DNA of 64,000 nucleotides from Cinclus cinclus (taxonomy: Eukaryota > Chordata > Aves > Passeriformes > Cinclidae). The notes beneath the pieces were generated by a model that did not search any database, was not told the origin of the DNA, and saw only the letters and a program-made list of their open reading frames with translations. The stretch is from the NCBI RefSeq assembly GCF_963662255.1, contig NC_085082.1, positions 744,001 through 808,000 of the forward strand, in the 5' to 3' direction. The position numbers were made by a program, and so were the translations under genes. This document shows positions 1 to 64,000 of the stretch, one piece after another (the stretch's first letter is position 1; each line of letters opens with the position of its first letter).

Positions 1-1959
1 TTTTTTCCTTTTTCCCCAATTTTTTCCCATTTTCCCCATTTTTCCCAATTTTTAGATTTTTCCATTTTTCCCCACCTTCCATTTTTTTCCAATTTCCCCC
101 CATTTTTCCCATTTTTAAAATTTTTTTTCCATTTTTTTTCCATTTTCCTATTTTTTCCCATTTTCCATTTTGATTTTTTTTCCAACTTTTTCATTTTTCC
201 CATTTTCCATTTTCCCCAATTTTTTCCCATTTTCCCCAATTTTTTCCCATTTTCCCCAATTTTTTCCCATTTTCCCCAATTTTTAATTTTTTCCATTTTT
301 TCCCCCCTTTTTTTTTTCCAATTTTCCCCAAATTTTCCCATTTTTTTTTAAATTTTTTTCCATTTTTTTTCCATTTTCCCATTTTTTCCCGTGTTCCATT
401 TTTAATTTTTTTTTCATTTTCTCATTTTTCTCATTTTTCCCATTTTCCCCATTTTCCATTTTCCCCAATTTTTAATTTTTTCCATTTTTCCCCACTTTCC
501 ATTTTTTCCAATTTTCTCCCATTTTTCCCATTTTTTTAAATTTTTTCCTTTTTTTTTTCCATTTTCCCATTTTTTCCCATTTTCCATTTTTAATTTTTTT
601 CCATTTTTTCATTTTTCTCATTTTTCCCATTTTCCCCATTTTCCATTTTCCCCAATTTTTAATTTTTTCCATTTTTCCCCACTTTCCATTTTTTCCAATT
701 TCCCCCCATTTTTCCCATTTTTTTAAATTTTTTCCTTTTTTTTTTCCATTTTCCCATTTTTTCCCGTTTTCCATTTTTATTTTTTTTTCCATTTTTCTCA
801 TTTTTCCTATTTTGCCCATTTTCCATTTTCCAAATTTTTCCCATTTTTCCTATTTTTCTCATTTTCCCCAATTTTCCCCATTTTCCATTTTTCCCATTTT
901 CCCATTTTTTAATATTCCATTTTCCCCAATTTTTTTCCCATTTTCCCCAATTTTCCCCATTTTTCCCAAGTTTTCCCATTTTTTCCCATTTTCCCATTTT
1001 TTAATTTTCCATTTTCCCCAATTTTTCCCATTTTTCCCATTTTTCACTTTTCCCAATTTTTTCCATTATTCCCATTATTCCCATTATCCCCATTTTTCCC
1101 ATTTTTCCCATTATTCCCATTGTCCCTGTTTCCCATTTTTCCCATTTTTTCCCGTTTTTTATCCCCATTTTTTCCCATTTTTCCCGTTTTTTCCCCATTT
1201 TCTCACCCTTTCCCACGTGCTCCTCCCGTCACTCCCATTATTCCCATTTTTCCCATTTTTCCCATTTTTCCCATTATTCCCATTATCCCCATTTTCCCCC
1301 ATTTTTTCCCATTTTTTCCCATTTTCCCCCATTTTTCCCGTTTTTTCCCCATTTTCTCACCCTTTCCGACGTGCTCCTCCCGTCACTCCCATTATTCCCA
1401 TTATCCCCATTTTCCCCATTTTCCCCCATTTTCCCCCAATTTTCCCCCAATTTTCCCGTTTTTTCCCCATTTTCTCACCCTTTCCGACGTGCTCCTCCCG
1501 TCACTCCCATTATTCCCATTATCCCCATTTTTTCCCATTATTCCCATTATTCCCATTATTCCCATTATTCCCATTTTTCCCCATTTTCCCCCATTTTTCC
1601 CCATTTTCCCCATTTTTTCCCATTTTTCCCCATTTTTCCCGTTTTTTCCCCATTTTCTCACCCTTTCCGACGTGCTCCTCCCGTCACTCCCATTATTCCC
1701 ATTTTTCCCATTATTCCCATTATCCCCATTTTCCCCATTTTTCCCCATTTTTCCCGTTTTTTCCCCATTTTCTCACCCTTTCCGACGTGCTCCTCCCGTC
1801 ACTCCCATTATTCCCATTATCCCCATTTTTTCCCATTATTCCCATTATTCCCATTATTCCCATTATTCCCATTTTTCCCCATTTTCCCCCATTTTTCCCC
1901 ATTTTCCCCATTTTTTCCCATTTTTCCCCATTTTTCCCGTTTTTTCCCCATTTTCTCAC
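1..1959. repeat. Pyrimidine-rich (TTTTCCCA)n minisatellite in SYMPK intron 2
   Basis: The stretch is a degenerate array of TTTTTCCC and CCCATT units, almost pure pyrimidine on the plus strand. From about 1200 on it is interrupted by five copies of a segment running from TCTCACCC through CGACGTGCTCCTCCC, at about 1207, 1361, 1480, 1661 and 1777. Read on the minus strand these copies are the last ~30 bases of SYMPK exon 2 plus its GTGAGA donor. No coding exon was seen between 1 and 1959; the long open frames here are low-complexity translations. Confidence 0.85.
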
Positions 1960-2045
1960 CCTTTCCGACGTGCTCCTCCCGTCACTCCCGGGCTCCTCCT
2001 CGCTGGGTCGGGGGCTCGGCCCCTCCTGGCCCCCGGCCATGGCCC
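1960..2045 (-). CDS. SYMPK: SYMPK first coding exon (symplekin N-terminus, partial gene)
   Basis: Read leftward, a TATAG acceptor is followed by GGGCC, an ATG at 2040, 27 codons, and an AGG|GTGAGA donor at 1960/1959. The peptide starts MAGGQEG and ends EEEPGSDGRSTSER. The end matches the human symplekin N-terminus, where an acidic stretch and a TTSERV motif precede the first HEAT-like helices; a valine would follow in the next exon. Symplekin is the nuclear scaffold that joins CPSF, CstF and the histone cleavage complex during mRNA 3'-end formation. Only this coding exon is in the window; the rest would lie left of position 1. The first ~12 residues differ from mammals, as expected for a disordered tail. 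BBC3, the human neighbour of SAE1, was considered and fits worse. The match is short, so identity is probable, not proven. Confidence 0.7.
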
Positions 2046-2740
2046 CTATAGAGAAACCCCACAGAGAAACCCTATAGAAAAAACCCCATAGAAAAAAACC
2101 CCATAGACAAACCCCATAGAAAAAAACCCCATAGAAAAAAACCCCATAGATAAAAACCCTATAGAAAAAACCCCACAGACAAACCCCATAGAAAAACCCT
2201 ATAGAAAAAAACCCCATAGATAAAAACCCTATAGAAAAAAACCCCACAGACAAACCCCATAGAAAAACCCTATAGAAAAAAACCCCATAGAGAAATCCCA
2301 TAGAGAAAAACCCCATAGACAAACCCTATAGAAAAACCCCATAGAAAAAAACCCCATAGATAAAAACCCCACAGAAAAAAACCCCATAGAAAAAAACCCC
2401 ATAGACAAACCCCATAGAGAATCACTATAGAAAAAAACCCCATAGACAAACCCCATAAACAAACCCTATAGAGAAACCCCATAGACAAACCCTATAGAAA
2501 AACCCTATAGAAAAAAACCCCATAGAAAAAACCCCATAGAAAAAAACCCCATAGAAAAACTTCGTAGACAAACCCCACAGACAAACCCCATAGAAAAAAA
2601 CCCCATAGACAAACCCCATAGAGAAACCCCATAGAGAAACCCCATAGACAAACCCCATAGACAAACCCCATAGAGAAAAACCCCACAGACAAACCCCATA
2701 AAGACCCCACAGAGATCCTATAGAGACCCCAGACCCCATA
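2046..2740. repeat. [18 protein letters not shown] minisatellite in SYMPK intron 1
   Basis: About 45 units of 13-17 bases alternate CCCCATAG or CCCTATAG with A-rich spacers. On the minus strand each unit reads as a T-rich tract followed by CTATAG or CTATGG. Many copies therefore reproduce the polypyrimidine-plus-AG of the adjoining SYMPK exon 2 acceptor. Confidence 0.85.
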
Positions 2741-3640
2741 GAGACCCTATAGAGACCCCAAGCCCCATAGAGACCCTATAGAGACCCCAGACCCCATGGA
2801 CACTCTATAGTGACCCTATAGAGACCCCAGACCCTATAGAGACCCTACAGAGACCCCAGACCCTATAGAATGCACCTCAGACCCTATAAACCACCCCAGC
2901 CCCCATAGAGCCCCTTCTTGATGCCTCCCTAAGTCCTATAAATCCCGAGCCCCCACAGGTCCCCTATAGACCCCACAGATCCCCTATAGACCCCTACAGA
3001 CCCCCCACAGGTCCCCTATAGACCCCTACAGACCCCACAGATCCCCTATAGACCCCACAGGTCCCCTATAGACCCCTACAGACCCCACAGATCCCCTATA
3101 GACCCCAGAGATCCCCACAGATCCCCTATAGACCTCACAGATCCCCCACAGATCCCCTATAGACCCCTACAGACCCCACAGGTCCCCCACAGACCCCACA
3201 GGTCCCCTATAGATCCCCTACAGACCCCACAGATCCCCCACAGACCCCACAGGTCCCCTATAGACCCCTACAGACCCCACAGATCCCCCACAGGTCCCCT
3301 ATAGACCCCTACAGACCCCACAGATCCCCCACAGGTCCCCTATAGATCTCCTACAGACCCCACAGATCCCCTATAGACCCCACAGGTCCCCTATAGATCC
3401 CCTATAGACCCCTACAGACCCCACAGATCCCCCACAGACCCCACAGGTCCCCTATAGATCCCCTATAGACCCCTACAGACCCCACAGATCCCCTATAGAC
3501 CTCACAGATCCCCCACAGATCCCCTATAGACCCCTACAGACCCCACAGATCCCCCACAGACCCCACAGGTCCCCTATAGATCCCCTATAGACCCCTACAG
3601 ACCCCACAGACCCCACAGGTCCCCTATAGATCCCCCATAG
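2741..3640. repeat. ACAGACCCC/CCTATAG minisatellite, SYMPK intron 1
   Basis: Units built from CCCCACAGATCCCC and CCCTATAGACCCC recur with variable order, diverging from the neighbouring ATAG array. No exon or conserved segment was recognised. The array thins out towards the GC-rich promoter. Confidence 0.8.
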
Positions 3641-3810
3641 CCGCCCCAAGCCGCGGTTCCTCAGGCCCCACAGAGCTCCCGCGGGCCCCGAGCCCCCTCC
3701 CCGCCCCCTACAGACCCCAGAGATGCCCACAGACCCCCCCGATCCCCCATAGATCCCCTATAGATCCCCCATAGATCCCCTATAGATCCCCCATCCCCCC
3801 ACGCTCTCAC

Positions 3811-3900
3811 CGCCTCCCGCGCTCGCCGCTCCCCCCGCCCCCCACTCCCGCGCTCCGCTACTGACGTCATCAGCGTGCGACGCGGGGAAAGGAGAGGGGC
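3811..3900 (-). other. SYMPK: Putative non-coding exon 1 of SYMPK
   Basis: Read leftward from the promoter, a CpG-rich segment ends GGAGGCG|GTGAGAGC, a good 5' splice site at 3811/3810. The next splice acceptor in that direction is that of the SYMPK start-codon exon at 2045. The transcription start is not determined, so the upstream boundary is approximate. Confidence 0.45.
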
Positions 3901-3960
3901 GGAGCTTTCCCCGCGCGATGATCCCGCCCCTTCCTCGTGACGTCACGCGAGAGGAGAGCG
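3855..3960 (-). promoter_or_regulatory. SYMPK: CpG promoter with two CRE palindromes (SYMPK)
   Basis: Two perfect TGACGTCA octamers lie at 3862-3869 and 3938-3945 in unmethylated-island-like sequence (CGCG clusters, GGGGCGGAGC). This is the typical architecture of a CREB/ATF-bound housekeeping promoter. The position, just upstream of the putative exon 1 and ~250 bases beyond the SAE1 poly(A) signal, supports initiation leftward into SYMPK. Confidence 0.6.
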
Positions 3961-4205
3961 CGCGGGCCCAAAGGTTTGGGGGGGAAGGGAGGGATTTCCC
4001 CCCCCCAAAATATCGGGACCACCCCCCCAAAAAAAAACCTTCCCACAGACCCCGAGACCCCCAAAATATCGGGACCACCCCTAAACCCCTCCCAAAAGAC
4101 CCTGAGACCCCCCCCAAAACCGAGACCCTCCCCTACCCCCTGTGACCCCTCCCCCAAAAAACCCCCACAATTTTACCAAAATCCCCTAAAATAAAACCTT
4201 TTTCT

Positions 4206-4211
4206 TTTATT
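4206..4211 (-). terminator. SAE1: Poly(A) signal of SAE1
   Basis: TTTATT on the plus strand gives AATAAA on the minus strand about 900 bases past the SAE1 stop. A T-rich context lies around it and the SYMPK promoter begins ~250 bases further on. Confidence 0.6.
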
Positions 4212-4324
4212 GAGCAGCTTTTTTTTTGGGACCCTCCCCCCACCTCCCCCCACCCCAAAAACCCCTCCCTGCCCCTCCCCCCAGGCACTTATTCCCCCCC
4301 CATGGCAGCGATGGGGGAGGGGAC

Positions 4325-4502
4325 ACGGTCGGACAGGACCCGGAGTGTCCCTCGGGGGTCACCTGTGAGTGACCCCCACCCCCCTGACCAGTGGTGACAT
4401 CTGAGTGTCCCTCAGGGGTCACCTGTGAGTGACGCCCACCCCCCTGACCAGTGGTGACATCTGAGTGTCCCTCGGGGGTCACCTGTGAGTGACCCCCACC
4501 CC
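4325..4502. repeat. 60-bp minisatellite cut by the gap
   Basis: Three near-identical 60-base units containing TGACCAGTGGTGACATCTGA and GGGGTCACCTGTGAGTGAC run directly into the run of N. The gap therefore probably results from collapse of this array. Confidence 0.85.
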
Positions 4503-4702
4503 NNNNNNNNNNNNNNNNNNNNNNNNNNNNNNNNNNNNNNNNNNNNNNNNNNNNNNNNNNNNNNNNNNNNNNNNNNNNNNNNNNNNNNNNNNNNNNNNNN
4601 NNNNNNNNNNNNNNNNNNNNNNNNNNNNNNNNNNNNNNNNNNNNNNNNNNNNNNNNNNNNNNNNNNNNNNNNNNNNNNNNNNNNNNNNNNNNNNNNNNNN
4701 NN
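4503..4702. other. Assembly gap (200 N)
   Basis: Exactly 200 unresolved bases are flanked by two different tandem repeats inside the SAE1 3' UTR. The round size indicates a placeholder, so the true length is unknown. Confidence 0.98.
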
Positions 4703-5113
4703 CCCCCCCAAAACCCCCTCCCCAAATTTCGGGGTGCCTCAGTGGGGGGGTCCCAGGCACTCCAAACCCCCTCCCCAAATTTCGGGGTGCCTCAGTGGGG
4801 GGGGTCCCAGGCACTCCAAACCCCCTCCCCAAATTTCGGGGTGCCTCAGTGGGGGGGTCCCAGGCACTCCAAACCCCCTCCCCAAATTTCGGGGTGCCTC
4901 AGTGGGGGGGGTCCCAGGCACTCCAAACCCCTCCCCAAATTTCGGGGTGCCTCAGTGGGGGGGTCCCAGGCACTCCAAACCCCCTCCCCAAATTTCGGGG
5001 TGCCTCAGTGGGGGGGGTCCCAGGCACTCCAAACCCCCTCCCCAAATTTCGGGGTGCCTCAGTGGGGGGGTCCCAGGCACTCCAAACCCCCTCCCCAATT
5101 TCGGGGTGCCTCA
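4703..5113 (-). repeat. ~53-bp repeat containing the SAE1 C-terminus and stop codon
   Basis: Seven units precede the authentic end of the SAE1 coding sequence. Read leftward each begins GGAGTGCCTGGGACC, runs through a C tract and CACTGA, and continues with GGCACCCCGAAATTTGGGG. The first part is identical to the final codons (ECLGPPH) and TGA of the gene, so the coding end and stop are reiterated downstream of the real stop. Confidence 0.9.
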
Positions 5114-5205
5114 GTGGGGGGGTCCCAGGCACTCCACCATGCCCTGGCCCCTCACTCCGTCGAAGAAGAAGAAGTTGTTGTGGGGGGGTCCCTCTGTGAC
5201 AGGGC
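5111..5205 (-). CDS. SAE1: SAE1 coding exon 9 (terminal; one base short)
   Basis: A CACCCCAG acceptor precedes codons for ALSQRD; after a seven-base C run (G 5182-5188 on the plus strand) the expected [25 protein letters not shown] continues only in the next frame. Eight C would restore the reading. The stop is at 5111-5113. Confidence 0.88.
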
Positions 5206-8200
5206 CTGGGGTGGAGGGGGGACACAAAAGGGGGGGGGGGGGGGTCACAGGGGGGTTTTGGGGACCCCCCCAGAACCCCCAAAACTCCCTCCCAAAATCC
5301 ATACCTTGACCACCTCCTGGCCCAGCACCCCCCGACCACGGCGCACACCGGGGCCATCTCCGAGAAGCAGTAGCTGGAAACAAAAAACAAAAAAAGAAAA
5401 ACTAAAAGATGAAGGAAAAAAAAGGGGGAGATTGAACAAGAAAATCCTAAATCAGGGGGTTTCACCCCCCAAAAAAATGAGGGATGGGGGTCCTAGAAAT
5501 TCTTAAAGGATGGTGGAAAATCCTGATGTTTCATCCAAAAAAGCTTCCCTAAAACCCGAAGGTTCACCCTGAAAAAGTGAGAGCTGGGTGCTCTAAAAAC
5601 CCAAAGTTTCATCCCAAAAAAAAAGGCTTTGGAAAATCCTGAGGGACACAAAACCCCCCTGGATGTCCCCAAGGAGGGGTCACAAAACCCCCTGGATGTC
5701 CCCAAGGAGGGGTCACAGAACCCCCTGGAAGTCCCCAAGGAGGGGTCACAGAACCCCCCTGGATGTCCCCAAGGAGGGGTCACAGAACCCCCCTGGAGTG
5801 TCCCCAAGGAGGGGACACAGAACCCCCCTGGATGTCCCCAAGGAGGGGTCACAGAACCCCCCTGGATGTCCCCAAGGAGGGGTCACAGAACCCCCCTGGA
5901 TGTCCCCAAGGAGGGGTCACAGAACCCCCCTGGATGTCCCAAGGAGGGGTCACAGAACCCCCCCTGGATGCCCCAAGGAGGGGTCACAGACCCCCCTGGA
6001 TGTGTCCCCAAGGAGGGGTCACAGAACCCCCCTGGATGTCCCCAAGGAGGGGTCACAGAACCCCCCTGGATGCCCCAAGGAGGGGTCACAGAACCCCCCT
6101 GGATGTCCCCAAGGAGGGGTCACAGAACCCCCCTGGATGTCCCCAAGGAGGGGTCACAGAACCCCCCTGGATGTCCCCAAGGAGGGGTCACAGAACCCCC
6201 CTGGATGCCCCAAGGAGGGGTCACAGAACCCCCCTGGATGTCCCCAAGGAGGGGTCACAGAACCCCCCTGGATGTCCCCAAGGAGGGGTCACAGAACCCC
6301 CCTGGATGTCCCAAGGAGGGGTCACAGAACCCCCCTGGATGCCCCAAGGAGGGGTCACAGAACCCCCCTGGATGTCCCAAGGAGGGGTCACAGAACCCCC
6401 CTGGATGCCCCAAGGAGGGGTCACAGAACCCCCTGGATGTCCCCAAGACCCCAGGCTGGCCATGGCCGGCCCCAGCAGCTTCAGTGACCTTGGGGACAGG
6501 GTGACAATGTCCCCTCACCTGTGACAAGGTGTCCTTACCTGACAATGTCCCCTTACCTGACAAGGTCCCCTCACCTGTGACAATGTCCCCTCACCTGACA
6601 AGGTCCCCTCACCTGACAAGGTCCCCTCACCCGTGACAAGGTGCCCTCACCCGTGACAAGGTCCCCTCACCTGTGACAAGGTGCCCTCACCTGTGACAAG
6701 GTCCCCTCACCTGACAAGGTGCCCTCACCTGTGACAAGGTGCCCTCACCTGTGACAATGTCCCCTCACCTGACAAGGTGCCCTCACCCGTGACAAGGTGC
6801 CCTCACCTGTGACAAGGTGCCCTCACCTGACAATGTCCCCTTACCTGTGACAACGGCCCCTTACCCATGATAAGGTGCCCTCACATTTTACAAGGTCCCC
6901 TCACCTGACAAGGTGCCCTCAGCTGTGACAAGGTCCCCTCACCTGACAAGGTGCCCTCAGCTGACAATGTCCCCTTACCCGTGACAAGGTGCCCTCACCC
7001 GTGACAAGGTCCCCTCACCTGACAAGGTGCCCTCACCCGTGACAAGGTCCCCTCACCTGACAAGGTGCCCTCACCTGTGACAAGGTGCCCTCACCTGTGG
7101 AAGTGCTCGGGCAGCAGCTGAGAGCCAACCCCCAGAGCCTCCAGCACCTCCCGGCGCAGGCGCAGCAACCGCTCCGAGTCCTCGGGGACACTGCGGGGAC
7201 TCGGGTCCCGGCCGGCCTCGGTCCTGAACCGCAGCAGCACTGGGGACGGGGACAAGGGGACAGCGTGGGGACAGCGTCACTGTCACTGTGTCACTGTCAC
7301 TGTGTCACTGTGTCACTGTGTCACTGTCACTGTCACTGTGTCACTGTCACTGTGTCACCGTCACTGTGTCACCGTCACTGTGTCACTGTCACTGTCACTG
7401 TGTCACTGTCACTGTGTCACCGTCACTGTGTCACTGTCACTGTCACACCATGGGGACAGCGTGGGGACAGCGTCACTGTCACTGTGTCACCGTCACTGTG
7501 TCACCGTCACTGTGTCACTGTGTCACTGTCACACCATGGGGACAGCGTCACTGTCACTGTGTCACTGTGTCACTGTGTCACTGTGTCACTGTCACTGTGT
7601 CACTGTGTCACTGTCACTGCGTCACTGCGTCACTGTGTCACTGTGTCACTGTGTCACTGTGTCACTGTCACTGTGTCACTGTATCACTGTGTCAGTCACT
7701 GTGTCACTGTGTCACTGTGTCACTGTGTCACTGTGTCACTGTCACTGTGTCACTGTCACTGTGTCACCGTCACTGTGTCACTGTGTCACTGTGTCACTGT
7801 CACTGTGTCACTGTCACTGTGTCACTGTCACTGTCACACCATGGGGACAGCGTGGGGACAGCGTCACTGTCACTGTGTCACTGTCACTGTGTCACCGTCA
7901 CTGTGTCACTGTGTCACTGTGTCACTGTCACTGTGTCACCGTCACTGTGTCACTGTCACTGTCACACCATGGGGACAGCGTGGGGACAGTGTCACTGTCA
8001 CTGTGTCACTGTCACACCATGGGGACAGCGTGGGGACAGCGTCACTGTCACTGTGTCACCGTCACTGTGTCACCGTCACTGTGTCACTGTGTCACTGTCA
8101 CACCATGGGGACAGCGTCACTGTCACTGTGTCACTGTGTCACTGTGTCACTGTGTCACTGTCACTGTGTCACTGTGTCACTGTCACTGCGTCACTGCGCC

Positions 8201-11200
8201 ACTGTGTCACTGTGTCACTGTGTCACTGTGTCACTGTCACTGTGTCACTGTATCACTGTGTCAGTCACTGTGTCACTGTGTCACTGTGTCACTGTGTCAC
8301 TGTGTCACTGTCACTGTGTCACTGTCACTGTGTCACCGTCACTGTGTCACTGTGTCACTGTGTCACTGTCACTGTGTCACTGTCACTGTGTCACTGTCAC
8401 TGTCACACCATGGGGACAGCGTGGGGACAGCGTCACTGTCACTGTGTCACTGTCACTGTGTCACCGTCACTGTGTCACTGTGTCACTGTGTCACTGTCAC
8501 TGTGTCACCGTCACTGTGTCACTGTCACTGTCACACCATGGGGACAGCGTGGGGACAGTGTCACTGTCACTGTGTCACTGTCACACCATGGGGACAGCGT
8601 GGGGACAGCGTCACTGTCACTGTGTCACTGTGTCACTGTGTCAGTCACTGTGTCAGTCACCGTGTCACTGTCGCTGTGTCACTTTCACGGTGTCACTGTG
8701 TGACTGTGTCACTGTGTCAGTCACTGTGTCACTGTGTCACTGTCGCTGTGTCACTGTGTGACTGTGTGACTGTGTCACTGTGTGACTGTGTCACTGTGTC
8801 AGTCACTGTGTCAGTCACTGTGTCACTGTCACTGTGTCACTGTGTCACTGTGTCAGTCACTGTGTCACTGTGTCACTGTTACTGTGTCACTGTCACTGTG
8901 TCACTGTGTCACTGTCACTGTGTCGCTGTCACTGTGTCACTGTCGCTGTGTCACTGTGTGACTGTGTCACTGTGTCAGTCACTGTGTCACTGTCACTGTC
9001 ACTGTGTCACTGTATCACTGTGTCAGTCACTGTGTCAGTCACTGTGTCACTGTGTCACTGTGTCGCTGTCACTGTGTCACTGTCACTGTGTCACTGTGTC
9101 ACTGTGTCAGTCACTGTGTCACTGTCACTGTCACTGTGTCACTGTATCACTGTGTCAGTCACTGTGTCAGTCACTGTGTCACTGTCACTGTGTCACTGTG
9201 TCACTGTGTCACTGTGTCACTGTGTCACTGTCACTGTGTCACCGTCACTGTGTCACTGTCACTGTCACACCATGGGGACAGCGTGGGGACAGTGTCACTG
9301 TCACTGTGTCACTGTCACACCATGGGGACAGCGTGGGGACAGCGTCACTGTCACTGTGTCACTGTGTCACTGTGTCAGTCACTGTGTCAGTCACCGTGTC
9401 ACTGTCGCTGTGTCACTGTCACGGTGTCACTGTGTGACTGTGTCACTGTGTCAGTCACTGTGTCACTGTCACTGTGTCACTGTGTCACTGTGTCAGTCAC
9501 CGTGTCACTGTGTCACTGCGTCACTGCGTCACTGTGTCACTGTCACTGTGTCACTGTATCACTGTGTCAGTCACTGTGTCACTGTGTCACTGTGTCACTG
9601 TGTCACTGTGTCACTGTCACTGTGTCACTGTCACTGTGTCACCGTCACTGTGTCACTGTGTCACTGTGTCACTGTCACTGTGTCACTGTCACTGTGTCAC
9701 TGTCACTGTCACACCATGGGGACAGCGTGGGGACAGCGTCACTGTCACTGTGTCACTGTCACTGTGTCACCGTCACTGTGTCACTGTGTCACTGTGTCAC
9801 TGTCACTGTGTCACCGTCACTGTGTCACTGTCACTGTCACACCATGGGGACAGCGTGGGGACAGTGTCACTGTCACTGTGTCACTGTCACACCATGGGGA
9901 CAGCGTGGGGACAGCGTCACTGTCACTGTGTCACTGTGTCACTGTGTCAGTCACTGTGTCAGTCACCGTGTCACTGTCGCTGTGTCACTGTCACGGTGTC
10001 ACTGTGTGACTGTGTCACTGTGTCAGTCACTGTGTCACTGTGTCACTGTCGCTGTGTCACTGTGTGACTGTGTGACTGTGTCACTGTGTGACTGTGTCAC
10101 TGTGTCAGTCACTGTGTCAGTCACTGTGTCACTGTCACTGTGTCACTGTGTCACTGTGTCAGTCACTGTGTCACTGTGTCACTGTTACTGTGTCACTGTC
10201 ACTGTGTCACTGTGTCACTGTCACTGTGTCGCTGTCACTGTGTCACTGTCGCTGTGTCACTGTGTGACTGTGTCACTGTGTCAGTCACTGTGTCACTGTC
10301 ACTGTCACTGTGTCACTGTATCACTGTGTCAGTCACTGTGTCAGTCACTGTGTCACTGTGTCACTGTGTCGCTGTCACTGTGTCACTGTCACTGTGTCAC
10401 TGTGTCACTGTGTCAGTCACTGTGTCACTGTCACTGTCACTGTGTCACTGTATCACTGTGTCAGTCACTGTGTCAGTCACTGTGTCACTGTCACTGTGTC
10501 ACTGTGTCACTGTGTCACTGTGTCACTGTGTCACTGTGTCACTGTCACTGTGTCACCGTCACTGTGTCACTGTCACTGTCACACCATGGGGACAGCGTGG
10601 GGACAGTGTCACTGTCACTGTGTCACTGTCACACCATGGGGACAGCGTGGGGACAGCGTCACTGTCACTGTGTCACTGTGTCACTGTGTCAGTCACTGTG
10701 TCAGTCACCGTGTCACTGTCGCTGTGTCACTGTCACGGTGTCACTGTGTGACTGTGTCACTGTGTCAGTCACTGTGTCACTGTCACTGTGTCACTGTGTC
10801 ACTGTGTCAGTCACCGTGTCACTGTGTCACTGCGTCACTGCGTCACTGTGTCACTGTCACTGTGTCACTGTATCACTGTGTCAGTCACTGTGTCACTGTG
10901 TCACTGTGTCACTGTGTCACTGTGTCACTGTCACTGTGTCACTGTCACTGTGTCACCGTCACTGTGTCACTGTGTCACTGTGTCACTGTCACTGTGTCAC
11001 TGTCACTGTGTCACTGTCACTGTCACACCATGGGGACAGCGTGGGGACAGCGTCACTGTCACTGTGTCACTGTCACTGTGTCACCGTCACTGTGTCACTG
11101 TGTCACTGTGTCACTGTCACTGTGTCACCGTCACTGTGTCACTGTCACTGTCACACCATGGGGACAGCGTGGGGACAGTGTCACTGTCACTGTGTCACTG

Positions 11201-14200
11201 TCACACCATGGGGACAGCGTGGGGACAGCGTCACTGTCACTGTGTCACTGTGTCACTGTGTCAGTCACTGTGTCAGTCACCGTGTCACTGTCGCTGTGTC
11301 ACTGTCACGGTGTCACTGTGTGACTGTGTCACTGTGTCAGTCACTGTGTCACTGTGTCACTGTCGCTGTGTCACTGTGTGACTGTGTGACTGTGTCACTG
11401 TGTGACTGTGTCACTGTGTCAGTCACTGTGTCAGTCACTGTGTCACTGTCACTGTGTCACTGTGTCACTGTGTCAGTCACTGTGTCACTGTGTCACTGTT
11501 ACTGTGTCACTGTCACTGTGTCACTGTGTCACTGTCACTGTGTCGCTGTCACTGTGTCACTGTCGCTGTGTCACTGTGTGACTGTGTCACTGTGTCAGTC
11601 ACTGTGTCACTGTCACTGTCACTGTGTCACTGTATCACTGTGTCAGTCACTGTGTCAGTCACTGTGTCACTGTGTCACTGTGTCGCTGTCACTGTGTCAC
11701 TGTCACTGTGTCACTGTGTCACTGTGTCAGTCACTGTGTCACTGTCACTGTCACTGTGTCACTGTATCACTGTGTCAGTCACTGTGTCAGTCACTGTGTC
11801 ACTGTCACTGTGTCACTGTGTCACTGTGTCACTGTGTCACTGTGTCACTGTGTCACTGTCACTGTGTCACCGTCACTGTGTCACTGTCACTGTCACACCA
11901 TGGGGACAGCGTGGGGACAGTGTCACTGTCACTGTGTCACTGTCACACCATGGGGACAGCGTGGGGACAGCGTCACTGTCACTGTGTCACTGTGTCACTG
12001 TGTCAGTCACTGTGTCAGTCACCGTGTCACTGTCGCTGTGTCACTGTCACGGTGTCACTGTGTGACTGTGTCACTGTGTCAGTCACTGTGTCACTGTCAC
12101 TGTGTCACTGTGTCACTGTGTCAGTCACCGTGTCACTGTGTCACTGCGTCACTGCGTCACTGTGTCACTGTCACTGTGTCACTGTATCACTGTGTCAGTC
12201 ACTGTGTCACTGTGTCACTGTGTCACTGTGTCACTGTGTCACTGTCACTGTGTCACTGTCACTGTGTCACCGTCACTGTGTCACTGTGTCACTGTGTCAC
12301 TGTCACTGTGTCACTGTCACTGTGTCACTGTCACTGTCACACCATGGGGACAGCGTGGGGACAGCGTCACTGTCACTGTGTCACTGTCACTGTGTCACCG
12401 TCACTGTGTCACTGTGTCACTGTGTCACTGTCACTGTGTCACCGTCACTGTGTCACTGTCACTGTCACACCATGGGGACAGCGTGGGGACAGTGTCACTG
12501 TCACTGTGTCACTGTCACACCATGGGGACAGCGTAGGGGACAGCGTCACTGTCACTGTGTCACTGTGTCACTGTGTCAGTCACTGTGTCAGTCACCGTGT
12601 CACTGTCGCTGTGTCACTGTCACGGTGTCACTGTGTGACTGTGTCACTGTGTCAGTCACTGTGTCACTGTGTCACTGTCGCTGTGTCACTGTGTGACTGT
12701 GTGACTGTGTCACTGTGTGACTGTGTCACTGTGTCAGTCACTGTGTCAGTCACTGTGTCACTGTCACTGTGTCACTGTGTCACTGTGTCAGTCACTGTGT
12801 CACTGTGTCACTGTTACTGTGTCACTGTCACTGTGTCACTGTGTCACTGTCACTGTGTCGCTGTCACTGTGTCACTGTCGCTGTGTCACTGTGTGACTGT
12901 GTCACTGTGTCAGTCACTGTGTCACTGTCACTGTCACTGTGTCACTGTATCACTGTGTCAGTCACTGTGTCAGTCACTGTGTCACTGTGTCACTGTGTCG
13001 CTGTCACTGTGTCACTGTCACTGTGTCACTGTGTCACTGTGTCAGTCACTGTGTCACTGTCACTGTCACTGTGTCACTGTATCACTGTGTCAGTCACTGT
13101 GTCAGTCACTGTGTCACTGTCACTGTGTCACTGTGTCACTGTGTCACTGTGTCACTGTGTCACTGTGTCACTGTCGCTGTGTCACTGTCGCTGTCACTGT
13201 GTCACTGTATCACTGTGTCAGTCACTGTGTCAGTCACTGTGTCACTGTTACTGTGTCACTGTCACTGTGTCACTGTGTCACTGTGTCACTGTGTCACTGT
13301 GTCGCTGTCACTGTGTCACTGTCACTGTCACTGTGACACCACGGGGACAGCGTCCCCGTCCCCGTCCCCGTCCCCGTCCCAATCCCTTTCCCCCCCAGGC
13401 CGAAGGCACAACCCCGGCACTCCGGCACTGCCGTTTCTCCGTTTCCCGGGGCCGCGTTTGTAACTCGGGGCACCCCGCAGACCTTGGAGCAGGAAATAAT
13501 CCGGGGCCGTTCTCCGGAGCGCGGCCGCCGCCGCCTCCCCTCGCCACTGCACGGCCAGAGCCTCCCTCAGGGAGCAGAACTGCAGCTGCTGCAGGGGAAA
13601 CGAACAACGGGGTTTGGGGGGAACAACGGGATTGGGGGGGGGAAAATGGGGTGTGGGGGGGACAATGGGGTGTGGGGGGAAACAACGGGGTTTGGGGGGG
13701 AAACAACGGGGTTTGGGGGGGAACAATGGGGTGTGGGGGGGACAATGGGATTGGGGGTGGAAACAACGGGGTTTGGGGGGGAAACAACGGGGTTTGGGGG
13801 GGAAACAACGGGGTTTGGGGGGGAAACAACGGGGTTTGGGGGGAACAATGGGGTTTGGGGGGGACAATGGGATTGGGGGGGGAAACAACGGGGTTTGGGG
13901 GGGAAACAACGGGGTTTGGGGGGAACAATGGGGTTTGGGGGGAACAATGGGATTGGGGGGGACAATGGGGTGTGGGGGGGGAACAATGGGGTGTGGGGGG
14001 GGAACAATGGGGTTTGGGGGGGGAAACAACGGGATTGGGGGGGAACAATGGGGTTGGGGGGGAACAATGGGGTTTGGGGGGGGAAAAATGGGGTTTGGGG
14101 GGGACAATGGGGTTTGGGGGGGGAAAAATGGGGTTTGGGGGGGGAACAATGGGGTGTGTGGGGGGGAAACAATGGGGTTTGGGGGGAACAATGGGATTGG

Positions 14201-17200
14201 GGGGAACAATGGGGTGTGGGGGGAACAATGGGATTGGGGGGAAACAACGGGGTTTGGGGGGGAACAATGGGATTGGGGGGGAAAAAATGGGATTGGGGGA
14301 AAAGAGAGCACCTGCAGGTGCTACCAGGGAAAAACGGGATTTTGGGGTGAAAAAATGGGATTTTTGGATTTGGGAAAAGTCAGAAATTTCCTCGAGGTGA
14401 GAGAGTAAAACTGGGGAATTGAATTGGGGGAATAAAAACCTGATTTTGGGAAAAGGGAGTGGGATTTGGGAGAAAAAATGGGATGTTGGGAAAGTGGGAT
14501 TTGGAGGGAAAGAAGTTGAATTCTCTCAATTCAGGGATTTAGAAAATCTGGAATTCTCCCCAATTCCATGGGGACAGGAAAATCAGGAATTCTCCCAATT
14601 TCAGGGGTTCAGAAAATCAGGAATTCTCCCAATTTTAGAGATTGAGAAAATACAAAATTCTCCCAATTCCACGGGAAAAGGAAAATGGGAATTCTCCCAA
14701 TTTTAGGGGTTCAGAAAATCAGAAATTCTCCCAATTCCATGGGGACAGGAAAATGGGAATTCTCCCAATTTCAGGGGTTCAGAAAATCAGGAATTCTCCC
14801 AATTCAAGGCTTCAGAAAATCAGGAATTCTCCCAATTTCAGGGGTTCAGAAAATCAGGAATTCTCCCAATTCAAGGCTTCAGAAAATCAGGAATTCTCCC
14901 AATTTCAGGGGTTCAGAAAATCAGGAATTCTCCCAACTCCAAGGCTCCAGGAAATCAGGAATTCTCCCAGTTCCAGGGCTCAGGGAGTTGACATTTTTGG
15001 CCTCCATCCCATATTTTTCAGCCATTCCCAGCAGGAATTCTCCTCTCCCACTGACCTTTTTGACCATGGTGGTCTCGGCCGGGTCCAGCCGGGCCCGTTT
15101 GGCTTCGGGTCCATCCTCGAGCCCCGAGCTCGCTTTGGCCACCTTGGGCTTCTCCCTGAAAGAAAAAAAAGAAATTCATTAAAAAAAAAAAAAATTAAAA
15201 TCCCAAGAAATCTTTCAGGAATGCCTTCCCCCCCCCCCCACACACACACACCCCCAAAACAAAACCAAACCCAAAGAAGTTGAGGTTTGTGCCCCAAACT
15301 CACTCCACGAACTCGTGGTCGCCCAGGTCAGCGAACATGTAGCCGTGGTAGCCGAAAACGTCGCCGGTGAAAAATTTGATTCCGTTTTTGTGGCAGATTT
15401 GGTTGATCCTCAGCATGGATTCTCTGGAGCAGCAGGTGAGGCACACCTGGAGGGGAAATCTGGGAGGTTACAGGTGGGTTTTTAAGGGGGATTTTGGGGG
15501 AAGGTCATTTAATGGGGTGATGGGAAAGGGTTGGGTTTTTGGTTTTTTTTTGTATGGGTTGTAACAGGGGATTGTGCCAAAAAAAATGGGGAATTGTACC
15601 CAAAAGTGGGGAATTCCAACCCTAAAATGGGATAACCCCAATCCCCCTCAATCCCATCCCAAACTCCCCAATCCCCCCAACCCCATCCCAATCCCACCCC
15701 AATCCCATCCCAAACTCCCCAGTCCCATCCCAGTCCCATCCCAGTCCCACCCCAATCCCATCCCAAACTCCCCAGTCCCATCCCAGTCCCATCCCAGTCC
15801 CACCCCAATCCCATCCCAAACTCCCCAATCCCCCCAATCCCATCCCAAACTCCCCAATCCCATCCCAAACTCCCCAATCCCTCCCAATCCCATCCCAATC
15901 CTACTCCAATCCCCCCCAATCCCATCCCAAACTCCCCAATCGCATCCCAATCCCACCCCAATCCCCCCCAATCCCATCCCAACCCCCCCCCAATCCCCCC
16001 AGTCCCCCACGAACCGCGTCGAACTGGGTGAAGAACTCGTGGGGTTTGCTGTCCAAAACCCTGACAAACCCCCCAGTCCCATCCCAATCCCCCCCCAAAC
16101 CCATCCCAAACTCCCCAATCCCATCCCAAACCCATCCCAATCCCACCCCAATCCCCCCAATCCCATCCCAAACTCCCCAATCCCATCCCAACCCCCCCCC
16201 AATCCCACCCCAATCCCCCCAGCCCCCCACGAACCGCGTCGAACTGGGTGAAGAACTCGTGGGGTTTGCTGTCCAAAACCCTGACAAACCCCCCAGTCCC
16301 ATCCCAATCCCCCCCCAAACCCATCCCAAACTCCCCAATCCCATCCCAAACCCATCCCAATCCCCCCAATCCCCCCAGTCCCCCACGAACCGCGTCGAAC
16401 TGGGTGAAGAACTCGTGGGGTTTGCTGTCCACGCTCTCGGGGTCAGCCCTCACCTCCACCATGGGGTTGAGGCTCTGAGCCCGCTCCAGGGAGGCCTGGG
16501 CGCGGTTCCGACCCACGGAGCCCACGGGGATCAGGAACTGAGCCCGGCCCTCCTCGGGGGACACCTGGGCAGGGGGAATTCCTGAGTTTGGGGGTGCAGG
16601 GGATGGAATTCCTGGAGTTTGGGGGTGCAGGGGAAGGAATTCCTGAGTTTGGGGGTGCAGGGGAAGGAATTCCTGAGTTTGGGGGTGCAGGGGAAGGAAT
16701 TCCTGGAGTTTCGGGGTGCAGGGGAAGGAATTCCTGAGTTTGGGGGTGCAGGGGAAGGAACTCCTGAGTTTGGGGTTTCAGGGGAAGGAATTCCTGAGTT
16801 TGGGGGTGCAGGGGAAGGAATTCCTGGAGTTTGGGGTTCAGAGGAATTCCTGAGTTTGGGGGTTCAGAGGAAGGAATTCCTGAGTTTTGGGGTTCAGAGG
16901 AAGGAATTCCTGGAGTTTGGGGGTTCAGAGGAAGGAATTCCTGGAGTTTGGGGTTCAGAGGAATTCCTGAGTTTGGGGGTTCAGAGGAAGGAATTCCTGA
17001 GTTTTGGGGTTCAGAGGAAGGAATTCCTGAGTTTGGGGGTTCAGAGGAAGGAATTCCTGGAGTTTTGGGGTGCAGGGGAAGGAATTCCTGAGTTTGGGGG
17101 TGCAGGGGATGGAATTCCTGGAGTTTGGGGGTGCAGGGGAAGGAACTCCTGGAGTTTCGGGGTGCAGGGGAAGGAATTCCTGAGTTTGGGGGTGCAGGGG

Positions 17201-19530
17201 AAGGAACTCCTGAGTTTGGGGTTTCAGGGGAAGGAATTCCTGAGTTTGGGGGTGCAGGGGAAGGAATTCCTGGAGTTTGGGGTTCAGAGGAATTCCTGAG
17301 TTTGGGGGTTCAGAGGAAGGAATTCCTGAGTTTTGGGGTTCAGAGGAAGGAATTCCTGGAGTTTGGGGGTTCAGAGGAAGGAATTCCTGGAGTTTGGGGT
17401 TCAGAGGAATTCCTGAGTTTGGGGGTTCAGAGGAAGGAATTCCTGAGTTTTGGGGTTCAGAGGAAGGAATTCCTGAGTTTGGGGGTTCAGAGGAAGGAAT
17501 TCCTGGAGTTTTGGGGTGCAGGGGAAGGAATTCCTGAGTTTGGGGGTTCAGGGGAAGGAATTCCTGGAGTTTGGGGTTCAGAGGAAGGAATTCCTGGAGT
17601 TTGGGGGTTCAGAGGAATTCCTGAGTTTGGGGGTTCAGAGGAAGGAATTCCTGAGTTTTGGGGTTCAGAGGAAGGAATTCCTGAGTTTTGGGGTTCAGAG
17701 GAAGGAATTCCTGGAGTTTGGGGTTGTTCTTGAGTGGAAAACCCTGTAGGATGGGGCAGTGAAATTCCTGGATTTTAGGGCTGTTCCTTAAAGGGAAACT
17801 CCCAGGTGTGTCGCCTCCCCCCAGGTGCGTCCCCAGGTGTGTACCCACCCACCCACCCCACCCCCCCCAGGTGCGTCCCCTCACCTGTTGATGATCCAGC
17901 AGGGTGAGCCCCCTGACCCCAGCCAGGATAAGATTTTTGGCCACCTCAGCCCCCAGCCCACGCAGCCCCACCAGGAGCACCCGCGACGTTCGTAACCTGA
18001 GGGGGGACCTGGGCAGGTGAGACCCCCATAGGGACCCCAGACCCCTACAGAGCCACCCCTAACCCTTGTAGGGACCCCAGACCCCTACAGAGCCACCCCT
18101 AACCCTTGTAGGGACCCCAGACCCCGACAGAGCCACCCCTAACCCTTGTAGGGACCCCAGACCCCTACAGAGCCACCCCTAACCCCTGTAGGGACCCCAG
18201 ACCCTTACAGAGCCACCCCTAACCCCTGTAGGGACCCCAGACCCCTACAGAGCCACCCCTAACCCCTGTAGGGACCCCAGATCCCTACAGAGCCACCCCT
18301 AACCCCTGTAGGGACCCCAGACCCTTACAGAGCCACCCCTAGCCCCTAGAGGGACCCCAGACCCCTACAGAGCCACCCCTAGCCCCTAGAGGGACCCCAG
18401 ACCCTTACAGAGCCACCCCTAACCCTTGTAGGGACCCCAGACCCCTACAGAGCCACCCCTAACCCTTGTAGGGACCCCAGACCCCTACAGAGCCACCCCT
18501 AACCCTTGTAGGGACCCCAGACCCCGACAGAGCCACCCCTAACCCTTGTAGGGACCCCAGACCCCGACAGAGCCACCCCTAACCCTTGTAGGGACCCCAG
18601 ACCCCTACAGAGCCACCCCTAACCCTTGTAGGGACCCCAGACCCCGACAGAGCCACCCCTAACCCTTGTAGGGACCCCAGACCCCGACAGAGCCACCCCT
18701 AACCCTTGTAGGGACCCCAGACCCCGACAGAGCCACCCCTAACCCTTGTAGGGACCCCAGACCCCTACAGAGCCACCCCTAACCCCTGTAGGGACCCCAG
18801 ACCCCGACAGAGCCACCCCTAACCCCTGTAGGGACCCCAGACCCCGACAGAGCCACCCCTAACCCTTGTAGGGACCCCAGACCCCTACAGAGCCACCCCT
18901 AACCCCTGTAGGGACCCCAGACCCCGACAGAGCCACCCCTAACCCCTGTAGGGACCCCAGACCCCTACAGAGCCACCCCTAGCCCCTAGAGGGACCCCAG
19001 ACCCTTACAGAGCCCCCCCTAACCCCTAGAGGGACCCCAGACCCTTACAGAGCCCCCCCTAACCCCTAGAGGGACCCCAGATCCCTACAGAGCCACCCCT
19101 AACGCTCTTAAGGAGCCCCCAAGCCCCTATAGGGACACCAAACCCCTACAGGAACCCTCAGAACTCTACAGAGCCCCTTAGAGACCTCTACAAGACCCCC
19201 AGTAAAGCTCTTAGACCTACTGTATTCCATCTAGAGACTCCCCAGGTCCCATAGGGATCCCCCAAATCCTTACACAGCCCCCCCCCATCCTAACAAGACC
19301 CCGAAACCCCCTATAGGGATCCCTCAGGGACCCCTCCAAGCTCGTGCGGGATCCTCCCGGCTCCTACAGAGAGACCCTATAGGAGCCCCTCAAACCCATA
19401 TAGCTCCCCCCCCGCCCAGAACCACCGACCTTTTCTGGGCCTCGAGCCCCCAGAGCCGGATCTGCCGATCGTACTGAGCCGCCTCCTCCTCGCTGATGCC
19501 CCCGGGGCTCGACTCGTCCTTCTCCACCAT
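5111..19530 (-). CDS. SAE1: SAE1, SUMO-activating enzyme subunit 1 (nine coding exons, two apparent frameshifts)
   Basis: SAE1 pairs with UBA2 to form the nuclear SUMO E1, which adenylates the SUMO C-terminus; UBA2 carries the catalytic cysteine. Nine exons splice on consensus GT-AG sites into about 348 residues (human 346). Visible landmarks are MVEK at the start, [12 protein letters not shown] with the conserved arginine near residue 22, the nucleotide-fold loop [32 protein letters not shown], a basic patch [29 protein letters not shown] and HNNFFFFDG near the C-terminus. Exons are at 19430-19530, 17885-17996, 16391-16564, 15304-15446, 15056-15155, 13483-13588, 7095-7239, 5305-5373 and 5111-5205. 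Exons 8 and 9 each lack one base in a C/G run, so the frame breaks as assembled. Exons 1-7 are intact and conserved, so assembly error is likelier than a pseudogene. The gene is divergent to ZC3H4, as in mammals. Confidence 0.93.
5305..5373 (-). CDS. SAE1: SAE1 coding exon 8 (one base short)
   Basis: The exon reads [15 protein letters not shown], then the continuation VLGQEVVK is displaced by one frame at a six-base run (C 5328-5333 on the plus strand) where seven are needed. A TTTCCAG acceptor and an AAG|GTATGG donor flank it. Confidence 0.88.
5640..6445. repeat. ~34-bp minisatellite in SAE1 intron 7
   Basis: About 24 units carry the shared core CCCCAAGGAGGGGTCACAGA followed by CCCCCTGGATGTC or CCCCCTGGATGCC. 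Units are nearly identical, indicating recent homogenisation. No exon sequence was recognised in them. Confidence 0.92.
6490..7094 (-). repeat. Donor-derived minisatellite next to SAE1 exon 7
   Basis: Read leftward, exon 7 ends CACAG|GTGAGGGCACC and the array is made of the same block, CACAGGTGAGG[G/C]-ACCTTGT, in ~20-base units. At least 15 units keep a consensus-grade CAG|GTGAGG or AGGTGAGG splice donor. The array begins at the exon edge itself. Confidence 0.85.
7095..7239 (-). CDS. SAE1: SAE1 coding exon 7
   Basis: The exon encodes [14 protein letters not shown], then [19 protein letters not shown] and LLPEHFH. It joins exon 6 in phase 1 (CAA G|TG) and exon 8 in phase 2 (AG|C). The acceptor is CCGTCCCCAG and the donor CAG|GTGAGG. 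The acidic-to-helical pattern matches the mammalian segment before YCFSEMAPV. Confidence 0.92.
7262..13335. repeat. 6-kb (GTCACTGT)n satellite in SAE1 intron 6
   Basis: Six kilobases consist of TCACTGT and GTCACTGT words with punctuating blocks CACCATGGGGACAGCGTGGGG. From about 8830 to 13100 a higher-order unit of ~1,314 bases repeats about three times (landmarks at 8834, 10140, 11454 and 12769). A shorter ~570-base period is visible earlier. The array has no stop codons in several frames, giving spurious open frames of up to 1,230 codons. Confidence 0.95.
13483..13588 (-). CDS. SAE1: SAE1 coding exon 6
   Basis: Acceptor CCCCTGCAG|CAG and donor CAAG|GTCTGC bound 35 codons reading [15 protein letters not shown], an alanine-rich linker and [12 protein letters not shown]. 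Choosing the first of two possible CAGs gives the same length as the human exon after the two lysines of exon 5. The exon enriches alanine codons GCG, in line with local GC content. Confidence 0.92.
13605..14305. repeat. G-rich minisatellite beside SAE1 exon 6
   Basis: Units of 24-30 bases alternate GGGGTTTGGGGGG with AACAACGGGG or AACAATGGG. The plus strand has dense runs of four to eight G, capable of G-quadruplexes; the transcribed SAE1 RNA would be C-rich. It occupies the start of the pyrimidine region ahead of the exon 6 acceptor. Confidence 0.9.
14520..14985. repeat. ~37-bp minisatellite in SAE1 intron 5
   Basis: About twelve units share the block TCAGAAAATCAGGAATTCTCC followed by CAATTT or CAATTC. 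It stops just before the exon 5 donor region; no exon bases appear in the unit. Confidence 0.88.
15056..15155 (-). CDS. SAE1: SAE1 coding exon 5
   Basis: The exon reads [20 protein letters not shown], then [13 protein letters not shown]. It contains the basic nuclear-localisation-like patch and joins exon 4 in phase 2 (GA|G). The acceptor is TTTCTTTCAG and the donor AAG|GTCAGT. Confidence 0.94.
15304..15446 (-). CDS. SAE1: SAE1 coding exon 4
   Basis: It encodes [20 protein letters not shown], then [20 protein letters not shown] and LGDHEFV. This is the most conserved SAE1 block in the window. The acceptor is CCTCCAG and the donor GGA|GTGAGT. Confidence 0.95.
15640..16385. repeat. CCAATCCCATCCC minisatellite with captured SAE1 exon 3 donor
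   Basis: The array of CCCAATCCCATCCCAAACTCC-like units in intron 3 contains two copies of the last ~40 bases of exon 3 with its donor, at junctions 16015 and 16235 (authentic 16391). Each copy still encodes [13 protein letters not shown] followed by GTTCGTGG. Confidence 0.9.
16391..16564 (-). CDS. SAE1: SAE1 coding exon 3
   Basis: 58 codons read [40 protein letters not shown], then [18 protein letters not shown]. It matches the human block after LDHEQ. The acceptor is CTGCCCAG and the donor GCG|GTTCGT, a weak 5' site. Confidence 0.95.
16570..17730. repeat. ~30-bp minisatellite in SAE1 intron 2
   Basis: About 38 units with the core GGAAGGAATTCCTGAGTTTG vary between GTGCAGGGG and TTCAGAGG linkers. 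Two blocks of about 450 bases (16,660-17,090 and 17,130-17,540) repeat the same order of variants, a higher-order duplication. Confidence 0.9.
17885..17996 (-). CDS. SAE1: SAE1 coding exon 2
   Basis: The exon reads [20 protein letters not shown], then [17 protein letters not shown]. It holds the glycine-rich nucleotide-binding loop of the E1 adenylation fold. The acceptor is CCCCTCAG and the donor CAG|GTGAGG; it joins exon 1 in phase 2. Confidence 0.95.
18015..19110. repeat. Phase-perfect 40-bp minisatellite in SAE1 intron 1
   Basis: About 27 tandem units of exactly 40 bases combine GGGACCCCAGACCCC, TACAGAGCCACCCCT and AACCCTTGTA, with substitutions but essentially no length changes. Variant units (CCGACAG versus CTACAG) alternate in blocks. 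Confidence 0.95.
19430..19530 (-). CDS. SAE1: SAE1 coding exon 1 (start codon)
   Basis: The ATG at 19530 opens [20 protein letters not shown] and continues [13 protein letters not shown]. The start fits the human N-terminus and no upstream in-frame ATG is required. The donor is AAAAG|GTCGGT. The conserved arginine of DRQIRLWG contributes to ATP binding in E1 enzymes. Confidence 0.95.
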
Positions 19531-20989
19531 CGCGGCGACCCCCGAGACCCCCTCAGGGTCCTTCACGACCCCTTCAAAACCTCTCGCGACCCCTCAAGGC
19601 CCCTCACGACACCTCAAAGCTCCTCAGAAATACTCGAAACCCCTCAAAGCCCCTCACGACCCCTCACGCTCCCTCAAAGACCCCCCCCCAACACACACAC
19701 ACACACCACTCGCAGCTCCCCCTAGCGGCCCGAGGAAACCCCGGCCGTTCCACATCTCACCGGGAGGGGGGAGCCGCACCGAATCCCTTCCCGGTACTCG
19801 CGGCCCCTCAAGAGAAAAGAACAACCAGAGGTTTTTTTCTGCCGCTGTTTCATCCCGGTGTGACGGCGCGAGGCCGCGGTTATCGGTTTTGAGGGCCTGC
19901 CCGTGCGCCGTGTGGTACTGTCCGTGTTGTTCCCCGCCTTTTTCCGCACTCAGATGGACTCGTCCTCCTCTCATTGCGGGCGTTCCCGCCATCCCTCATC
20001 GGTTTCGTCAATCTCCGTCAGCCCCGTTCGGAGACTTTCGGAAACGTTCCGAGCGCGCCTTCGTCAACTTTCGGAAGTCTTCGGAACGAGTCGGAGAACT
20101 CCGGAAACACTCGGGGAGCTTTGGGGAAGTCGGAAATCCCACGATATCCCCGTCCCAAAAAAAAAATCGAAGGGGCCAAACCGGTGCACAAATCCCGTCA
20201 GTAATTAGAAAGCTCCCGTCCATAATTAGAAAAATCAGGGGTTTTGGGGGCTGTTTTATCCTACTTTTATAAAGTCTATGCTGTTTTTTTCCAACTCGCG
20301 GGAAGATCCCCAACTCCCCTCCCGCTCCTCCCACCTTCCACGGATTTTCCTATAAATTCGGGACAGTTTGGGGGGGGGAAATGTTGAGCGACATTTGGAT
20401 GTGGAGAAACATCCCGTGACCCGTGGAAATTCCCCGTCCTGAGCTGTACTCCAGGTGGGAAGAGGATTTTTGGGAAACATCGAGTCCAATCATCAAGCGG
20501 CACCGTGGGTTTGGGAGGGGATTTGGGCAGGGAAAGAGGAACCCGTGAGGGGAAAAGACTCCAAATCTCCTTATAATTTTTTTTTTTTTACTTCCTCCTC
20601 GTAAAATGTTGCCCTAAATTTCTTATGAAAATCCTCGTGCGCGGAGACTTTCGGAAACATTCGGAGAACTTCGACGGAATTCGGAGGGAATTCGGAGAGA
20701 ATCCGGAGAGCTTTGGAGGCGCTCGGAAACGCTCGGCACCAACCGGAAAAACCCGACGAGCTCTTCGTGCGTCCCCGCCAGCTTTCGGCACCTTCCGAAA
20801 CGGCGGCGCTCGGGAGTTTCCGGCGGCGGTCGGGTGTTTCCGGCGGCCGCCGGGGCGCTGCCTCAGGGCGGGCGCCATTTTGTGTGTCCGCCCGCGGAGC
20901 GCGGGGCGCGGGCGGAGGAGCCGCCGGGCCGAGCCCCCCGCGCCTTTCAGTGACTGTGCCCCCCGTTCTCCACCCCTTGCCCGTTGCCC
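19531..20989. promoter_or_regulatory. Divergent CpG promoter of SAE1 and ZC3H4
   Basis: The 1.46 kb between the two start codons is CpG-dense and free of the long minisatellites around it. A YY1-type site, GCCATTTTG (20874-20882; CAAAATGGC on the other strand), lies ~110 bases before the ZC3H4 ATG. Two TCGGA-rich blocks (about 20028-20130 and 20643-20750) share GAGACTTTCGGAAAC. No TATA box was seen. The divergent arrangement is the same as in mammals. Confidence 0.7.
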
Positions 20990-21141
20990 ATGGCCGTGGA
21001 GAGCCCGAGTGTCCCCCCCGCCGCCGCCGCCTCCCCCCCCAGCCCGCACTGCACTCCCCCTTCTCCGTCCTGCCATGGCAGCTGCAGCCTCCCCCGGCCG
21101 CCGCCGCCGCTCCAAGGCCACCATCACGGCCCGGACGAAAG
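20990..21141 (+). CDS. ZC3H4: ZC3H4 coding exon 1
   Basis: The ATG at 20990 opens [20 protein letters not shown], a Pro/Ser-rich tail ending [14 protein letters not shown]. It ends in phase 2 at AAAG|GTCCAG and joins exon 2 to make the arginine of [11 protein letters not shown] second ATG at 20984+6 is the same codon; no better upstream start was found. Confidence 0.88.
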
Positions 21142-24100
21142 GTCCAGTAACCGCCTCTCCCGAGCGCTTTCTCTGTGTGGCTGGGGGTCGGTCCGGCTCG
21201 CCGGACCAGGTTTGGGGAGGGGGCGGCGGGAGGGAAGGGTGAGGGGAGGGGAGGGGGGGGGGGCAGGCAGGGCCAAGGGGCTGAGGGGGGGCGGCCTGTG
21301 GGGAGGGGGCTCGGGGGGCTCTGAGGAGGAGGAGGAGGAGGAGGAGGGTGAGGAAGGGCCTATGGGGGAGGGGGGGTGCTGTGAGGAAGGGCCTGAGGGG
21401 GATTTGGGTGTTGGGGGTGGGGGGGATTCGTGAGGAGGAGGAGGAGGAGGAGGAGGGTGAGGAAGGGCCTGAGGGGGATTTAGGGGAGGGTCCTGAGGAA
21501 GAGGAAGGACATGAGGGGGATTTGAGGGGGGTGAGGAAAGGCCTGAGAGGGATTTGAGGAGGAGGAGGAGGAGGAGGAAGGGCCTGAGGGGGATTTAGGT
21601 GGGGAGGGGATCCTGAGGAGGAGGAAGAGAGTGAGGAAGAGGAGGAGGAAGAGCCTGAGGAGGATTTAGGTGGGGAGGGGATCCCGAGGAGGAAGAGGAG
21701 GGTGAGGAAGGCCCTGAGGGGGATGGGAGGAGGAAAAGGAAGAACCTGAGGGGGATTCTTTGGAAGACGAGGAAGGGCTTGAGGAAGAGGAGGAGGGTGA
21801 GGAAGGCCCTGAGGGGGATTTGGGTGGGGAGGGGATCCTGAGGAGGAGGAGGAAGGGCTTGAGGAAGAGAGTGAGGAAGAGGAGGAGGAAGAGCCTGAGG
21901 AGGATTTAGGTGGGGAGGGGATCCCGAGGAGGAAGAGGAGGGCGAGGAAGGCCCTGAGGGGGATTTGGGTGGGGAGGGGATCCCGAGGAGGAGGAGGAGG
22001 AGGAGGAAGGCCCTGAGGGGAATTGGAGGAGGAAGAGGAGGGTGAGGAAGAAGAGGAAGAGAGGGGTGAGCCCGGGGGGGGCTCTGAGGGGAGGAAGAGG
22101 AGGGGTGAGAGATTTAGGTCAGTTTTGGGGGGGGTGGTTCCTTTTTAGAGAAAATAAAAATTAATTTTTAGGGTATTTAATTTGGGGGGAGTTAAGTTTA
22201 GAAAAAGTTAAAATTAATAATTTTTAAGATACTCATTTTGAGGGAGCAATTCCTCTAGAAAAAGTTAAAATTAATGTTTAGGGTATTTAATTTTGGGGGA
22301 ATTAGTTTAGGAAAAGTTAAAATTAATGTTTAGGGTATTTAATTTTGGGGGAATTAGTTTAGGAAAAGTTAAAATTAATGTTTAGGATATTTAATTTCGG
22401 GGGAATTAGTTTAGAAAAAGTTAAAATTAACGTTTAAAGTATTTAATTTGTGGGGAGTTAGTTTAGAAAAAGTTAAAATTGATCTTTAGGATGTTTAATT
22501 TGGGGGAGTTTAGGAAAAGTTAAAATTAATTTTTAAGGTATTTAATTTGAGAGATTAATTCCTCTTTAGGAAAAGTTAAAATTATTTTTTTTTCCTGTGG
22601 GGGTTTAATCCCCTCCTTTAGGGGATTAATTTTGGGGGGGGGGTTAGTTCCTCTTTAGGGAAAATTAAAATTTGCTTTTTTTGGGGGGAGGTTTCACCTC
22701 TTCCAGAAGATTTATTTTTTAGGGTGGTTAGTTCCTTTTTCAGGTAAACCAAAAACTCATTTTTTTTTGGGGGGGGGGCGTGTTTAACCAATTTTCAGGA
22801 GATTCAAATTCTCTTTTTTTGGGAGATTTTAACTCTTGGATGAGTTCAGCTCCTTTTTCCTTCCATGGGGGGGGATCTTGTTGAATTTTTGGGGGATTTG
22901 GGGTTTTTTTTGGGGGGTTTTTGTGCCACTTTTAGGGAATTTAATTTATTTTTTTAGGGATATTTAGGTACTGTGGGGTTAACTCCTATTTTGTTTTTTT
23001 TTTTTAAGCTCCATTTTTGGGGGATTTCACCCCTTTTTTGGGGGGGGATTGGTTCATAATTATTCCTTTATTCCTTCATTAAAATTCAATTTATTTCTTT
23101 AAATTCTCCCCTAAATCAGGATCAGGGTTTAAAATGTTCCAAAAATCTCCAAATCTGCCTCCAAAATATTTTTTTTAATTTTTTTTTTTTTTTTTTGGTG
23201 ACATTTCCCCACCAGAACTCGGAGCTGGTTTTTGGGTTTTTTTTTTGTATTTTTGTTTTTTTGTTTTTTTAATTTTAGTTTAATCCAAATAACGTGAGAA
23301 AAACAGGGAAAAAAAAGGAAAATCAGGGAATTTTGGGAGTATTTGTAGAGAAAAAAGGTAAATTCAGGGAGATTTTTTAGGGGAAAAAAGGTAAATTCAG
23401 GGAGATTTTTTTTAGGGGGAAAAAAGGTAAATTCAGGGAGATTTTTTTTAGGGGGAAAAAAGGTAAATTCAGGGAATTTTCAAAGTATTTGAAGGGAAAA
23501 AAAAGGATAAATCTTGGGGATTTAGTTATTTTTTTAAAATAAAAATAATAAAATAAGGGAATTTTGGGGGTCTTTTTAGGGGAGAAAAAAATGAAAAATT
23601 CAGGGAGTTTTGGGGTGTTTAAAAAAATGAAAAAAGGGAATTTTTTAGGAGAAAAAGAAATTCAGGGAGTTTTGGGGTGTTTAAAAATGAAAAAAAGGGA
23701 ATTTTTTAGGGGAAAAAAAAGAAAAATTCAGGGAGTTTTGGGGTGTTTAAAAATGAAAAAGGGAATTTTTTAGGGGAAAAAAAAGAAAAATTCAGGGAGT
23801 TTTGGGGTGTTTAAAAATGAAAAAGGGAATTTTTTTAGGGGAAAAAGAAATTCAGGGAGTTTTGGGGTGTTAAAAATGAAAAAAGGGAATTTTTTAGGGG
23901 AAAAAAAAGAAAAATTCAGGGAGTTTTGGGGAACTTTTAGGGGGAAAAAAACCAAATTAAGGGAAGTTTGGGAATTTTACTTTAAAAAAAAAAAAAACTT
24001 GAGGGATTTTGGGGAGTTTTGGTGAAAAAAAAACAAAACTAAACCCAAATCCAGGGAATTTTGGGGAGCTGGGATTTATTTCCGTGTGGGTTCAGGGTGG

Positions 24101-27100
24101 GAAAAAAGGAAAAAAAAAAAAAAATGGGAATTTTGTGAATTTTTGGTGCCTTTTCCCCCCCTTCCTCTCCTTCTTTTTCCCTTGATTTCTTCCCCACCAT
24201 TCCCGAGTGTAAAAATCCATAAAAAATTCTCCCAGTGTGTCCCAAACCAAGCAGAATTCCCAAAAATCCCCTCCCCACCCCCCAAAAAAAAAAAAAAGTC
24301 ACAAAAGCACACAAATCCCCTCCCCCACCCCCCCCCAAAAAAAAAAAAAAGGAAAAAGAGGAAAAAAAAAAAAAAGGGGAAAATTCCAGGTGAAAACAAC
24401 AACAACAAAAAAGAAACAAAACAAAACAAAAAAAATAACAAGGAAAAAAAAAAACCCAAAAAATTCCAACCTGGAAAAGGAATTTCCACACACACAAAAA
24501 AAAAAAAAAAAATTAAAAAGAACAAAAAAAGTGGAAAAGTTGGTGAAAATCAGTGGGAAAAAAAAAAGTGAAAATGGTTGAAAAAAGCTGAAAACCAACA
24601 ATAAAAAAACAACAAAAAAAACCCCAACAAAAAAAACCCCCAAAAGAAACAAAAAATTCCAACCTGGAACAGGAATTTCCACACACAGAAAAAAAAAAAA
24701 AAATTTGAAAAAGTGGAAAAGTTGATGAAAATCAGTTTAAAAAAAAGTGAAAATGGTTAAAAAAATATAAAAAAAAAAAACAAAAAAAAACCCCAAAAGA
24801 AACAAAAAATTCCAACCTGGAACAGGAATTTCCACACACAAAAAAAATTAAAAAGAACAAAAAACGTGGAAAAGTTGGTGAAAATCAGTGAAAAAAAAAA
24901 AGTGAAAATGGTTGAAAAAAGGTAAAAACCAACAACAAAAAAACCACAAAAAACCCCAACAAAAAAACCAACAAAAAAAAACCCCCAAAAATTCCAACCT
25001 GGAAGGGGAATTTCCACACACACAAAAAATAAAATCAATTTAAAATAAAAAGTGGAAAAGTTGGTGAAAATCGGTGAGAAACAAAAAGTGGAAATGGTTA
25101 AAAAAGGTGAAAAGCAGCAACCAAAGGTGACAAACGCCTCCCTGCCCCATCCAGGTGTGCCCCAGGTGTGCCCCAGGTGTGTCCCGGGTGTGCTCCAGGT
25201 GTGCCCCAGGTGTGCCCCAGTTGTGCTCCAGGTGTGCCCCAGGTGTGCTCCAGGTGTGCCCCGGGTGTTCCCCAGGTGTGCCCCAGTTGTGCTCCAGGTG
25301 TGCTCCAGGTGTGCCCCGGGTGTTCCCCAGGTGTGCTCCAGGTGTGCCCCAGGTGTGCTCCCAGTGTACTCCCAGTGTGCCCCAGGTGTGCCCCAGGTGT
25401 GCTCCCGGTGTGCCCCAGGTGTGCTCCAGGTGTGCTCCCGGTGTGCCCCAGGTGTGCCCCAGGTGTGCTCCAGGTGTGCTCCCGGTGTGCTCCAGGTGTG
25501 CCCCGGGTGTTCCCCAGGTGTGCCCCGGGTGTACTCCAGGTGTGCCCCAGGTGTGCTCCCGGTGTGCCCCAGGTGTGCTCCAGGTGTGCCCCAGGTGTGC
25601 CCCAGTTGTGCTCCAGGTGTAGTCCAGGTGTGCCCCGGGTGTTCCCCAGGTGTGCTCCAGGTGTGCTCCAGGTGTGCCCCAGTTGTGCTCCCGGTGTGCC
25701 CCAGTTGTGCTCCCGGTGTGCCCCAGGTGTGCTCCAGGTGTGCCCCAGTTGTGCCCCAGGTATGCCCCAGTTGTGCCCCAGGTGTGCCCCAGGTGTGCTC
25801 CAGGTGTGCCCCAGTTGTGCCCCAGGTGTGCCCCAGGTGTGCTCCAGGTGTGCCCCAGGTGTGCTCCAGGTGTGCCCCAGGTGTGCTCCAGGTGTGCCCC
25901 AGGTGTGCTCCAGGTGTGCCCCAGTTGTGCCCCAGGTGTGCCCCAGGTGTGCCCCAGGTGTGCTCCAGTTGTGCTCCCGGTGTGCCCCAGTTGTGCTCCA
26001 GGTGTGCCCCAGTTGTGCTCCAGGTGTGCCCCAGGTGTGCCCCAGGTGTGCTCCAGGTGTGCTCCAGGTGTGAATTCTGCCCTTTCCAACCCCCAAAACA
26101 ATTCCCGTTTTCCCCTGGAAAAAAAATCCCCACAAAATTCCAAATTTTCCTCCCAAAAAACCCCCCAAATTCCCATTTTTTCCCCTAAAACCGCCACAAT
26201 TCCATTTTTAATCCCCAAAATTCCATTTTTAATCCCCACAATTTCATTTTTAATCCCCAAAATTCCATTTTTAATCCCCACAATTCCATTTTTAATCCCC
26301 ACAATTTCATTTTTAATCCCCAAAATTCCATTTTTAATCCCCACAATTTCATTTTTAATCCCCACAATTCCATTTTTAATCCCCACAATTTCATTTTTAA
26401 TCCCCAAAATTTCATTTTTAATCCCCACAATTCCATTTTTCATGTCCCAAAAATGATCTGAAATCCCAATAATTCCATTTTCAGTCTCCCAAAAGCGATC
26501 TAAAACCCCCCGAATTTCACTTTTAACCCCCATAATTTTATTTTTTAACAACACAATTCCATTTTTAATCCCCACAATTCCGTTTTGAATGTCCCAGGAA
26601 TGATCTAAAATCCCAATAATTTCACTTTCCCCCCCCAAATTCCATTTTTTTACCCCCACAATTCTATTTCTAACCCCTATAATTCCATTTTTAATCCCCA
26701 CAATTCCACTTTCAATGTCCCAGGAATGATCTGGAATCCCAATAATTCCATTTCTAACCCCAATAATTCCATTTCTCCCCCCAATAATTCCATTTTTCCC
26801 CCCAATAATTCCATTTCTAACCCCAATAATTCCATTTCTAACCCCTATAACTCCATTTTTCCCCCAATAATTCCATTTTTACCCCATATATTTCCATTTC
26901 TCCCCCCAATAATTCCATTTCTAACCCCAACAATTCCATTTTTCCCCCCAGGGAGGACGGAGAGCTGGAGGAAGGCTGATATAAAACCCCAATAATTCCA
27001 TTTCTAACCCCAATAACTCCATTTCTCCCCCCAATAACTCCATTTTTACCCCATATATTTCCATTTTTCACCCCAATAATTCCATTTTCACCCCAACAAT

Positions 27101-30100
27101 TCCATTTTTCCCCCCAGGGAGGACGGAGAGCTGGAGGAAGGCTGATATAAAACCCCAATAATTCCATTTCTAACCCCAATAATTCCATTTTTACCCCATA
27201 TATTTCCATTTCTAACCCCAATAATTCCATTTCTAACCCCAATAATTCCATTTTTCACCCCAATAATTCCATTTTCCCCCCAGGGAGGACGGAGAGCTGG
27301 AGGAAGGCTGATATAAAACCCCAATAATTCCATTTCTCCCCCCAATAACTCCATTTTTACCCCATATATTTCCATTTTTCACCCCAATAATTCCATTTCT
27401 AACCCCAACAATTCCATTTTTCCCCCCAGGGAGGACGGAGAGCTGGAGGAAGGCTGATATAAAACCCCAATAATTCCATTTCTAACCCCAATAATTCCAT
27501 TTTTCCCCCCAATAATTCCATTTTTCACCCCAATAATTCCATTTCTAACCCCAACAATTCCATTTCTAACCCCAATAATTCCATTTTCCCCCCAGGGAGG
27601 ACGGAGAGCTGGAGGAAGGCTGATATAAAACCCCAATAATTCCATTTCTAACCCCAATAATTCCATTTCTAACCCCAATAATTCCATTTTTCCCCCCAGG
27701 GAGGACGGAGAGCTGGAGGAAGGCTGATATAAAACCCCAATAATTCCATTTCTAACCCCAATAATTCCATTTCTAACCCCAATAATTCCATTTCTAACCC
27801 CTATAACTCCATTTCTCCCCCCAATAACTCCATTTTTACCCCATATATTTCCATTTTTCACCCCAATAATTCCATTTTCACCCCAATAATTCCATTTTTC
27901 CCCCAGGGAGGACGGAGAGCTGGAGGAAGGCTGATATAAAACCCCAATAATTCCATTTCTAACCCCAATAATTCCATTTCTAACCCCAATAATTCCATTT
28001 CTAACCCCTATAACTCCATTTCTCCCCCCAATAACTCCATTTTTACCCCATATATTTCCATTTTTCACCCCAATAATTCCATTTCTAACCCCAACAATTC
28101 CATTTTTCCCCCAGGGAGGACGGAGAGCTGGAGGAAGGCTGATATAAAACCCCAATAATTCCATTTCTAACCCCAACAATTCCATTTTTCACCCCAACAA
28201 TTCCATTTCTAACCCCAATAATTCCATTTTCCCCCCAGGGAGGACGGAGAGCTGGAGGAAGGCTGATATAAAACCCCAATAATTCCATTTCTAACCCCAA
28301 TAATTCCATTTCTAACCCCAATAATTCCATTTTCCCCCCAACAATTCCATTTCTAACCCCAATAATTCCATTTTTCCCCCAGGGAGGACGGAGAGCTGGA
28401 GGAAGGCGAGCTGGAGGACGACGGCGCCGATGAAATCCCGGACCCTTCTCATTCCCGCTGCCGTTCCCGGCGCTCCCGCTCGCGCCGCTCGCGATCCCGG
28501 TCTCGCTCCCAGTACTCCCAGTACTCCCAGTACTCCCAGTGCCGCTCCCAGTGCCCGGCCCGGCGCGAGCGTCACCGCAGCGGCTCCGAGGAGGACAAAG
28601 CTCACCGCAGGCTCAAGAGGAAACGTCGCAGGGAACGGGATCGGGATCGGGATCGGGACCGGGACCGGGACCGGGACAGGGACAGGGACAGGGACAGGAG
28701 GAGGGCCAAGAAAAAAAGGAAATCCAAGCACAAGGTGGGAATTCCCGATGGGTTTTTATAGCGGGCAAATCCCACGGGGGTTTGTTGGGGCTGGGGTTTT
28801 TTTGGGGTTTTTTTTGCTTTTTTTTTGGGTTTTTTTTTTTTTTTTTTGGGGTTGGTTTTTTTAAATGTCGTAAAAAAAATAATTGTCCTGAAATTCCCTT
28901 AGAGCTGCCCTCAAATCCCGTGAAAAATCCATTTATTTTTTTTAGAATTCTAATCCCAAAATCCCGTGAAAAATCCATTTATTTTTTAGAATTCTAATCC
29001 CAAAATCCCGTGAAAAATCCATTTATTTTTTAGAACCCTAATCCCAAAATCCCGTGAAAAATCCATTTATTTTTTAGAATTCTAATCCCAAAATCCCATG
29101 AAAAATCCATTTATTTTTTAGAACCCTAATCCCAAAATCCCGTGAAAAATCCATTTATTTTTTAGAATCCTAATCCCAAAATCCCGTGAAAAATCCATTT
29201 ATTTTTTTGGAATTCTAATCCCAAAATCCCGTGAAAAATCCATTTATTTTTTTGGAATTCTAATCCCAAAATCCCGTGAAAAATCCATTTATTTTTTAGA
29301 ATCCTAATCCCAAAATCCTGTGAAAACCCCACAAAAATTCCATTAAAAATGCCATAAAAATTCTATTAAAAAATTCCATAAAAGGTACCCTGAAATTCCC
29401 TTAGAGCTGCCCTCAAATCCCGTGAAAAATCCATTTATTTTTTTTAGAATTCTAATCCCAAAATCCCGTGAAAAATCCATTTATTTTTTAGAATTCTGAT
29501 CCCAAAAATCCCGTGAAAAATCCATTTATTTTTTAGAATCCTAATCCCAAAATCCCGTGAAAAATCCATTTATTTTTTTGGAATTCTAATCCCAAAATCC
29601 CGTGAAAAATCCATTTATTTTTTAGAATTCTAATCCCAAAATCCCGTGAAAAATCCATTTATTTTTTAGAATCCTAATCCCAAAATCCTGTGAAAACCCC
29701 ACAAAAATTCCATTAAAAATGCCATAAAAATTCTATTAAAAAATTCCATAAAAGGTACCCTGAAATTCCCTTAGAGCTGCCCTCAAATCCCGTGAAAAAT
29801 CCATTTATTTTTTTGGAATTCTAATCCCAAAATCCCGTGAAAAATCCATTTATTTTTTTGGAATTCTAATCCCAAAATCCCGTGAAAAATCCATTTATTT
29901 TTTAGAATCCTAATCCCAAAATCCCGTGAAAAATCCATTTATTTTTTTGGAATTCTAATCCCAAAATCCCGTGAAAAATCCATTTATTTTTTAGAATTCT
30001 AATCCCAAAATCCCATGAAAAATCCATTTATTTTTTAGAATCCTAATCCCAAAATCCTGTGAAAACCCCACAAAAATTCCATTAAAAATGCCATAAAAAT

Positions 30101-33100
30101 TCTATTAAAAAATTCCATAAAAGGTACCCTGAAATTCCCTTAGAGCTGCCCTCAAATCCCGTGAAAAATCCATTTATTTTTTAAGAATTTTAATCCCAAA
30201 ATGCCCTGAAAACCCCGTGAAAAATGCCATTAAAAATGCCATAAAAATTCCATTAAAATGCCATAAAAATTCCATTGAAATCCCATAAAAATGCCACAAG
30301 AATTCCATTAAAATTCCATTAAAAATGCCATAAAAATTCCATTAAAATGCCATAAAAATTCCATTGAAATCCCATAAAAACGCCACAAGAATTCCATTAA
30401 AATTCCATTAAAAATGCCGTAAAAATTCCATTAAAATGCCATAAAAATTCCATTGAAATCCCATAAAAACGCCACAAGAATTCCATTAAAATTCCATTAA
30501 AAATGCCATGAAGATCCCCCTGAAATTCCATTAGAGCTCCCCTCAAATCCCATGAAAAATCCATTGTTTTTGGAATCCTTATCCCAAAAATTCCAGAAGA
30601 GTGACATAAAAACTCCATTAAAATTCCATTAAAAATTCTGCATAAATTCCATAAAAATTCCCCTCGAACTCATCGAAAATCCTTTTTTTTTTTTTTACCA
30701 TTCCGATCCCAAAATTCCATTTAAAAATTCCCCTCAAATCCCATGAAAAATCCATTTTTTAGCCTCTCAATGCGTTAATGCCGGAATTCCATGGAGATTT
30801 CCTGAGGGAAATTCCAAATCCAATTCCAAATCCCCCACCCTTTGGAATTTGCAGCGCCCGGTTTCGTCCAGCGAGGAATTCTCGGATTTCAGCGACGGCT
30901 CCGAGCCCGGGCCCGGGGAAAAAGGGCCCAGGAAAGCCCGGGAGCACAGCCCGGGACACGGGGTGAGAACTGGGAACGGGGACTGGGGGGCACTGGGAGG
31001 GACTGGGAGGGACTGGGGACGGGGACTGGGGACGGGGACTGGGGGGGACTGGGAGGGACTGGGGACGGGAACTGGGGACGGGGACTGGGAGGGACTGGGA
31101 GGGACTGGGAGGGACTGGGGACGGGAACTGGGGACGGGGACTGGGAGGGACTGGGGGGGACTGGGAGGGACTGGGGACGGGAACTGGGGACGGGGACTGG
31201 GGGGGACTGGGAGGGACTGGGGACGGGAACTGGGGACGGGGACTGGGGGGGACTGGGAGGGACTGGGGACGGGAACTGGGGACGGGGACTGGGGGGGACT
31301 GGGAGGGACTGGGGACGGGAACTGGGGACGGGGACTGGGGGGGACTGGGAGGGACTGGGGACGGGAACTGGGGGGGACTGGGGGGGACTGGGGGGGACTG
31401 GGGACGGGAACTGGGAACGGGGACTGGGGGGGACTGGGGGGGACTGGGGACAGGAATTGGGGACGGGAACTGGGGGGGACTGGGAGGGACTGGGAGGGAC
31501 TGGGGACGGGAACTGGGGACGGGGACTGGGGGGGACTGGGAGGGACTGGGGACAGGAATTGGGGACGGGAACTGGGGGGAACTGGGAGGGACTGGGAGGG
31601 ACTGGGGACGGGAACTGGGGACGGGGACTGGGGGGGACTGGGAGGGACTGGGGACGGGAATTGGGGACGGGAACTGGGGACAGGGACTGGGAGGGACTGG
31701 GGACAGGAATTGGGGACGGGAACTGGGGGGGACTGGGAGGGACTGGGAGGGACTGGGGACGGGAACTGGGGACGGGGACTGGGGGGGACTGGGAGGGACT
31801 GGGAGGGACTGGGGACAGGAACTGGGGATGGGGACTGGGGGGCACTGGGAGGGACTGGGAGGAACTGGGGACGGGAACTGGGGACGGGAACTGGGGGGGA
31901 CTGGGAGGGACTGGGAGGGACTGGGGACAGGAACTGGGGATGGGGACTGGGGGGCACTGGGAGGGACTGGGAGGAACTGGGGACGGGAACTGGGGACGGG
32001 AACTGGGGGGGACTGGGAGGGACTGGGAGGGACTGGGGACAGGGACTGGGGATGGGAACTGGGGGGAACTGGGAGGGACTGGGAGGGACTGGGGACAGGA
32101 ATTGGGGACGGGAACTGGGGGGAACTGGGAGGGACTGGGAGGGACTGGGGACAGGAACTGGGGATGGGAACTGGGGGGAACTGGGAGGGACTGGGAGGGA
32201 CTGGGGACAGGAACTGGGGATGGGAACTGGGGACAGGAACTGGAGGGACTGGGAACAGGGACTGGGGACAGGAACTGGGAACAGGAACTGGGAACAGGAA
32301 CTGGGAGAAACTGGGGGGTACTGGAGGGGACTGGGGGGGACTGGGACCGCAGGAACGGGGCGGGTGTCCTGCGGGCAGGAACTGGGGGGGAACTGGGAGT
32401 ACTGGGAGTGGGACTGTGGGAACAGAGCGTGAGTTGTACTGGGAGTACTGGGAGTAACTGGGAATAACCTCCCTCATGAGCTGCATTGTGGAGATCCCAA
32501 CCCATCCCATTCCCAGTGCTCCCAGTGCCCTCCCCAGCGCTCCCAGTGTCCTCCCCAGTGCTCCCAGTGCCCTCCCCAGTGCTCCCAGTGTCCTCCCCAG
32601 TGCTCCCAGTGCCCTCCCCAGTTCTCCCAGTGCCCTCCCCAGCGCTCCCAGTGTCCTCCCCAGCGCTCCCAGTGTCCTCCCCAGCGCTCCTAGTGCCATT
32701 CCCAGTTCTCCCAGTGCCCTCCCCAGCGCTCCCAGTGTCCTCCCCAGCGCTCCCAGTGCCATTCCCAGTTCTCCCAGTGCCCTCCCCAGTTCTCCCAGTG
32801 CCCTCCCCAGTTCTCCCAGTGCCCTCCCCAGCGCTCCTAGTGCCATTCCCAGTTCTCCCAGTGCCCTCCCCAGTTCTCCCAGTGCCCTCCCCAGTTCTCC
32901 CAGTGCCCTCCCCAGCGCTCCTAGTGCCATTCCCAGTTCTCCCAGTGCCATTCCCAGTTCTCCCAGTGCCCTCCCCAGTGCTCCCAGTGCCCTCCCCAGC
33001 ACTCCCAGTGTCCTCCCCAGCGCTCCCAGTGCCCTCCCCAGCGCTCCCAGTGCCATTCCCAGTGCTCCCAGTGCCATTCCCAGTTCTCCCAGTGCCCTCC

Positions 33101-36100
33101 CCAGCGCTCCCAGTGCCATTCCCAGTGCTCCCAGTGCCATTCCCAGTTCTCCCAGTGCCCTCCCCAGCGCTCCCAGTGCCATTCCCAGTGCTCCCAGTGC
33201 CATTCCCAGTTCTCCCAGTGCCCTCCCCAGTGCTCCCAGTGCCCTCCCCAGCGCTCCCAGCACTTCCGGTGCCATCCTAACCCCTCCCTGTGCCTTCCCA
33301 GTGCTCCCAGTACTCCCAGTTACCCCGCAAGCCCCACCCCAAGGCCGACCCCAAACCTTTCGGGGGCTCCTTCGAGGATTTCGACCCCGAGGATTTCGGG
33401 CCCTTCGAGGCCGAAGAGGATGAGGAGGCTCCCAGGGACGGCTACGACGACTTCGCCAAGGAGCTCAACCAGTACCGGCGCTCCAAGGAGGGATCCCACC
33501 GTGCCAGAGGTACTGGGCAAACTGGGACAACTGGGACAGTCCCAAATTGGGGAAATCGCAAAAAAATCCCTAAAAAAAAATCCCAAAAACCGCATTAAAA
33601 ACTCTTAAAAAACACCAAAATAACCCCAAAAAATCAGTATTGGTGCTCCAAGGAGGGATCCCAGTATGCCAGAGGTACTGGGCAAACTGGGACAACTGGG
33701 ACAGTCCCAAAATGGGGGAAATCGCAAAAAAATCCCTAAAAAAATCCCAAAAAATGCATTAAATACTCTTAAAAAACACCAAAATAACCCCAAAAAATCA
33801 CTACTGGTGCTCCAAGGAGGGATCCCAGTATGCCAGAGGTACTGGGCAAACTGGGACAACTGGGACAGTCCCAAAATGGGGGAAATCGCAAAAAAATCCC
33901 TAAAAAAATCCCAAAAAATGCATTAAATACTCTTAAAAAACACCAAAATAACCCCAAAAAATCACTACTGGTGCTCCAAGGAGGGATCCCAGTATACCAG
34001 AGGTACTGGGCAAACTGGGACAACTGGGACAGTCCCAAAATGGGGGGAAATCGCAAAAAAATCCCTAAAAAAATCCCAAAAACCGCATTAAATACTCTTA
34101 AAAAACACCAAAATGACCCCAAAAAATCAGTATTGGTGCTCCAAGGAGGGATCCCAGTATGCCAGAGGTACTGGGCAAACTGGGACAACTGGGACAGTCC
34201 CAAAATGGGGGAAATCGCAAAAAAATCCCTAAAAAAATCCCAAAAACCGCATTAAATACTCTTAAAAAACACCAAAATAACCCCAAAAAATCACTACTGG
34301 TGCTCCAAGGAGGGATCCCACCGTGCCAGAGGTACTGGGCAAACTGGGACAACTGGGACAGTCCCAAAATGGGGGAAATCACGAAAAAATCCCTAAAAAA
34401 ATCCCAAAAAATGCATTAAAAACTCTTAAAAAACACCAAAATAACCCCAAAAAATCACTACTGGTGCTCCAAGGAGGGATCCCAGTATGCCAGAGGTACT
34501 GGGCAAACTGGGACAACTGGGACAGTCCCAAAATGGGGGGAAATCGCAAAAAAATCCCTAAAAAAAATCCCAAAAAATGCATTAAAAACTCTTAAAAAAA
34601 CCAAAATAACCCCAAAAAATCACTACTGGTGCTCCAAGGAGGGATCCCAGTATGCCAGAGGTACTGGGCAAACTGGGACAACTGGGACAGTCCCAAAATG
34701 GGGGAAATCACGAAAAAATCCCTAAAAAAATCCCAAAAAACACATTAAAAACTCTTAAAAAACACCAAAGTAACAAAAAAAAAAAAAACATTTTTCCCCA
34801 TTTCCCCGTTTTTTCCCCGTTTTTCCCGTTTTTTCCCCATTTTTTCCCCGTTTTTTCCCCGTTTCTCACCCCCTTTTCTCTCCCCTCATTCCCGGGGCCA
34901 TTCCCATTTTTTCCCCGTTTTTTCCCGTTTTTTTCCCCGTTTTTTCCCCGTTTCTCACCCCCTTTTCTCTCCCCTCAGGCCGGGGCTGTTCCCATTTCCC
35001 CATTTCCCCGTTTTTCCCCGTTTTTTTTCCCGTTTTTCCCCCGTTTTTTCCCCGTTTCTCACCCCCTTTTCTCTCCCCTCAGGTCGGGGCTGTTCCCATT
35101 TCCCCATTTCCCCGTTTTTTTCCCGTTTTTTCCCCGTTTTTTCCCCGTTTCTCACCCCCTTTTCTCTCCCCTCATTCCCGGGGCCGTTCCCATTTTTTCC
35201 CCGTTTTTTCCCGTTTTTTCCCGTTTTTTCCCCGTTTCTCACCCCCTTTTCTCTCCCCTCATTCCCAGGGCCATTCCCATTTTTTCCCCGTTTTTTCCCA
35301 TTTTCCCCCGTTTTTTCCCCGTTTCTCACCCCCTTTTCTCTCCCCTCAGGTCGGGGCTGTTCCCATTTCCCCATTTCCCCGTTTTTTCCCGTTTTTTCCC
35401 CGTTTTTTCCCCGTTTCTCACCCCCTTTTCTCTCCCCTCATTCCCGGGGCCGTTCCCATTTTTTCCCCGTTTTTTCCCGTTTTTCCCCGTTTTTTCCCCG
35501 TTTCTCACCCCCTTTTCTCTCCCCTCAGGCCGGGGCTGTTCCCATTTCCCCATTTCCCCATTTCCCCGTTTTTTCCCATTTTTCCCTGTTTTTTCCCCGT
35601 TTCTCACCCCCTTTTCTCTCCCCTCAGGCCGGGGCTGTTCCCATTTCCCCATTTCCCCATTTCCCCGTTTTTTCCCATTTTTTCCCGTTTTTTCCCCGTT
35701 TCTCACCCCGTTTTCTCTCCCCTCATTCCCGGGGCCGTTCCCATTTTTTCCCCGTTTTTTCCCGTTTTTTCCCCGTTTTTTCCCCGTTTCTCACCCCCTT
35801 TTCTCTCCCCTCAGGCCGGGGCTGTTCCCATTTCCCCATTTCCCCATTTCCCCGTTTTTTCCCATTTTTCCCCGTTTTTTCCCCGTTTCTCACCCCCTTT
35901 TCTCTCCCCTCAGGTCGGGGCCGTGGTGCCCGGGGGTTCCGGGGCCGGGGCCGGGGCCCTGCCCGGGGTCGGGGGCTGGGCCGGGGCCGGGGCCGAGCCC
36001 GCAGCGACCCCGAGGAGGAGGAGGAGGAGGAGGAGGAAGAGCCCTTCGAGGAGGAGATGGAGGTGAGGAGGTGGGAATTACACCGGGAATTCCCCAGGGA

Positions 36101-39100
36101 ATTCCGCAGGGAATTCTGGGGCGTTCCCGCCGGGAATTCCTCTGGGGGTTCCACTGGGAATTCCAGGATATTCCACAAGGAATTCTGGGGTGTTCGACAG
36201 GAATTCCGCTGGGAATTCTGGGGTGTTCCAAAGGGAATTCCACTGGGGAATTCCGCTGGGAATTCTGGGGTGTTCCAAAGGGAATTCTGGGGTGTTCCAA
36301 AGGGAATTCTGGGGTGTTCCAAAGGGAATTCCACTGGGGAATTCCGCTGGGAATTCTGGGGTGTTCCAATGGGAATTCTGGGGTGTTCCAAAGGGAATTC
36401 TGGGGTGTTCCAAAGGGAATTCCACTGGGGAATTCCGCTGGGAATTCTGGGGTGTTCCAATGGGAATTCCACTGGGGAATTCCCGGTCGTTCCCCAAGGA
36501 ATTCTGGAATGTTCCCAGAGGGAATTGGTGGGTGTCCCACAGGGAATCCTGGGGGTGTTCAACAGAGAATTCCTGAGGGAGTTCCAGGATATTCCACTGG
36601 GAATTCCGGAGGGAATTCTGGGGTTTTCCACTGGGAATTCCAGGGTGTTCCACTGGGAATTCCAGAGGGAATTCCAGCATATTCCAAAAGGAATTCTCGG
36701 GTGTTTCCCAGGGAATTCCTGAGGGAATTCCAGACCTTTCCTGGGCTTCTGAGCTGATCCTGGGACTCTTCACCCTGTCCTGGAATCCCAGAGGGAATTC
36801 TGGCCCTGTCCTGGGGTTCTGACCCAATCGTGGGGTTCCTGAAGGAATTCCAGAGGGAATCCCAGAGGGAATTCCAGCCCTTCCCGGGGGTTCTGACACG
36901 ACCCTGCAATTCCCAAGGGAATTCCGTGGCCTTTCCCGGTGTTCTGACCCCATCCCAGGATTCCAGACAGGATTCCCAACCCCATCCCGGGGCTTTCCCT
37001 CCCCATTCTGATCTTGCCACGCCGCAATTCCCACGCAATTCCCACGGAATTCCCACTTTTTTTGTTTTGTTTGTTTGTTTGTTTGTTGTTCCCAGTACTG
37101 CGACCCCGAGGAGCCGCTGGGCGACGACGACTTCGACGACTACGCCAAGGAATTGTCCCAGTACCGGCGCTGCAAGGAGAGGGGCAGGGGTGAGACCCCA
37201 GCCCCGTCCCAAATCCCGTCCTAAATCCCGTCCTAAATCCTGTCTTAAATCCCGTCCTAAATCCCGTCCTAAATCCCGTCCTGAATCCTGTCCTAAATCC
37301 TGTCCTGAATCCTGTCCTAAATCCTGTCCCGAATCCCGTCCTGAATCCCGTCCTAAATCCTGTCCTGAATCCCGTCCTAAATCCTGTCCTGAATCCCGTC
37401 CTGAATCCTGTCCTGAATCCCGTCCTGAATCCCGTCCTAAATCCCGTCCTGAATCCCGTCCTAAATCCTGTCCTGAATCCCGTCCTGAATCCTGTCCTGA
37501 ATCCCGTCCTGAATCCCGTCCTAAATCCCGTCCTGAATCCCGTCCTAAATCCTGTCCTGAATCCCGTCCTAAATCCTGTCCTGAATCCTGTCCTAAATCC
37601 TGTCCCGAATCCCGTCCTGAATCCCGTCCTAAATCCTGTCCTGAATCCTGTCCTAAATCCTGTTCCAAATCCCGTCCCAAATCCTGTCCTAAATCCCGTC
37701 CTGAATCCCGTCCTAAATCCTGTTCCAAATCCCGTCCTGAATCCCGTCCTAAATCCTGTCCTGAATCCTGTCCCAAATCCTGTCCCAAATCCCGTCCTAA
37801 ATCCCATCCTGAATCCTGTCCTGAATCCTGTTCCAGTCATGTCCCAAATCCTGCCCTAAATCCCGTCCCAAATCCCATCCTAAATCCTGTCCCAAATCAC
37901 ATCTGAATCCCACCCCAGTTCCCATTCCCAAATCCCCAAATCCCAAATCCCAAATTCCCATTTCCAGCTCTGAGCCAGGACCGGGGCCCTCGGGGCCGTG
38001 GGAACAAAGGGCTGGGTCGGGACTGGGGTTACCCCAAATCCCAAAATCCCAAATCCCAAAAACCCAAAATCCCAAATACCCAAAATCCCAAATCCCAAAA
38101 TCCCAAATTCCAAAATCCCAAATACCCAAAATCCCAAATACCCAAAATCCCAAATCCCAAATTCCCATTTCCAGGCCTGAACCGGGGCCGGGGCCCTCGG
38201 GGCCCTCGGGGCCGTGGGAACAAAGGGCTGGGTCGGGGCCGGGGCCGGGGCCGGAGCGCGATGGGAAAATCCGGGATCAACGACGACGACGATTTCTACG
38301 ACGACGACATCGGGGTGAGCTGCTCTCCCCAAATCTGTCCTGGGGGGGTTCCCGAAGGAAAAAAATCCCAAATCTGGGATTTCAGGTGTCCCAAATCTGT
38401 CCTGGGGGGGTTCCCGAAGGAAAAAAATCCCAAATCTGGGATTTCAGGTGTCCCAAATCTGTCCTGGGGGGGTTCCCGAAGGAAAAAAATCCCAAATCTG
38501 GGATTTCAGGTGTCCCAAATCTGTCCTGGGGGGGGTTCCCAAAGGAAAAAAATCCCAAATCTGGGATTTCAGATATCCCAAATCTGTCCTGGGGGGGTTC
38601 CCGAAGGAAAAAATCCCAAATCTGGGATTTCAGATACCCCAGATCTGCATTTCCCTCCCCAAAAATCCCAAATCTGGGATTTCAGATATCCCAAATCTGC
38701 ATTTCCCTCCCCAAAAATCCCAAATCTGGGATTTCAGGTGTCCCAAATCTGTCCTGGGGGGGTTCCCGAAGGAAAAAAATCCCAAATCTGGGATTTCAGG
38801 TGTCCCAAATCTGTCCTGGGGGGGTTCCCGAAGGAAAAAAATCCCAAATCTGGGATTTCAGATACCCCAAATCTGCATTTCCCTCGCCCCAAAAAATCCC
38901 AAATCTGGGATTTCAGGTGTCCCAAATCTGTCCTGGGGGGGTTCCCGAACAAAAAAATCCCAAATCTGGGATTTCAGATATCCCAAATCTGTCCTGGGGG
39001 GGTTCCCGAAGGAAAAAAATCCCAAATCTGGGATTTCAGATATCCCAAATCTGCATTTCCCTCCCCAAAAATCCCAAATTTTGACTTTGACATATCCCAA

Positions 39101-42100
39101 ATCCCACTTTTTATCCTTAAAATCCCAGGATTTTGGCTTTGAAATAGCCCAAACCTGCCTTTTTCACCCCAAAATTCCCGGATTTTTTCCTGGGATTTTT
39201 CCCAGATTTCCTCCCGATTTTTCCCGGCATTTTTTGTGCTCCGCACCCCTCACCTCCCCCACCCCCCAAATTCCCCATTTCCCACCCCAAAATTCCCAGA
39301 TTTTCCGGGATATTTCCCATTTTTTTCCTGTGATTTCTTTTCCCCATGGATTTCCCACTGATTTTGCCGTGATTTTTCCCTGTTTTTTCCCCTCAAAATT
39401 CCCAAATTTTTCCTGGGACTTTTCCCGAATTTCCCCCAGATTTTCCCCCCAAAATTCCCGATTTTTTTCCCCACATTTTTCCCGAATTTCCCCCAGATTT
39501 TCCCCCCAAAATTCCCGGATTTTCCCCAAAAATTCCCACATTTTTCCCATCTCCCCCCCAGAATTCCCCGATTTCTCCCAGATTTTTCCTGGGACTTTTC
39601 CCACGGATTTTTCACTGATTTTTTCGTGATTTTTTCATGGATTTTTCCACATTTTTTTTTTCCCCAGACTTTTCCCCCCCTGAAATTCCCGGATTTTTCC
39701 TGGGACTTTTCCCAGTTTTTTCCTGGGATTTTTTTCATCGATTTTTCCTGCTGTTCTTCCCACACTTCCCTCCAAAATTCCCGAATTTTTTCATGGATTT
39801 CTCCCCGCGTTTTGTCCCAGACCTTCCCCCCCCCCCCCCCCCCCCCACCCAAAATTCCCGGATTTCCCCCCAGAATTCCTCGGATTTTTCCCGGGATTTT
39901 TCTGCTCGGCGCCCCCCACCCTCCCCCATCCCTCCCCCCCCCAGAATTCCCAGATTTTCCGGGATATTTCCCGGATTTTTCCCGCAGGACGGGGGCGGAT
40001 ACCGGCGGGGCGAGCACGACAAATCTCACCTGCCCTCGGACAAGAAGGGCAAGGTGATCTGCAAGTACTTCGTGGAGGGCAGGTGCACCTGGGTAAGGAA
40101 TTCCCAAGGGAAAATTCCCAAAATTCCAGCACGGGATGGCTGGGGGGGGGCGGCTGGGTCCCACCTGGTCACACCTGGATCATCCAAAATCCACCTGGTC
40201 ACACCTGGATTACACAAATCCCACCTGGATCTCACCTGTCCCAACCAAATCACACCTGGTCACACCTGGATCATCCAAATCCCACCTGGATCTCACCTGT
40301 CCCACCCAAATCCCACCTGGTCACACCTGGTCACACCTGGATTACCGAAATCCCACCTGGATCCCACCTGGTCACACCTGGATCATCCAAATCCCACCTG
40401 GATCTCACCTGTCCCAACCAAATCCCACCTGGTCACACCTGGTCACATCTGGATCATCCAAAAATCCACCTGGTCACACCTGGATTACACAAATCCCACC
40501 TGGATCTCACCTGTCCCACCCAAATCCCACCTGGTCACACCTGGTCACACCTGGATATCCAAATCCCACCCGGATCACACCTGGATCATTCAAATCCCAC
40601 CTGGATCTCACCTGTCCCACCCAAATCCCACCTGGATCCCACCTGGTCACAACTATATCATCCAAATCCCACCTGGTCACACCTGGATCATCCAAATCCC
40701 ACCCGGATCACACCTGGTCACACTTGGATCTCACCTGGATCTCACCTGTCCCACCCGAATCCCACCTTTTCCGCCCCTTTCCAACCTGTCCTGTCTCACC
40801 TGTCTAACCTCACCTGTCCTGTCTCACCTGCACAGGGTGACCACTGCAACTTCAGCCACGACATCGAGCTGCCCAAGAAGCGGGAGCTGTGCAAGTTCTA
40901 CATCACCGGGTACTGCGCCCGCGCCGAGAGCTGTCCCTACATGCACGATATCCTGTCCTGCACCTGTCCTACACCTGTCCTACACCTGTCCTACACCTGT
41001 CTGGGGTTAAACCTGTCCTAGACCCGGGTTAAACCCGGCCTGAACGTGTCCATGAGCTGTGCCAGTTCTACATCACCGGGTACTGCGCCCGCGCCGAGAG
41101 CTGTCCCTACATGCACGATATCCTGTCCTACACCTGTCCTACACCTGTCCTACACCTGTCTGGGGTTAAACCTGTCCTAGACCCGGGTTAAACCCGGCCT
41201 GAACGTGTCCATGAGCTGTGCCAGTTCTACATCACCGGGTACTGCGCCCGCGCCGAGAGCTGTCCCTACATGCACGATATCCTGTCCTGCACCTGTCCTG
41301 CACCTGTCCTACACCTGTCCTACACCTGTCTGGGGTTAAACCTGTCCTAGACCCGGGTTAAACCCGGCCTGAACGTGTCCATGAGCTGTGCCAGTTCTAC
41401 ATCACCGGGTACTGCGCCCGCGCCGAGAGCTGTCCCTACATGCACGATATCCTGTCCTGCACCTGTCCTACACCTGTCCTACACCTGTCCTACACCTGTC
41501 TGGGGTTAAACCTGTCCTAGACCCGGGTTAAACCCGGCCTGAACGTGTCCATGAGCTGTGCCAGTTCTACATCACCGGGTACTGCGCCCGCGCCGAGAGC
41601 TGTCCCTACATGCACGATATCCTGTCCTGCACCTGTCCTACACCTGTCCTACACCTGTCCTACACCTGTCTGGGGTTAAACCTGTCCTAGACCCGGGTTA
41701 AACCCGGCCTGAACGTGTCCATGAGCTGTGCCAGTTCTACATCACCGGGTACTGCGCCCGCGCCGAGAGCTGTCCCTACATGCACGATATCCTGTCCTGC
41801 ACCTGTCCTACACCTGTCCTACACCTGTCCTACACCTGTCCTACACCTGTCCTACACCTGTCTGGGGTTAAACCTGTCCTAAACCTGGGTTACACCTGTC
41901 CTAAACCTGTCCTAGACCTGTTCTAGACCTGGGTTAGACCTGGGTCAGACCTGGGATACACCTGTCCTAAACCTGGGTTACACCTGGACAGAACCCCGTT
42001 TTTCCCAGACTTTTCAGGGATTTTTTCCCCAGCTTTTTTCCAGTTCATACCCAGGTTTCTCCCCGTGTCATTCCTGGTTTTTCCCGTGTCATTCCCGATT

Positions 42101-45100
42101 TTTCCCGTGTCATTCCCGGTTTTTTCCCGTGTTATTCCCGGTTTTTCTCCCCGTGTCATTCCCGGTTTTTCCCGTGTCATTCCCGGTTTTTTCCCGTGTC
42201 ATTCCCGGTTTTTCCCGTGTCATTCCCGGTTTTTCTCCCCGTGTCATTCCCGGTTTTTCCCGTGTCATTCCCGGTTTTTCCCCTGTCATTCCCGTTTCTT
42301 TTTCCCGTTTTCCTTGACGTTCCCACGGGATTTCCCGTGCAAGCTGTTCCACACCACCGGGCTCTGCATCAACGGCGACGACTGCATGTTCTCACACGCG
42401 CCGCTCACCGACGAGACACGGGAGCTGCTGGACAAGGTAACGCACACCTGGGCACACCTGGGTACACCTGGGCACAGGTACAGCACACCTGGGTACAGGT
42501 ACAGCACACCTGGGCACAGTTCTCACATGTTCTCACACGCGCCGCTCACCGACGAGACACGGGAGCTGCTGGACAAGGTAACGCACACCTGGGCACACCT
42601 GGGTACACCTGGGCACAGGTACAGCACACCTGGGTACAGGTACAGCACATCTGGGCACAGTACTCACATGTTCTCACACGCGCCGCTCACCGACGAGACA
42701 CGGGAGCTGCTGGACAAGGTAACGCACACCTGGGCACACCTGGGTACACCTGGGCACTGGTACAGCACACCTGGGTACAGGTACAGCACACCTGGGCACA
42801 GTTCTCACATGTTCTCACACGCGCCGCTCACCGACGAGACACGGGAGCTGCTGGACAAGGTAACGCACACCTGGGCACACCTGGGTACACCTGGGCACAG
42901 GTACAGCACACCTGGGTACAGGTACAGCACACCTGGGCACAGTACTCACATGTTCTCACACGCGCCGCTCACCGACGAGACACGGGAGCTGCTGGACAAG
43001 GTAACGCACACCTGGGCACACCTGGGTACACCTGGGCACAGGTACAGCACACCTGGGTACAGGTACAGCACACCTGGGCACAGTTCTCACATGTTCTCAC
43101 ACGCGCCGCTCACCGACGAGACACGGGAGCTGCTGGACAAGGTAACGCACACCTGGGCACACCTGGGCACACCTGGGCACTGGTACAGCACACCTGGGTA
43201 CAGGTACAGCACACCTGGGCACAGTTCTCACATGTTCTCACACGCGCCGCTCACCGACGAGACACGGGAGCTGCTGGACAAGGTAACGCACACCTGGGCA
43301 CACCTGGGCACACCTGGGCACAGGTACAGCACACCTGGGTACAGGTACAGCACACCTGGGTACAGTTCTCACATGTTCTCACACGCGCCGCTCACCGACG
43401 AGACACGGGAGCTGCTGGACAAGGTAACGCACACCTGGGCACACCTGGGTACACCTGGGCACAGGTACAGCACACCTGGGTACAGGTACAGCACACCTGG
43501 GTACAGGTACAGCACACCTGGGCACAGTTCTCACATGTTCTCACACGCGCCGCTCACCGACGAGACACGGGAGCTGCTGGACAAGGTAACGCACACCTGG
43601 GCACACCTGGGTACACCTGGGCACAGGTACAGCACACCTGGGTACAGGTACAGCACACCTGGGTACAGGTACAGCACACCTGGGCACAGTTCTCACATGT
43701 TCTCACACGCGCCGCTCACCGACGAGACACGGGAGCTGCTGGACAAGGTAACGCACACCTGGGCACACCTGGGTACACCTGGGCACAGGTACAGCACACC
43801 TGGGTACAGGTACAGCACACCTGGGCACAGTTCTCACATGTTCTCACACGCGCCGCTCACCGACGAGACACGGGAGCTGCTGGACAAGGTAACGCACACC
43901 TGGGCACACCTGGGTACACCTGGGCACAGGTACAGCACACCTGGGTACAGGTACAGCACACCTGGGCACAGTTCTCACATGTTCTCACACGCGCCGCTCA
44001 CCGACGAGACACGGGAGCTGCTGGACAAGGTAACGCACACCTGGGCACACCTGGGTACACCTGGGCACAGGTACAGCACACCTGGGTACAGGTACAGCAC
44101 ACCTGGGCACAGTACTCACATGTTCTCACACGCGCCGCTCACCGACGAGACACGGGAGCTGCTGGACAAGGTAACGCACACCTGGGCACACCTGGGTACA
44201 CCTGGGCACAGGTACAGCACACCTGGGTACAGGTACAGCACACCTGGGTACAGGTACAGCACACCTGGGCACAGTTCTCACATGTTCTCACACGCGCCGC
44301 TCACCGACGAGACACGGGAGCTGCTGGACAAGGTAACGCACACCTGGGCACACCTGGGTACACCTGGGCACAGGTACAGCACACCTGGGTACAGGTACAG
44401 CACACCTGGGTACAGGTACAGCACACCTGGGCACAGTTCTCACATGTTCTCACACGCGCCGCTCACCGACGAGACACGGGAGCTGCTGGACAAGGTAACG
44501 CACACCTGGGCACACCTGGGTACACCTGGGCACAGGTACAGCACACCTGGGTACAGGTACAGCACACCTGGGCACAGTTCTCACATGTTCTCACACGCGC
44601 CGCTCACCGACGAGACACGGGAGCTGCTGGACAAGGTAACGCACACCTGGGCACACCTGGGTACACCTGGGCACAGGTACAGCACACCTGGGTACAGGTA
44701 CAGCACACCTGGGCACAGTTCTCACATGTTCTCACACGCGCCGCTCACCGACGAGACACGGGAGCTGCTGGACAAGGTAACGCACACCTGGGCACACCTG
44801 GGTACACCTGGGCACAGGTACAGCACACCTGGGTACAGGTACAGCACATCTGGGCACAGTACTCACATGTTCTCACACGCGCCGCTCACCGACGAGACAC
44901 GGGAGCTGCTGGACAAGGTAACGCACACCTGGGCACACCTGGGTACACCTGGGCACTGGTACAGCACACCTGGGTACAGGTACAGCACACCTGGGCACAG
45001 TTCTCACATGTTCTCACACGCGCCGCTCACCGACGAGACACGGGAGCTGCTGGACAAGGTAACGCACACCTGGGCACACCTGGGTACACCTGGGCACAGG

Positions 45101-48100
45101 TACAGCACACCTGGGTACAGGTACAGCACACCTGGGCACAGTACTCACATGTTCTCACACGCGCCGCTCACCGACGAGACACGGGAGCTGCTGGACAAGG
45201 TAACGCACACCTGGGCACACCTGGGTACACCTGGGCACAGGTACAGCACACCTGGGTACAGGTACAGCACACCTGGGCACAGTTCTCACATGTTCTCACA
45301 CGCGCCGCTCACCGACGAGACACGGGAGCTGCTGGACAAGGTAACGCACACCTGGGCACACCTGGGCACACCTGGGCACTGGTACAGCACACCTGGGTAC
45401 AGGTACAGCACACCTGGGCACAGTTCTCACATGTTCTCACACGCGCCGCTCACCGACGAGACACGGGAGCTGCTGGACAAGGTAACGCACACCTGGGCAC
45501 ACCTGGGCACACCTGGGCACAGGTACAGCACACCTGGGTACAGGTACAGCACACCTGGGTACAGTTCTCACATGTTCTCACACGCGCCGCTCACCGACGA
45601 GACACGGGAGCTGCTGGACAAGGTAACGCACACCTGGGCACACCTGGGTACACCTGGGCACAGGTACAGCACACCTGGGTACAGGTACAGCACACCTGGG
45701 TACAGGTACAGCACACCTGGGCACAGTTCTCACATGTTCTCACACGCGCCGCTCACCGACGAGACACGGGAGCTGCTGGACAAGGTAACGCACACCTGGG
45801 CACACCTGGGTACACCTGGGCACAGGTACAGCACACCTGGGTACAGGTACAGCACACCTGGGTACAGGTACAGCACACCTGGGCACAGTTCTCACATGTT
45901 CTCACACGCGCCGCTCACCGACGAGACACGGGAGCTGCTGGACAAGGTAACGCACACCTGGGCACACCTGGGTACACCTGGGCACAGGTACAGCACACCT
46001 GGGTACAGGTACAGCACACCTGGGCACAGTTCTCACATGTTCTCACACGCGCCGCTCACCGACGAGACACGGGAGCTGCTGGACAAGGTAACGCACACCT
46101 GGGCACACCTGGGTACACCTGGGCACAGGTACAGCACACCTGGGTACAGGTACAGCACACCTGGGCACAGTTCTCACATGTTCTCACACGCGCCGCTCAC
46201 CGACGAGACACGGGAGCTGCTGGACAAGGTAACGCACACCTGGGCACACCTGGGTACACCTGGGCACAGGTACAGCACACCTGGGTACAGGTACAGCACA
46301 CCTGGGCACAGTACTCACATGTTCTCACACGCGCCGCTCACCGACGAGACACGGGAGCTGCTGGACAAGGTAACGCACACCTGGGCACACCTGGGTACAC
46401 CTGGGCACAGGTACAGCACACCTGGGTACAGGTACAGCACACCTGGGTACAGGTACAGCACACCTGGGCACAGTTCTCACATGTTCTCACACGCGCCGCT
46501 CACCGACGAGACACGGGAGCTGCTGGACAAGGTAACGCACACCTGGGCACACCTGGGTACACCTGGGCACAGGTACAGCACACCTGGGTACAGGTACAGC
46601 ACACCTGGGTACAGGTACAGCACACCTGGGCACAGTTCTCACATGTTCTCACACGCGCCGCTCACCGACGAGACACGGGAGCTGCTGGACAAGGTAACGC
46701 ACACCTGGGCACACCTGGGTACACCTGGGCACAGGTACAGCACACCTGGGTACAGGTACAGCACACCTGGGCACAGTTCTCACATGTTCTCACACGCGCC
46801 GCTCACCGACGAGACACGGGAGCTGCTGGACAAGGTAACGCACACCTGGGCACACCTGGGTACACCTGGGCACAGGTACAGCACACCTGGGTACAGGTAC
46901 AGCACACCTGGGCACAGTTCTCACATGTTCTCACACGCGCCGCTCACCGACGAGACACGGGAGCTGCTGGACAAGGTAACGCACACCTGGGTACACCTGG
47001 GCACAGGTACAGCACACCTGGGTACAGGTACAGCACACCTGGGTACACCTGGGCACAGGTACAGCACACCTGGGTACAGGTACAGCACACCTGGGCACAG
47101 TTCTCACATGTTCTCACACGCGCCGCTCACCGACGAGACACGGGAGCTGCTGGACAAGGTAACGCACACCTGGGTACACCTGGGCACAGGTACAGCACAC
47201 CTGGGCACACCTGGGCACAGGTACAGCACACTTGGTACAGGCACAGCACACCTGGCACAACTGAGGTCATTGTCTCCCCCAGTTTAACCCAGTTTACCCC
47301 AGTTTAATCCCATTGTATCCCCTCCCAGTCCCTCCCAGTCCCTCCCAGCCCGTCCCAGTCCGTCCCGGTCCCTCCCAGTCCCTCCCAGTCCCTCCCAGTC
47401 CGTCCCGGTCCCTCCCAGTCCGTCCCAGTCCGTCCCAGTCCGTCCCAGTCCCTCCCAGTCCGTCCCAGTCTGTCCCAGTCCATCCCAGTCCCTCCCAGTC
47501 CCTCCCAGTCCCTCCCAGTCCGTCCCAGTCCGTCCCAGTGTGCCCATTTCCCATTGCAGATGCTGCTGGAGGACGCCGAGGCGGGCAGGACCCCCAGTTT
47601 ATCCCAGTTTAACCCAGTTTACCCCAGTTTAATCCCATTGTATCCCCTCCCAGTCCCTCCCGGTCCCTCCCAGTCCGTCCCAGTCCCTCCCAGTCCCTCC
47701 CGGTCCCTCCCGGTCCCTCCCAGTCCGTCCCAGTCCCTCCCAGTCCGTCCCAGTCCGTCCCAGTGTGCCCATTTCCCGTTGCAGATGCTGCTGGAGGACG
47801 CCGAGGCGGGCGCCGAGGACCAGAAGGAGGTGGAGGAGCTCAAGAAGCAGGGCATCAACCCCCTCCCCAAACCCCCGCCAGGTGTGGGGCTCCTCCCCAC
47901 CCCCCCCCCGCCCCCCCGCCCCCTGCCCCTCCCCCCCTCCCCGCTCCCTGCCCCTCCCCCCGCCCGCCCCTCCCCTCCCCCCTCCCTCCATGGATCCCCT
48001 GGAGCCCCCCCCGGATCCCTTCAAGAAAATTCCGTCGCTCTTCGAGATCGTCGTGAGACCCACGGGGCAGCTGGCCGAGAAACTGGGGGTCAGGTGAGCG

Positions 48101-51100
48101 CACCTGGGGGCACCTGGGCACACCTGGGGGTCAGATGAGCGCACCTGGGGGCACCTGGGCACACCTGGGCGTCAGGTGAGAGCACCTGGGGGCACCTGGG
48201 CACACCTGGGGGGCACCTGGGCACACCTGGGGGTCAGATGAGCGCACCTGGGGGGCACCTGGGCACACCTGGGGGGCAGGTGAGCGCACCTGGGTGTCAG
48301 GTGAGTGCACCTGGGCACACCTCAGGGTCAATTGAGTGCACCTGGGGGCACCTGGGCCCGCCTTGGGGTCAGGTGAGCGTACCTGAGGGGCAGGTGACAA
48401 CACCTGGGCACACCTGGGGGGCAGGTGAGCGCACCTGGGCACACCTCAGGGTTAATTGAGTGCACCTGGGGGCACCTGGGCCCGCCTTGGGGTCAGGTGA
48501 GCGTACCTGAGGGGCAGGTGACAACACCTGGGGACACCTGGGGGTACCTGGGGGTCAGGCAAGCGCACCTGGGGGTACCTGGGGGCACTTGGGGGACAGG
48601 AAAGTGCACCCGGGCACATCTGCGGGTCAGGTGAGCGCACCTGGGGGCATTTACAGCACACCTAGGGGGCAGGTTAGCACACCTGGGGGTACATGGGGGG
48701 CAGGTGAGCGCACCTGGGCACACCTGGAGAACAACTTTACCCTCAGATTTCCCCCTGAATCTCCCCCTTTTTGTTGTTTTTTATTTTTATTTTATTTTAC
48801 TTTATTAAATTAATGCTCTTCCCCCTCTGCAGGCACCCCGGCGCCCCTCCCCCACCTCGTTTCCCCGGTCCCGGTGGGGGAGGGGCGGGGGGTCCTCCCC
48901 CTCCAGGGCCCCTCCCCCCACCTGAGCTCCACCCCGACCTCGGCCCCCCCGGGATGGGCCCGGGTGGGCCCCCCCTGCTGCCCTTCCCCCACCCCGACGA
49001 GCCGCCCCTCCCCCACCCGGGCGTGCCCCTCCCCCCACCGGGGGCCGGACCGGAAGTGGGGATGGGACCCGGGTTCTACGAGGGGTTCTACCCCCCCCAG
49101 GAGGGGGGGATGGGCATGGAGCCCCCCGCGGGGGGGGAGGGGACAGGTGAGTGGGGAATGGGGGGAGGGCACGGGGGAGGGGGAAATGGGGGGAGGGCAC
49201 AGGGGAGGGGGGAATGGTGGCAGGTGAGGGTGGAGGGGACAGGTGAGGGGGGAATGGGTGGAGGGGGACATGGGGGAGGGGAGGGGACAGGTGAGGAGGG
49301 AGGGGAGGGGACAGGTGAGTGGGGAATGGTGGCAGGTGAGGGGGGAATGGGGAGAGGGAGAGATGGGGGGAGGGGACAGGTGAGGAGGGAGGGGACAGGT
49401 GAGGGGGGGAGGGGACAGGTGAGGTGGAAACCGTGGGAGAAAGAGGAGTGGGTGAGGGGTGAGCCTGAATTTCCCACTTCTGCACAGATTTCCCAGTTCC
49501 CACCCCGAAACTCCCAATCCCACCCCGAAACTCCCAATCCCACCCCGAAACTCCCAATCCCATCCCAAAATTCCCAACCCCACCCCGAAATTCCCAATCC
49601 CATCCCGAAATTCCCAATCCCACCCCAATCCCATTTTTTTCACCCCAAACCCCCCCCTTTTCTCCACCCCACTCCAGACGATTACGGCTCCTACGACTCG
49701 GCCGAGGGTCCTGGGGGGGATCCCCTGTTCCCGGAGGAGCCCGAGGGTCCCTCCGGAATTCCCGGAATTCCCGAATTCCTGCCCTCGGGAGCTCAGCGCC
49801 TCTTCCTGCGCATCCGGCAGCAGCGGGGCCCGGAGGGCGGCCGGAGAGCGGCCGAGGGGGGACGGAGCGAGCGGGAGCACGAGGAGGGTGAGGGGACCCC
49901 CCGTCCCAAAAAACCCCAAAAAATAATCCTGGAAATCCTGGAAATCCAGAAAATCCCGATCCCGATAATCCCAATCCCAAAAATCCTGATAATCCCAATC
50001 CCAAAAATCTCGATAATCCCAATCCCTGTCCCGGCCGGAAGCGGCCGAGGGGGGACGGAGCGAGCGGGAGCACGAGGAGGGTGAGGGGATCCCCCGTCCC
50101 AAAAAACCCCAAAAAATAATCCTGAAAATCCTGGAAATCCAGAAGATCCCGATCCCGATAATCCCAATCCCAAAAATCCTGATAATCCCAATCCCAAAAA
50201 TCCCGATAATCCCAATCCCTGTCCCGGCCGGAAGCGGCCGAGGGGGGACGGAGCGAGCAGGAGCACGAGGAGGGTGAGGGGACCCCCCGTCCCAAAAAAC
50301 CCCAAAATCCCAAAAATCCTGATCCCAGAAATGCCAAAATCCTGCAAATCCCAATAATCCCAATCCCAAAAATCACGAAAATCCTGAGTGTCCCGATCCT
50401 GAAAATCCTGATCCTAAAAAATCCCAAAATCCCGAAAATCCTGATCCCAAAAACCCAAATCCCAATCCTGATGCCCTGATCTCAATCCTGATCCCAAAAA
50501 CCCCGATCCCAAAAATCCCGATCCTGAAATTCCTGATCCCAAAAATCCCAAAATCCTGAAATTCCTGATCCCAAAAATCCCAAAATCCTGAAAATCCTGA
50601 TCCCCAAAAAATCCCCAAATCCTGAAAATCCTGATCCCGAAAACCCCAATCCCAAAAAAATCCCAAAATCCCAAAAATCCTGATCCCAAAAATCCTGAGT
50701 GTCCCGATCCCGAAAGTCCTGATCCCAAATATCCTGATCCCAAAAATCCTGATCCCAAAAAATCCTGAAAATCCTGATCCCGAAAATCCTGAGTGTCCCG
50801 ATCCCGAAAATCCTGAAAATCCTGATCCCAAATATCCTGATCCCAAAAAATTCCCAAAATCCCGAAAATCCTGATCCCAAAAACCCAAATCCCAATCCTG
50901 ATGCCCTGATCTCAATCCTGATCCCAAAAACCCCGATCCCAAAAATCCCAATCCTGAAATTCCTGATCCCAAAAATCCCAAAATCCTGAAAATCCTGATC
51001 CTCAAAAAATCCCAAAATCCCGAAAATCCTGATCCCAAAAACCCCGATCCCAAAAAAATCCCAAAATCCCAAAAATCCTGATCCCAAAAATCCTGAGTGT

Positions 51101-52032
51101 CCCGATCCCGAAAGTCCTGATCCCAAATATCCTGATCCCAAAAAATTCCCCAAATCCTGAAAATCCTGATCCCAAAAACCCCGAAATCCCAAAAAATTCC
51201 CAAAATCCCAAAAATCCCGATCCCTGTGGGGAAGGAGGAGGAGGAGCAAGGTCCCAAATTTGGGTTAAATTCCGGGGAAATCAACCCAGAAGAAACAAAA
51301 AATCCAAATTTTTTTGTTTCACTGCGAATTTTTGGGGTTAAATTCTGAGAAAAACCGGCCCAGAGGAAACAAAAAATTCAAATTTTTTTGTCTAATTGCA
51401 AATTTTTGGGTTAAATTTTAAGGAAATCTGCCAATATTTTTTCTATTTACTGCAAATTTTTGGGTTAAAATCTTTGAAAATCAGCCCAGAGGAAACAAAA
51501 AATCCCAAAATTTTTGATTTCACTGCCAATTTTTGGGTCGAATTCTGAGAAAAATCAGCCCAGAGGAAACAAAAAATCCCAAAATTTTTGATTTCACTGC
51601 AAATTTTTGGGTCGAATTCTGAGAAAATCGGCCCAGAGGAAACAAAAAATCCAAATTTTTTTATTCACTGCAAATTTTTGGGTTAAAATCTTTGAAAATC
51701 AGCCCAGAGGAAACAAAAAATCCCAAAATTTTTGATTTCACTGCCAATTTTTGGGTCGAATTCTGAGAAAAATCAGCCAATATTTCTGTTCCCGCTTCAA
51801 AAATTTTTTGGGGGTTAAAAATCCTTGAAAAATCATCTTCGATGAAACCAAAAATCCCAAATGTTTCTTATTTCCCTTCAAACTGGCCTTAAACTCTTGA
51901 GAAAAACCAACCCAGAATAAAAAAAAAAAACCAAAAAAAAAGCAAAAAAACCCCCAAAATTCTTTTCCTTTCCCTACGACGAATTCATTCAAACGATCCC
52001 AGCGAGGACCCGAAAACCCCAAAAATAAATCC

Positions 52033-52068
<36 letters not shown>

Positions 52069-53816
52069 CCTTTCCGGCCGTTCAAATTTCCGGATTCTTG
52101 TCGTTATTTTATTTTTATTTTTTTTTTTAATATTTATATTTTCCACGTCGTTATAATTTACGTGTTTTATTGTATTTTTGTCGTCGTCGTCGTCGTCGTC
52201 GTCGTCGTCTTTGACCCTTCCCAGGCGAGACGGGCGGTTGGTACTCGAGCGACGAAGACGACGGCGGCGGCGGCGGCGTCGTCACCTCCATCCTCAAATC
52301 CTTACGGCACCAAACCTCGACCGGATCCCAAAACCGACGCGGGGATCTCCCGGGAGACCCCAGAATTCCCAAACCCCCCCGGCTCCGCGATCCTCGCCTG
52401 GCTCGCGATTCCCGACCCCTCCCTTCGGATCCGTCCCCCTGCGACCCCCGGCTGAGCCGACGCCGCCCGAGGACCCCGGATCCCGGCGCCGGCCCCGAGG
52501 AGGACGGGGAGCGAATCCTTCGGGATAAACCCGCGAGCATCCCCCTGGACGCCGTTCCCGGCCATTCCCGGCGGGATCCTCGCTCGCGGTTCCCGCGCGT
52601 CCCCCGGGACGTGGCGCTGTCTCGGCCGAGCTTCGCCCGTTCCGTGCTCTGGAGCCCCGAGGATTTGATCCCTCTGCCCGTTCCCGAGCAGGATTTCGTC
52701 CCGGTCGGACACCAGAGCTCGGCGCGGTCGTCGTGCGGGCCCTCGGATCCCAGACAGCTCCAACAACACCAACATCAACAACACCAACAACACCAACACC
52801 AACAACACCAACAACACCAACATCAACAACACCAACAACTACAACAGCATCAACAACACCAACAACTACAACAGCATCAACAACACCATCAACAACATCA
52901 ACAGCATCAACAACAGCATCAACAACACCAACAACACCAACACCATCAACAACAACATCAACAACACCAACAGCATCAACACCATCAATATCAACAACAC
53001 CAACAACATCAACACCAACAACACCAACACCAACAACACCAACAGCACCAACAGCGTCCGGCCGGACCCGATCCCGCCTCGGCCTCGGCGCTCCCGGATT
53101 TCGAGCTGCTCTCGCGGATCCTCAAAACCGTCACGGCTTCTTCTTCTTCTGCTTCTTCTTCTTCTTCTTCGTCGTCGTCGTCGTCGTCGTCGTCGGACAA
53201 GCCCAGCGACCCCCGCGTGCGGAAGGACCCCAGGCTGCAGAAATCTTTGGAATTGGGGAATTCCCGTTCGGAAGCGGCGGCGGCGGCTCCGGCCGTGGCT
53301 CCGTACGACCCTCGGGTGAGCTGGGGGAGCTCGGCCCCGAGCGCCGCCGACAACGACGACGACGACGACGACGACGACGTCCTGAGCTCCATCAGCCTCT
53401 ACGACCCGCGCGGCTCCGGCGGCGCCGCCAAGGAGCCCCAAAACGACGGCAACGCGTCCCAAAAATCCGGGCAGGATTCGGGAAAAACCGGGAAAAGCAA
53501 AGAGCCGCCGTTCGTGCGGCGCTCGGCGTTGGAGCAGCCGGAGAACGACGGCGGCGAGAGGTCGGAGAGCACGGACAGGTACAACAGCTACAATCGACCT
53601 CGGGCGAAAATCACCTGCGCAGGTGAGGGAGGCGGAGCTCAACCGGGTATCCGAAACCTCCCGGTTCCGCCGGCCCCGCCCGTTTACGGACTGGGAAAAG
53701 CCGGGGCTCGGCCGGGAAGCCCCGGTCGGGGTCGGGATCCCCCCGAGGACGGGGATAAATCCCTCAAGGATGTTTTCAAAGGATTCGACCCCACGGCTTC
53801 ACCTTTCTGTCAGTGA
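20990..53816 (+). CDS. ZC3H4: ZC3H4, CCCH zinc-finger protein of the Restrictor complex (14 coding exons)
   Basis: ZC3H4 acts with WDR82 to stop unproductive and extragenic Pol II transcription in the nucleus. Fourteen exons give about 1,317 residues (human 1,303) if one base is discounted in exon 11. Order: a proline-rich N-terminus; [14 protein letters not shown] and Arg-Ser/Arg-Asp tracts (residues ~52-168); two acidic KEL(N/S)QYRR modules with RGRG linkers (~205-401); three CCCH fingers at about 426-444, 455-473 and 478-497; a Pro/Gly-rich middle with [24 protein letters not shown] split over exons 11-12; DPR motifs; a 100-residue Gln/His tract (965-1064); and the conserved end [18 protein letters not shown]. 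Exons: 20990-21141, 28383-28734, 30855-30962, 33302-33509, 35914-36062, 37096-37189, 38175-38314, 39988-40092, 40836-40947, 42327-42436, 47785-48093, 48833-49146, 49678-49887, 52225-53816. Intron 9 is AT-AC. Most introns carry arrays derived from exon edges. Confidence 0.95.
21225..22110. repeat. GA-rich (GGAGGA)n array, ZC3H4 intron 1
   Basis: A purine-only plus strand of GAGGAGGAGG, GTGAGGAAGGGCCTGAGGGG and GGGATTTGGGTGGGGAGGGG units starts ~80 bases after the exon 1 donor. Many units contain GGGTGAG, so donor-like words recur, but no exon 1 bases were identified. Confidence 0.85.
22130..22580. repeat. ~60-bp A/T-rich minisatellite, ZC3H4 intron 1
   Basis: About seven units share GAAAAGTTAAAATTAATGTT and GGGTATTTAATTTGGGGG. 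Between 22,580 and 23,280 the sequence is T-rich single-copy intron with no recognisable feature. Confidence 0.85.
23300..23950. repeat. ~62-bp minisatellite, ZC3H4 intron 1
   Basis: Units combine GGGAATTTTTTAGGGGAAAA with AAATTCAGGGAGTTTTGGGG and TGTTTAAAAATG. About ten units; earlier ones are shorter and more divergent. Confidence 0.85.
24240..25090. repeat. A-rich ~180-bp repeat, ZC3H4 intron 1
   Basis: Four units carry AATTCCAACCTGG, GGAATTTCCACACACA, long A runs and AAAGTGGAAAAGTTGGTGAA. Not related to any exon here. Confidence 0.8.
25150..26075. repeat. 11-bp (CAGGTGTGCCC)n minisatellite, ZC3H4 intron 1
   Basis: About 84 units of CAGGTGTGCCC, CAGGTGTGCTC and CAGTTGTGCCC. CAGGTGTG resembles a 5' splice site, but there is no linked exon, and the open frames it gives are artefacts of an 11-base period. 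Confidence 0.95.
26170..26450. repeat. 21-bp minisatellite, ZC3H4 intron 1
   Basis: Thirteen units of CCATTTTTAATCCCCACAAT with few changes. It grades into the related CCAATAATTCCATTTCTAAC array that carries the exon 2 acceptor copies. Confidence 0.9.
26640..28382 (+). repeat. Array with nine decoy copies of the ZC3H4 exon 2 acceptor
   Basis: Units of CCCCAATAATTCCATTTCTA are punctuated by nine copies of CCCCCAG|GGAGGACGGAGAG plus CTGGAGGAAGGC, identical to the acceptor and first 25 bases of exon 2. Each is followed by TGATATAAAACCCC. The AG junctions are near 26950, 27116, 27282, 27428, 27594, 27698, 27905, 28113 and 28237; the authentic one is 28381-28382. In the ZC3H4 frame every decoy reads EDGELEEG and then TGA. 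Confidence 0.95.
28383..28734 (+). CDS. ZC3H4: ZC3H4 coding exon 2
   Basis: The exon opens [17 protein letters not shown], continues with Arg-Ser-rich sequence and three QYS units, then [10 protein letters not shown] and an Arg-Asp repeat (about 28632-28705), ending KKKRKSKHK. The human protein has the same acidic start and KRKRKK-type basic block. The codons for the Asp-Arg run are themselves a hexanucleotide repeat (CGGGAT/CGGGAC/AGGGAC), longer than in mammals. It ends in phase 0 at AAG|GTGGGA. Confidence 0.93.
28905..30180. repeat. ~43-bp minisatellite with ~370-bp higher order, ZC3H4 intron 2
   Basis: Units AAATCCATTTATTTTTTAGA plus ATTCTAATCCCAAAATCCCGTG repeat about 28 times. The block GAAATTCCCTTAGAGCTGCC recurs at about 28891, 29392, 29762 and 30131, so the last two intervals are near 370 bases. 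Confidence 0.9.
30181..30520. repeat. AATTCCATTAAAAATGCCATA repeat, ZC3H4 intron 2
   Basis: Short A/T-rich units of about 20 bases in three larger ~108-base blocks. The remaining 30,520-30,854 is ordinary intron leading to the exon 3 acceptor TTTGCAG. Confidence 0.85.
30855..30962 (+). CDS. ZC3H4: ZC3H4 coding exon 3
   Basis: 36 codons read [20 protein letters not shown], then [16 protein letters not shown]. This matches the human SSSDDFSDFSDDSD block followed by EKGHRKYREYSPP. Phase 0 at both ends; the donor is GGG|GTGAGA. Confidence 0.93.
30965..32465 (+). repeat. G-rich (ACTGGGAGGG/ACTGGGGACGGG)n arm in ZC3H4 intron 3
   Basis: One and a half kilobases of GGGACTGGGAGGGACTGGGG and ACGGGAACTGGGGACGGGGA units start two bases after the exon 3 boundary. 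The array is nearly pure G/A/C with G runs of three to six, and its unit is complementary to that of the following array. Confidence 0.95.
32505..33301 (+). repeat. C-rich (CTCCCAGTGCC)n arm reaching the exon 4 acceptor
   Basis: Units CTCCCAGTGCCCTCCCCAGC and close variants continue up to CCTTCCCAG|TGCTCCCAG, so exon 4 begins inside the repeat (TGCTCCCAGTACTCCCAG). Each unit has a pyrimidine tract and CAG, i.e. acceptor-like words in large number. Confidence 0.93.
33302..33509 (+). CDS. ZC3H4: ZC3H4 coding exon 4
   Basis: The exon reads [69 protein letters not shown]. The [12 protein letters not shown] module is the first of two conserved in ZC3H4. The first six codons derive from the adjoining minisatellite, so the exact start could shift by one or two CAG units. 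The donor is GAG|GTACTG, phase 1. Confidence 0.9.
33510..34775 (+). repeat. ~164-bp repeat carrying the ZC3H4 exon 4 donor
   Basis: Seven extra copies of the last ~35 bases of exon 4 (TGGTGCTCCAAGGAGGGATC onward to GCCAGAG|GTACTGGG) recur every 163-165 bases, with donors near 33673, 33837, 34002, 34167, 34330, 34495 and 34659. Copies have TATTGG or TACTGG in place of the coding TACCGG. A stop lies in frame in the intronic part of the unit. Confidence 0.95.
34790..35913 (+). repeat. ~90-bp repeat carrying the ZC3H4 exon 5 acceptor
   Basis: Eleven units precede exon 5, each with CCGTTTCTCACCCCCTTTTC and TCTCCCCTCA. Six keep the AG and the start of the exon (CTCAGG[T/C]CGGGGC), near 34977, 35080, 35347, 35527, 35627 and 35814. 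The others read CTCATTCCCGGGGC. The authentic junction is 35913/35914. Confidence 0.95.
35914..36062 (+). CDS. ZC3H4: ZC3H4 coding exon 5
   Basis: The exon reads [20 protein letters not shown], then [12 protein letters not shown], a run of nine Glu and PFEEEME. It corresponds to the human RGRG-rich linker before the second KELNQYRR module. Phase 1 in, phase 0 out at GAG|GTGAGG. Confidence 0.92.
36085..36730. repeat. GGGAATTC-rich minisatellite, ZC3H4 intron 5
   Basis: Units GGGAATTCTGGGGTGTTCCA and AAGGGAATTCCACTGGGGAA recur about 25 times. No exon bases were recognised. 36,730-37,095 is single-copy-like intron ending in a (TTTG)n tract before CCCAG. Confidence 0.88.
37096..37189 (+). CDS. 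ZC3H4: ZC3H4 coding exon 6
   Basis: The exon reads [20 protein letters not shown], then [11 protein letters not shown]. It is the second acidic-KEL-QYRR module. The acceptor is TTGTTCCCAG; the donor AGGG|GTGAGA, phase 1. Confidence 0.93.
37195..37915. repeat. 12-bp (AATCCCGTCCTA)n minisatellite, ZC3H4 intron 6
   Basis: About 58 units of AATCCCGTCCTA and AATCCTGTCCTG immediately follow the exon 6 donor. Confidence 0.95.
37968..38027 (+). other. ZC3H4: Partial duplicate of ZC3H4 exon 7 (possible 20-residue cassette exon)
   Basis: An acceptor TTTCCAG precedes [20 protein letters not shown], clearly related to the start of exon 7 ([19 protein letters not shown]). If GTTACC at 38028 served as donor the segment would be 60 bases and keep phase. 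The donor is weak, so this may be a decayed duplicate. Confidence 0.4.
38028..38168. repeat. CCCAAAATCCCAAATA short repeat
   Basis: Ten or so units of CCCAAAATCCCAAAT fill the intron between the exon 7 duplicate and exon 7. Confidence 0.85.
38175..38314 (+). CDS. ZC3H4: ZC3H4 coding exon 7
   Basis: The exon reads [35 protein letters not shown], then [11 protein letters not shown]. It matches the human RGRG..GGMNDDEDFYDEDMG stretch. The donor is GGG|GTGAGC, phase 0. Confidence 0.93.
38325..39080. repeat. ~62-bp minisatellite, ZC3H4 intron 7
   Basis: Units CCCAAATCTGTCCTGGGGGG plus TTCCCGAAGGAAAAAAATCC and CAAATCTGGGATTTCAGGTG, about twelve copies, some shortened. Confidence 0.92.
39081..39975. 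repeat. Degenerate ATTCCCGGATTTTTCC array, ZC3H4 intron 7
   Basis: Pyrimidine-rich short repeats continue to the exon 8 acceptor TTTTTCCCGCAG and supply a long polypyrimidine tract. No exon bases detected. Confidence 0.8.
39988..40092 (+). CDS. ZC3H4: ZC3H4 coding exon 8 (zinc finger 1, first half)
   Basis: 35 codons read [20 protein letters not shown], then [15 protein letters not shown]. It supplies the first two cysteines of finger 1; the third cysteine and histidine come from exon 9 (C-X7-C-X5-C-X3-H). The donor is TGG|GTAAGG. Confidence 0.95.
40150..40790. repeat. CACACCTGGATCATCCAAATCC minisatellite, ZC3H4 intron 8
   Basis: Units of CCCACCTGGATCTCACCTGT, CACACCTGGTCACACCTGG and ATCATCCAAATCCC shuffle with variable order. 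The ACCTGG word also ends exon 8, but the match is too short to claim derivation. Confidence 0.9.
40836..40947 (+). CDS. ZC3H4: ZC3H4 coding exon 9 (zinc fingers 1-2)
   Basis: The exon reads [20 protein letters not shown], then [17 protein letters not shown] plus one base. It completes finger 1 and gives all of finger 2 (C-X7-C-X5-C-X3-H). It ends CACG|ATATCCTG, so the following intron is AT-AC; phase 1. Confidence 0.95.
41035..41870 (+). repeat. Five extra copies of ZC3H4 exon 9 end with its U12 donor
   Basis: Units of 159-170 bases contain ATGAGCTGTGCCAGTTCTAC onward to CCCTACATGCACG|ATATCCTG, followed by CTGTCCTACAC words and GGGTTAAACCCGGCC. Donor junctions are at 41118, 41277, 41447, 41617 and 41787 (authentic 40948). 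Copies are marked by GCCAG in place of the coding GCAAG. Confidence 0.95.
42060..42300. repeat. ~20-bp GTGTCATTCCCGGTTTTTCCC array
   Basis: Eleven units precede the branch site of intron 9 and make the region pyrimidine-rich. Confidence 0.9.
42327..42436 (+). CDS. ZC3H4: ZC3H4 coding exon 10 (zinc finger 3)
   Basis: The exon reads [20 protein letters not shown], then [16 protein letters not shown]. Finger 3 is C-X8-C-X5-C-X3-H. It begins after the AC of a U12 intron and ends in phase 0 at AAG|GTAACG. Confidence 0.95.
42437..47260 (+). repeat. In-frame array with 32 extra copies of ZC3H4 exon 10 end and donor
   Basis: Units of 141 bases (or 162 with an extra TACAGGTACAGCACACCTGG block; 183 for the last) each contain the final 17 codons of exon 10, [17 protein letters not shown], the donor AAG|GTAACG and a CACACCTGGGCACACCTGGG spacer. 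All spacings are multiples of three and no stop occurs in the coding frame until 47285. Copies 2-16 and 17-31 are the same 15-unit series, a 2,199-base higher-order repeat. Donors run from 42436 to 47158. Confidence 0.97.
47280..47784 (+). repeat. CTCCCAGTCCGTCCCAGTC array with a duplicate exon 11 start
   Basis: Two ~225-base blocks each hold AGTTTAACCCAGTTTA words, a CCCTCCCAGTCC array and TTGCAG|ATGCTGCTGGAGG. The first block (junction ~47559/47560) is a copy of the exon 11 acceptor and first nine codons (MLLEDAEAG); the second leads to the real exon. Confidence 0.93.
47785..48093 (+). CDS. ZC3H4: ZC3H4 coding exon 11 (frame break in poly-Pro tract)
   Basis: The exon starts [40 protein letters not shown] and ends [34 protein letters not shown] plus AG. 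The two conserved halves are in frames that differ by one base, so there is one extra base (or two missing) in the C-rich stretch 47890-47994. No acceptor exists there that would make an intron. Mammals encode one continuous proline-rich segment. The donor is CAG|GTGAGC. Confidence 0.88.
48094..48735 (+). repeat. Minisatellite carrying the ZC3H4 exon 11 donor
   Basis: Exon 11 ends CTGGGGGTCAG|GTGAGCGC and the intron repeats that block (GGGGTCAGATGAGCGCACC, GGGGCAGGTGAGCGCACC and similar) with GGCACCTGGGCACACCTG spacers about twelve times. Several copies are good CAG|GTGAG donors. Confidence 0.9.
48833..49146 (+). CDS. ZC3H4: ZC3H4 coding exon 12
   Basis: A Pro/Gly-rich exon with [52 protein letters not shown] and [13 protein letters not shown]. 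It corresponds to the human RFPGPGG..FYENFYQQQEGMEMEPG stretch but lacks the mammalian MHPD repeats. The acceptor is CCTCTGCAG; the donor ACAG|GTGAGT, phase 1. Confidence 0.9.
49147..49445 (+). repeat. Minisatellite carrying the ZC3H4 exon 12 donor
   Basis: The exon end GAGGGGACAG|GTGAGT recurs about seven times as GGAGGGGACAGGTGAGGGGG within purine-rich sequence. 49,490-49,640 then holds a (CTCCCAATCCCACCCCGAAA)n array before the exon 13 acceptor. Confidence 0.88.
49678..49887 (+). CDS. ZC3H4: ZC3H4 coding exon 13
   Basis: The exon reads [70 protein letters not shown]. It matches human EDYGHYEELPG..PDFLPSAQRALYLRIQQKQQ and the Glu-rich end. The donor is GAGG|GTGAGG. Confidence 0.92.
49888..50290 (+). 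repeat. Two extra copies of ZC3H4 exon 13 end with donor
   Basis: At 50041-50084 and 50232-50275 the segment GCGGCCGAGGGGGGACGGAG through GAGGAGG|GTGAGGGG is repeated, separated by AATCCCGATAATCCC words. The spacing is about 190 bases. Confidence 0.95.
50291..51230. repeat. AATCCTGATCCCAAAA minisatellite, ZC3H4 intron 13
   Basis: Short units shuffle CCTGATCCC, AAAATCC and CCCGAAAATCC. A ~415-base block (about 50,430-50,840) recurs at 50,850-51,200. No exon bases were found. Confidence 0.88.
51270..51830. repeat. ~85-bp repeat, ZC3H4 intron 13
   Basis: Six units share CAGCCCAGAGGAAACAAAAA and CACTGCAAATTTTTGGGTT. The remaining intron to 52,224 is A/T-rich and ends in a (GTC)n tract before TTCCCAG. 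Confidence 0.88.
52225..53816 (+). CDS. ZC3H4: ZC3H4 coding exon 14 (terminal)
   Basis: A continuous 1,592-base exon. It opens [31 protein letters not shown], continues with DPR(L) motifs, [20 protein letters not shown], the Gln/His tract, [15 protein letters not shown], a Ser run, [17 protein letters not shown], an eight-Asp run before [26 protein letters not shown] and [11 protein letters not shown], and ends [18 protein letters not shown] with TGA at 53814-53816. All motifs are in the same order as in human ZC3H4. The 100-residue Gln/His tract and the Asp and Ser runs are expansions. Confidence 0.95.
52755..53054 (+). repeat. Coding (CAACAC/CAGCAT)n repeat encoding a Gln/His tract
   Basis: One hundred codons of CAA, CAG, CAC and CAT give QQH and QHQ units with single L and Y interruptions (protein ~965-1064). 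The shifted frame would give a Thr/Pro/Ser tract, also open for a long distance. Confidence 0.95.
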
Positions 53817-54059
53817 AGGGAGGAGGGGGGGTCTGGGAAAAGGGGAAATTCCGCTGGGATTTGGGGGAGGGGGGGGAAAAACAAAAAACAACAACAACAA
53901 CAAAAAAAAAACACCCAAAAAAAAAAAAAATCCCCAAAAACGAGGAGGAGAATTTTGCGGTGGGACGCGCTCGAGGCGTGGGGGAGAGGAGATGGAGTTT
54001 TGGGGAGGATGGTTTGGGGTTCAGGCACAAGTGGGGAGAGGTTTGGGTGAGACCTGGGC

Positions 54060-54880
54060 TTCAGAATTCGGCCAGGTGTCCGAAATGGGACAGAAATCCA
54101 GCCCAAAAATGTGGTCAGGTGTGCTCAAATCCACCCAAAATCCGGCCAAAATGTGGTCAGGTGTGCTCAAATCCACCCAAAATCTGGCCAAACTGTGGTC
54201 AGGTGTGCTCAAATCCACCCAAAATGTGGTCAGGTGTGCTCAAATCCACCCAAAATGTGGTCAGGTGTGCTCAAATCCACCCAAAATCCGGCCAGGTGTG
54301 CTCAAATCCACCCAAAATCCACCCAAAATGTGGTCAGGTGTGCTCAAATCCACCCAAAATCCGGCCAGGTGTGCTCAAATCCACCCAAAATGTGGTCAGG
54401 TGTGCTCAAATCCACCCAAAATCCGGCCAGGTGTGCTCAAATCCACCCAAAATGTGGTCAGGTGTGCTCAAATCCACCCAAAATCCACCCAAAATGTGGT
54501 CAGGTGTGCTCAAATCCACCCAAAATCCGGCCAGGTGTGCTCAAATCCACCCAAAATGTGGTCAGGTGTGCTCAAATCCACCCAAAATCCGGCCAGGTGT
54601 GCTCAAATCCACCCAAAATGTGGTCAGGTGTGCTCAAATCCACCCAAAATCCAGCCAGGTGTGCTCAAATCCACCCAAAATCCACCCAAAATGTGGTCAG
54701 GTGTGCTCAAATCCACCCAGAATTCGGCCAGGTGTCCGAAATGGGACAAAAATCCACCCAAAATCTGGCCAGGTGTGTTCCAAATTCACCCAAAATCTGG
54801 CCAGGTGTGCTCAAATCCACCCAAAATCTGCCCAGGTGCCCAAATTTATCCAAAATCCACCCAAAATTCAACCAGCTCTG
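54060..54880. repeat. ~31-bp minisatellite in ZC3H4 3' UTR
   Basis: About 25 units of AGGTGTGCTCAAATCCACCC followed by AAAATGTGGTC or AAAATCCGGCC. If transcribed, the 3' UTR contains many GGTGTG words but no exon copies. Confidence 0.92.
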
Positions 54881-55329
54881 CAAAAATCCACCCAAATTTC
54901 CCCAAAATCCACCCAGATTTCCCCCCCAAAAAAAAAAAAAATCCAGCTAGATCCACCCAAATTTCCCCAAATTTTTCCAAATTTCCCCAAAATCCAACGT
55001 GGGAGGGAAAAGTTTCGGGTCCGAGCCAGGGAAGGGAAAATCGACCCCAAAAAATTGAAATTGGAACCCAAAAAAAAAAAAAAAAAATCTCAAATTCCAG
55101 CCCAAAATCCAAATTTATCCTAAAATAAAATCAAATCCCACCCCAAAAACCCCAAATCTGATCCCAAAATCAGCAAATCCCACCCCAAAAATCAACAAAA
55201 AAAACAAAAAATCACCAAAATTTGATCCTGGAAAATCAAAATCCGACCCCGAATTTATCCCGAAGTTTCCCTGGAAAAATTCAGCTCAAATTAAACAACA
55301 AAAAAAAAAAAAAAATTTACCCCCCAAAT

Positions 55330-55795
55330 AATTCCCAAAAACTCCCCCAAAAAAACCCCAAAAATTCCAAAAAAATTCCTAAAAATCAAAAAAAAAATCC
55401 TTAAAAATTCCCCTAAAAATTCCCTAAAAATTCCCCTAAAAATTCCCAAAAATTTCTCCCAAAAAAATCTCAAAAATTCCCATAAAAATTCCCAAAAATT
55501 CCCCAAAAAAAAATCCCAAAATTTCCCCTAAAATTCCCAAAAAAATTCCCCTAAAAATTCTTAAAAATTGACCTAAAAATTCCCATAAAAATTCCCAAAA
55601 ATTCCCCTAAAATTCCCAAAAAATTCCCCTAAAAATTCTTAAAAATTCACCTAAAAATTCCCATAAAAATTCCCAAAAATTCCCCTAAAATTCCCAAAAA
55701 ATTCCCCTAAAAATTCTTAAAAATTCACCTAAAAATTCCCATAAAAATTCCCAAAAATTCCCATAAAAAAATCCCAAAAATTCCCCTAAAAATTC
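55330..55795. repeat. ATTCCCCTAAAAATTCCCAAAA array
   Basis: A/C-rich 12-24-base units repeated about 30 times, degenerate. No coding content. Confidence 0.85.
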
Positions 55796-55904
55796 CCCCC
55801 CCCCCCCGGGAGCTGCCGGATCCTCAGGTTGGATTTTGGGGAAATTTGGGGAAATTTTGTCACTTTTTGGGTCTTTTCTCCCGACCTCAGCTATAAAAAT
55901 TGTA

Positions 55905-55910
55905 AATAAA
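55905..55910 (+). terminator. ZC3H4: Candidate ZC3H4 poly(A) signal
   Basis: AATAAA in a non-repetitive context about 2.1 kb after the stop. Several other AATAAA words sit in repeats nearby, so this choice is tentative. Confidence 0.45.
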
Positions 55911-56089
55911 TCCCAAATTCTCCCCAAATTCCCAAAAAAATTTTTTTTTTTTGCGGTGACTTGGGCTTGAAATTCCCGTTTTTTCCCCCCCCCAAAAAAA
56001 AAAAAAAATAAAAAATCCCAATTCCAGGGGAAAGGAAAAAAAAAAAAAACCAAAAAAATTCCAAATTTTGAGGGTTTGAGCAGCAAAAA

Positions 56090-56485
56090 GCCCCAAAATT
56101 TGGAATTTTTTTCCCCCAAAAATTTGGAATTTTTTCACCTCAAAATTTGGAATTTTTTTCACCCCAAAATTTGGAATTTTTTCACCTCAAAATTTGGATT
56201 TTTTTTCAACCAAAATTTGGATTTTTTCACCCCAAATTTGGAATTTTTTTCCCCCAAAAAATTCGGAATTTTTTCTCCCCAAATTTGGAATTTTTGCACC
56301 TCAAGATTTGGAATTTTTCACCCCAAAATTTGGATTTTTTTTCCCCCCAAAACTTGGGAAGTTTTCACCTCAAAATTTGGAATTTTTCACCCTAAAATTT
56401 GGAATTTTTTTCACCCCTAAATTTGGATTTTTTTCACCCCAAAATTCGGAATTTTTTCACCCCAAAATTTCGAATTTTTTGCTCC
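56090..56485. repeat. ~28-bp CACCCCAAAATTTGGAATTT array
   Basis: About 14 units of CACCTCAAAATTTGGAATTT and relatives; CAAAATTTGGAATTTT is near-palindromic. From 56,490 to 56,930 the sequence is A-rich without features. Confidence 0.88.
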
Positions 56486-56929
56486 AAAAATCGGAATTTT
56501 TTTTTTTTTTTTCTTACTCCGTATTTCGGATTTTTTTTTTTGGAAAACTAAAAAGGAAAAAATTCAATGATCACAACGGACCCAAAATCTCATTAAAAAA
56601 CAAAAAGAAAAAAAAAAAAACAAAAACAAAACAAGAAAAAAAAAAAAAATTTATGAAAATTGCACCAAAAAAAAATCACGGGGAAAGAATTCAAAATTAG
56701 AAAAAGCACCAAAAAAAAAAAACCCCAAAAAAATCCCCCAAAAATCGCATTAAAAACTAAAAAAGAATTCCTAAAAAACAGAAAAAATTAAGATAAAAAA
56801 TTAAAATATTTTCCAAAAAAAAATATTTAAAAAAAAATGGAACCAAAATTCTGGATTTTTCTCCATTTCCCTCGGGAGATTTGGAGGAAAAAAAAAAAAA
56901 AATTAAAAAATGGAATTTTTTTCCCTAAA

Positions 56930-58310
56930 AAATCGCGAGGTTTTGGCGATTTTGGGATTTATTTTTCCCCCTAAAATCGGGATTTTTTCAACCCAAAATT
57001 GGGATTTTTTTTCAACCCCAAAAAATCAGGATTTTCCCACCCAAAAAATTGGGATTTTCCTCTGCAAAATTGGGATTTTTTTAACCCAAACTTGGGATTT
57101 TTCAACCCAAAATTGGGATTTTTTTAACCCAAATTTGGGATTTTTCAATCCAAAATTGGGATTTTTTAACCCAAATTTGGGATTTTTCCACCCCAAAAAT
57201 CGGGAATTTTTTTTCACCCCAAAATCGGAGATTTTCCACCCAAAAATGAAAATTTTTCCAGCCAAAAAAAAAAAAAAAAAAAAATCATCTCCCACCCTCA
57301 AAAAAATCGGGATTTTCCTCCTAAAAATCGAGAAATTTCCACCCAAAAAAATCGGGATTTTCTGCTCCAAAAATTGAAATTTCCACCCGAAAATTTGAAA
57401 TTTTCCTCCCCCAAAAATCGGGATTTTTATCCGAAAAATGAAATTTTTTTTTTCCGACTGAAAATGAAAAATTCCCAGCCAAAAATTGGGATTTTTCAAC
57501 CCAAAATTCGGGATTTTTCTTCTCCCAAATCCGGGATTTTTCTACCCAAAAAATGGGATTTTTTCCACCCAAAATCGGGATTTTCCACCCCCAAAATTCG
57601 GGATTTTTCAACCTAAATTCGGGAATTTTCCACCCCCAAAATTGGGATTTTTTTCCCCAAAAATTCGAGATTTTTCCTCTCAAGAAATCGGGATTTTTCT
57701 ACCCAAAAATTGGGATTTTTTTCACCCAAAATCGGGACTTTCCAACCCCAAAATCGGGATTTTTCCACCCCAAAATTCGGGATTTTTCAACCCAAATTCG
57801 GGAATTTTCCACCCCCAAAATCGGGATTTTTTTCCTTCCCAAATCCGGGATTTTTCACCCAAAATCGGGATTTTCCAACCCCAAAATTCGGGATTTTCCA
57901 ACCCCAAAATTCGGGATTTTTCCACCCCAAAATCAGGATTTTTTCACCCAAATTCGGGATTTTTTTCCTCCCCAAATCCGGGATTTTTCACCCAAAATCG
58001 GGATTTTCCAACCCCAAAATTCGGGATTTTTCCACCCAAAATCAGGATTTTTTCAACCCAAATTCGGGATTTTTTTCCTCCCCAAATTCGGGATTTTTCA
58101 ACCCAAATTCGGGATTTTTTTCCTCTCCCAAAATCGGGATTTTTCACCCAAAATTCGGATTTTCCAACCCCAAAATTCGGGATTTTTCCACCCCAAAATC
58201 AGGATTTTTTTCAACCCAAATTCGGGATTTTTTTCCTCCCCAAATTCGGGATTTTTCCAACCCAAAATCGGGATTTTTTTTACCCAAATTCGGGATTTTT
58301 CAACCCAAAA
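56930..58310. repeat. CACCCAAAATCGGGATTTTTC minisatellite
   Basis: About 55 units of CCCAAAATTCGGGATTTTTC and similar. A ~170-base block repeats from 57,700. The stop-free frames read FxPKxxxF but no protein family is recognisable. Confidence 0.9.
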
Positions 58311-58669
58311 CCGCTTCTTCTTTTTTTTTTAATTTCCTTTTTTTTTTTCGTTTTTATTTTTTTTTTAATTTAAATTTTTCTTTTTCTTTTTCCGGGAATT
58401 TTTGGTGGGGGGGGAGGGGGGGGAAGGAAAAAAGAAAATAAAAAAAAAAAAAAAAATCGGGAATTTTTTTGTAGAGCGGATTTGTCGGGATTGGGGGAAA
58501 AAAAACAAAAAAAAAACCAAAACAACAAAAAAAAAATTTTGTTGTTTAAAATTTAATTTTTTTTTTTAAGGGAATTTTTTTTTTGGGGGGAGGGGGATTT
58601 GGAGGGGAGGGGGCGGGGTTTGCGATGATGTAATAAATATGTAAATATATGCAAATGAGCCAGGCTGGG

Positions 58670-60185
58670 CCCAAAATTTGGGGGGATTTTGGGGGTGGGG
58701 GGGTCCGGGGGGGGATTTTGGGGTCTCAAAGTGAAATTTGGGGGAAATTTGGGGGATTTTGGGGGATCCCAGGGGGGAATTTTGGGAAAATTTGGGGGAT
58801 TTTGGGGTCTCAAAGTGAAATTTGGGGGATTTTGGGGGGTCCCAGGGGGGAATTTTGGGGGATTTTGGGGGGGTCCTGACAGAATTTGGGGGAGATTTTG
58901 GGGGTCCCAGGGGGGATTTTGGGGTCTCGAAGTGAAATTTGGGGGAAATTTGGGGGATTTTGGGGGGTCCCAGGGGGGAATTTTGGGAAAATTTGGGGGA
59001 TTTTGGGGTCTCAAAGTGAAATTTGGGGGAAATTTGGGGGATTTTGGGGGGGTCCCGGGGGGGAATTTGGGGGATTTTGGGGGATTTTGGGGTCTCGAAG
59101 TGAATTTTGGGGGAAATTTGGGGGATTTTGGGGGGTCCCAGGGGGGAATTTTGGGAAAATTTGGGGGATTTTGGGGTCTCGAAGTGAAATTTGGGGGAAA
59201 TTTGGGGGATTTTGGGGGGTCCCAGGGGGGAATTTTGGGGATTTTGGGGTCTCAAAGTGAATTTTGGGGGAAATTTGGGGGATTTTGGGGGGTCCCGGGG
59301 GGGAATTTGGGGGATTTTGGGGGGTCCTGACAGAATTTGGGGGAGATTTTGGGGGTCCCAGGGGGGATTTTGGAGTCTCGAAGTGAATTTTGGGGGAAAT
59401 TTGGGGGATTTTGGGGGGTCCCAGGGGGGAATTTTGGGAAAATTTGGGGGATTTTGGGGTCTCAAAGTGAATTTTGGGGGAAATTTGGGGGATTTTGGGG
59501 GGTCCCAGGGGGGAATTTGGGGGATTTTGGGGGGTCCTGACAGAATTTGGGGGAGATTTTGGGGGTCCCAGGGGGGATTTTGGGGTCTCGAAGTGAAATT
59601 TGGGGGATTTTGGGGGGTCCCGGGGGAAATTTGGGGGATTTTGGTGAAAATTTGGGGGTACAGGGGGAAAATTTTGGGGGTCTCAAAGTGAAATTTGGGA
59701 GAAATTTGGGGGGATTTGGGGGGTCCCAGGGGGGATTTCGGGCTCTCAAAGTGAAATTTGGGGGATTTTGGGGGTCTCGGGGAAAATTTTAGGGAAATTT
59801 GGGGGATTTTAGGGGGTCCCAGGGGGGATTTTGGGGAAAATTTGGGGGATTTTGGGGGGTCCCAGGGGGGAATTTTGGGAAAATTTGGGGGATTTTGGGG
59901 TCTCAAAGTGAATTTTGGGGGAAATTTGGGGGATTTTGGGGGGTCCCGGGGGAAATTTGGGAGAAATTTGGGGGGGTCCCGGTGGAAAATTTTGGGGGTT
60001 TCAAAGTGAAATTTGGGGGGGTCCTGGGGAGGGGGGGTTGGGAAAATCTGGGGGATTTTGGGGGGTCCTGACAGAATTTGGGGGAAATTTTGGGGGTCCC
60101 AGGGGGGATTTTGGGGTCTCAAAGTGAAATTTGGGGGAAATTTGGGGGATTTTGGGGGGTCCTGACAGAATTTGGGGGAAATTTT
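58670..60185. repeat. G-rich ~45-bp minisatellite between ZC3H4 and PPP1R14A
   Basis: Units GGGGGATTTTGGGGGGTCCC, AGGGGGGAATTTTGGG and TCTCAAAGTGAAATTTGGGG alternate. A larger unit ending CCTGACAGAATTTGGGGGAG recurs at about 58,874, 59,326, 59,537, 60,068 and 60,162. Dense G runs. Confidence 0.92.
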
Positions 60186-60590
60186 GGGGAAATTTATTTT
60201 ATTTTATTTATTTCATTTATTTTATTTTATTTTGTTTATTTTATTTTATTTATTTTGTTTTATTTATTTCATTTGTTTTGTTTTATTTCTTTTATTTATT
60301 TTATTTATTTATTTTATTTTATTTATTTCATTTTATTTTATTTATTTTATTTTATTTCATTTATTTTGTTTTATTTATTTTATTTATTTTATTTTATTTA
60401 TTTTATTTATTTCATTTATTTTGTTTTATTTATTTCATTTTAATTTATTTTATTTTATTTATTTCACTTATTTTATTTTATTTATTTCATTTATTTCGTT
60501 TTATTCATTTCATTTATTTTGTTTTATTTATTTCATTTTAATTCATTTTCTTTATTTTATTAATTTTCTTTTCTTTTCTTTTCTTTGTCT
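60185..60590. repeat. (TTTATT)n array rich in minus-strand AATAAA
   Basis: Four hundred bases of TTTATTTTATT, TTTCATTTATT and TTTTGTTTTATT. Read on the minus strand it offers dozens of overlapping AATAAA hexamers, placed directly beyond the stop codon of the leftward PPP1R14 gene. Confidence 0.92.
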
Positions 60591-60621
60591 TGGGTGGGTG
60601 CTGGGGGCGGGGCGTGCGGGG

Positions 60622-60711
60622 TCACGTGGTCTGGTTTTGGGGGAGGGGTCCCAGCAGCAGCCGCAGCTTCGGGAGCCCCCGGAGCTTCTGCAGGAGCTGC
60701 TGCACGAACTC
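60622..60711 (-). CDS. PPP1R14A: PPP1R14A-like terminal coding exon
   Basis: Acceptor CCCCCCAG|GAG; 29 codons from EFVQQLLQKLRGLPKL to PQNQTT and TGA at 60622-60624. It forms the last helix of the inhibitor domain. Confidence 0.82.
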   Translation of the reverse strand, partial: EFVQQLLQKLRGLPKLRLLLGPLPQNQTT

Positions 60712-62894
60712 CTGGGGGGAGGGCAGCGATTAATTAATTAATTAATTCATCAATTAATGAACCCGGAAATTCATTCATTAATGAATTAATTAATGAATGA
60801 ATGAACCCGGCAATTCATTAATTAATGAATTAATGAACCCGGAAATTCATTAATTAATGAATTAATTAATGAATGAATGAACCCGGCAATTCATTAATGA
60901 ATTAATTAATGAACCCGGAAATTCATTAATTAATGAATGAATTAATGAATGAATGAATGAACCCGGCAATTCATTAATTAATGAATGAATTAATGAATGA
61001 ACCCGGAAATTCATTAATTAATGAATGAATGAATGAACCCGGCAATTCATTAATTAATGAATTAATGAACCCGGAAATTCATTAATTAATGAATGAATTA
61101 ATGAATGAACCCGGCAATTCATTAATTAATGAATTAATGAATGAATTAATGAACCCGGCAATTCATTAATTAATGAATGAATTAATGAATGAATTAATGA
61201 ACCCGGCAATTCATTAATGAATTAATTAATTAATGAACCCAGAAATTCATTAATTAATGAATGAATTAATGAATGAATGAACCCGGCAATTCATGAATGA
61301 ATTAATTAATGAATGAACCCGGCAATTCATTAATGAATGAATGAATTAATTAATGAACCCGGCAATTCATTAATTAATGAATTAATTAATGAATGAACCC
61401 GGCAATTCATTAATGAATGAATGAATTAATTAATGAATGAATGAACCCGGCAATTCATTAATGAATGAATGAATTAATTAATGAATGAATGAACCCGGCA
61501 ATTCATTAATTAATGAATTAATTAATGAATTAATGAAGCCGGCAATTCATTAATTAATGAATGAATTAATTAATGAACCCGGAAATTCATTAATTAATGA
61601 ATTAATTAATGAATGAACCCGGCAATTCATTAATGAATGAATTAATGAATTAATTAATGAACCCGGCAATTCATTAATTAATGAATTAATGAATGAATGA
61701 ACCCGGCAATTAATTAATGAATTAATTAATGAATGAACCCGGCAATTCATTAATGAACTAACCCGGCAATTAATTAATTAATTAATTAATTAATGAACCT
61801 GGCAATTAATTAATTAATAAATTAATGAATGAACCCGGCAATTCATTAATGAATAAATTAATTAATTAATGAACCCGGTAATTCATTAATGAATTAATTA
61901 ATTAATTAATGAACCCGGCAATTAATGAGTGAATGAATTAATTAATTAATTAATGAACCCGGCAATTAATGAATGAACCCAGGAATTAATTAATGAACCC
62001 GGCAATTCATTAATGAATTCATTAATGAACCCGGCAATTCATTAATGAATTAATGAATTAATTAATGAACCCGGCAATTCATTAATTAATGAATTAATGA
62101 ACCCGGCAATTCATTAATGAATTAATTAATGAACCCGGCAATTCATTAATGAATGAATTAATGAACCCGGCAATTCATTAATGAATTAATGAATTAATTA
62201 ATGAACCCGGCAATTCATTAATGAATTAATTAATGAACCCAGGAATTAATTAATTAATGAACCCAGCAATTAATTAATTAATGAACCCGGCAATTAATTA
62301 ATTAATTAACGAGCCCAGCAATTAATTAATTGAGCCCAGGAATTAATCCAGGAATTCATTCACCCTTCATTAACCGCGCTCATTAATTCGCCCCTCCCCC
62401 CTCCCCCTCCCCCCCCCCTTCCCTCCTCTGTTTTTTTTTTTTTTTTTTTTTAATTATTTAATTTTTTTTAATTTTTTGGAATTTCCGCTCCCGAATTTTT
62501 TTTCCTTTTAAAGCCCGATCGGAGCTGAGGCAGCCCCGGGGTGGGGGGGGAGGGGTGAGGGTGGGGGGAGGGGATGTGACTCCCTCCCCATCCCCCATTC
62601 TCCTCACCCCCAAATTCCCCAAATTTACCCCTCCCCCCCCCCCCCTTACCTGAGTGTCCGAGGGGCAGGAGCTCAGCATGGTCTGGATGGGGGAGGGGGG
62701 GATGGTTAATTCATTAATTAATTCATTAATTCATTAATTAAAGCTGAGGTGGGGGGGGAGGGGTCACCTTTGTGTCTCCCCCCTCCCTCCCCCCCTCACC
62801 CCAAAATTCCCACCTGGAGTTTTTGGGTTCTCTCCTGGTCCGTGTCCAGCTCCAGCAGCTCCTCGATGTTCAGCTCGTCCGGCATGGCCCCTTC
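60622..62894 (-). CDS. PPP1R14A: PPP1R14-family PP1 inhibitor, probably PPP1R14A/CPI-17 (3' three coding exons)
   Basis: Three exons join in phase 0 on GT-AG sites: 62814-62894, 62650-62682 and 60622-60711. They encode EGAMPDELNIEELLELDTDQ, ERTQKLQ, TMLSSCPSDTQ, EFVQQLLQKLRGLPKLRLLL, GPLPQNQTT and a stop. The pattern MPDE-NI-ELLEL, then ERxxKLQ, then an EF(I/V)xxLLxKL(Q/R)GL helix is the C-terminal half of the PHIN domain of CPI-17-like proteins. Phosphorylated on the threonine encoded by the upstream exon, they inhibit myosin phosphatase. That exon is not in the window and must lie beyond 64000. PPP1R14A is preferred over 14B/C/D because of the MPDE(L/V)NI motif and because the other genes here map to human chromosome 19; other paralogues are not excluded. 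The C-terminal tail is unlike mammals. Confidence 0.75.
60725..62340. repeat. A/T palindrome array with ACCCGGC spacers (PPP1R14A intron)
   Basis: About 45 units in which AATTCATTAATTAATGAATT (a perfect 20-base palindrome) and variants made of TTAA, ATTA and TGAA words are separated by GAACCCGGC or GAACCCGGA. Unit length varies from ~25 to 55 bases through gain and loss of TTAA and TGAA words. Confidence 0.95.
62650..62682 (-). CDS. PPP1R14A: PPP1R14A-like penultimate coding exon (33 bp)
   Basis: A micro-exon of 11 codons, TMLSSCPSDTQ, between acceptor CCATCCAG and donor CAG|GTAAGG. It aligns with the human LLKSCGKPVED segment. Confidence 0.8.
62814..62894 (-). CDS. PPP1R14A: PPP1R14A-like coding exon with MPDELNIEELLEL
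   Basis: Acceptor CCCCCCAG|GAAGGG and donor CAG|GTGGGA bound 27 codons. The methionine of MPDE is internal in the family, so it should not be taken as the start. Confidence 0.85.
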
Positions 62895-62924
62895 CTGGGG
62901 GGGAGGGGCACACGGCCCGGAGTC

Positions 62925-63725
62925 ACCGACCCCCCCCCCAATGTCACCGACCCCCCCCCAATGTCACCGACCCCCCCCCAATGTCACCGACCCCTCCCCA
63001 ATGTCACCGACCCCCCCCCAATGTCACCGACCCCTCCCCCAATGTCACCGGACCCCCCCCAATGTCACCGACCCCCCCCCCAATGTCACCGGACCCCCCC
63101 CGGTGTCACCGACCCCCCCCCAATGTCACCGACCCCCCCCCAATGTCACCGACCCCTCCCCAATGTCACCGACCCCTCCCCCAATGTCACCGGACCCCCC
63201 CCCGGTGTCACCGACCCCCCCCCAATGTCACCGACCCCCCCCCAATGTCACCGACCCCTCCCCAATGTCACCGACCCCTCCCCGGTGTCACCGACCCCTC
63301 CCCCAATGTCACCGACCCCCCCCCAATGTCACCGGACCCCCCCCGGTGTCACCGGACCCCCCCCGGTGTCACCGACCCCTCCCCCAATGTCACCGACCCC
63401 TCCCCGGTGTCACCGACCCCTCCCCCAATGTCACCGACCCCCCCCCAATGTCACCGACCCCTCCCCCAATGTCACCGACCCCTCCCCGGTGTCACCGACC
63501 CCTCCCCCAATGTCACCGACCCCTCCCCCAATGTCACCGACCCCTCCCCGGTGTCACCGACCCCTCCCCCAATGTCACCGACCCCTCCCCAATGTCACCG
63601 ACCCCTCCCCCAATGTCACCGGACCCCCCCCGGTGTCACCGACCCCCCCCCAATGTCACCGACCCCCCCCCAATGTCACCGACCCCTCCCCAATGTCACC
63701 GACCCCTCCCCGGTGTCACCGAACC
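62925..63725. repeat. ~19-bp (CCCCCCCAATGTCACCGAC)n minisatellite
   Basis: About 41 units of CCCCAATGTCACCGACCCC and CCCCGGTGTCACCGACCCC with C runs of four to nine. It lies in the intron upstream of the MPDE exon and is prone to homopolymer length error. Confidence 0.93.
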
Positions 63726-63729
63726 CCCC

Positions 63730-63880
63730 CTCAGTGTCCCCAACCCTTCCCCTCCCCTCCCCCCCCCCCGTCCGGTCCCCTGGGATATCGCGACATCGGC
63801 CCCTCCCCCCTCCGTCTGTTCGTTCCCACGGTGGGGGGAGGGGGAGTTCCCCTGTGGGACCCCCGGGACTCGTCCCGGTC
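63730..63880. other. Short single-copy GC-rich stretch
   Basis: About 150 bases without repeat structure, including GATATCGCGACATCGG. No exon of the PPP1R14 N-terminus (VEKWID-like) could be read in any frame. Confidence 0.6.
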
Positions 63881-63881
63881 C

Positions 63882-64000
63882 CGATCCCGGTTCGGGTTCG
63901 GGTCCCGGTTCGGGTTCGGGTCCCGGTTCGGGTCCCGGTTCGGGTTCGGGTTCGGGTTCGGGTTCGGGTTCGGGTTCGGGTCCCGGTTCGGGTTCGGGTC
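63882..64000. repeat. (GGTTCG)n hexamer array, truncated by window end
   Basis: GGGTTCGGGTTCGGGTCCCG words repeat to the last base. The hexamer TTCGGG differs from the vertebrate telomere unit TTAGGG at one base. Confidence 0.9.

Follow-up and report, generated by a model that had tools for sequence, protein, structure and literature searches.

The window analysed here, a 64,000-nucleotide stretch of Cinclus cinclus DNA, contains ZC3H4 on the plus strand, extending to about 53.8 kb of the window, and SAE1 on the minus strand, both located with human query sequences. It belongs to a contig of 1.135 Mb on which the neighbours of ZC3H4 are SYMPK, SAE1, CKM and RYR1, and local direct repeats make up 72% of the surrounding 264 kb. 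RYR1 lies on the minus strand at contig positions 859875–923406 and was mapped as 76 exon blocks with 74% identity to the human protein. When joined, the zinc-finger exons of ZC3H4 match the KIAA1064 structure (PDB 2cqe) over 88 residues with an E value of 2.9e-52, as well as the Pfam KIAA1064-like zinc finger; KIAA1064 is ZC3H4. These matches bear out the gene identity given in the preliminary description. The exon carrying zinc finger 3, which that description numbered exon 10, is the source of a long tandem array in the following intron. The features are collected in Table 1. ARAGORN additionally reported a tRNA-Pro (cgg) of 93 bases at 63885–63977 of the window, which is possibly spurious.

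Table 1. Features of ZC3H4 and its repeated exon edges (window positions; a slash marks an exon border)
Feature	Positions	Strand	Evidence
Exon block H (human residues ~407–445), ending in a putative U12-type AT donor, ATGCACG/ATATCCTG	40836..40947	+	Protein mapping, splice signals
Block-H donor (40948) and five stuttered copies, donors ATATCCTG at 41118, 41277, 41447, 41617 and 41787	40948..41800	+	Edge screen, splice signals
Branch motif TTCCTTGAC of putative U12 type, with the AC 3' splice site	42310..42326	+	Motif search
Exon block I, 110 bases, carrying zinc finger 3; the array derives from it; donor 1 directly after 42436	42327..42436	+	Core count, protein mapping, Pfam, PDB match
Array with 33 copies of the final 51 exon bases and GTAACG; 32 units of 141/162/183 bases	42386..47164	+	Exact core count
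First in-frame stop (TAA) past the last donor	47285..47287	+	Frame reading
Single upstream copy of the block-J acceptor edge, 225 bases before the real exon, in frame and open	47560..47784	+	Edge screen
Exon block J, joined by the array donors if used	47785..48093	+	Protein mapping
Nine stuttered acceptor copies upstream of block B; 2/9 in frame, 0 in frame and open	26943..28382	+	Edge screen
Seven stuttered donor copies after block C, steps 164/165; 2/7 in frame, 0 in frame and open	33508..34668	+	Edge screen

The core of the array, 57 bases long, was counted 33 times in the window with no mismatch on the plus strand and is absent from the window's minus strand. The copies, among which the exon itself is counted, succeed one another where the intron begins, and the donor AAG/GTAACG is intact in all 33. 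The steps between them measure 141 bases in 23 cases, 162 in eight and 183 in one, all of them multiples of three; the longer units differ by an additional 21 or 42 bases within the intron-derived part, and the reading frame is open from 42329 to the TAA at 47285. In copy number, exon edge, donor, unit lengths and open frame, this exact count agrees with what the preliminary description had claimed. A 30-base piece of the core has 33 exact matches in the 1.17-Gb assembly (277 contigs), all in the array, with no exact match elsewhere in the assembly and none when the pattern is read backwards. In the read-through translation, the KIAA1064-like finger of Pfam is found in 33 stretches and three general CCCH families in one stretch each; matches to PI3K_p85B, SCIN, 2-Hacid_dh_C, zf-CCHC_2 and NHase_alpha, for which no stretch passed alone, were taken as repeat artefacts.

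The repetition itself is clearly not random. The 32 units of the array fall into eight sequence types, which follow one another in the order (ABCDAEFGGAADGGA) twice and then AH. The second 15-unit block is a copy of the first: two overlapping parts (42386–44792 and 44585–46991), offset by 2199, are exactly identical over 2407 bases, either because the block was duplicated very recently or through an effect of the assembly. With eight unit types and an exact block duplication, the copies fall well short of 33 independent observations, and a modest number of events, not 33, built the array. The caveat of the preliminary description that homogenisation alone could explain the frame is supported. 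Among the units, 5 of the 90 intron-derived bases and 0 of the 51 exon-derived bases are variable sites. This distribution speaks against the exon-stuttering reading favoured below; with a probability of about 0.11 for the difference, purifying selection on the exon-derived part was rejected.

Local expansion of exon edges together with their splice sites has been described as exon stuttering on the dot chromosomes of chicken (Hron et al., 2026; PMC12954441). In the sections of that paper covered here, it affects 115 genes and 236 introns with 1–44 copies (median 4), the arrays vary strongly in length between chickens, the source lies at most one base from the exon border in more than 90% of cases, the introns are filled with repeats, and potential alternatively spliced transcripts are created. 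Like these cases, the ZC3H4 array repeats part of an exon edge in tandem within the neighbouring intron. The copied part runs right up to the exon border and includes the splice site, and the 33 copies are high within the chicken range given there; the array looks like a large, clean case of this recently described process. The terms 'sequence stuttering' and 'exon stuttering' were confined to this single source in the literature searched, its main text contains neither 'ZC3H4' nor 'in-frame', and its sections covered here hold no analysis of reading frame or openness. Among the matches listed in a search with most subscription papers outside its scope, there was no prior report of the ZC3H4 array. 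Intronic minisatellites (VNTRs), as generally known, share with it the tandem units, the internal 21-base sub-repeat and the block duplication, but the ZC3H4 unit takes in coding bases and a donor that is intact. Another familiar system, that of competing tandem 5' splice sites, likewise offers several possible donors at one exon, whereas ZC3H4 has 33 identical putative donors at steps of 141–183 bases that come from repeat expansion.

Exon edges were surveyed in 264 kb of the contig, covering 116 exon blocks of five genes (SYMPK 15, CKM 5, SAE1 8, RYR1 76 and ZC3H4 12). The blocks were obtained by tblastn with human proteins, using hits of at least 24 bits and more than 40% identity that were then chained, and cover 716 of 1001 residues of SYMPK (a shortened sequence), 253 of 381 of CKM, 317 of 346 of SAE1 and 4111 of 5038 of RYR1. 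For ZC3H4 the 12 blocks were refined by eye; exon 1 and the final exon are not among them, and some of their 3' ends lie 1–2 bases short of GT. The exon borders of the other genes are approximate. The thresholds of the published screen (42.1 bits and 20 bases; PMC12954441) were used, and where hits overlapped, the best one was retained. Applied to the array, these thresholds are reached by 32 blastn-short hits in the proximal intron, with a bit score of 123 among the matches listed (8 of the 32). The whole survey gave 27 stuttered edges, of which 13 concern donors and 14 acceptors, distributed over SYMPK (3), CKM (1), SAE1 (2), RYR1 (13) and ZC3H4 (8).

The nearest copy is in frame at 11 of these 27 edges (P = 0.42 against one third), or at 10 with the step of block B taken as -145, and 12 edges have a first unit that the coding frame reads without a stop. 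Of the 92 copies that belong to the 26 other arrays, 33 keep the frame (P = 0.66 against one third; 32 of 92 in the other register), and 6 are both in frame and open. General tandem arrays with a period of at least 40 are in frame in 76 of 224 cases. Some of the steps depend on the method, namely those of block B (-145 or -144), block F (-207 or -216) and block L (193 or 194), and block K has either three weak copies or two. Selection on the frame was rejected, as it is unseen over the 27 edges and the in-frame share lies at the level of one third. The 32 in-frame steps of the ZC3H4 array, taken alone, are not independent evidence for such selection.

In all eight unit types and all three frames, the one stop triplet is the TAA inside GTAACG. 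The preliminary description had called the stop-free spacers striking, but the shuffled spacer of one 141-base unit type is open in 64% of cases, and 66% of random 90-base windows of the 264 kb are open. Since shuffled spacers are also open at this rate, the openness is compositional, and it was ruled out as a functional signal. Multiplying the factors for the founder step (one third), openness (0.64) and the sub-repeat (one third) leads to a rough estimate of 0.07 per array, or about 1.9 among 27 arrays, with later frame-breaking changes ignored. The frame coherence of the array is approximately what chance gives, and a function deduced from the frame is not supported. Against this reading, the array studied here is the sole one fully in frame (32/32) among the 18 multi-copy arrays, and also the largest. 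This may be a coincidence (about 1 in 18 by our own estimate), or it may indicate that arrays neutral to the frame are able to grow. An array of splice sites that looks purposeful and preserves the frame becomes unremarkable when comparable ones are counted.

We therefore favour, with a probability of about 0.86, the reading that the array is exon stuttering of the kind found on bird dot microchromosomes and that donor 1 is mainly used; the dot-chromosome location, the expansion mechanism and the use of donor 1 are what we infer here. The array would have begun with a local duplication of the last 51 exon bases, the donor and about 84 further intron bases. This unit would have been multiplied by slippage or unequal exchange, with gene conversion perhaps keeping the copies alike, and the 15-unit block may have been duplicated very recently. 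If the founder unit was by luck a multiple of three and open, copying would have passed both properties on to all units. Exon definition would make donor 1 the main site, giving an exon of 110 bases, and most likely the other 32 donors are removed with the intron; the use of later donors is possible but unlikely. In experiments with duplicated donors, the intron-proximal site can reportedly be favoured. On an approximate matrix all 33 donors score 7.4, compared with 3.7–12.3 for nine other ZC3H4 donors and 4.8 for 72 CAG/GTACAG sites in the interval between blocks I and J. A simple pyrimidine-tract criterion places all acceptor-like AGs beyond the array, from 47282 on, and none within it; the units are therefore unlikely to be separate exons, and this possibility was rejected. 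The array provides a natural test of splicing choice among 33 identical donors in which every choice stays in frame.

If later donors were instead used at a meaningful rate, each would add modules of 47–61 residues after zinc finger 3, and donor 33 would add 1574 residues in all. Such a length-variable protein agrees with all 32 steps being in frame and open and with the 33 identical donors being, on the approximate matrix, the top-scoring GT sites between exons I and J. The module, however, is derived from the intron in 90 of its 141 bases, in-frame status is at the chance level over the 27 arrays, and of the seven other stuttered edges of ZC3H4 five break the frame, the remaining two being single in-frame copies. 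The proposal that frame-neutral arrays grow larger found no support either, since arrays that contain usable copies do not exceed the others in size (7 versus 20 arrays, one-sided Mann–Whitney P = 0.88, with copy numbers entered by hand), even though the in-frame array is the largest of all. A protein of variable length is accordingly quite improbable. The preliminary description had taken frame and openness as possible signs of a protein tuner or a splice-site buffer, a suggestion that the 11 of 27 edges in frame and the frame-breaking edges of the same gene do not sustain.

The 33 donors might alternatively act as decoys that hold U1 snRNP and, while not serving as exon ends themselves, change how the ZC3H4 transcript is elongated, terminated or spliced, and the 72 weaker CAG/GTACAG sites could add to such an effect. 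This is very unlikely, as donors are not favoured among the stuttered edges (14 of 27 are acceptor edges), the array lies about 14 kb past the first mapped exon block (28383), and U1 inhibition stabilises some PROMPTs but generally has no further effect in the parts of the study covered (PMC8137146). The perfect identity of 2407 bases between two blocks also raises the question of whether the assembler multiplied the length of the array or the exact 2.2-kb block. Stuttering at 27 edges of five genes with different units, together with the verification of chicken PHF8 repeats in raw reads in the covered sections of PMC12954441, makes this explanation highly improbable, and it would cast doubt on the copy number only and not on the array. 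The least probable of the readings is a self-made rheostat in which the array, with 33 tandem donors of which at most one is usable per transcript, sets by its length how strongly the ZC3H4 protein restricts its own transcript; the parts covered of two studies describe ZC3H4 as restricting transcription and propose its action where splicing is spurious or weak (PMC8137146, PMC9911701), and stray use of donors that are all in frame and open would be tolerated, so that this array could grow where frame-breaking ones cannot.

The intron adjoining the array exon, at 40948–42326, starts with ATATCCTG after ATGCACG and ends in TTCCTTGACGTTCCCAC/GG. Its donor, branch and acceptor signals, compared with the U12-type consensus, identify it as a predicted AT–AC intron of the U12 type. 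The motif TTCCTTRAC has a single occurrence on both strands of the 264 kb, at the branch site listed in Table 1, and ATATCCT has 28 occurrences in the 264 kb. The AT–AC donor is present six times, as the true site and five stuttered copies of which most are out of frame, together with one branch motif and one AC acceptor, which suggests that stuttering also reaches introns of the minor spliceosome. A literature search for ZC3H4 with U12-type, with most subscription papers outside its scope, found nothing.

The copies of the block-H donor follow at steps of 170, 159, 170, 170 and 170 bases, with one of the five in frame and none both in frame and open. Among the other edges of ZC3H4, the block-L donor has two copies at steps of 193, neither of them in frame (one in one of two registers), the block-K donor has two copies, one of them in frame and open, and block F has a single copy that is in frame and open. 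Within block J the frame shifts between its start (MLLEDAEAG...) and its end, at 47880–48000 in long C runs; the cause may be a homopolymer error, a genuine frameshift or a small intron. If the upstream copy of the block-J acceptor edge were used, it would add 75 residues.
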